A program made the position numbers and the translations under genes. Below, piece by piece: positions 1 through 32,018 of a DNA stretch of 32,018 nt (within the stretch, counting starts at the first letter, position 1; each line of letters starts with the position of its first letter). Source of the DNA: Bacteroidota bacterium (GTDB lineage Bacteria; Bacteroidota; Bacteroidia; Cytophagales; Cyclobacteriaceae); contig JAQCLE010000037.1 in assembly GCA_027592755.1 (NCBI GenBank), forward strand, positions 1 to 32,018. The letters are read 5' to 3'. The notes under the pieces are model-generated. The model ran no database searches and was not told where the DNA came from. It saw nothing but the letters and a program-made list of their open reading frames with translations.

Positions 1-723
1 TTATGATGATTTATTCAAACAGATCAATAATCAATTGGAAGCACATTGCATCATTGTAAAGACCGGAGCCTTGGTTGATGCAAGTATTATAGATAGTCCG
101 CTAAAGCCAAAAGGCAGGCCACATATAAAGTAGCAGAAGATAGAGAAGCAACCGAACGATCCAGTGAGGAGTTAGCAAAAGAAAAGGAGTCAAAAAGACT
201 TGACAAGCAAATAGCCTCCAATGTTGATATAGAAGGGGCCTGGGTTAAAAAAGCCGGAAAGCTACGCTATGGCAATAAAAAGCATCATCTCACCGATGAA
301 CAAGGTTTAATACTGGGAGTAGTCACCACTGCTGCCAACCTTAATGAAATCAGTAATTTGGAAGAGGTTCTTGATAGTGCCCAACTCCCTGAAGGCATTC
401 CAATAAAGGCTGATAAAGGCTACCAATCAAAGAAGAATGCTGATTTATTGGTACGGCGTAAGCTCAAAAATCAGATACTTAAGAAAGCCAAAAAGAATCA
501 TCCATTGACCAAATGGGAAAAGAGATTCAATAAAATCATCGGTCAGACCAGATATAAAGTAGAGCGTACTTTTGGCAGTATCATAAGGTGGTTCCGTGCA
601 GGTGTGGCCAGATATCGGGGAATCAAAAAGATGCACACCCAGAATCTAATGGAGGCCATCAGCTACAACCTTTACAGATCCCCTGGGATAATTATGTCCA
701 ATTCAATCAAAAATTTGAAATAG
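1..723 (+). pseudogene. IS5-family transposase, 5'-truncated and frameshifted
   Basis: This is the C-terminal two thirds of a DDE transposase of the IS5 family, cut by the left edge of the window. Reading from base 2 gives an N-side segment (around VDASIIDSP, with the probable first catalytic Asp) that stops at 131-133. The homologous reading continues in the next frame from about base 121 (TYKVAEDRE) and runs open to the TAG at 721-723, so about one base is missing near 119-121. The second part carries the YGNKKHHLTD motif, the second Asp in ADKGY and the Glu in YKVERTFG, the usual order for this family. The catalytic residues survive but the frameshift should prevent a full product, unless translational frameshifting occurs, which some insertion sequences use. 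The frameshift is read directly; the family call rests on motif recognition. Confidence 0.85.
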
Positions 724-840
724 CATGAAAAATGAGGTCAAACACCTCTTATAAACCCATATGAAATACCAAAAAAGTAGAAATGATCACAGGAAAACTT
801 CAAAAATCTTGACAATCAATAATTGATCCCAGAAACAACA

Positions 841-858
841 GGATTTTGCAACGGTCTC
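841..858 (+). repeat. probable right inverted repeat end of the IS5-like element
   Basis: The sequence GGATTTTGCAACGGTCTC lies 117 bases after the transposase stop. Its reverse complement begins GAGACCGTTGCAAAA, which resembles the terminal repeats of many IS5-family elements. The left end lies outside the window, so pairing and any target duplication cannot be checked. Confidence 0.5.
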
Positions 859-934
859 GATCTCTTTGTGGGTTGTATGAATGTATGGTTGCCCTGATTA
901 GGATTTGATATGTTTAAAGTAAAACTCATATCAA

Positions 935-1075
935 ATGGAGCAATTTGTAGTATTAAAATTATCAAAGGACGAGCTAATTGAAATTGTTAATTCTACTGTC
1001 CTTGAGTCATTGTCGAAAACCCAAGCATTAAAAGAATCGGGGAAGCCTATTAAGATAATGACGCCGGACCCTTAA
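935..1075 (+). CDS. 46-codon hypothetical protein, possible truncated excisionase-type protein
   Basis: A short ORF starts with ATG and encodes 46 residues beginning MEQFVVLKLSKDELIEIV and ending IKIMTPDP. The N-terminus resembles the leader region of small helix-turn-helix (excisionase-like) proteins found with Bacteroidota mobile elements. The helix-turn-helix part that normally follows is absent, so this may be a remnant. It sits between the IS end and the DUF2652 gene. I do not recognise it with certainty, and it may not be translated. Confidence 0.35.
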   Translation: MEQFVVLKLSKDELIEIVNSTVLESLSKTQALKESGKPIKIMTPDP

Positions 1076-1187
1076 TTTTCGTTCAAAATCGATGACTCAA
1101 AGAAATTTGTTTTTCTTTTATATTTTTACTTAGCTCAAGATGACAAGCATACATGCCTTTCATCTGTGATCTTTAAATTAGTAGCAA

Positions 1188-1808
1188 TTGGAGCCAGACC
1201 AAAAGTCGACAATTTTTATTCCAGACATCAGTGGTTATACCAAATTCCTGAGCGAATCTGAATTGGAGCATAGTGCGCTTATATTAAGAAACTTAATTGA
1301 GAAAATGATCGAGCTCAATAATTTAGATTTTACCGTGGGAGAAGTTGAGGGTGACGCGGTGCTTTTTTACAAAATCGGTGCTCTTGTTGATTGTAAAGAG
1401 TTAGTAAATCACTGCATCAAACTCCACCATACATTTCACGAGCAGCTACACGAGTTAGAAATGCAGGTAACGTGTGATTGTGTTGCATGTCGAGATGGGG
1501 TTGATCTTAATTTGAAATTTGTTATACACTACGGTCGTATCAAGGAAGTTCAGATATCAAAATTTATGAAAGCGAAAGGGCTTGATATGATTGTATCTCA
1601 TCGCCTTTTAAAAAATAGTATTAATTCGAACGAATATATTTTGGCTACAGACGACTATTTAAAAAGCTGTGATAATCAGCATAGAAGTTTGGAGCTTGAT
1701 TGGATTAAGGGAGACGAATTCTATGCTGATATTGGAAAGGTGGCCTATGAATATGCAGTCATACAAAAGGGTAAACAATTACCCCACAATAAAAAGGGGA
1801 TAATTTAG
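1188..1808 (+). CDS. DUF2652 nucleotide-cyclase-like domain protein
   Basis: A 206-residue cytoplasmic protein of the DUF2652 type, a family distantly related to the class III adenylate/guanylate cyclase catalytic fold. It opens with IFIPDISGYTKFL (Asp13), matching the first metal-binding motif of cyclases, and has GEVEGDAVLFY (Asp56) at the place of the second. A Cys-containing stretch (CDCVACRDG) lies near residue 100. The start is a TTG; the frame has a stop two codons upstream (1182-1184) and the family motif begins nine residues in, so no other start fits. There is no signal peptide or membrane segment. Whether the protein has cyclase activity is unknown: substrate-selecting residues cannot be assigned by eye. 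It stands alone, between mobile-element debris and a broken glycosidase gene. Confidence 0.8.
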   Translation: MEPDQKSTIFIPDISGYTKFLSESELEHSALILRNLIEKMIELNNLDFTVGEVEGDAVLFYKIGALVDCKELVNHCIKLHHTFHEQLHELEMQVTCDCVACRDGVDLNLKFVIHYGRIKEVQISKFMKAKGLDMIVSHRLLKNSINSNEYILATDDYLKSCDNQHRSLELDWIKGDEFYADIGKVAYEYAVIQKGKQLPHNKKGII

Positions 1809-1820
1809 GGGTGGGGTAAT
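1778..1820 (+). terminator. perfect 10-bp inverted repeat at the end of the DUF2652 gene
   Basis: ATTACCCCAC at 1778-1787 pairs perfectly with GTGGGGTAAT at 1811-1820 across a 23-base loop. The left arm lies inside the last codons of the gene and the stop codon lies in the loop. There is no clear T tract, so it could be a weak terminator or an mRNA 3'-end protecting hairpin. Confidence 0.35.
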
Positions 1821-2182
1821 CAAACACTCCATCTTTCTAAGAACAGTACCCTCTATTTTGAACAATCTCTTAGTTGGTGGTATGTATGGGTGTTTGGAGG
1901 GGTAAGGAGTAATGAGTTGCTAAATTGCTGCACCTTCATCAACTACCGCTTCCTCAACTGCCGCTTCGGGTACAGGAACGGGCAAGTTGGAATTAAAAAT
2001 ATCTCCTTGCAATTCTTACTATTGAATCTTTCTTTCCCTCTTTAATCTGCAATTCAAACGAGCATCTATCCTTCACGCATTTTACGGTTGCTTTTCATAT
2101 CTTTATTTTCTACATAATTCTCCATGGATACTCACTACGGATTAGTAACCATGTAAAGAAACGATACTGCAAAAATTAATTT
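1809..2182. other. 374-base gene-poor stretch with a possible coding remnant on the minus strand
   Basis: No intact gene is visible. Read on the minus strand, about 2090-1920 gives two short open pieces in different frames. One ends in IKEGKKDSIVRIARRYF and the other ends in VPVPEAAVEEAVVDEGAAI with a stop at 1920-1922. They overlap and could be joined by one frameshift, which suggests the decayed C-terminus of a mobile-element protein. This is weak evidence: no motif identifies the family. The last 80 bases before the glycosidase ATG are AT-rich leader with no recognisable promoter. Confidence 0.3.
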
Positions 2183-3376
2183 ATGAAAGCAAAAAATTGT
2201 TTTTTCATTCTAATCACTTTGATACTATGCTGTGATCTGGCTATTTCTCAGGAAACCAAATCAAAACAGAGGAATCCGTATGGCCTCTCAAATAATGACG
2301 TGGAATGGATGCGTGAAGCCACAATACAACAACTAAAAGGATGTAGGGTAAAGGGAGCAGCAGATACCTGGCTTCATACGCCTGATGGAGTTGGTAATTA
2401 TAAGGCACTTTGGACAAGAGATTTTTACTACATGGTTGAATATGCCGGTGATTTAATGGATCCAAAAGAAATAAAAGCGTCGATATACTACCTTTTAAAT
2501 GGTCAGCGCGAAGATGGATGTATTCCTGACCGCGTAAATATTGAAGGCAAAGCGGTTTATAGTCCCGGTCCGGATCGCAGTCCGTTGGCAGACCATGCAC
2601 TGGACAATGGCCCTTTTATCGCTCTTCTTGTTTGCTCATACGTCAATCAATTTAAGGACGAAGCTCTTTTTCATGATGTTGAGAGAAGGCTTCGGAAAGG
2701 TCTCGATTTTATTAGCCGAAAAGGAAGTGGCCTGGTATATAATGATCCCAAAAATCCATAGTGTGTTTATGGGTTTACCGATATTGTGAAAAAAACAGGG
2801 AATGTTTTGTTTTCATCTCTTATATACTTTAAAGCATGCCAGGAGATGGAAAAACTTTGTAGAAAATATAATTGCGAAAATACAGACATCTACAAAACTC
2901 GCTCTGAAAAGATCCAAAAAAGCATTATCAAACTTATGGATAAAAAATCAGGGATGTTTTGGGCCGCTGATATGGACTGCAAACAAATTGATATATGGGG
3001 AAGTGCATACGCAGTTAATATTGGCATAACCAATGTGGAACAAAGCAAAAGAATTTCAGAATATTTGATTCACAATGCAGATCAAATTGTTTTGAATGGG
3101 CAAATAAGACATCTTCCAGGAAGCGATTCGGGTTGGAATAATTTATTTCTATCTTGCGAAGAGGGAACCTATCAAAATGGCGCTTTTTGGGCTACCCCTT
3201 TAGCTTGGGTTGTTCCGGTAATAGCACAACAAAATTTTCCATTAGCAAAGAAGATATTACAAAATGCAATAGATGATTTTCAAAAAAATGGAATTAATGA
3301 ATGTATCAATATTGACTACAATAAAGTTCCAAATTACGTGGTTAGCGCAACAAATGTATACTGTCATACCCGCTGA
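2183..3376 (+). pseudogene. exported six-hairpin glycosidase-like protein, broken by in-frame TAG
   Basis: The gene encodes a signal peptide (about residues 1-22, ending LAISQ) followed by a protein resembling the (alpha/alpha)6-barrel glycosidase group. Visible features are ALWTRDFYYMVEYAGD, DGCIPDRV, HALDNGPF, then YGFTD, IDIWGSAYAV, SGWNNLF and a C-terminal SATN segment. The frame is interrupted once, by TAG at 2759-2761, between NPKNP and CVYGFTD. Both sides stay in the same frame with no other damage, so this is a single nonsense change, compatible with an ancestral CAG (Gln). A translation restart at ATG or TTG codons after the stop would give about 196 residues without a signal peptide. 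The protein ends at NVYCHTR, so the extreme C-terminus may be altered too. The substrate is not assignable from sequence alone. Confidence 0.75.
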
Positions 3377-3450
3377 TCCTTTAGTGTAAAATTCATTCCC
3401 TTGGGACTTATCTCAAAAGCCCATGGTGAGGTTTTAAATAATTAATTGAT

Positions 3451-3831
3451 ATGAAATTATTACATCGCTCCACTCAACTTTCCCTCATAATTGTTGTCTC
3501 ATTTTCCTCCCTGGCAATAGCTGGTAAACCAAAGATAGAAGGGACCTGGAATTACGAGGCGCAGGGCACTCCAATTGAATACGCAACAGGGCAAATTGTA
3601 ATTACAAAAAAAGACAAGAGCTACAATGCCACTCTCTACGCCAATTTTCAAACGATGACAGCAACAAATGTAGAGGTTGATAAAAGTGAAGTTAGTTTTC
3701 GTGTATACATTGAAGACATCAATGTATCTATAACTATAACTGTTGAAGGTGATTCGATGACAGGCAAAGCTGATACTTCAGAAGGTTCGTATTTACTGAG
3801 CGGAAATAGGAAGTTAGCTATTCCACATTAA
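3451..3831 (+). CDS. small exported hypothetical protein
   Basis: The gene encodes 126 residues with a clear signal peptide (hydrophobic LSLIIVVSFSSLAIAG, cleavage probably after AIAG). The mature part of about 100 residues is rich in alternating polar and beta-branched residues (for example GQIVITKKDKSYNATLY, SITITVEGDSMTGKA). This suggests a small beta-barrel or beta-sandwich in the periplasm or outer membrane, with a lipocalin-like layout (GTWNY near the mature N-terminus). I do not recognise a named family. It is transcribed in the same direction as the broken glycosidase, 74 bases downstream, but nothing ties the functions together. Confidence 0.6.
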   Translation: MKLLHRSTQLSLIIVVSFSSLAIAGKPKIEGTWNYEAQGTPIEYATGQIVITKKDKSYNATLYANFQTMTATNVEVDKSEVSFRVYIEDINVSITITVEGDSMTGKADTSEGSYLLSGNRKLAIPH

Positions 3832-3847
3832 TACGTAGTGCCCAATG

Positions 3848-3875
3848 AAATACCAACCAATATTATTTGGTGTTT
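3848..3875. terminator. hairpin between convergent genes
   Basis: AAATACCAA (3848-3856) pairs with TTGGTGTTT (3867-3875), with one G-U wobble or mismatch and a ten-base loop that holds the stop codon of the minus-strand gene. The arms are A- and T-rich at their outer ends, so it could end transcription from both sides. Confidence 0.35.
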
Positions 3876-4054
3876 CGATGTTCTTTCCAGAGAGAAATTG
3901 CCAACCCTAAAGTCAAGAATACCGCTATCCAGCTCATCCAAATGGGTACATGGTACTTTCCTGCTATCAATGGAAGCTCCACCAATGCACGGTACAAATG
4001 CACCAAGGCCACCAGGATTAAAAAGATCGCTGTCATCAAAGTTCCTGTTTTCAT
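3863..4054 (-). CDS. small two-helix membrane protein
   Basis: The gene encodes 63 residues with two predicted membrane helices: about residues 5-22 (TLMTAIFLILVALVHLYR) and 38-56 (PIWMSWIAVFLTLGLAISLW). A short loop containing GKYHVPIW lies between them. The layout matches a widespread class of small uncharacterised inner-membrane proteins of 60-90 residues (helix, VG/AGxxxVPxW loop, helix). The plus-strand open frames across the same bases have no membrane or domain pattern, so this strand is preferred. No function can be given. Confidence 0.6.
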   Translation of the reverse strand: MKTGTLMTAIFLILVALVHLYRALVELPLIAGKYHVPIWMSWIAVFLTLGLAISLWKEHRNTK

Positions 4055-4202
4055 ATTTATAATATTTGATTCATTGATAATTCATCGCCCTGATATTTAT
4101 AGAATACCAAAATCACAAACGTCCATGAGTAACCGGGTTGTCCATTAATTTCTAATTACCTAATTTACTTATTTACCAGGTATTATTAACATTTAATAAA
4201 GC

Positions 4203-4652
4203 ATGAAAAATCAATCCTCTTTTCTTAAGGTTTTTCTTTTGGTTGCGATTCTCCTAATCATCTCAACCAAACCATCCAGTGCCCAGGATCAGGATGGATA
4301 TACTGTGGACTACTATTATAAAATCAAATGGGGCTATTTCGATGAATTTCTGGAACTCTACAAGAAAAACCATTATCCAATCCTGGCTGAAATGAAAACG
4401 CGTGGCGAGATTCTCGACTTGTCAGCAGTCTATCCACTGAACCATGTTGGGGAATCCGACCGATGGGATTTCCGGTTTACCATCGTTTTCAAAGACTTCG
4501 ATGCAGCTCACAACAGTGATATTTCAAAAGAGATAGCAGAAAAATTATATCCTGATCAGGAAAAATTTAAGAAAGAAGAGCAGCGCCGTTTTGAGATTAT
4601 TATTGAGCACATGGATGTGCCTCTTAAGGTGGATAATCTGAGCAATTGGTAG
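4203..4652 (+). CDS. exported alpha/beta hypothetical protein
   Basis: The gene encodes 149 residues with a signal peptide (LKVFLLVAILLIIS, cleavage probably after SSAQ). The mature part starts YTVDYYYKIKWGYFDEFLELYKKNHYPIL, followed by a beta-rich segment (DLSAVYPLN, RWDFRFTIVFKDFDAA) and a charged C-terminal helix (KFKKEEQRRFEIIIEHMDVP). The pattern (strand, helix, strand, strand with DFDAA) suggests a ferredoxin-like dimeric alpha/beta barrel, inferred from layout only. It is probably periplasmic. Upstream, TTG at 4138-4140 and TAATTTAC at 4161-4168 are 20 bases apart and could be a weak Bacteroidota promoter. Confidence 0.6.
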   Translation: MKNQSSFLKVFLLVAILLIISTKPSSAQDQDGYTVDYYYKIKWGYFDEFLELYKKNHYPILAEMKTRGEILDLSAVYPLNHVGESDRWDFRFTIVFKDFDAAHNSDISKEIAEKLYPDQEKFKKEEQRRFEIIIEHMDVPLKVDNLSNW

Positions 4653-4714
4653 TGATTTAACCAGGCATTAGAAATACTACAGGCACCTATTTTGAGCTAT
4701 CGCTATTGATTTTC

Positions 4715-5614
4715 TTAGAAATCCAGCATATGCAGGGCGTCATTAAAGATGGCCTCCTTTGTAATCAGTTTTGGTTCAGGCAAGGCGGAGTCGAATTCGA
4801 GGTACTCTATCTTTCCTTTGATGGGTAGGTCAAGCAAAAATGGTTTGCATTTGTCAATTCCTTCAACCGCTCGCTTCGCACCCTCATACAGGGCCTGGCG
4901 TGTTTCCTCAAAAGGGTATAAAATTGCCGATTCGCGGGCGATCCCTTCTTTAACGGCTACGGTTACGCAATTTTCACCAAAAAATCTCTTTGCTTCACGA
5001 CAGGTTGCAACATCCCCTGAAACCATAATGGGAGGAACTCCAAAATACCCTGCAACAGCGCCATCCTGCACCAGCTCTCCTGACTCAATACCATTGTACC
5101 AGTACCGCTTTTCAGCTACGGAACTCTGCGTGTGGTTTAGCACACCATCTGAAGTTCCGTTCATTGCATGAAATCCTACAAAAACCATCCCCGAAAATGT
5201 ACTGTCAAGGCCATACATTGTCCCGTTATGTCGTGGTCTGGGTTTTCCAGTGATGTATTTTACGCCCGGTACCATCATGTGAGGTACAACTGCCTGGTTT
5301 CCATGTCCGTCAAGGACTAAAATTTCTGTAGCGCCACCGTCACGAAGCCCGCGAATTACAGCAGCCAGGTCATCCATAAAGTATTCACAGGCCTGAATGT
5401 TCAGGGGGGTATTTTTCTCTCTTGTTTGGGCGAATTTGTAAACACCGCTTATGCCTTCTAGATCAGTATTGACATAGATTTTTATCTGAGAGATTGATTG
5501 AAAATTGTCAAAAAACAAAAAAACAAATAGTGGAAACCAGCTGTATCGTGAAACTGATGCCAGAGGTATCCTGTTGCTTTTCAACGCTTCATTGGGGAGG
5601 TTACATAAAACCAT
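4715..5614 (-). CDS. D-aminopeptidase, DppA/M55 family, probably exported
   Basis: This is a zinc-dependent peptidase of the M55 (DppA) family, which cleaves N-terminal D-amino acids from peptides such as D-Ala-D-Ala. The metal ligands of the family are all visible (numbered from the ATG used here): Asp51 and Glu53 in NTDLEGISG, His104 in LDGHGN, His149 in VGFHAM and Glu180 in ESGELVQDG. The family core starts at about residue 44 (IKIYVNTDLEG). The preceding stretch contains SWFPLFVFLFF and looks like an imperfect signal peptide, so the enzyme may act in the periplasm, unlike the cytoplasmic Bacillus prototype. The frame stays open up to an ATG at 5689, but those extra 25 residues look non-native. 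The exact start is uncertain: runs of T lie in the signal region. It is divergent from the response regulator. Confidence 0.8.
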   Translation of the reverse strand: MVLCNLPNEALKSNRIPLASVSRYSWFPLFVFLFFDNFQSISQIKIYVNTDLEGISGVYKFAQTREKNTPLNIQACEYFMDDLAAVIRGLRDGGATEILVLDGHGNQAVVPHMMVPGVKYITGKPRPRHNGTMYGLDSTFSGMVFVGFHAMNGTSDGVLNHTQSSVAEKRYWYNGIESGELVQDGAVAGYFGVPPIMVSGDVATCREAKRFFGENCVTVAVKEGIARESAILYPFEETRQALYEGAKRAVEGIDKCKPFLLDLPIKGKIEYLEFDSALPEPKLITKEAIFNDALHMLDF

Positions 5615-5753
5615 ATTCTTGTGAATCCATTTCAAAGAACCTAATTTACCTAATCCTCCGGAATAAATCGCTGCCTTATTGGTCATCAAAAATATGCGTC
5701 ATCACTAATTCTGCCCTTTGGAGCGAGAACTTCTGTATATTTATTGCGGGCAA

Positions 5754-6152
5754 ATGGAAAAAATACTTAAATGTATAGCGGTTGATGACAACCGATTATT
5801 TCTCAATCAATTAGAAGCTTATATTGATGAAATCAATTGGTTGGAATTAATTGAAACCTATGATAAACCGGTAAAAGCAGCCTCTGGTATCATCATCCAT
5901 AAGCCTGACATTATATTTCTTGATATAGAAATGCCCAATGTGGATGGCTATGCCCTGGTAGAATGATTATTACCCAACCTCAATATGATGGAAAAAAAGC
6001 CTCATATTGTCATAATCTCAGCCAATAAGGAAATATCCCATGAGATCAATGACGAATTTCTGTGTTATATTAATAAAACAGCCCTTACTGGCTCGCACTA
6101 TCTTGAAATGATAGTTGAAGATGCGCTGTCCAATCATGAAAAATTGGGATAA
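5754..6152 (+). pseudogene. single-domain response regulator, broken by in-frame TGA
   Basis: The gene encodes a CheY-like receiver domain of 132 codons with the acidic pair in AVDDNR (Asp11, Asp12), the phospho-acceptor Asp57 in FLDIEMPNVDG, a Ser in VIISANKE and the conserved Lys in YINKTAL. The style (LDIEMP, LEAYIDEI) is that of LytTR-type receivers, but no output domain follows. The frame is cut by TGA at 5964-5966 after GYALVE. The rest (LLPNLNMMEKKPHIVIISA) continues in the same frame to TAA at 6150-6152, so one nonsense change, for example CGA (Arg) to TGA, explains it. The start is the ATG at 5754. The first piece alone lacks the last strands and helices and should not fold as a receiver. 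It lies tail to tail with the sensor kinase gene, eight bases away. Confidence 0.75.
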
Positions 6153-6160
6153 AAAGAGAG

Positions 6161-8035
6161 TCAGGCAAGCTTTTCATCCACGGCCAAAGGTAGCAGGACA
6201 CTAAATGTTGTTCCCTCACCTTCAATACTCTCTACACCAATTGATCCCATGTTCATAGTAGCAAATTCTTTAACGAGCTGTAACCCCAGCCCAACTCCCT
6301 TCTCCCCTGTGGTGCCATAGGTGCTTTTTTTATCCTTCAGCTCGAATAGTGTTCGGGTCTTGTCATCAGGTATGCCCACACCACTATCCTTTATTTCAAT
6401 TAAAGCCTTAAGATCTTCTTGTCTAGTGGAGATTATGACTTGCCCTCCTTCATAGGTAAACTTAATGGCATTACTCACCAGATTTCGGAAGATTGTCATC
6501 GTACTATTTGTGTCAACCCAGAGCGCTAAATCCTCAACCAGTTCAGTCTTGAGCTCAATTCTTTTGACCAATGCCCTTGCCGCAAACACATCCACCACTT
6601 CATTGACAAGCTTAATAAGACTGACCTTTTCTGGGTGGTACGGAAATTGACCCTGTTGTTGCACAGCCCAACTAAGGAGGTTGTCCAACAGACCCCCCAA
6701 TTGATCAACACTGTTATCAATATCCTCTGTCATTTCGACCAGTCGTTCATATTGCTTTTTCCTGATATGCATTTTGATGATGCTACTGATGCCATGGAAA
6801 GCGCTCACCGGACCACGCAGGTCATGGGAAATAATGGAGAAGAAACGGTCTTTGGTATGATTAAGAGCTTCCAATTGCTTATTTGTTTTAATCTTATGCC
6901 GGTTGTTTCGGTAGAGCACAATGAGGATCACTCCTGATAAGACGAGGATAAGACTAAGCGCAATCCCAATGATTTGCTGATTACGTTTTTCCTGGTTGAG
7001 CAGGTCAACCTCTAGTTGCTTTTGTGAAACTTCGAATTTTGTTTGCAAATCAGCCATTTGCTGAATGACACCCTTGGCATTAATACTATCCCGGTATGAA
7101 ATATAATTTATGAGGTACCCGTAGGCTTCGTCAAATTGGCCTGTAGCTTCATACAATTCTGATAATTTCAGTGAAGTATTCTGGATCAACTCCTTAAAGC
7201 CTTCCTTCACCGCAATTTGGTAGGCAATTTGGGCATATTCTAATGCCTTGTCATATTCACCTCTTTCTACATAAATATCCACCATATAAGACTGATATTC
7301 GGTAATGGAATAATGCTCACCCAACTCATCCAATACCCTGGAAGCTTCACCAATGTTAAATTCAGCTAATTCATGTTTGCCTTGTTTAGCATAGACCAGG
7401 CCCATATTCCCAAGGTTATAAGCTTGGCCTATTCTGTAATTAACTTTATAGAATATGACACCTGACTCATTGAAATAGAGCAAGGCTGAATCCAATTTAT
7501 CTGAATTAAAATATTCATCTCCCGCGTTGAGTAAAGCGGTGGCGAGTGGTATTGAATCGTTCGTCCTTCTTAAGACATCAATTCCTTGGTTGTAGTAAGC
7601 TACCGCATTCCTTGAATTACCTATTAAAGAGTAAGTGTCCGCCAGTGCGCTATATACGGCACCAATTCCCTCCTGATTATCGAGTTTTACGGCATTGTCA
7701 AGGCTTTTGAAATAGGTCTCAAAAGCGAGGTCATAATCTGCTTTTAATCGATAGGCATTCCCTTTTTGAAAATAGCCTCTAAAAAGCCAATTATCAGATG
7801 AATCTTTGGATGCTTCGGCGATGAGCAAGTCAGTAAATGAAATCTTCTGATCAGGATTGGTTTCGTTGAAGGATATCTGCCACAACAACGGCCTCAAAGC
7901 AGAATCAGAGTAGATTCCTGCTTCATAGATGCTCTTCAAACTATCAGCTGTATTTTGATTCTGACCGGTTAAATCTAAATAGCCAAGAAACAAGAAGCCT
8001 ACTAATATGCAGACTTTCCCGATGCCTTTCAACAT
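6161..8035 (-). CDS. TPR-containing sensor histidine kinase
   Basis: A 624-residue hybrid sensor. It has a signal peptide (residues 1-24), a periplasmic array of TPR-like helical repeats (about 80-310), a coiled coil (about 320-350) and one membrane helix (354-375). The cytoplasmic kinase has the phospho-accepting His404 in ISHDLRGPVSAF, an N box NLVSNAIKF, a G1 box IKDSGVGIPDD and a G2 box GEKGVGLGLQLV. The catalytic motifs are intact. This architecture (export signal, TPRs, one helix, HisKA/HATPase) is common in Bacteroidota, and the signal sensed is generally unknown. The neighbouring convergent response regulator is a natural partner but is broken. The kinase follows the Tat-type protein gene by five bases and is probably co-transcribed with it. 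Confidence 0.9.
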   Translation of the reverse strand: MLKGIGKVCILVGFLFLGYLDLTGQNQNTADSLKSIYEAGIYSDSALRPLLWQISFNETNPDQKISFTDLLIAEASKDSSDNWLFRGYFQKGNAYRLKADYDLAFETYFKSLDNAVKLDNQEGIGAVYSALADTYSLIGNSRNAVAYYNQGIDVLRRTNDSIPLATALLNAGDEYFNSDKLDSALLYFNESGVIFYKVNYRIGQAYNLGNMGLVYAKQGKHELAEFNIGEASRVLDELGEHYSITEYQSYMVDIYVERGEYDKALEYAQIAYQIAVKEGFKELIQNTSLKLSELYEATGQFDEAYGYLINYISYRDSINAKGVIQQMADLQTKFEVSQKQLEVDLLNQEKRNQQIIGIALSLILVLSGVILIVLYRNNRHKIKTNKQLEALNHTKDRFFSIISHDLRGPVSAFHGISSIIKMHIRKKQYERLVEMTEDIDNSVDQLGGLLDNLLSWAVQQQGQFPYHPEKVSLIKLVNEVVDVFAARALVKRIELKTELVEDLALWVDTNSTMTIFRNLVSNAIKFTYEGGQVIISTRQEDLKALIEIKDSGVGIPDDKTRTLFELKDKKSTYGTTGEKGVGLGLQLVKEFATMNMGSIGVESIEGEGTTFSVLLPLAVDEKLA

Positions 8036-8040
8036 AGATG

Positions 8041-8550
8041 TTAAGAAGGATTCATTTGCAGTTTTGGATCAATTACATAAGAGGATTCAACACCACCGCT
8101 AACAACTGTGAAATATATGTTATAGCTTTCAACCCCGTCGATATATTTGTCTTTTACTTTGCCTTCAACTGTAGTAGATCCAGTGTAAACATCTTTTTTT
8201 AAAAGTTGTGCTCCTCCCTTTCTTTCAATTTTCGTGATCCATACTTCATCACCACTCTCTGATTGACCTTGCCAAATCACTTTTTTCATTTTATCAATTT
8301 CAGATAAAAAACTGTTTGCTAAACCGGAATTTTCACTTCGATTATCACTTATAATGACAGCTTCATTTATATCGGCGTTCACCGTGGCTGTATCTACAGT
8401 AACCGTGATGACAGTATCCTTATCAAGATTTTGAGCTGGTCTCTTCTTCCTAAATTCCGGATCGATATTGAGTCCTGGAAGTAGTGATGGAAAAAACAAA
8501 CCCACAGAAGAAGCCAGACTGGTTCTGACTAGAAATTTACGTCTTTTCAT
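8041..8550 (-). CDS. exported hypothetical protein with Tat-like signal
   Basis: The gene encodes 169 residues. The N-terminus (MKRRKFLVRTSLASSVGLFF) has a twin-arginine motif, RRKFLV, followed by a moderately hydrophobic stretch, so export by the Tat pathway is likely. The mature part is polar and Val/Thr-rich (DTVITVTVDTATVNADIN), followed by KKVIWQGQSESGDEVWITKIERKGG and a beta-rich tail. No enzyme motif is visible and I do not recognise the family. It is the first gene of a two-gene unit with the TPR kinase (five-base gap), so it may provide or modify the kinase's signal; this is inference from position only. Confidence 0.65.
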   Translation of the reverse strand: MKRRKFLVRTSLASSVGLFFPSLLPGLNIDPEFRKKRPAQNLDKDTVITVTVDTATVNADINEAVIISDNRSENSGLANSFLSEIDKMKKVIWQGQSESGDEVWITKIERKGGAQLLKKDVYTGSTTVEGKVKDKYIDGVESYNIYFTVVSGGVESSYVIDPKLQMNPS

Positions 8551-8734
8551 ATTTTTTGGTTAGAATGGTGACTAATGGTCATATTTTATCCCTTTGGATC
8601 AAAAAATGCACTTGAGTGTGTCAAGTTCATGCACAAGTTAAACAAATCAATCCGAAAATGGTGTAAATGTGGATTCGAGATAGATTGGTTGGTTTTTTAT
8701 TCACCTGGAAGGCATCTGGCGTTGCGACAGGACC

Positions 8735-8764
8735 TTGATTTCCGACACACGAACCATATATTTA
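8735..8764 (+). promoter_or_regulatory. candidate promoter of the quinoprotein dehydrogenase gene
   Basis: TTG at 8735-8737 and TATATTTA at 8757-8764 are 19 bases apart. This fits the Bacteroidota pattern of a -33 TTG and a -7 TAnnTTTG box, with one mismatch in the -7 box. The predicted start of transcription is about 45 bases before the ATG at 8819. Confidence 0.45.
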
Positions 8765-8818
8765 CTTTTATTTCTAAAAATTCCTGTTTCTTGTCCTGTC
8801 CGCTAAAAGCCCTAATTA

Positions 8819-10948
8819 ATGAATAAGAAGACCTCTTCGGTATTTGTTTGGACAATCCTTCAGCTGTTCCTCGGCCAATGTACTCAACCGAATGAACTGT
8901 ATGAGACATGGAGTGTTTACCGTGGTGATCAAGCCAGTACCGCCTATTCTTCACTGGCTCAGATTAACAGCAAAACAGTTGGCCAGCTCCAGGTAGCCTG
9001 GGAATACCATACTGGAGATGCAAGTGATGGAAACCGATCAGCCATCCAATGCAATCCTATTTTGGCCGATGGCCGGCTCTACGTTACCTCCCCAAAGTTG
9101 AAACTCACAGCACTCAACCCCGTAACCGGCGAAGATATCTGGCAATTTGACCCCTTTAAAAACAAACAGTCTTCAGGTGTAAATCGGGGAGTCACTTATT
9201 GGGAAAATGGAGACGACAAACGAATATTATTCTCAGCGGGGCCCTACCTTTATGCCCTGAATGCTCAGGATGGTTCTTTGCTTCTGGAGTTTGGTGACAA
9301 CGGGAAAATAGACCTCCGTATCGGTTTGGGTCGGGATCCTAATAAACTCGATGTTAGCGCTACTTCTCCGGGCATTATCTACAAAGATTTAATCATACAA
9401 GGAACATCCCTAAGTGAGGGCTATGATGCTGCTCCCGGATTTGTAAGGGCCTACAATGTGTTGACAGGTGAAATCGCATGGACCTTTCACACCATCCCAC
9501 AGCCCGGAGAGTTTGGATACGACACCTGGGATGAAGAGGTTTATCAGAAAGTTGGGGGTGCAAATGCATGGGCTGGCATGAGCCTGGATGCCAAACGTGC
9601 AATTGTTTATGTGCCAACTGGTTCCATTGCATTTGATTTTTATGGTGGTTATCGAAAAGGGCCAAATCTATTTGCCAACTGCCTTCTGGCATTAAATGCA
9701 GCTACAGGAGAACGTATCTGGCATTATCAACTGGTTCATCACGACCTGTGGGACTATGACCTGCCATCTCCACCAACTTTGGTGACCGTCCGACACGAGG
9801 GGAAATTAAAAGAGGGTGTAGCCCAGATTACCAAGATGGGTATGGTGTTCCTGTTTGATCGTGAGACAGGAGAGCCATTGTTTCCCATTGAAGAACGAGC
9901 AGTTCCAAAATCCACATTGTTGGGAGAAGAATCGTGGCGTACACAACCTTTTCCGGCAAAACCGCCGCCATTTTCCCGGCAAAACTTTTCAGTAGAAGCT
10001 ATTTCTGACTTATCACCTGAGGCTCATTCCTATATAAGCAATAAAGTGAGAGATGTGAGTATGGGCCCGATTTTCAGCCCTCCGGATACGAGGGGTGTAG
10101 TTCAATTCCCGGGCACTCGGGGTGGAGGTGAGTGGGGTGGGCCTGCCTTCGATCCTGAGACTGGCATCCTATATGTGAATGCCAACGAAATCCCCATGCT
10201 GATCAAAATGAAGCCCATCGAACTGCCGGGGGCTGAGTCTCCATTACCAGACGGTGAATACATTTATGCGTTGAATAGTTGCGCCACTTGTCATGGAGCT
10301 AATCGCGAAGGTAACGGTGTGTTTCCATCACTTGTTGGCGTGTCTGAGAAGCTGACGGAAAATGAGGTGATGCAAGAGCTGCGTACTGGAAAAGGTCAGA
10401 TGCCTGCGTTTCCCAACCTGTCTGAAGAAGAGAAAGAAGCACTGGTGAGCTTTTTGTTTAATGAAACGAAGAATAGTAACCAAAACAATGGAACTGAAAA
10501 TACAAGTTCTCCCCGCTTTCGGTATGTACACGATGGCTGGAATGTATTACTGGATTCGCTTGGATACCCGGGCGTAAAACCTCCATGGGGAACCCTTAAT
10601 GCGATCGACCTGAACCAGGGTGAAATCAAGTGGAGCATCCCATTGGGTGAATACCCTGAATTGATGGAAAAGGGATTACCGGCTACGGGTACTCACAACC
10701 TTGGTGGACCAATTGTAACCGCTGGTGGTCTTGTTTTTATAGGAGCGACAAGGGATGAGAAAATTCGCGCTTTTGATAAAGAAACTGGCCGACAGGTTTG
10801 GGAATACAAACTCCCTGCCGGAGGCTATGCCACCCCGACTACCTTCGAAATTAAGGGACGCCAATTCCTGGTGATTGCTGCAGGCGGCGGCGGCAAAGTC
10901 GGTTCACCATCAGGTGATTCCTATATTGCTTTCGTACTGCCAGATTAA
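8819..10948 (+). CDS. PQQ-dependent glucose dehydrogenase-like quinoprotein with built-in haem c domain
   Basis: A 709-residue protein of the membrane glucose dehydrogenase (Gcd)-like quinoprotein group, an eight-bladed propeller that oxidises sugars or alcohols with PQQ. Family marks are YRGDQASTAYSSLAQIN at the start, ANCLLALNAATGERIWHYQ, LVHHDLWDYDLPSPPTLV, KMGMVFLFDRETGEP, GGEWGGPAFDP, GTHNLGGPIVTAGGLVFIG and AAGGGGKVG at the end. A c-type cytochrome domain is inserted at about residues 478-560, with haem-binding CATCH at 488-492 and a candidate axial Met in GQMPAF. The N-terminus is hydrophobic and ends in GQC, possibly an atypical lipobox, so the mature protein may be a lipoprotein or periplasmic. 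The haem domain suggests electrons pass internally from PQQ to haem and then to the respiratory chain. The substrate is not determined; no PQQ biosynthesis genes are nearby. Confidence 0.85.
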   Translation: MNKKTSSVFVWTILQLFLGQCTQPNELYETWSVYRGDQASTAYSSLAQINSKTVGQLQVAWEYHTGDASDGNRSAIQCNPILADGRLYVTSPKLKLTALNPVTGEDIWQFDPFKNKQSSGVNRGVTYWENGDDKRILFSAGPYLYALNAQDGSLLLEFGDNGKIDLRIGLGRDPNKLDVSATSPGIIYKDLIIQGTSLSEGYDAAPGFVRAYNVLTGEIAWTFHTIPQPGEFGYDTWDEEVYQKVGGANAWAGMSLDAKRAIVYVPTGSIAFDFYGGYRKGPNLFANCLLALNAATGERIWHYQLVHHDLWDYDLPSPPTLVTVRHEGKLKEGVAQITKMGMVFLFDRETGEPLFPIEERAVPKSTLLGEESWRTQPFPAKPPPFSRQNFSVEAISDLSPEAHSYISNKVRDVSMGPIFSPPDTRGVVQFPGTRGGGEWGGPAFDPETGILYVNANEIPMLIKMKPIELPGAESPLPDGEYIYALNSCATCHGANREGNGVFPSLVGVSEKLTENEVMQELRTGKGQMPAFPNLSEEEKEALVSFLFNETKNSNQNNGTENTSSPRFRYVHDGWNVLLDSLGYPGVKPPWGTLNAIDLNQGEIKWSIPLGEYPELMEKGLPATGTHNLGGPIVTAGGLVFIGATRDEKIRAFDKETGRQVWEYKLPAGGYATPTTFEIKGRQFLVIAAGGGGKVGSPSGDSYIAFVLPD

Positions 10949-10970
10949 ATTCCTTCAGATTAAATTCCTT
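10941..10970 (+). repeat. 15-bp perfect tandem duplication at the dehydrogenase 3' end
   Basis: CAGATTAAATTCCTT occurs twice without a gap, at 10941-10955 and 10956-10970. The first copy contains the stop codon of the quinoprotein gene. It looks like a recent slippage duplication. Confidence 0.9.
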
Positions 10971-11013
10971 GCTCAAAAGTAACGGTAAGTAATTAGTAAA
11001 ATGGAGTTGATAC

Positions 11014-11208
11014 CTATTTTCCGAATTTAGTCCAGGTGGCGAATATCACCGCGGAAAGGGAGAGCAAGAAAGAGATTAAGAGAATCAGGATATATTTCAG
11101 ATCAGAATCCCCCCCAAATTCATAAAAAAAGAAATAGATGGTAAATCCTAAACTAATTAGGCCGAATATAAAAGTCATTATTCCGGTGATTAATTTTAAA
11201 ACCATCAT
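11014..11208 (-). CDS. small two-helix membrane protein
   Basis: The gene encodes 64 residues: helix one at about residues 5-28 (KLITGIMTFIFGLISLGFTI), a short acidic loop (EFGGDSDLKY), helix two at about 38-58 (YILILLISFLLSLSAVIFA) and a short basic tail. The strand is opposite to both neighbours, and the frame has no competing open frame. No family is recognised. Two ATG codons stand at the start, and either could be used. Confidence 0.55.
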   Translation of the reverse strand: MMVLKLITGIMTFIFGLISLGFTIYFFFYEFGGDSDLKYILILLISFLLSLSAVIFATWTKFGK

Positions 11209-11252
11209 TATTTTTTTTCGAAAATCCTGATTCTCTTAAAAATCATTTTGAA

Positions 11253-11282
11253 AAAATAGCATTCTTTAAAATAGCATTCTTT
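11253..11282. repeat. 15-bp perfect tandem duplication upstream of two genes
   Basis: AAAATAGCATTCTTT is present twice in direct tandem, at 11253-11267 and 11268-11282, in the 282-base region between the divergent small membrane protein and the ABM-domain gene. It may duplicate a regulatory site, or be neutral. Confidence 0.9.
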
Positions 11283-11490
11283 GTGATGAAAGAAAATGAT
11301 CCTGATCAGTTAATCTGTTTTAAATTAAGATAGAGCATATTGAATAGGTTCGTTCTCGTAAAACAAACCTTATTCTCCCTCAGGTTAGTGTATTTTGGCT
11401 TCGACTTAACGGAAGATGTCTCAAATTCACAAATTTTGCTTTTAGAGGCTTTCAAAATCCATTATATTGCTTGAAACTAAATTAACAGAT

Positions 11491-11850
11491 ATGACTGATA
11501 ATGTATACTGGGTATTAGAACTGTCCATCAAAGATGGCCAATTGAATAACTTCCAGAAGTTGATGAATGAAATGGTAGAAGCCACAAAGCGTGATGAACC
11601 CGGAGCGCTCAATTATGAGTGGTGGCTAAGTGAGGATAAATCTGCCTGCCACATTTATGAACGATACGCCGATTCAGATGCCGCTATGGCCCACTTGGGA
11701 AATTTTGGTTCAAAGTTCGCAGAGCGTTTCATGACCTATGTGGATCCCACACGTTTTATGGTCTATGGCAAGTCTAGTGCTCAGGTAAAAGAGGCATTGG
11801 CCGGGTTTGGTGCAGTTTTCATGCAATCATTCGGAGGATTTGGGCGATAG
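11491..11850 (+). CDS. antibiotic biosynthesis monooxygenase (ABM) domain protein
   Basis: A 119-residue cytoplasmic protein with a ferredoxin-like dimeric alpha/beta barrel of the ABM type (YgiN-like quinol monooxygenases and relatives). The typical layout is visible: first strand VYWVLELSIKDGQ, helix FQKLMNEMVEATKRDEPGAL, then NYEWWLSEDKSACHIYERYAD, the helix DAAMAHLGNFGSKFAERF and the last strand RFMVYGKS. The ATG at 11491 is preferred; the frame extends to a TTG at 11467, but the eight added residues do not resemble the family. The activity is unknown: members range from quinol oxidation to haem degradation, and specific residues cannot be assigned here. Confidence 0.75.
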   Translation: MTDNVYWVLELSIKDGQLNNFQKLMNEMVEATKRDEPGALNYEWWLSEDKSACHIYERYADSDAAMAHLGNFGSKFAERFMTYVDPTRFMVYGKSSAQVKEALAGFGAVFMQSFGGFGR

Positions 11851-11900
11851 ATTATCTTATGCACTTGGAAAGGTGTGATCCATAATCTCCATGAGTTTTT

Positions 11901-11928
11901 AAAACACCAGTATTTCAGCTGGTGTTTT
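11901..11928. terminator. bidirectional intrinsic terminator
   Basis: AAAACACCAG (11901-11910) and CTGGTGTTTT (11919-11928) form a perfect 10-bp stem with an eight-base loop. A T-rich run lies on the plus-strand side and the mirror A-rich run (TTTTTAAAA) on the other. It stands between convergent genes (ABM protein and murF-alr). Confidence 0.8.
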
Positions 11929-11954
11929 AATTTCATTCCTCTTTGCAAAGACAT

Positions 11955-14408
11955 TTAAGAGGAATGAAAAACCCTTTTTACCCTGCTTCCAATGGCAGCA
12001 AGTATTTCATAGGGGATAGTTCCAATGGATTCTGATAGTGAAGATACAGGGGGTTCATTGCCAAATATGATCACATCATCACCTTCAGAAGCGTCTATTC
12101 CTGTAATATCGATCATTGACATGTCCATGCATATATTTCCAATAACCGGGGCGATTTTGCCATTGACCAAAACCTTACCAATTCCGTTACCAAAACGACG
12201 ATCATAGCCATCGGCATAGCCAATTGCGATCGTAGCAATCATTGTATCTTTTTCGGCAAAAAATGCCCTGCCGTAACCTACACTCTTACCTACATTAATC
12301 TGCCTGATTTGTGAAATTGTCGTCTGAAGGGTACTAACTGTCATCAATTGATCGTGAATATTTTTTTCAGTGCTTATTCCGTATAGTCCGATGCCCAGAC
12401 GTACCATTTCAAGCTGCATTTCAGGGAATCTTGTTATCCCTGAAGAGTTTAAAAGGTGCCTGAGCGGTTGATAGCCTATCCTGTTGATTATCATTTGACT
12501 TATCCTTTGAAACTCGTCATACTGATGTTGGGTAAACTCATCAAGTTTCCGGTCTTCAGAAGCTGCCAAATGGCTGAAAATGCTTCCAATTTTCAAGTTT
12601 GGTGCGTTGGTTAGTCGGTCGAACAAATCATCAATATGTTCTTCCTGAAAACCAAGCCTGTTCATCCCGGTTTCAATCTTTAAATGGATTTTTAGAGAGG
12701 CACCTTCTGCGATATTTTCAATTAAAGATTTCAGTTGCAGCAAGGAAAAAATTTCCGGCTCCAGGTCGTATTGGATCAGAGATTCTACCGAATCGGGAGG
12801 GGGATTCATTACCATTATTGGCGTTTTGATTCCTTTGCTCCTTAGCTCAATGCCCTCATCCACATAGGCGACGGCTAAGTAATCAGCTTTGTAATAACTC
12901 AATAAGCTTCCTATTTCAAAACTTCCTCCACCGTAGGCCAGGGCTTTCACCATCACCATTATTTTGGTATCCGGATTAAGCAGTTTCCGGTAAAAATTGA
13001 AGTTATGGACTATAGCATCAAGATTTACAACCAGTTTTGTTCCATGAGATTTCTCCTGTATGGCTCTTACAATTCTTTCAAATCGGAAAGATCTGGCGCC
13101 TTTTACAATGATTGTCTCATTCTCAAATTTCTGTTTAGATATGGTCTTTAAAAAGTCCTCGGTTGTCGAAAAGAAGACCGCAGGAATAGCAAAGGTGTCT
13201 TGTTCAGAGATGATTGACTTGCCAATACCGATCAGTCTTGAGATTTGATTAGAGGAAATAAGTCTGTTAACCTCAAGGTAAAGTTCAGAAGATTGAAGAC
13301 CTGACTGGAGAATGTCTGACAAAATCAGTGTTTTGGGAAGGGATGCAACCTGTTGATGGGCAAAATTAATGGCTATTTCAAGGCTGGCGAGGTCGTTGTT
13401 ATATGAGTCATCAATAAGATAGCAACCAAACATACCTTTTTTAAGTTCCAGCCTCATCTCAACAGGTGTGAGATGAACTATGCCATCCTTTACCTTTTCA
13501 CTGGCCATCCCCAGCAATTGAGATGCGACAATGCAGTGAAGTAAATTTTCAAGCGAAACGGGATCATTGGCATTAACATTAACTGACAAATCTGATGATT
13601 GAAGTGTTACATCATTATTATTAATGTCAAAATTGAAATTAGCCTTAATACCTTGTGCGGACCATGAAACAAACTCAGTATTGGAAAATTGAGTCTTTTT
13701 CTTCTCAATTATCTCTGCAAATCGTGTATGGTCAGCACAATAAATCACATGTGGACAGTTTTTGAAAAGCTGTAATTTCTCATCAACTTTTTGATCGATT
13801 GAAACGAAACCTTCAGCATGAGCTGGTCCGATATTGGTAAATATTCCAATATCTGGTTTAAGAATACTTTCAAGATTGGCCATCTCTCCTGGTTGGGAGA
13901 TTCCAGCTTCAAAAACTCCGATTTCGTCGTCGTCTGTTATTTGCCAGGCTGATAGTGGTACACCTATTTGTGAATTATAGCTTTTGGGGCTTTTGACTAC
14001 TTTGAAATTTCTGGCAAGTATTTGACTCAACCACTCCTTAACAATAGTCTTCCCATTGCTTCCAGTAATTGCAATAACTTTTAAATTAAATTGATCCCTG
14101 TGGTAGGCTGTAATTTGCTGAAGGGCTTTTACAGGATCCTGAACAACCAGGATGTTGCATTTTTCTAAAAGAAGGGGGTTGAATTGATAACCTTCATTGA
14201 CTATGAATTGGCGGATTCCTGACTCGTAAGCCATATCAATGAAATCATGTCCATTATGATGAATCCCATTAATTGCAAAAAATACCGCACCCAGCGCTTT
14301 TGACAGTTTCCTTGAATCAATTAGAAGATGTGACAACTGCTGATCCGAATGAACTTGAACCAAAGCGCCCCCGGTAATACCTGCAAGTTGTGAAAATAAA
14401 ATTGCCAT
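11955..14408 (-). CDS. murF-alr: MurF-alanine racemase fusion
   Basis: An 817-residue bifunctional enzyme for peptidoglycan precursor synthesis. Residues 1-450 are MurF, which adds D-Ala-D-Ala to UDP-MurNAc-tripeptide with ATP: the P-loop is ITGSNGKTIVKEW (Lys120) and FEAGISQPGEM, TNIGPAHAEGF and DDSYNNDL follow. Residues 457-817 are a PLP-dependent alanine racemase: PLP lysine Lys488 in VMVKALAYGG, the second catalytic Tyr712 in SVGYGRAF, plus GLYGIS, IGYADGYDRRFGN, GNICMDMSMID and EILAAIGSRVKR. The racemase supplies D-Ala to the pathway completed by the ligase half. This fusion is known in Bacteroidota. The start ATG directly abuts the stop codon of the upstream GNAT gene, so translation is likely coupled. 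It ends at a bidirectional terminator. Confidence 0.95.
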   Translation of the reverse strand: MAILFSQLAGITGGALVQVHSDQQLSHLLIDSRKLSKALGAVFFAINGIHHNGHDFIDMAYESGIRQFIVNEGYQFNPLLLEKCNILVVQDPVKALQQITAYHRDQFNLKVIAITGSNGKTIVKEWLSQILARNFKVVKSPKSYNSQIGVPLSAWQITDDDEIGVFEAGISQPGEMANLESILKPDIGIFTNIGPAHAEGFVSIDQKVDEKLQLFKNCPHVIYCADHTRFAEIIEKKKTQFSNTEFVSWSAQGIKANFNFDINNNDVTLQSSDLSVNVNANDPVSLENLLHCIVASQLLGMASEKVKDGIVHLTPVEMRLELKKGMFGCYLIDDSYNNDLASLEIAINFAHQQVASLPKTLILSDILQSGLQSSELYLEVNRLISSNQISRLIGIGKSIISEQDTFAIPAVFFSTTEDFLKTISKQKFENETIIVKGARSFRFERIVRAIQEKSHGTKLVVNLDAIVHNFNFYRKLLNPDTKIMVMVKALAYGGGSFEIGSLLSYYKADYLAVAYVDEGIELRSKGIKTPIMVMNPPPDSVESLIQYDLEPEIFSLLQLKSLIENIAEGASLKIHLKIETGMNRLGFQEEHIDDLFDRLTNAPNLKIGSIFSHLAASEDRKLDEFTQHQYDEFQRISQMIINRIGYQPLRHLLNSSGITRFPEMQLEMVRLGIGLYGISTEKNIHDQLMTVSTLQTTISQIRQINVGKSVGYGRAFFAEKDTMIATIAIGYADGYDRRFGNGIGKVLVNGKIAPVIGNICMDMSMIDITGIDASEGDDVIIFGNEPPVSSLSESIGTIPYEILAAIGSRVKRVFHSS

Positions 14409-15281
14409 CTATGTTAAAGGTAATTGCATTTCCAACTGAGTTAAAGAATGAATGAATCCAGTTGCACCAAGAAATTTTATTGTCTCATGGTCTCTTTTAT
14501 GAACATTGATTACCGTCAATGGCTTTAAAGATTCATTTTGCGCTTCCCGAATTAGATTAGTTCCGATTCCTTTTCTTCGGAATTGTTTTTGTACTGCAAA
14601 TTGTGATATTCGTCCCAAAGATGGTTGGAAAATTATATAGCCGACTGGTTCATTTGAAATCCAGGCTTCAAGAATACGCTCATTTTCTAAATTGTATTGT
14701 AGCTGATCGAAAGTATCACCAAAGGAAACTGATTGGTTACCAAATGTTTCATATTCAGCTTTCAAATCGACACTTTTCAATATGCTGAGATCCCTTGTTT
14801 CTTTCATCTCGACTTCATTAATCAATCTAAATGATTCGAAAATTCGTATTTTTTCAAAACCAATTTGTCTATAAGTCTTGATTGCAATCTTGTTTGTCTT
14901 CAGCACTTCAAGGACGATGGCTTGTGCTCCACTTGTTGCAATGGAAGGAATTAATATTTCATACATTTTCTTCGTTAAACCATACCCACGATGCCCAGGA
15001 ATAATCCCAGTACCACCATTGTAGGCCATCATTTTTCTGTCATAAGTATTAATCGTATGAAACAAAAACCCTACAAGTTTATCACCAGAAAAAGCACCCA
15101 TAGAATAATCAAATTCGATATTCAATTTTCTTAATAGTCGATTTGCAAATTGATGATAGGAAAGTTCAAAATTGACGGCATAATCTTCAAATGCCTCCGT
15201 GAATGATCGGTGCATCTGGGGCATGTGTTTTTGCTGAAGCAGGTAATAATGGTATGATTCAGGCACGGCAACCAATGGCAT
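14409..15281 (-). CDS. double GNAT-domain acetyltransferase
   Basis: A 290-residue protein with two GNAT folds. The N-terminal one (about 1-150) has an acetyl-CoA loop in GIIPGHRGYGLTKKMYE and the C-terminal signature TNKIAIKTYRQIGFEK. The second (about 160-290) has VQKQFRRKGIGTNLI and ETIKFLGATGF. Both CoA-binding loops (RGYG, RKGIG) look functional. The substrate is unknown. The gene lies directly before murF-alr with zero spacing, so the two form an operon. A role near cell-wall or amino-acid metabolism is possible but rests only on position. Confidence 0.85.
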   Translation of the reverse strand: MPLVAVPESYHYYLLQQKHMPQMHRSFTEAFEDYAVNFELSYHQFANRLLRKLNIEFDYSMGAFSGDKLVGFLFHTINTYDRKMMAYNGGTGIIPGHRGYGLTKKMYEILIPSIATSGAQAIVLEVLKTNKIAIKTYRQIGFEKIRIFESFRLINEVEMKETRDLSILKSVDLKAEYETFGNQSVSFGDTFDQLQYNLENERILEAWISNEPVGYIIFQPSLGRISQFAVQKQFRRKGIGTNLIREAQNESLKPLTVINVHKRDHETIKFLGATGFIHSLTQLEMQLPLT

Positions 15282-15324
15282 TTAGAACAAATAACATAGT
15301 CATAAGTTAATAGAGTAGATATCT

Positions 15325-15332
15325 CAAAACTA
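15325..15332 (-). promoter_or_regulatory. candidate -7 box of the GNAT / murF-alr operon
   Basis: On the minus strand the bases read TAGTTTTG, a full match to TAnnTTTG, about 44 bases before the GNAT start codon. No TTG stands at the usual 19-21 base distance, so only the -7 element is supported. Confidence 0.35.
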
Positions 15333-15389
15333 TTTATCAGTCAATTCAGTAAATTTTTTATTAAATTAGTCATTGGCTATTTAGATATA

Positions 15390-15725
15390 ATGCGCGTAAA
15401 ATTAAAGAAAGCGTCTCTCAGCTTAATTTTATTGATTTCAACCATGTGTATGAGCAATTTATTGCTGGCTCAAGACTCAAATGATCCTCTTTATCATGAA
15501 AGAGAAACTGAAGAGGTTATTGATAATGGCCAAATCGAATCGCGGACTTACTTTACTGAAGAAACCACTGATGATAGAGAAGGGCATAACTATTATACAG
15601 AAGTTAAAAATAAAGATTCACAGCCTTCAGCAATGCTCACATACAACTTCCTTTTTTATATGGTTTATAAGCTGAAGTTTTCTGATTCTCTTGAGGAAAC
15701 CCATGAAGAAGCAGATGACGATTAA
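15390..15725 (+). CDS. small exported acidic hypothetical protein
   Basis: The gene encodes 111 residues with a strong signal peptide (LSLILLISTMCMSNLLLAQ, cleavage after LAQ). The mature part is acidic and polar (DPLYHERETEEVIDNGQ, YFTEETTDDREGHNYY), has one short hydrophobic patch (LTYNFLFYMVYKL) and ends in an acidic tail (EETHEEADDD). No domain is recognised. It is convergent with the HisA-like gene, and the two stop codons are directly adjacent (15725/15726). Confidence 0.65.
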   Translation: MRVKLKKASLSLILLISTMCMSNLLLAQDSNDPLYHERETEEVIDNGQIESRTYFTEETTDDREGHNYYTEVKNKDSQPSAMLTYNFLFYMVYKLKFSDSLEETHEEADDD

Positions 15726-16454
15726 TCACACCGTCACCAGGAATCTCTCCAGTTCTTTCAGGGTGATTTTTCCTTCGTAATAAGCCTTCCCGAAGAGAAC
15801 ACCATAAACGCCCAACTCATTAAGTTTTTCAATATCGGCAACATTTCTAACACCGCCACTGGCAAACAAGCAAATCCCGGGAAACTTCTCCAAAATCTCC
15901 TTGTATAAATCAAAAGCTGGACCAACCAGCGTTCCATCACGATTTATATCAGTGGTCTTCAAATATTTGAGACCGCGTTCATAGAAATATTCAATGTGAT
16001 CGAAAAGAGCAATTTCAGTCTTGCGCTGCCACCCACCAATATAAAGCAGCATTTCATTATGATCCGCTGCAAGTGCAACTTTTTCTCGTCCATAAGATTG
16101 AAGCCATGATACAAAAAGATCAGAATCGTAAACAGCCATAGTGGCAGCTGTCACGCTTTCAGCGCCGTATTCAAATGCTTTTGAGATGTCACCATCGGTA
16201 TGAATACCTCCTGAAAAATTAATTTTAAGGGTCGTATGCCCAGCAATTGTTTCCAGGATATGATAGTTAACTATACTGCCTTTTTTAGCACCTTCAAGGT
16301 CAATCAGATGAATCCTTTTGATACCGTACTCCTCAAATTTTTTAGCAATATCCAAAGGGCTTTCCTTATATTCCTTTTCCTGTGAGTAGTCGCCTTTGGA
16401 AAGACGGACTGTCTTTCCATTAATTACGGATAATGATGGAACCAGCTGAATCAT
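15726..16454 (-). CDS. HisA-like TIM-barrel protein lacking the first catalytic Asp
   Basis: A 242-residue (beta/alpha)8 barrel of the HisA/HisF family. True HisA isomerises ProFAR to PRFAR in histidine synthesis using two Asp residues. Here the N-terminal motif, normally IPAIDLIDGK, reads VPSLSVINGK, so Ser9 replaces the first catalytic Asp. The phosphate-site motif DFGGGI reads NFSGGI. The second catalytic Asp (Asp131 in LAADHNE), the TTDINRDGT motif and the C-terminal phosphate loop FASGGVRNV are kept. No other his gene is near. The protein is therefore either a diverged paralogue with another sugar-phosphate-like substrate or an isomerase with altered chemistry; calling it histidine biosynthesis would be unsafe. 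It follows the two-component genes on the same strand by 76 bases. Confidence 0.8.
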   Translation of the reverse strand: MIQLVPSLSVINGKTVRLSKGDYSQEKEYKESPLDIAKKFEEYGIKRIHLIDLEGAKKGSIVNYHILETIAGHTTLKINFSGGIHTDGDISKAFEYGAESVTAATMAVYDSDLFVSWLQSYGREKVALAADHNEMLLYIGGWQRKTEIALFDHIEYFYERGLKYLKTTDINRDGTLVGPAFDLYKEILEKFPGICLFASGGVRNVADIEKLNELGVYGVLFGKAYYEGKITLKELERFLVTV

Positions 16455-16530
16455 TCTTTTAAAGAACTAAAAAATTCGCCTGAATATTAAACAATGCACT
16501 TGAAAACGAGCCTATTGAAAATTAATGAAA

Positions 16531-17223
16531 TTAATCCATCTTGACAAGCTTGAACCCATGCCCGTGGACAGTTAAAATCTGAATATTTTTATCCCTTTTG
16601 AGGTGTTTCCTCAGTTTTGTTATGTAAACATCCATACTGCGGGCATTAAAATAACTGTCGTCATGCCAAATCTTTTTTAGGGCGGTACTGCGGTCGAGCA
16701 TCTGACCCATATTGAGAGAGAGAAGCCTCAGCAGTTCATTTTCTTTTGTAGTCAGCTTTATCTCTTCTCCACCACACCTTAAAATTTGTTTTGTACTTTC
16801 AAAATGAAAGTTTCCAAACTGAAATTCCGTTTCTCCACTTTTTATTTTTTCATTGCCGACAGTTCTTCGCAGGATAGCCTTCAATCTCAGGAGGAGCTCT
16901 TCCATGCTAAATGGCTTGGTAAGGAAATCATCAGCCCCCAGCCTAAATCCCTCAATGGTATCCTCTTTCATTGACTTAGCGGTTAGAAATACAATTGGTA
17001 TTTGCTTGTCCGATACCCGAATTTCTCTTGCAAGGGTAAAACCGTCTTTCTTTGGCATCATTATGTCAAGTATGCAAAGATCAAATACATCACTATGGAA
17101 TGTCTTAGAACCTATATCTCCATCAGCACAGAGTACTGTTTCATATCCCTTAAGCTCCAGGTATTCTCTTAAAACCTGGCCGAGATTGGCGTCGTCTTCA
17201 ACAATCAGTAGCTTATATTTTTC
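16531..17223 (-). CDS. OmpR-family response regulator, RprY-like
   Basis: A 230-residue response regulator. The receiver domain has Glu/Asp-Asp in VEDDAN, phospho-acceptor Asp54 in LDIMMPKKDG, Thr82 in FLTAKS and Lys104 in LTKPFS. The C-terminal winged helix is of the OmpR/PhoB type, with LTTKENELLRLL, the recognition segment FNARSMDVYITKLRKHL and the wing TVHGHGFKL. The start at 17223 is chosen because the domain begins directly there (MEKYKLLIVEDD); upstream codons lie inside the kinase gene. It overlaps the end of the kinase gene by 11 bases, so the two are translated together. The pair resembles the Bacteroides RprX/RprY system. Confidence 0.9.
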   Translation of the reverse strand, partial: EKYKLLIVEDDANLGQVLREYLELKGYETVLCADGDIGSKTFHSDVFDLCILDIMMPKKDGFTLAREIRVSDKQIPIVFLTAKSMKEDTIEGFRLGADDFLTKPFSMEELLLRLKAILRRTVGNEKIKSGETEFQFGNFHFESTKQILRCGGEEIKLTTKENELLRLLSLNMGQMLDRSTALKKIWHDDSYFNARSMDVYITKLRKHLKRDKNIQILTVHGHGFKLVKMD

Positions 17224-18844
17224 CATATTCGAATGGCAGATAAATTTGGAAATTACTGCCTTTTTTCGGTTCACTCTTAACCGTTATAGATCCGCCATGC
17301 GCTTCGACCATGCTTTTTACGTACGCAAGGCCCAGACCAAAACCTTTTACATCGTGAAGGTTACCAGTTGGTACTCTATAAAAGCGTTCAAAAATCTTTG
17401 TAGCCGCCTCTCTTGACATACCAATGCCTTTGTCAATAATGTTGATAAAAATTCCTTTAGCAGAACTTTGAGTACTAATTATGATCTCAGGTTTCTCCGG
17501 TGAATATTTATTGGCATTGTCGAGTAAGTTGTAAATAATATTTGTGAGATGCATCTCATCAGCCTTGACCAACTGGTATTCAGCCTTGAGTCTTTTGGTT
17601 ACCAGGCCTCCTCGTTTTTCAACCTGTAGATTAATATTTTCAAGCGCTTTTTCGATGATCTGGTGGACATTTACCTCGTCGATTTTCAATTTAAAATCTT
17701 TTCGTTCAAGGGCTGCCATCTGCAATACTTTTTCTACCTGAAGTCCTAACCTTTTATTTTCATCGGTAATGATCTTCAAGTAACGCTCCGTGAGACTTTT
17801 TGTCGTATTAATCTGCTCATCCTGCAGGGCTTCACAAGCCAGAGCCACAGTGGAAATTGGTGTTTTAAACTCATGAGTCATATTATTGATGAAGTCATTT
17901 TTGATTTCTGATATCTTCTTTTGACGTATTATAGTGAAGATGGCATAAGCAAAACACAAAACAATTATGATCAATAAAATTGCCGATGAAGCTAAGGTTA
18001 GCCAAACCTTACCTAGAAGAAAATTTCTTTGATCCGGAAAATAGATGTGCAGGTAGTTAGTGTCATTGAGGATGTCATTCGGGAAAAGGCTCCCTCTTAG
18101 TTCTGATGAGCGAATTGCCGTCGCCATTTGTTCATCAGAAACATATATCAAGCTGTCTTTAATTTGGTTATAAATTCCATAACCATAACCAATATCAATT
18201 CCTTCATTGATCAGCTCCAATCTTATTAGAGAATCCAGTTGATTTTGATCTATTCTATTTTCAATACTACGTTGTCCTGTTAGTAGTTCATGGATAACCA
18301 CATTTACCATTTCACTCTTCTTTGCAACTTTTTGCAGTTCACCGCGTAATTCCGCCAATTCCATCTTCACCGAATCTATATGTTTAGCCGCCGGCTTGAT
18401 TTCTTTATCCATGTCATTTTCCTTAAGCCGGGTATCCCTGTTTATGGTTGAATCTTCAAGATTAAAGGCTTCATGAAATTGATTGGTTTCGAAGTCATAG
18501 GTAAAATCGAGGAAAACCAGATTTTCGAGGGAATCTTCTGAACTATTGGAGATACTTATCACCCTTTTTTGAAAAGTGCTCTCAACAAGCTCGATGGAAT
18601 CTTTTTTAATTGTAGTGGCCGTCCTTAATTTAAAACGTGTATCAAGATTATCACTGACAACATGGAGCGCTTCCTGTTTCTCAAGTTTTAAGGATACATT
18701 ATTTATCGCTTCAATAATATCACGATTAAAACGCTGCTCATTGGCCATCAATACATTGGCAATCCAATAAACCTGAAAGGCAGTTAAACCCAGAAGTGAA
18801 AAACTCATGAGACCAATTACCCAACCTAAAGCATGTTTACTCAC
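17213..18844 (-). CDS. sensor histidine kinase, RprX-like
   Basis: A 543-residue membrane kinase. It has an N-terminal helix (residues 7-30), a periplasmic sensor region of about 250 residues rich in charged coiled-coil segments, a second helix (about 281-305) and a cytoplasmic kinase. The phospho-accepting His324 lies in NMTHEFKTPIST. The N box is NIIYNLLDNANKYS, the G1 box IIDKGIGMS, and the G2 region VKGFGLGLAYVKSMVEAHGG. All catalytic motifs are intact. It overlaps the response regulator gene (11 bases) and forms a two-component pair with it. The signal is unknown. It lies 68 bases downstream of the M42 peptidase gene on the same strand, and co-transcription is possible. Confidence 0.9.
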   Translation of the reverse strand: MSKHALGWVIGLMSFSLLGLTAFQVYWIANVLMANEQRFNRDIIEAINNVSLKLEKQEALHVVSDNLDTRFKLRTATTIKKDSIELVESTFQKRVISISNSSEDSLENLVFLDFTYDFETNQFHEAFNLEDSTINRDTRLKENDMDKEIKPAAKHIDSVKMELAELRGELQKVAKKSEMVNVVIHELLTGQRSIENRIDQNQLDSLIRLELINEGIDIGYGYGIYNQIKDSLIYVSDEQMATAIRSSELRGSLFPNDILNDTNYLHIYFPDQRNFLLGKVWLTLASSAILLIIIVLCFAYAIFTIIRQKKISEIKNDFINNMTHEFKTPISTVALACEALQDEQINTTKSLTERYLKIITDENKRLGLQVEKVLQMAALERKDFKLKIDEVNVHQIIEKALENINLQVEKRGGLVTKRLKAEYQLVKADEMHLTNIIYNLLDNANKYSPEKPEIIISTQSSAKGIFINIIDKGIGMSREAATKIFERFYRVPTGNLHDVKGFGLGLAYVKSMVEAHGGSITVKSEPKKGSNFQIYLPFEYGKI

Positions 18845-18912
18845 CGTACTAATTTACGCCATGAAATGCCTCCTTGTTGCCTTTTAACCAATTTTAACCG
18901 AGAATAGGCTCG

Positions 18913-19824
18913 CTACAGGTTCAAAAGAAGATATTGATATAGCTTAATCATACTTTCAATATCTCTTTTATGGACTATTTCATCAGGTGAATGGACATTG
19001 TCCTCGGGGGCTCCGATAAAGCACCAGTCAATCGGATAAGGCGAATGCTGTAATTCGCGGCCATCACTCGATCCTGATCCTTCAACCTCTAACTGGTAAT
19101 CCACACCAGATTCATTGGCCAGATCAATGATCTTTTTGACGAATGCTTGCCTGGGAATATTCCGGTCACGCATTGACACTACCACCCCCTTGCCATGAAG
19201 AATTCCATCCGTTATCCAGGTGATATCACAAACAAGAGCCTGAGAAATTTTAAGCTTTTTATAAATGTGCCTGATCAAAAATGGGACCGACCCCCCCCCA
19301 TGTTCTTCCCAGGTAGAAAAAACAATAAGACCGTTTTGGAGTGTTTTGGCCATCTTCAGGCTACAATATATTCCCAGTCTGTTATCGAGATAACAACTTT
19401 GTATATATTCATTCGACTCGCGGAAATTACATTTGAATACAAGGTCCGTTCCTCTTTGAATAGACCTGCCAAATTTGTAAAAAGTGTGCCCCTCATCGTC
19501 TACAGAGAGTTCGCACTCTATTGGTCCAAGATCATCCTGACCAACCAATTGATACCCGTTTTTGGCCTCAGGTCCACCAATTGGAATTAATTGATTCTCA
19601 TACCGCACCGTAAAACCAATCGAGTCCATATGAGCAAATACTGCTGTTTGTGGCTTTCCAAATTTAAGCATCAGACAGTCCTGAAATTCAGGGCCTTCAA
19701 TAACTTCCGGTTGAACAACCCAATTATTCTTTTCTTTTTTGACGTAGTCGAGAATGAACTCTTTCATCGCCAATTCGTTTCCTGATGTAGCGGAGATCTC
19801 ACAGAGTTGTTTGAGGAGTTTCAC
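18913..19824 (-). CDS. M42/M28-type metalloaminopeptidase
   Basis: A 303-residue cytoplasmic di-zinc aminopeptidase of the M42 kind (glutamyl aminopeptidase/deblocking peptidase group). The metal and catalytic residues are visible: His65 and Asp67 in AHMDSIGF, bridging Asp147 in YLDNRLG, Glu173-Glu174 in TWEEHGGG, Asp200 in CDITW and His278 in NVHSPDE. It is shorter than typical M42 enzymes (about 340-360), and the insert domain is reduced. The Gly178-Gly177-Gly176 codons beside the catalytic Glu pair are a run of nine C on the plus strand (19291-19299), an unusual homopolymer in this position. The gene starts 53 bases from a divergent membrane-protein gene. Confidence 0.85.
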   Translation of the reverse strand: MKLLKQLCEISATSGNELAMKEFILDYVKKEKNNWVVQPEVIEGPEFQDCLMLKFGKPQTAVFAHMDSIGFTVRYENQLIPIGGPEAKNGYQLVGQDDLGPIECELSVDDEGHTFYKFGRSIQRGTDLVFKCNFRESNEYIQSCYLDNRLGIYCSLKMAKTLQNGLIVFSTWEEHGGGSVPFLIRHIYKKLKISQALVCDITWITDGILHGKGVVVSMRDRNIPRQAFVKKIIDLANESGVDYQLEVEGSGSSDGRELQHSPYPIDWCFIGAPEDNVHSPDEIVHKRDIESMIKLYQYLLLNL

Positions 19825-19877
19825 AATAAGAAAGGTAATTTTAATTCAAATTAAAGAACCATAACTTTAGAAAAAGA

Positions 19878-20327
19878 ATGCTTGAAAGAATCAGTATATA
19901 TTTTTCAATCTTTATTTCCAGTGCGGTGAAATTCATCGCTGGTCCTACAATAGGTATGGCAACTGATTTGACTGTAGGAGAAACTGCACTTTTTACCGCT
20001 TTAGGCATGATGTTTTCGGTCATTGGATTAACATTTTTTGGAAGGTATATCCGATTTCTCTTTGCGCTTATTTGGAGCAAAAAAAGACGGGTTTTCTCAA
20101 AAAGAAATAGACGACTAGTATATATCTGGCAACAGTATGGTATCCAGGGGACGGCTTTCCTCACCCCATTGTTTCTTACTCCAATCGGTGGAGCCATCCT
20201 CGCTAATTCATTTAAAAGTCCTAGGATGAAGATTTTAAAATACATGGGCATCAGTGCTGTTCTTTGGGCAGTCGCATTATCGTGGGGTGTCAAACACCTA
20301 AGAGAGTTTTTGATTCTTTGGGTGTGA
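19878..20327 (+). CDS. polytopic membrane protein of unknown function
   Basis: The gene encodes 149 residues with three or four hydrophobic segments: about 5-25 (SIYFSIFISSAVKFIAG), 38-68 (ETALFTALGMMFSVIGLTFFG and beyond), 95-115 (GIQGTAFLTPLFLTPIGGAI) and 125-145 (LKYMGISAVLWAVALSWGV). A basic loop (SKKRRVFSKRNRR) lies in the middle, probably cytoplasmic. The FLTPLFLTPIGGA segment has the look of a conserved re-entrant motif in small uncharacterised Bacteroidota membrane proteins. A minus-strand frame spans the same bases but lacks such structure. The upstream TAACTTTA at 19862-19869 could be its -7 box, although it is very close to the start. The function is unknown. Confidence 0.7.
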   Translation: MLERISIYFSIFISSAVKFIAGPTIGMATDLTVGETALFTALGMMFSVIGLTFFGRYIRFLFALIWSKKRRVFSKRNRRLVYIWQQYGIQGTAFLTPLFLTPIGGAILANSFKSPRMKILKYMGISAVLWAVALSWGVKHLREFLILWV

Positions 20328-20386
20328 ACTCTTCTTTAAATTGAAAGCAATAACCACAGAACTAAATTAGTTGGCACCTATTAATC

Positions 20387-22513
20387 CTAGTTTACAGACT
20401 TGTCTGAGGTCTTTTCATTCTTGGGAGATCCATTCTTATTATCAGCTTTTGCGGTCTTGGTAGAGCCATTCTTGGCTACGGCCTTTGGTTTAACCTCTAC
20501 TTTTGATGATTTGCCTGGAGTCTTTGCTTCTTTTACAGTTTCCCCATCGGCTACGTCCTTCCCATTGGTGAAAGCCTGATAGGTTGTCTCCTTTTTGAAG
20601 GGTCGTTTACCGATTAATCTTTCGAGATCTCCCTGGTAGATTATTTCTTTGTCAAGTAATTCTTTTGCGAGTATTTCAAGTTCCCTTTTCTTCTGAGTAA
20701 GAAGCTTCTTGGTTCTTGCATAAGACTTCGCAATTAATAATCTTACCTCGCTATCAATTGTCTCAGCTGTAGTTTCAGAATAAGGTTTGGTGAAATTATA
20801 TTCGGATTGCTTTGAGTCATAGTATGAAATGTTCCCAATTTTATCGTTCATTCCATAAACAGTCACCATGCTATATGCAAGCTTGGTTATACGCTCGAGG
20901 TCGCTCAAAGCTCCTGTGGAGATTTTTCCAAAAATTATTTCTTCTGCTACTCTACCACCTAGCGTCATGCACATTTCATCATCCAGCTGCTCAGTTTGAT
21001 AAAGAAACTGCTCTTTTGGCAAGTATTGCGCATATCCCAAAGCGGCTGCACCTCTCGGCACTATACTTACTTTTACCAATGGATCAGCGTGTTCAAGGAA
21101 CCACCCCGCAACGGCGTGACCTGCTTCGTGATAGGCAACAATTCGCTTTTCCTCAGGGCTAATAATTTTATTTTTCTTCTCCAACCCTCCGATAACCCTG
21201 TCAATGGCATCCTGAAAATCCTGCATATCAACAGCATTCTTATCTTTTCTTGCTCCAATGAGGGCCGCCTCATTACAAACGTTGGCAATCTCGGCTCCGG
21301 CAAAACCCGGGGTTTGAGCTGAAAGTTTCTTTGCGTTAACATCTTTTGCCAACTTAAGTGGCTTAAGGTGTACTTTGAAAATCGCCTCGCGACCTACAAT
21401 ATCCGGTTTGTCAATACTGATCTGCCGATCAAATCGACCCGGCCTTAACAAAGCCGAATCGAGTACATCAGGTCTGTTAGTAGCAGCAAGAATGATTACA
21501 CCCGAATCGGTTGAAAAACCATCCATTTCTACCAGCAATGAGTTCAGTGTATTTTCTCTCTCATCATTTGAGCCTGGCATTTGTCCTCTGCCTCTTGACC
21601 TACCAATCGCGTCTATTTCATCAATAAAAACAATACACGGAGCCTTTTCTTTGGCTTGTTTAAATAAGTCCCGCACCCTGGCGGCACCCACACCAACAAA
21701 CATCTCAACAAAGTCAGAACCTGAAAGTGTGAAGAAAGGAACCGCAGCCTCCCCGGCAACAGCTTTAGCCAATAATGTTTTACCTGTTCCAGGAGGGCCA
21801 ACCAATAGTGCTCCTTTTGGGATTTTACCTCCAAGTTTTGTGAACTTATCCGGAGTTTTCAGGAAATCGACGATCTCCTTTATCTCCTCTTTCGCTTCAT
21901 CTAATCCGGCAGCGTCAGCAAAAGTGATTTTAACTTTGTTCTCGGCGTCAAATAATGCGGCCTTCGATTTCCCAATATTAAATATCTGTCCACCCGGACC
22001 ACCTGTTCCTGTCATTCGTCTCATCAGGAACCAAAAACCAAAGATTATTAGGAATAAAAATCCCCATTGAAACAGCCAGCTCGTAATGTCCCCGCGGTCG
22101 TCTATTTCATAATCAATGCGACTTGACGGGGATAATTTACTTTGTATATCTTTAAAATTTTCCGCAAAAACTTCAGGGCTAATTACTTTGAAACGATAGT
22201 GAGGTCCTTCCGAAATTGAAAAACTTAGGCGATCTTCAAGCTTGGCTTGATGCTTTGGTTTATTAGCCGCTTCGGGTGTTAGCGTAATCTCAACAAATTT
22301 CTGATTGGAAACGACCACCACTCTGGACACTTCGCCATCAACCATCATCTTTTCAAATTCCTTTGGTGAAATGGGAATTGTAGAAGTACTCTTATTAAAA
22401 AAAGTCACTCCAAAAATAAGTGCCAGCAAGCCGGTAATTACCCAAATTTGGTAATTCGGCTTTGGTGTACCTGACGGAAGGAGCCCTTTTTTCTTTATTG
22501 GTTTATCTGACAT
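20387..22513 (-). CDS. ftsH: ATP-dependent zinc metalloprotease FtsH
   Basis: A 708-residue membrane AAA protease that degrades misfolded and regulatory membrane proteins and some cytosolic proteins. It has two membrane helices (about 22-39 and 146-164) around a periplasmic domain, then the AAA module: Walker A GPPGTGKT (Lys245), Walker [12 protein letters not shown], pore loop [14 protein letters not shown] and second region of homology [19 protein letters not shown]. The zinc motif is HEAGH (His462, His466), with the third ligand in [10 protein letters not shown] (Asp538). The C-terminus (from about 645) is a Lys/Ala/Asn-rich low-complexity tail typical of this phylum. It follows RsfS by 58 bases in the same direction, a common pairing in Bacteroidota. 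Confidence 0.97.
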
Positions 22514-22571
22514 TCTAAATCACTATCAATTCTAAATTCTATAACGCTTCGAAAGCAATATGGTTAAACTA

Positions 22572-22955
22572 TCAATTCGCGAAGCTCTCCTCAACTTCTG
22601 TAATTTCAGCATCTCCCCACAAATCTTCTAATGAATAAAATTCCCGTTTACTTTTACTAAATACATGGGCCACTACGTCCACATAATCAACAAGAATCCA
22701 TTCCTTAATTTGTTTTCCTTCTTTTTGCCATGGATGTTCTCCTATTCCCTTATAAACTTCATCTTCCAGGGAATCTGCTATTGCTTCAATCTGGGTATCT
22801 GAGGATCCGGAGCAAACTATGAAATAATCAGCAATTGCATTTTTAACTTCTCTCAAGTCCAGCACCCTAATTTCCCAGGCTTTTTTCTCCAACATCCCCT
22901 TCACGACTAAGTCCTTTAGCTGAGATGACGGAATTGCTCCGTTTTTTTTGTGCAT
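22572..22955 (-). CDS. rsfS: ribosomal silencing factor RsfS
   Basis: A 127-residue protein of the RsfS/Iojap/YbeB family, which binds uL14 and keeps the 50S subunit from joining the 30S under starvation. The family pattern is complete: DLREVKNAIADYFIVCSGSSDTQIEAI, then GEHPWQKEGKQIKEWILVDYVDVVAHVF and REFYSLEDLWGDAE. An N-terminal extension of about 10 residues and a short acidic tail are present. It is upstream of ftsH and divergent from birA, with only 39 bases between the two starts. TAGTTTTG on the minus strand at 22977-22984 matches a -7 box but lies close to the start codon. Confidence 0.95.
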   Translation of the reverse strand: MHKKNGAIPSSQLKDLVVKGMLEKKAWEIRVLDLREVKNAIADYFIVCSGSSDTQIEAIADSLEDEVYKGIGEHPWQKEGKQIKEWILVDYVDVVAHVFSKSKREFYSLEDLWGDAEITEVEESFAN

Positions 22956-22994
22956 TTGCTAATATTACTTTACATGCAAAACTACTAAAAAACA

Positions 22995-23747
22995 TTGCAT
23001 AAAATCTTTGCCAATTCGCTATTCGTGGGGAAAATACTTAAAATCCTGCCACATTGTCACAGCACCAACCTGGTTGCGGCTGAAATGATCCAGCTCGGGA
23101 ATGTGGCAGAGGGTGCCCTTGTCTATACTGATAATCAATCAAACGGAAGGGGACAACGAGGAAATATTTGGGAGTCAGAACCCGGCATGAACTTAACTTT
23201 TTCATTGGTTCTTCGCCCAAATTTTATGGATATTAAAGATCAATTTAATCTCAATATTATGGCTTCTGTTGCTATTACCAGGATGCTAAAAAAAGAGATT
23301 AGCGGCGGAGTAACTGTTAAATGGCCTAATGATATTTATGTGAGAGATTTTAAAATTGCCGGAATTCTAATTGAGAATTCAGTCCGAAGTAGAAAAATTG
23401 AACATTCAATTGTCGGCATCGGACTCAATGTAAACCAACATAAATTTAAAACTCCAAAAGCAACGTCAATGAAGGAATTAACATTGAAGCATTATGATCT
23501 TCTGGAGGTATTGGAAAAAACAGCCATTCATCTTGAAAAAGCCTATCTGGATCTCAGGGACAGTCAATCGTTGATTAAGATGGAGTATTTAAATAACATG
23601 TATTGGATGGAGGAACCGCATTTATTCAAAGATTCAGAAGTTTTCATTGGAAGGATAAAAGGAATTGATCCTCAGGGTAAACTTTTAGTCCAAAGAGGTG
23701 ATCAGGAATTTGCATATGATATTAAAGAGGTTGAATTCCTGGAATAA
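22995..23747 (+). CDS. birA: biotin--[acetyl-CoA-carboxylase] ligase (class I BirA)
   Basis: A 250-residue enzyme that makes biotinyl-AMP and transfers biotin to the biotin carboxyl carrier protein. Motifs: the ligase signature SNGRGQRGNIW, the substrate lysine region VTVKWPNDIYV, GILIENSV and VGIGLNVNQ. There is no N-terminal helix-turn-helix, so it is the class I type and not a repressor. The start is taken as TTG at 22995, because the family begins KIFANSLFVGK followed by the HSTN motif; a GTG ten codons later is possible, and the first ATG is too late. It is divergent from rsfS-ftsH. Confidence 0.93.
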   Translation: MHKIFANSLFVGKILKILPHCHSTNLVAAEMIQLGNVAEGALVYTDNQSNGRGQRGNIWESEPGMNLTFSLVLRPNFMDIKDQFNLNIMASVAITRMLKKEISGGVTVKWPNDIYVRDFKIAGILIENSVRSRKIEHSIVGIGLNVNQHKFKTPKATSMKELTLKHYDLLEVLEKTAIHLEKAYLDLRDSQSLIKMEYLNNMYWMEEPHLFKDSEVFIGRIKGIDPQGKLLVQRGDQEFAYDIKEVEFLE

Positions 23748-23812
23748 TTTCACTCGAGAGATGCATATTCATTTTCAAAGCTTCAAAGAATTTTCGTACA
23801 CCATGGTTTTGT

Positions 23813-23820
23813 TACATTTG
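23813..23820 (+). promoter_or_regulatory. candidate -7 box of the outer-membrane-barrel gene
   Basis: TACATTTG matches TAnnTTTG fully and lies about 50 bases before the ATG at 23872. The -33 position holds only a poor TTTTC match, so the promoter is tentative. Confidence 0.4.
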
Positions 23821-23871
23821 CGAATTATTTTTCAAAAAGCGAAAATTCTTTCTGGTTACGACGGGGATTAA

Positions 23872-25320
23872 ATGGTACGCAGGGCGTTTGCTTTCAGCTT
23901 AATTTTATTTGTTCATACCATAAATTGCAAGGCACAAACGCCAGTAATTTACAAGGTGTTTACCCCGGCGGGTGATACGATATTGATCGACTCAATGCGG
24001 TCAGTTATAATAGACAACTTCTTTGTAACCGGAAATAAAAAAACACATGAAGGATATATTTTAAGAGAACTCAGTGTTAAAAAGGGTGAGAGTTTTCTAT
24101 TCAAAGACCTGCGTAAACTTCTGGATCGAGATGCTCAGAAAATCTTCAATCTTCGGATTTTCGAAGAGAGCCATACCAATGTCATTCTAAAAGAGAATGA
24201 TCTTGTCGATATTGAAGTGAAAGTCAGAGAACGGTGGTATTTATGGCCTATACCAATATTTCGAATAGCGGACAGAAACTTCAATGCATGGTGGAGTACC
24301 AGGGAGCGTGATCTTAGTCGTTTATTATACGGAGTTACGCTGGACCATTCAAATATTAGGGGAAGAGGAGAGCGCTTGCGGTTAACTGCCCAGTTTGGCT
24401 TCACCCGTAACTTCCAACTATTTTATTCAAAACCCTATATCGATAAGGAACGAAAGTATGGCTTCGCCGCACTTTTTGGTTTTACCGAATTCAAAAATCT
24501 TGCTTACCAATCGAGAAATGATGAATTTGATTTTTTGAGTATAGATAAGGGCTTGCTTCGAGAAGCCTATTCGGCCGCAGTAGCCTTTAACTATCGTCCC
24601 AATTTCTTCACCAGGCATGGCCTGAGTTTGGGGTATCTCCATAACAACATTGCTGATACAATCGCCGTGCTTAATCCGGAGTATCTGCTTGATGGTCGGA
24701 GGAAACAGCAAGCCTTTTGGGTAGGCTATTCTGTGATTTATGACAACCGTGACCTGGTATACTATCCATTAAAAGGAACATACTTTTCCTTTGTCCTGAA
24801 CCGAACCGGGATGGGCATTTACAATGATGTGGGTATTTGGTCAACTGAAGCACGCTTTACAAAACTGTTTGATCTTGGTAAAAACTTTTATTACGCTTCT
24901 CACTTCCAGGTAAATGCCAGTGCACCATTTCGTCAACCTTTTATCAATCAGCAACGTATGGGCTTCTTCGAAAATTTTGTGCGTGGGTATGAATTGTCTG
25001 TAGTAGAAGGACCCATTTGGTTGCTCAATCGAAATACCATAAGAAAACGCCTCTTCAAAGATGCTTTTCGAATAAGAAATTTCACCAAAATGGATCAGTT
25101 TGCTTCGCTGCCCCTTGGCCTCTACCTTGGTGCTTTCATAGATATAGGCTGGGCCGAAAAATACCCCAATACAGATTCAAGATTTAACAACACCTTGCTT
25201 CTAGGTACCGGTTTAGGACTTGACATTGTCACGTTTTACGACATCGTGATTAGGCTTGAATATTCCTACAACCTTGAAAAGGAGACCAATTTCTTTCTCA
25301 ACGTAAGGGCGGCAATTTAG
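23872..25320 (+). CDS. outer-membrane beta-barrel protein with POTRA (BamA/TamA-like)
   Basis: A 482-residue protein of the Omp85 type. It has a signal peptide (residues 1-21, ending CKAQ). One POTRA-like domain follows (about 45-125: IIDNFFVTGNKKTHEGYIL, FLFKDLRKLLDRDAQKIFN, NDLVDIEVKVRERW). A C-terminal beta-barrel of about 350 residues has alternating aromatic strands and ends FLNVRAAI. With a single POTRA it is much shorter than BamA (about 800 residues with five POTRAs), so it is more likely a lineage-specific TamA-like or surface-antigen protein than the main assembly factor. The Tyr/Phe-rich strands and the Asn/Arg loop RGYELSVVEG (similar in place to the loop-6 VRGY motif of Omp85 barrels) support the call. 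Confidence 0.85.
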   Translation: MVRRAFAFSLILFVHTINCKAQTPVIYKVFTPAGDTILIDSMRSVIIDNFFVTGNKKTHEGYILRELSVKKGESFLFKDLRKLLDRDAQKIFNLRIFEESHTNVILKENDLVDIEVKVRERWYLWPIPIFRIADRNFNAWWSTRERDLSRLLYGVTLDHSNIRGRGERLRLTAQFGFTRNFQLFYSKPYIDKERKYGFAALFGFTEFKNLAYQSRNDEFDFLSIDKGLLREAYSAAVAFNYRPNFFTRHGLSLGYLHNNIADTIAVLNPEYLLDGRRKQQAFWVGYSVIYDNRDLVYYPLKGTYFSFVLNRTGMGIYNDVGIWSTEARFTKLFDLGKNFYYASHFQVNASAPFRQPFINQQRMGFFENFVRGYELSVVEGPIWLLNRNTIRKRLFKDAFRIRNFTKMDQFASLPLGLYLGAFIDIGWAEKYPNTDSRFNNTLLLGTGLGLDIVTFYDIVIRLEYSYNLEKETNFFLNVRAAI

Positions 25321-25358
25321 GCTGGCTTTAACTTATGGCTCAGCAAAGAAGTACCGCA

Positions 25359-26537
25359 TCAGGCCTTCCCGAGTTGCTTATATACCCTGTGGGTAAGAAT
25401 ATCAGCCAGATAGAGATACACGGATAGGAAAAACACATTCAAGTGAATGTTGAAAAAGAAAAATGTTATGATGGAGCAAATCGAAAGGATCAGGAAGTAG
25501 TTCATGAAACCAACCAGTTGCTTTAGTAATTTGAAGTTTTCGTAGAGGTGTTGAATGCGCTTTTCAATGAAATCTCCCGGGTAGAAAACAAGGTAGGACA
25601 GAAAAAGAAAAAAAGTACCAACAAGGATAAAAAAACCGGCATTGACTTTGGTGTCTTTAGCCTCAAGACTGAGTAAAACATTCAGTAGGATCAATGGCCC
25701 GCTTGTGATCTCAAAGATCGTCTCATGAAAGTCGTTTTCCCTGAAGTCGCCAAGGATAACAATCTTTCCATCAATAAAAGCGGCGATGTCTTCGGGAGGC
25801 AGCAGCAGCAACTCACCTAGGTTAATGGGATTAAAGCCCAACTCAATGTCGTCAATGTCTTTTTGCAAGAGCCGGTAGTTTAGAATAAAATGATTGGGCG
25901 TCCATTGGTCACCAATTTTGACAAAGGTCCCTGCCGTTCTTATTGGAATCGGGTTGATCTTTTCGAATACTCTCAGTGGCGTCAATTTGATAGAATCTTG
26001 ATAAAAGAGCTGGTATTTGTACACTCCTTCAAAAATATTCATGGTCAGGTAGTCGGATAGACCGCGATCAACATTATCAAACAAAGGATAAAGCGGCATC
26101 AGGCTGTCATTGAGGTGATAGGACAATACGACATCATCCCGCAATTCCAATTCACCACGTAACAGGTCGTCATTCGGGGTTTCATCCCGGAAAAAAATAT
26201 CACAAATAATTTGCTTCGGCTTGGCCTCTTGTTCATTGATGATGGCAAAAAATTCGTACAATTTCAGCCGGTCGGTAATTACCTGGTTACCAACGGGAAA
26301 GCCGTACTCATCAAAACGATCGATCAGTTCCAGGTCATACGAAACATTAATTAGCGCAATGTCACTGGTAGCAGGTAATTCCCGGTTTTGAAGCTTGATG
26401 GCTGACGTTGCCCAAATGAGGAATTTTTCATCACCAGCCAACCAGGGTAGGCTCATGAACCAGAATGACAATAAAAAAAGTATCCCAACATTAAGGATAC
26501 ATGCAAAAACGATAAATATTTTAAACCTATTACTCAA
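25359..26537 (-). CDS. CHASE2-like membrane sensor protein without output domain
   Basis: A 392-residue membrane protein. An N-terminal helix (about 8-30) leads to a periplasmic domain of about 270 residues with CHASE2-like marks: DIALINVSYD, QIICDIFFRDE, FILNYRLL and, near its end, DGKIVILGDFRENDFHETIF followed by SGPLILLNVLLSL. Three more helices follow (about 301-320, 343-362, 363-381), then a short tail. CHASE2 domains are extracellular sensor modules normally joined to kinases or cyclases; here no kinase, cyclase or DNA-binding part follows. It is the last gene of the caspase operon, starting one base after the FecR-like gene ends, so its output may be through those partners. The CHASE2 call comes from motif order and topology and needs a profile search. 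Confidence 0.65.
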   Translation of the reverse strand: MSNRFKIFIVFACILNVGILFLLSFWFMSLPWLAGDEKFLIWATSAIKLQNRELPATSDIALINVSYDLELIDRFDEYGFPVGNQVITDRLKLYEFFAIINEQEAKPKQIICDIFFRDETPNDDLLRGELELRDDVVLSYHLNDSLMPLYPLFDNVDRGLSDYLTMNIFEGVYKYQLFYQDSIKLTPLRVFEKINPIPIRTAGTFVKIGDQWTPNHFILNYRLLQKDIDDIELGFNPINLGELLLLPPEDIAAFIDGKIVILGDFRENDFHETIFEITSGPLILLNVLLSLEAKDTKVNAGFFILVGTFFLFLSYLVFYPGDFIEKRIQHLYENFKLLKQLVGFMNYFLILSICSIITFFFFNIHLNVFFLSVYLYLADILTHRVYKQLGKA

Positions 26538-26538
26538 C

Positions 26539-27321
26539 TTATTTTAATGTTGACAGTGCAAATCTGATGTTCTCTAACTGACATTTTCCATAAACATCAG
26601 AAACAAGGTTAAAAACATCTGACTCAGCCGGAGGCACCCCATCAAGTGTCATGCCATCTACCAGGTCTTTAAATTCATCGGATGACACCATCACGAGAGG
26701 TAGGGGTGTGATTATTTTTGAAATTTCCTGAGCGCCATCGAAGTAATAAAGTATGTAATCAGAAACTTTATCAACAGGAATCGGCGTGTCGTCCACTTTA
26801 AGCAATTCATTTCTATTAATGATAAGTGAATCTCCACTGTTTGCCATTTTTTTATTAATGGCCTCGCCATTGTATTGATATTGTATGTAGAAAAAATTGT
26901 TAGAATTCTGAGGATAGGATACCGATGACACCTGAATCTTCAATTCAGATCCTACCACAGCAAACTGGTCACCAAAGAAATTTCTGAAATCCAGTGAATT
27001 ATTTATGCCTCCTGCCCTGGTGCTCATCTGACCTCGAACCGGAGTGACAACAGAGCTTAGAACATAAAACAGGTCATTCGAAGAACGTTAATTCGATTCA
27101 GACTTCAATATAAAACGTCCCCTGTCAGGACTTAAAACTGCGGCTACAGCATCAGGTGATTTAAATACAATTTGCTCGTTGGCCCCCACCCGGTCACCTC
27201 GTTTGATGGGTATGTCAGAAGACTTTTTGAGTATCTCTCCCCTAACATGAATGACAGTGTAATCCTGTGCGTATGCACATGATGCCAGAGCAAATAAAAA
27301 AATGGCTAAGATCCGTCGCAT
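26539..27321 (-). pseudogene. exported FecR-like protein, interrupted by in-frame TAA
   Basis: The frame from the ATG at 27321 to the stop at 26539 is 261 codons, broken only by TAA at 27088-27090 (codon 78). Before the stop it encodes a signal peptide (cleavage after CAYAQ) and a domain with the FecR-like pattern: YTVIHVRGEILKK, PIKRGDRVGANEQIVFKS, AVAAVLSPDRGRFILK. After the stop the same frame reads RSSNDLFYVLSSVVTPVRG, then a 162-codon part (starting MSTRAGG) with KIQVSSVSYPQ, a polar middle and GKCQLENIRFAL at the end. The direct continuation argues for one nonsense change, such as CAA to TAA. The gene starts three bases after the caspase stop and ends one base before the CHASE2-like gene. 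If the stop is real, only a 77-residue exported fragment and possibly a leaderless second piece are made. Confidence 0.7.
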
Positions 27322-27324
27322 ATT

Positions 27325-30300
27325 CTAATATACTTGAAAATCGTTTTTAATATTTTCCTCGCGGGAAGTCGGTACTTGTTTTCCACCAGATAGTGTAATC
27401 ACTTGTTCTGAAACATATTCTTGGATTTCCCGAATTGTATAACTCCTGTTTCTATCCAGATCAGCCCTTCGTGTATTTATTCCCTGAATAAGTGAAGAAG
27501 TGAATAGCCCATTTTGAGAGTAGACACCTTCATCTGACGCCAATTCTGCACCACCTGCAGCTGAAATTACAGTAGCTCCTGTTCCTTTTTTCAAATCTCC
27601 AAACAAAGACTTCGAGAGTTCCAGTGTATTTTCAAGACCAAAACTATTTTGCTTGAGCTTTATCAACTTCCCCGTTGACCTAAACGTTGTAGGCCCTATT
27701 ACAACTGATGCTTCATTAACTGATTCCACGTCGTCACTATCAAGTTCTCCCGAATGACAAGTGTCCATCAGCAATAATTTGTTCCTGCAATTGATTCCGT
27801 CCAACAATGCTTCAATTTTATCATAAGGTAATCCTCCGTTTTGAGGATTGTCAAAATCCATATTATGGGTAGCAAAATAGTAATTGTATGAGTTGTCCAA
27901 CACTCCGTGTCCCGCAATGAAAACAATCACAACATCGTCTTCTTTTGCTTCTTCAAAGAAATTTCTCAAAGTTCCGATGTTGGAGAGTGTCGCACTCTCA
28001 TTAGTAAATGATTTCTTATACACGTTTTCATAAATGGAAGACTTCTCAATTGTTGACGCTATATCATCGGCATCTTTTGCAGCAAATTTGAGATTGAATT
28101 TTGATTGCTGATAGACTGAAACACCGATCGTTGCCAGATAGAGGTTGGGCTTAAAATAATCAGCTTCATACTTTACATCAAAAGTGAATGGCAATGAGCT
28201 TGTTCCAGTGGAATTTATTGCTGTTACATCTACTGTATTCAATCCAGCGACAAGATTGAATTCCAGGGTCTTGGAAATGTTCAGTGAGTTGGCTCCCGAA
28301 ACATCAACACCGGAAGAGCCAAACACTGGCACATCATTAACGAACACCATCAACCTATCCAATGCCACGGATGGATCAGAGGCCGCAACGTCAAGACTGA
28401 ACAGCCTCTCTTCCGTTGCGTATGGGAGTTTCTCCAGGTCGATAACTACTTCGGGTAATTCAAAAGTGGTAGAAAGACTTTCTTCACTGAAGCCAAGGCG
28501 CTTAAGCCTCCTTTGATATGCCGCTTTTAAGGAAGCAATTAATTTATCGGACGCATAACCCAGCTTTTCGGCAACAATATCGGGGCGGTTATACTTCAAT
28601 TCGAACTGTTCAAAAGGCAGGATTTTGTTTTCAGTCTTGAAGGCTATAGCCTTTGAAGCCCCTTTGGATGAAGTATAGTAAAAATCCTGTGTGTAAGTGA
28701 TAAAATCAAAGTAATTGATTTGGGCCATTGTAATCTTCAATTCTCCCAAGTTTAGATCGTACATCGAAATTTGCCCCAATTCGTTGGTGGTGATTAGAAA
28801 CTTTTCATCCTTGCTGAAAGTTGCATCTGAAATAATTCCCTTTTGAGTACTCTCAAATGCTATAGTGTTACCCTTTTTTAATGAAAATGAAAATCCATCT
28901 GAAGTGAAGCTATAACCCCCGCTTTCATATTTGTCTTCATAATCCTTAAAGTTTACTCCTTTGAGATTTTTTGCGATCTTGTTTTTTGATTTAGACCAAA
29001 TATGGATGTCTCCTTTTTCCGTACCGGCAAGAAATAAGTCATCATCTTCCTCATCAAATTTCACCCAGGTGATGTTATCCGAGTTCTCAAGAAATGACTT
29101 TAACATTCGCCCATTGTTGAGGTTCCACAATTTAAAAAATCTGGTGTTTGCAGAGGCCGTTAATGCGTAATTACCATCAGCAGATACATCGATGTGAATA
29201 ATATCGGATGCCCTGTCGAAAGTTCTCACCAAAGTACCAGTGGTAATGTCCCACATTGTAAGATCGCGATCCAATGAGCCCACAAGGATGTGTTTGCCAT
29301 CAGGCATCGCATCAACTGCTAAAACAGGTTGTACGAATCCTTCAAGGCTTCTGATTATTCTTCCTGTACCAACATCCCAAAGCTTAATACGACGATCATC
29401 ATCTGAGGAAACCATCGTCTTGTAATCCGGTGACAGAGCAATCGAATTAAGCCAGTTGACATCGCCTGTAAATTCTTTCAACACAGGTGGTTCATATGCT
29501 GCCGATTCGCTTTGCTGATCAGGGAAATCAGCGGTTTCCATATCGTAAATTTTGATAGCATTTTGGATGTTGGCAATGATCTTTGTTTGGTCTTCATTAA
29601 AAACTGCCCTTGTATTTGGATAATTAATTGTCCATCGCTGTGGCTTCTTTACATCTTTAAAGCCAGTTCCGTCTTCCGTGAGTTCAACAATGGAAACCGA
29701 AGTGCCTCCATTTTTTTCTTCCTCACCTTTTGCAGCCATCATTGGCAGATAAGTGTTTTGACATACCAGGATTGATTTCCCGTCTTTTGCATATTCAATA
29801 TTATTATAATTCATGATGTAAAAATCCAACATGCCCTTGCCCACATTGCCTTTGGCTATATTAGCAGCAATCGAAAACCCTGACAATATTGCATAGGTGT
29901 ATGCCTTTGCAGCTCCTGCGGCCTTGTAATGTTTTAAGGCGTCATCCAGAATAGCGCCATTAGTCAGATCAATCAATAGTACCTCAACATCGTTTGTTTT
30001 TTGCCCGCCAACAACAGCTTTAGTCCCATCTGGGGATATACCCATCGCCCTGACTTCGGATGTCATCGCCTCTATAATTTGTTCAAGTTGGCCGCTTTGT
30101 ATACCCCACTTTTTAATTTTTTCGTCAATGCTTCCGGTATAAAAGGATAGCCCATCCTTAGTTAATTCAATCGTATTAATCACTCCTTCATGAGCGTCGA
30201 TTTTTGAAAGTGCCTCCTCATTCCCACCAACTTCCCAGATAAAAAGTTTTCCATCCGCATCTCCTGAGATTAACTTATTGCCATCAGGAGTTATGTTTAA

Positions 30301-30534
30301 CGCCTTTACCGCAGCAATATGTCCGGTGAAGTTTTTTACATCAACCCCGGTTTTGAGATCCCACATCTTTATTGTCTTATCATCGCTTGCTGAAAAAACA
30401 AAGTCACCGTCCGGTGAATAAATTACCTTGTTGATGGCGGCTTTATGACCTTGGCGAATTACCAGTTCTGGTTGTCCAAAAGATGGGTCCCAGATCAATA
30501 AGATAATTAACAATATAGAAGCTGATCTGACCAT
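27325..30534 (-). CDS. exported WD40-repeat caspase-family protease
   Basis: A 1069-residue protein. A signal peptide (about residues 1-20: VRSASILLIILLIWDPSFGQ) is followed by WD40 repeats at about 25-195 (DDKTIKMWDLKTG) and about 350-520 (DRRIKLWDVGTG, SLDRDLTMWDITTG). A hydrophobic Ala-rich insert (about 205-245) lies between them. Next come further propeller-like sequence, an Ig-like segment (about 710-790) and a C-terminal caspase-like p20 domain (about 800-1065). The catalytic pair is His876 in FIAGHGVLD and Cys926 in LLMDTCHSGE; an acidic run follows the Cys, as in metacaspase-like enzymes. The domain looks active. The frame reaches an ATG at 30585, but a terminator hairpin occupies that extra region, so the start at 30534 is used. 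The position of the signal peptide makes it periplasmic or surface-linked, unlike the cytosolic caspases of known defence systems. The substrate is unknown. Confidence 0.88.
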   Translation of the reverse strand: MVRSASILLIILLIWDPSFGQPELVIRQGHKAAINKVIYSPDGDFVFSASDDKTIKMWDLKTGVDVKNFTGHIAAVKALNITPDGNKLISGDADGKLFIWEVGGNEEALSKIDAHEGVINTIELTKDGLSFYTGSIDEKIKKWGIQSGQLEQIIEAMTSEVRAMGISPDGTKAVVGGQKTNDVEVLLIDLTNGAILDDALKHYKAAGAAKAYTYAILSGFSIAANIAKGNVGKGMLDFYIMNYNNIEYAKDGKSILVCQNTYLPMMAAKGEEEKNGGTSVSIVELTEDGTGFKDVKKPQRWTINYPNTRAVFNEDQTKIIANIQNAIKIYDMETADFPDQQSESAAYEPPVLKEFTGDVNWLNSIALSPDYKTMVSSDDDRRIKLWDVGTGRIIRSLEGFVQPVLAVDAMPDGKHILVGSLDRDLTMWDITTGTLVRTFDRASDIIHIDVSADGNYALTASANTRFFKLWNLNNGRMLKSFLENSDNITWVKFDEEDDDLFLAGTEKGDIHIWSKSKNKIAKNLKGVNFKDYEDKYESGGYSFTSDGFSFSLKKGNTIAFESTQKGIISDATFSKDEKFLITTNELGQISMYDLNLGELKITMAQINYFDFITYTQDFYYTSSKGASKAIAFKTENKILPFEQFELKYNRPDIVAEKLGYASDKLIASLKAAYQRRLKRLGFSEESLSTTFELPEVVIDLEKLPYATEERLFSLDVAASDPSVALDRLMVFVNDVPVFGSSGVDVSGANSLNISKTLEFNLVAGLNTVDVTAINSTGTSSLPFTFDVKYEADYFKPNLYLATIGVSVYQQSKFNLKFAAKDADDIASTIEKSSIYENVYKKSFTNESATLSNIGTLRNFFEEAKEDDVVIVFIAGHGVLDNSYNYYFATHNMDFDNPQNGGLPYDKIEALLDGINCRNKLLLMDTCHSGELDSDDVESVNEASVVIGPTTFRSTGKLIKLKQNSFGLENTLELSKSLFGDLKKGTGATVISAAGGAELASDEGVYSQNGLFTSSLIQGINTRRADLDRNRSYTIREIQEYVSEQVITLSGGKQVPTSREENIKNDFQVY

Positions 30535-30545
30535 GACTTGAAGGG

Positions 30546-30576
30546 TTAAAAAAGAGGCTCCCCATACTGAGGAGCC
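30546..30576 (-). terminator. terminator-like hairpin just before the caspase start codon
   Basis: On the minus strand GGCTCC (30576-30571) pairs with GGAGCC (30561-30556) across a nine-base loop and is followed by TCTTTTTT. This has the form of an intrinsic terminator. It lies 20 bases after the stop of the propeller gene, and its T tract ends about a dozen bases before the caspase ATG at 30534, leaving no room for a promoter between. It may act as an attenuator. Confidence 0.7.
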
Positions 30577-30596
30577 CTTAAACACTTGATTTTTTC

Positions 30597-32018
30597 TTAA
30601 AAACTATAACTTATGATTTGGGTTTTTGAAGCTTTATGGAAAACCTGCCCTGAAATTGGATCGAAATCATATATAGGCTCTTTATCTCCCAATTGAATTC
30701 TTCCTAGCTCCTCACCTGTTCTTTTGTCAACTTTAACCAGACCTGATGCTTTTCCCTGTCCACCTTCCCCCACAAGGGAGAGTATGACTTTCAGATCCCC
30801 TTTTTCTTTTGTCGCGGTAAATTTCTTCTTTGCCTCGGATCCTGCAGCACCTGCTATTGCCATCCAATCGTCAGCTTGCTGTGCATACATTTTGCTATAA
30901 TAATTATCCATTGGTATAGATCCATAATTATTTCTGGCTTGCGCTGATTGCGCTGAAGCTGATACAGCCATGGCTACAGCGGCTACTTGCATCGTTCTTA
31001 AAGCAATTTTTGCCGCAAGACTCAACCCTGGTGCAGGCCAGTTTTGATTGAACCTTACACTCCCATCGGTTTCCAGCATCATCAGGTTATTGGCTGAACT
31101 CAAGAGGTAACCACCTTCAACAAGCTCTATGCTTTCAGGTACCTGATCATCCTTAAATTCCTTATCAATTTTTCCTTTTAAAACATTATAAGTCCCTTCA
31201 TTCAAATCAACCTCATAGAGATCGCCATCAGCATACATGAGATCAATATCAAAAGCAGCCCTATAGCGGAGTGATGGGGTAGGGAGCATACCTTTATTAG
31301 CCCATACTTTCTCTCCATCATAAGTGATAATGCCTAAACGGCCTTTTTCATCGGTGTACATAATTCCTTTGCCAACCATTTGGTCGATATTGATACCCTT
31401 TACTTTCTCCTCCCATTTAACTGATCCGTCGTTTCGATCAAGCAAGATCAATTGCTTGTCCTTCGCTGCGACAGCAATACCATAGGCTCCAACATCAACC
31501 ACATAATTAATGTCCTTGATTTTAGTTTCCCATTTGGTCGCTCCACTCTGAAGGTCATATAAACTGAAAAATTTGCTATCGACTACAACGACTCCATCTT
31601 TGATTGCAAACATTTGCGGAACTTCGGCAAGCTTATACTCTACTGACCAAATAGGTGAACCCGTGCTGAGATTAAGTGCAATTAACTGGCCCGTATTTTT
31701 CTTCTTCTCAAAGAAATAACCTGTCGTCAAATCAAGGCTGACATCAAATTTTTCAAACGTTTGTTTCTTTTCAGACACGTCATAAGACCACATGACATTG
31801 CCACTCTTGGCGTCTATTTTGGCTATGCGTTCTAACCCGGCCAGAATTAGATTCCCATCGAGTGCAATCATTGGCAAAGCATCAATACCGATTTGATCTG
31901 TTTCCCAACGAATCTCTCCACTGGGTAAATCGATGAATTTAGTTATTTGTACACAACTATCCGAAAGTCTAATTTCAAAAAACGGATAAAATAGCGGAAA
32001 AAGTTCAAACCTTTGAGG
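30597..32018 (-). CDS. PQQ-type beta-propeller protein, 5' end beyond the window
   Basis: The frame is open from the stop at 30597-30599 to the right edge of the window, so the gene is partial at its N-terminus; at least 473 codons are present. The repeats follow the PQQ/BamB-like propeller pattern: DLPSGEIRWET, IDAKSGNVMWSYDV, LNLSTGSPIWSVEY, YDLQSGATKWETKI, LDRNDGSVKWEEKV and VDKRTGEELGRIQL. An Ala-rich, hydrophobic insert (LAAKIALRTMQVAAVAMAVS) interrupts the propeller, followed by a Tyr/Met/Gln-rich segment and AGAAGSEAKKKF. PQQ cofactor residues are not evident, so this is more likely a structural or binding propeller than an enzyme. It is the first visible gene of the caspase operon; a signal peptide cannot be judged because the start is missing. 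The ATG-like start at 31871 would cut into the repeat array and is not the real start. Confidence 0.75.
   Translation of the reverse strand, partial: PQRFELFPLFYPFFEIRLSDSCVQITKFIDLPSGEIRWETDQIGIDALPMIALDGNLILAGLERIAKIDAKSGNVMWSYDVSEKKQTFEKFDVSLDLTTGYFFEKKKNTGQLIALNLSTGSPIWSVEYKLAEVPQMFAIKDGVVVVDSKFFSLYDLQSGATKWETKIKDINYVVDVGAYGIAVAAKDKQLILLDRNDGSVKWEEKVKGINIDQMVGKGIMYTDEKGRLGIITYDGEKVWANKGMLPTPSLRYRAAFDIDLMYADGDLYEVDLNEGTYNVLKGKIDKEFKDDQVPESIELVEGGYLLSSANNLMMLETDGSVRFNQNWPAPGLSLAAKIALRTMQVAAVAMAVSASAQSAQARNNYGSIPMDNYYSKMYAQQADDWMAIAGAAGSEAKKKFTATKEKGDLKVILSLVGEGGQGKASGLVKVDKRTGEELGRIQLGDKEPIYDFDPISGQVFHKASKTQIISYSF

What the first reader, a model, noticed from the sequence alone, without database searches (positions are those of the whole stretch)
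25359..32018. Candidate envelope caspase system: propeller, WD40-caspase, FecR-like and CHASE2-like genes in one operon
Seen: four same-strand genes; the last three are spaced by 3 and 1 bases. The caspase has intact His/Cys motifs and a signal peptide, the FecR-like protein has a signal peptide, and the CHASE2-like protein has a large periplasmic domain and no output domain. Known: bacterial caspases in described defence systems mostly act in the cytosol, while CHASE2 and FecR domains are sensors or envelope modules. Inference: an envelope-located protease with sensor-like partners, perhaps for stress response, surface processing or cell death. I do not know a characterised system with this exact set.
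Basis: partly seen in the sequence, partly recalled or inferred. Interest (0 to 1): 0.72.

Follow-up and report, generated by a model that had tools for sequence, protein, structure and literature searches.

The report
Membrane sensor paired with exported caspase
In many Bacteroidota a membrane sensor with no signalling output of its own sits beside a small secreted partner and, repeatedly, beside a secreted caspase-like protease; this window holds a slightly broken copy of that gene set.

Summary
Four same-strand genes lie at 25359-32018. The caspase has an intact His/Cys pair and a signal-peptide-like start. The last gene is a true CHASE2 relative that ends after its fourth predicted membrane helix. 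The "FecR" label fails: none of 21 relatives matches Pfam FecR. That protein is a signal peptide, a beta region, an Ig-like domain and a helical tail. In the window its gene is cut by an in-frame TAA (27088-27090), the only split copy among 52 genes. The propeller gene runs into a repeat found at 39 other contig ends, probably a mobile element. The Ig-like partner lies next to CHASE2 in 46 of 82 loci. A caspase lies within two genes in 17 of 82 (16 same strand), where caspase density predicts about one at most. The linked caspases come from several caspase clades. The link is real, recurrent and modular but not universal; the propeller is not core. Best model: an output-less envelope sensor working with an exported caspase. 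Not found described in the papers searched.

The parts
31952..32018 (.). end of a multi-copy repeat, probably the terminus of an insertion sequence; interrupts or abuts the 5' part of the propeller gene
   Evidence: near-identical matches of 65 or more bases in 39 other contigs of the same genome (40 of 71 candidates scored), all at or within 30 bases of a contig end; blastn boundary at 31947-31952 in seven of eight matches, 31934 in the other
30597..31951 (-). PQQ/BamB-type beta-propeller protein, 5' end missing; not part of the conserved core
   Evidence: PF13360 E=3.2e-15; NCBIfam BamB model E=1.1e-13 but far below its cut-off; no homologue at E<=1e-4 in the fetched neighbourhoods apart from the shared repeat
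27325..30534 (-). exported WD40-caspase (ATG at 30534; GTG at 30585 also open); caspase domain 27340-28128; His codon 27907-27909, Cys codon 27757-27759
   Evidence: PF00656 E=6.8e-13 and WD40 repeats; dyad and start positions
26539..27321 (-).
   Evidence: family alignment; model of a relative; Ig-like matches
27088..27090 (-). in-frame TAA stop codon that splits the gene above
   Evidence: of 51 other family genes, 50 are open (254-477 aa) and 1 is cut by a contig end
25359..26537 (-). CHASE2-type membrane sensor with four predicted membrane helices and no cytoplasmic output domain
   Evidence: model pLDDT 88.7, helices 3-28, 300-318, 336-362, 368-391 of 392 residues; profile-profile match to five CHASE2 proteins of the phylum E=1.4e-10; PF05226 in 27 of 33 family members

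Best explanation
The genes belong to a modular envelope sensing system of Bacteroidota. The constant part is a pair: an inner-membrane CHASE2 protein whose large domain faces the periplasm and which ends after its fourth membrane helix, and an exported Ig-like partner encoded next to it. The recurrent extra part is an exported caspase-type protease with a WD40, TPR, Sel1 or other N-terminal region. Most likely the pair senses a ligand or a fault in the envelope and switches or localises the caspase on the same side of the membrane, which then cleaves an envelope substrate. In some relatives the same sensor instead carries a cytoplasmic nucleotide cyclase, so output looks exchangeable. SHOWN: gene order, recurrent linkage, export-signal-like starts, catalytic residues, predicted sensor topology, cyclase-bearing relatives. 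INFERRED: physical contact, direction of control, substrate, ligand. In this window the copy is probably damaged (stop codon in the partner gene, propeller cut by a repeat).
For: Partner adjacent in 46 of 82 loci and within three genes in 50; caspase within two genes in 17 of 82, 16 on the same strand (L128, opposite strand and doubtful, not counted). 20 of 306 slots within two genes hold a caspase, L128 included; expected 0.34 at 1 caspase per Mb (301 found in 301 Mb of 56 of the genomes, a lower bound) or 1.0 at three times that density, assuming 900 genes per Mb. Loci without linkage hold 1 caspase in 720 slots, and that one is L128. Caspase junctions are -35 to 71 bases at 10 of the 13 linked loci measured, 104-237 at L057, L085 and L087 (starts taken at the first Met). 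Linked caspases fall among unlinked ones, at least 9 label changes forced by supported branches, which fits repeated recruitment. Export signals by heuristic in 24 of 27 and both catalytic motifs by pattern in 23 of 27 caspase frames at these loci. Same order WD40-caspase, partner, CHASE2 in L182 of another order. CHASE2-cyclase relatives L082 and L137, L157.
Against: 65 of 82 loci have no counted caspase within two genes, among them all three other loci of the window's own family, so the pair works without one nearby. L137 has both a cyclase output and a neighbouring caspase, so the caspase may act before the sensor rather than as its output. The linked label is more clustered than shuffles on both trees (8 of 500 shuffles as low for caspases; 1 of 500 for CHASE2, where only 4 changes are forced), so recruitments are fewer than loci. 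The CHASE2 tree is a quick one and unresolved at the window branch. Linkage does not show contact. The window copy is broken. The 82 loci include close relatives (for example L065-L068, L072-L076), two same-genus pairs among the linked loci, and long CHASE2 proteins with a cyclase (L082, L137, L157) or of about the length of L157 (L158-L160).
Confidence: 0.5

Rival explanations
1. The caspase acts before the sensor: an exported protease cascade (caspase, sometimes with an HtrA/DegS-like protease) processes the partner or makes a peptide that the CHASE2 protein detects, in the manner of envelope-stress proteolysis. The sensor signals through something encoded elsewhere.
For: L184 and L179 carry a serine-protease-like gene directly before a caspase gene (for order; NCBIfam Do-family E=2.4e-53 for L184, below that model's cut-off; L179's gene matches PADLOC protease models). 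L137 pairs a caspase with a CHASE2-cyclase, which has its own output.
Against: The window's and most caspase-linked CHASE2 proteins look too short for an output domain (frames of 394-466 aa at 15 of 17 linked loci, L127 491, L137 618), so no cytoplasmic reader is in sight; the HtrA-like gene was noticed at only two loci and not searched for.
Confidence: 0.25
2. The CHASE2/Ig-like pair is a free-standing sensor with an unlinked cytoplasmic partner; caspases are opportunistic neighbours that share only a promoter.
For: 65 of 82 loci lack a counted nearby caspase.
Against: Caspase density next to the pair is 20 to 60 times the assumed genome density and 18 of 20 are same-strand; it recurs with different caspase clades.
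Confidence: 0.15
3. In this genome the locus is a decaying remnant with no present function (this can be true together with any of the others).
For: In-frame stop in the partner gene, propeller truncated at a high-copy repeat, no CHASE2 match in the one same-genus genome searched (G001, 91% complete).
Against: Caspase and CHASE2 frames are intact with conserved residues; the rest of the partner frame is open; a base-call error at one position cannot be excluded.
Confidence: 0.4
4. A defence or self-killing system in which the caspase is a toxic effector.
For: Caspases are effectors in described conflict systems (PMC7159879, passages and section 33), and CHASE2 occurs as a variable domain in TRADD-N/EACC2 systems (PMC8195603, one passage); match to the PADLOC caspase model E=5.5e-9 and, over the WD40 part, to HEAT-ARM_XIII E=8.1e-19; NCBIfam EACC1-type caspase below its cut-off (74.3 vs 140 bits).
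Against: Caspase looks exported rather than cytosolic; PADLOC gives no hit for the CHASE2 protein, and for the partner family (L116) only a weak LmuA match (E=9.4e-5). EACC1, vWA, MoxR and NTPase partners were not searched for.
Confidence: 0.1

Closest known systems
Metacaspase-CHASE2 fusion of Trichodesmium erythraeum (PMC3501461, section 9 read)
   Same: Caspase domain combined with a CHASE2 sensor that has one membrane helix before and three after it
   Different: There one polypeptide with the caspase predicted in the cytoplasm; here separate genes with an exported caspase and an extra Ig-like partner
LysM-FecR plus CHASE2 histidine kinase 'BiofilmReg' operon of Burkholderia (PMC5192318, passages read)
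   Same: A small exported protein encoded directly before a CHASE2 membrane sensor
   Different: Sensor carries a histidine kinase; partner has a FecR domain; no caspase in the passages seen
mtxA followed by a CHASE2-adenylate cyclase gene in Magnetospirillum (PMC4439547, passages read)
   Same: Exported protein with a beta region, an Ig-like domain and a helical end next to a CHASE2 gene; layout like the partner modelled here
   Different: MtxA (PDB 4Z29) was not in the rows shown for our model; sensor has a cyclase; no caspase in the passages seen
CHASE2 cyclases CyaD1/CyaD2/CyaK with outer-membrane NsrA in Sinorhizobium meliloti (PMC13001267, passages read)
   Same: CHASE2 sensing that depends on another envelope protein
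   Different: Output is cAMP; no protease and no Ig-like partner in the passages seen
EACC1-caspase two-gene membrane-associated system (PMC7159879, section 33 read)
   Same: Membrane component plus caspase, with a cyclase as a less frequent alternative to the caspase
   Different: Single-helix EACC1 and no CHASE2 in the section read; described as prevalent in actinobacteria
TRADD-N/EACC2 systems with CHASE2 as a variable C-terminal domain (PMC8195603, one passage read)
   Same: CHASE2 receptor domain within a multi-gene system
   Different: Fused to EACC2, one of several alternative domains; TRADD-N was not searched for here

Membership tests
CHASE2 (PF05226) | sequence match to the family profile | tested here: met
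   27 of 33 family members, the window's included, match at E<=1, best 9.8e-10; profile-profile E=1.4e-10 against five CHASE2 proteins of the phylum, of which L157 scores E=9.1e-45 and L156 E=2.2e-27 to PF05226. The window protein alone is below the curated cut-off.
CHASE2 (PF05226) | one membrane helix before and three after the extracytoplasmic domain (layout as in PMC3501461 and PMC5192318) | tested here: met
   (predicted model; sidedness not tested)
CHASE2 sensor proteins | cytoplasmic output domain (kinase or cyclase) | tested here: not met
   protein ends at residue 392, right after helix 368-391; L082, L137 and L157 do have cyclases
FecR (PF04773) | sequence match to the family profile | tested here: not met
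   0 of 21 relatives (threshold 10, filters drop most matches above about 0.1); profile comparison with a small three-sequence FecR alignment, probability 0.2%; both window halves negative at E<=1
Peptidase C14 caspase (PF00656) | caspase domain with His/Cys dyad | tested here: met
   E=6.8e-13; AGHG and DTCHSG motifs
Peptidase C14 caspase (PF00656) | proteolytic activity after basic residues | not testable with these tools
   specificity stated for orthocaspases in the start of the abstract of PMC6426788 (seen in listings)
EACC1-associated caspase (NF047832) | score over the curated cut-off | tested here: not met
   74.3 bits against 140
EACC1-caspase conflict system | EACC1 single-helix gene 5' of the caspase | tested here: inconclusive
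   the gene 5' of the caspase is a propeller; the contig ends there; no EACC1 profile was run
MtxA-like CHASE2 partner | same fold as PDB 4Z29 | tested here: inconclusive
   Ig-like domain matched by other chains, best Z 6.1, a level that may mean only a common arrangement; 4Z29 not among the rows shown
CHASE2/partner/caspase gene set described here | all three genes adjacent and same strand | tested here: met
   but the partner gene is split by a stop codon

The most novel reading that the evidence does not exclude
A sensor-gated protease system that works wholly on the outer side of the inner membrane: an output-less CHASE2 receptor and its Ig-like partner control exported caspases, with the protease in place of the kinase or cyclase that CHASE2 sensors usually carry, assembled several times over in Bacteroidota with different caspases.
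Probability: 0.35. Interest if true: 0.82.

Novelty: new variant of a known kind. Interest (0 to 1): 0.62.

Why it matters
PMC5192318 (2016, passage read) says the signals recognised by CHASE2 are not known; the only input I saw named is indirect, a plant ribosomal protein sensed through NsrA for the Sinorhizobium CHASE2 cyclases (PMC13001267, passage). The functions of prokaryotic caspase homologues were called largely unknown or nearly so in a 2012 survey (PMC3501461; the start of the abstract, as listed, breaks off at that point). A recurrent gene set that places a CHASE2 sensor, a fixed secreted partner and an exported caspase side by side makes both questions testable: the partner and caspase are candidate co-receptors, targets or outputs. 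If the caspase is the output, sensing and response would happen without crossing the membrane, which would be unusual. No paper on this gene set was found in the searches for CHASE2+FecR, CHASE2+caspase, CHASE2+caspase+Bacteroidota (0 papers) or 'CHASE2 domain'; most subscription papers are not held.

Tried and rejected
FecR identity: rejected. The propeller as a core part: rejected; no homologue at E<=1e-4 in the fetched neighbourhoods. A solved structure like CHASE2: none with E<=0.001 or Z>=5 among the 998 chains compared; no PDB sequence match at E<=1 for either family; this does not show a new fold. PADLOC and NCBIfam did not file the system under a known one. A search of the named genome collection with the broad alignment A1 failed because no stretch was conserved enough; a closer set of seven (A3) gave 23 named loci. 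The L128 caspase hit (opposite strand, long branch, no PF00656 match in that genome) was dropped from the locus count but stays in the slot counts, the motif counts and the caspase tree. L120 (broken CHASE2 pieces) was dropped. Four weak hits were not fetched (G227:C63, G1014:C8, G908:C30, G1368:C16). The genome-wide caspase count is a lower bound: G547 shows 0, and the linked caspases of G033 and G140 are not in the listed rows, although L125, L019 and L135 hold them. The 20 unlinked caspases fetched for the tree were picked by hand from the listing; five more came from the own genome. The CHASE2 tree left out L120, L128, L130, L134, L136, L157-L160 and L183. Signal peptides were judged by a hydrophobicity heuristic or by eye, not by a dedicated predictor.
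Full report
What is there. The window is the whole of contig C85 of a 4.2 Mb, 196-contig assembly. On the minus strand lie a propeller gene (to 30597), a WD40-caspase (27325-30534 from its likely ATG), a small exported protein (26539-27321) and a CHASE2-like membrane protein (25359-26537). The next gene downstream, an Omp85-type protein, is on the other strand.

The small gene has an in-frame TAA at 27088-27090; the frame is otherwise open on both sides, 78 and 182 codons. Among 52 family genes in the loci analysed it is the only split one; 50 others are open (254-477 aa) and one is cut by a contig end. A nonsense mutation is the simplest reading, but a single base error cannot be excluded. 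Second, the last 67 or so bases of the window recur in 39 other contigs of the same genome (40 of 71 candidates were scored), all at or within 30 bases of a contig end. So the assembly breaks inside a high-copy element, and the propeller frame loses its native 5' end there.

Family calls. CHASE2 holds: the window protein alone is below the Pfam cut-off, but 27 of 33 family members match PF05226, and profile-profile comparison with five CHASE2 proteins of the same phylum gives E=1.4e-10. A confident model (pLDDT 88.7) shows helix, folded domain, three helices, end. FecR fails in each test tried, the profile comparison being a weak test because only three FecR sequences were used. The partner, modelled from a full-length relative with 13 sequences (mean pLDDT 79.4), is a beta region of moderate confidence, an Ig-like domain and three C-terminal helices. 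Caspase holds.

Distribution. The CHASE2-like protein was found in 45 of 390 genomes of its order, the own genome included, 9 of 395 in a class sample, 11 of 395 in a phylum sample, several of them weak, and 11 of 295 in the order of Bacteroidales UBA1182; the samples overlap in part. Named carriers include Flexithrix dorotheae, Microscilla sp. and Kriegella aquimaris.

Neighbourhoods. In 82 loci with flanks (window included), the partner is the immediate neighbour in 46 and within three genes in 50. Two further partner-like genes that the profile missed stand next to CHASE2 in L121 and L184 by eye. A caspase is within two genes in 17 loci: the window, L019, L057, L085, L087, L121, L125, L126, L127, L129 (opposite strand), L132, L135, L137, L179, L182, L184, L185. 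L155 has two more on the same strand, farther away. L085/L087 and L126/L127 are same-genus pairs. L125 has four caspase genes with starts and a fifth frame cut by the end of the stretch, in tandem before CHASE2. Density: 20 of 306 slots within two genes (18 same strand, L128 included), against 0.34 expected from 301 caspases in 301 Mb at an assumed 900 genes per Mb, or 1.0 at three times that density; loci without linkage have 1 in 720 slots, the L128 hit. The loci were found through CHASE2 profiles, not through caspases, although the broad profile A4 does include CHASE2 sequences from caspase-linked loci. Against the link: the three other loci of the window's own family (L018, L070, L086) have no caspase within two genes.

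Recruitment. In a tree of 52 caspase domains (27 from these loci, 25 unlinked) the linked ones do not form one group: 13 label changes, at least 9 forced by supported branches; they are still more clustered than shuffled labels (8 of 500 shuffles as low). The window caspase is nearest to an unlinked paralogue in its own genome and lies in a supported set of five with the linked caspases of L179 and L182 and one unlinked caspase of G741. Regions before the caspase domain vary: WD40 (window, L019, L116, L182; L179 by its N-terminus only, not scanned), TPR (L125, one of two in L184), Sel1 (L121, L185); in L155 Sel1 follows it. Export signals by heuristic are seen in 24 of 27, and both catalytic motifs by pattern in 23 of 27, caspase frames at the loci. 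By eye the six other caspases found in this genome also look exported, so export by itself is not special to this set.

Output. The window protein ends at its last helix. L082 and L137 carry a guanylate/adenylate cyclase domain after CHASE2, as does L157, where a gene with a Pfam FecR match lies two genes upstream. The sensor is therefore one module and the output another; L137 combines cyclase and caspase, which is the main evidence that the caspase need not be the output.

Model and limits. I think it most likely that the CHASE2/Ig-like pair controls or positions an exported caspase in the periplasm. Linkage, predicted topology and catalytic residues are shown; contact, direction and substrate are inferred. 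A caspase acting before the sensor is the strongest rival, helped by an HtrA/DegS-like gene at L184 and a similar protease gene at L179. The window copy itself may no longer work.

Known relatives. A caspase-CHASE2 fusion in Trichodesmium (PMC3501461, section 9), LysM-FecR with a CHASE2 kinase in Burkholderia (PMC5192318, passages), MtxA with a CHASE2 cyclase in Magnetospirillum (PMC4439547, passages), CHASE2 cyclases with NsrA in Sinorhizobium (PMC13001267, passages), EACC1-caspase systems (PMC7159879, section 33) and TRADD-N/EACC2 systems with CHASE2 (PMC8195603, one passage) each share part of the set; in what I read none has an output-less CHASE2 with an exported caspase. Searches that found no paper on this gene set.

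Noticed in passing
window 31952-32018: A repeat that ends at least 40 contigs of this genome (window included); likely the terminus of an insertion sequence in high copy that fragments the assembly. C185 starts with it too.
   Followed up: partly
window 1-500, + strand: The other contig end reads as part of an IS5-like transposase (my recollection of the family, no profile run), with a frame change near position 120-130.
   Followed up: no
L125 (G547:C96): Four exported caspase genes and a fifth frame cut by the end of the stretch, in tandem directly before CHASE2 and the partner gene.
   Followed up: partly
L137:4026-5879 and L082:3895-6066: CHASE2 proteins of this family fused to a guanylate/adenylate cyclase; the L137 one sits beside a caspase.
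   Followed up: partly
L184:5762-7252, L179:15017-16486: HtrA/DegS-like serine protease gene (Do-family E=2.4e-53 for L184; L179 by similar protease hits) directly before a caspase gene at two CHASE2 loci.
   Followed up: no
L212 (G000:C185:2713-3928): Another caspase of the window's genome appears split over two frames (279 and 142 aa), another damaged gene of these kinds in this genome.
   Followed up: no
L077, L078, L081 (upstream of CHASE2): A conserved protein of about 1020 aa (TPR matches in L078) stands directly before CHASE2 in the place of the partner gene in three genomes of one genus.
   Followed up: no
L065-L068, L072-L076: In one genus (g71) the pair is flanked by the same two small genes (clusters c6 upstream and c5 downstream) in nine genomes.
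   Followed up: no
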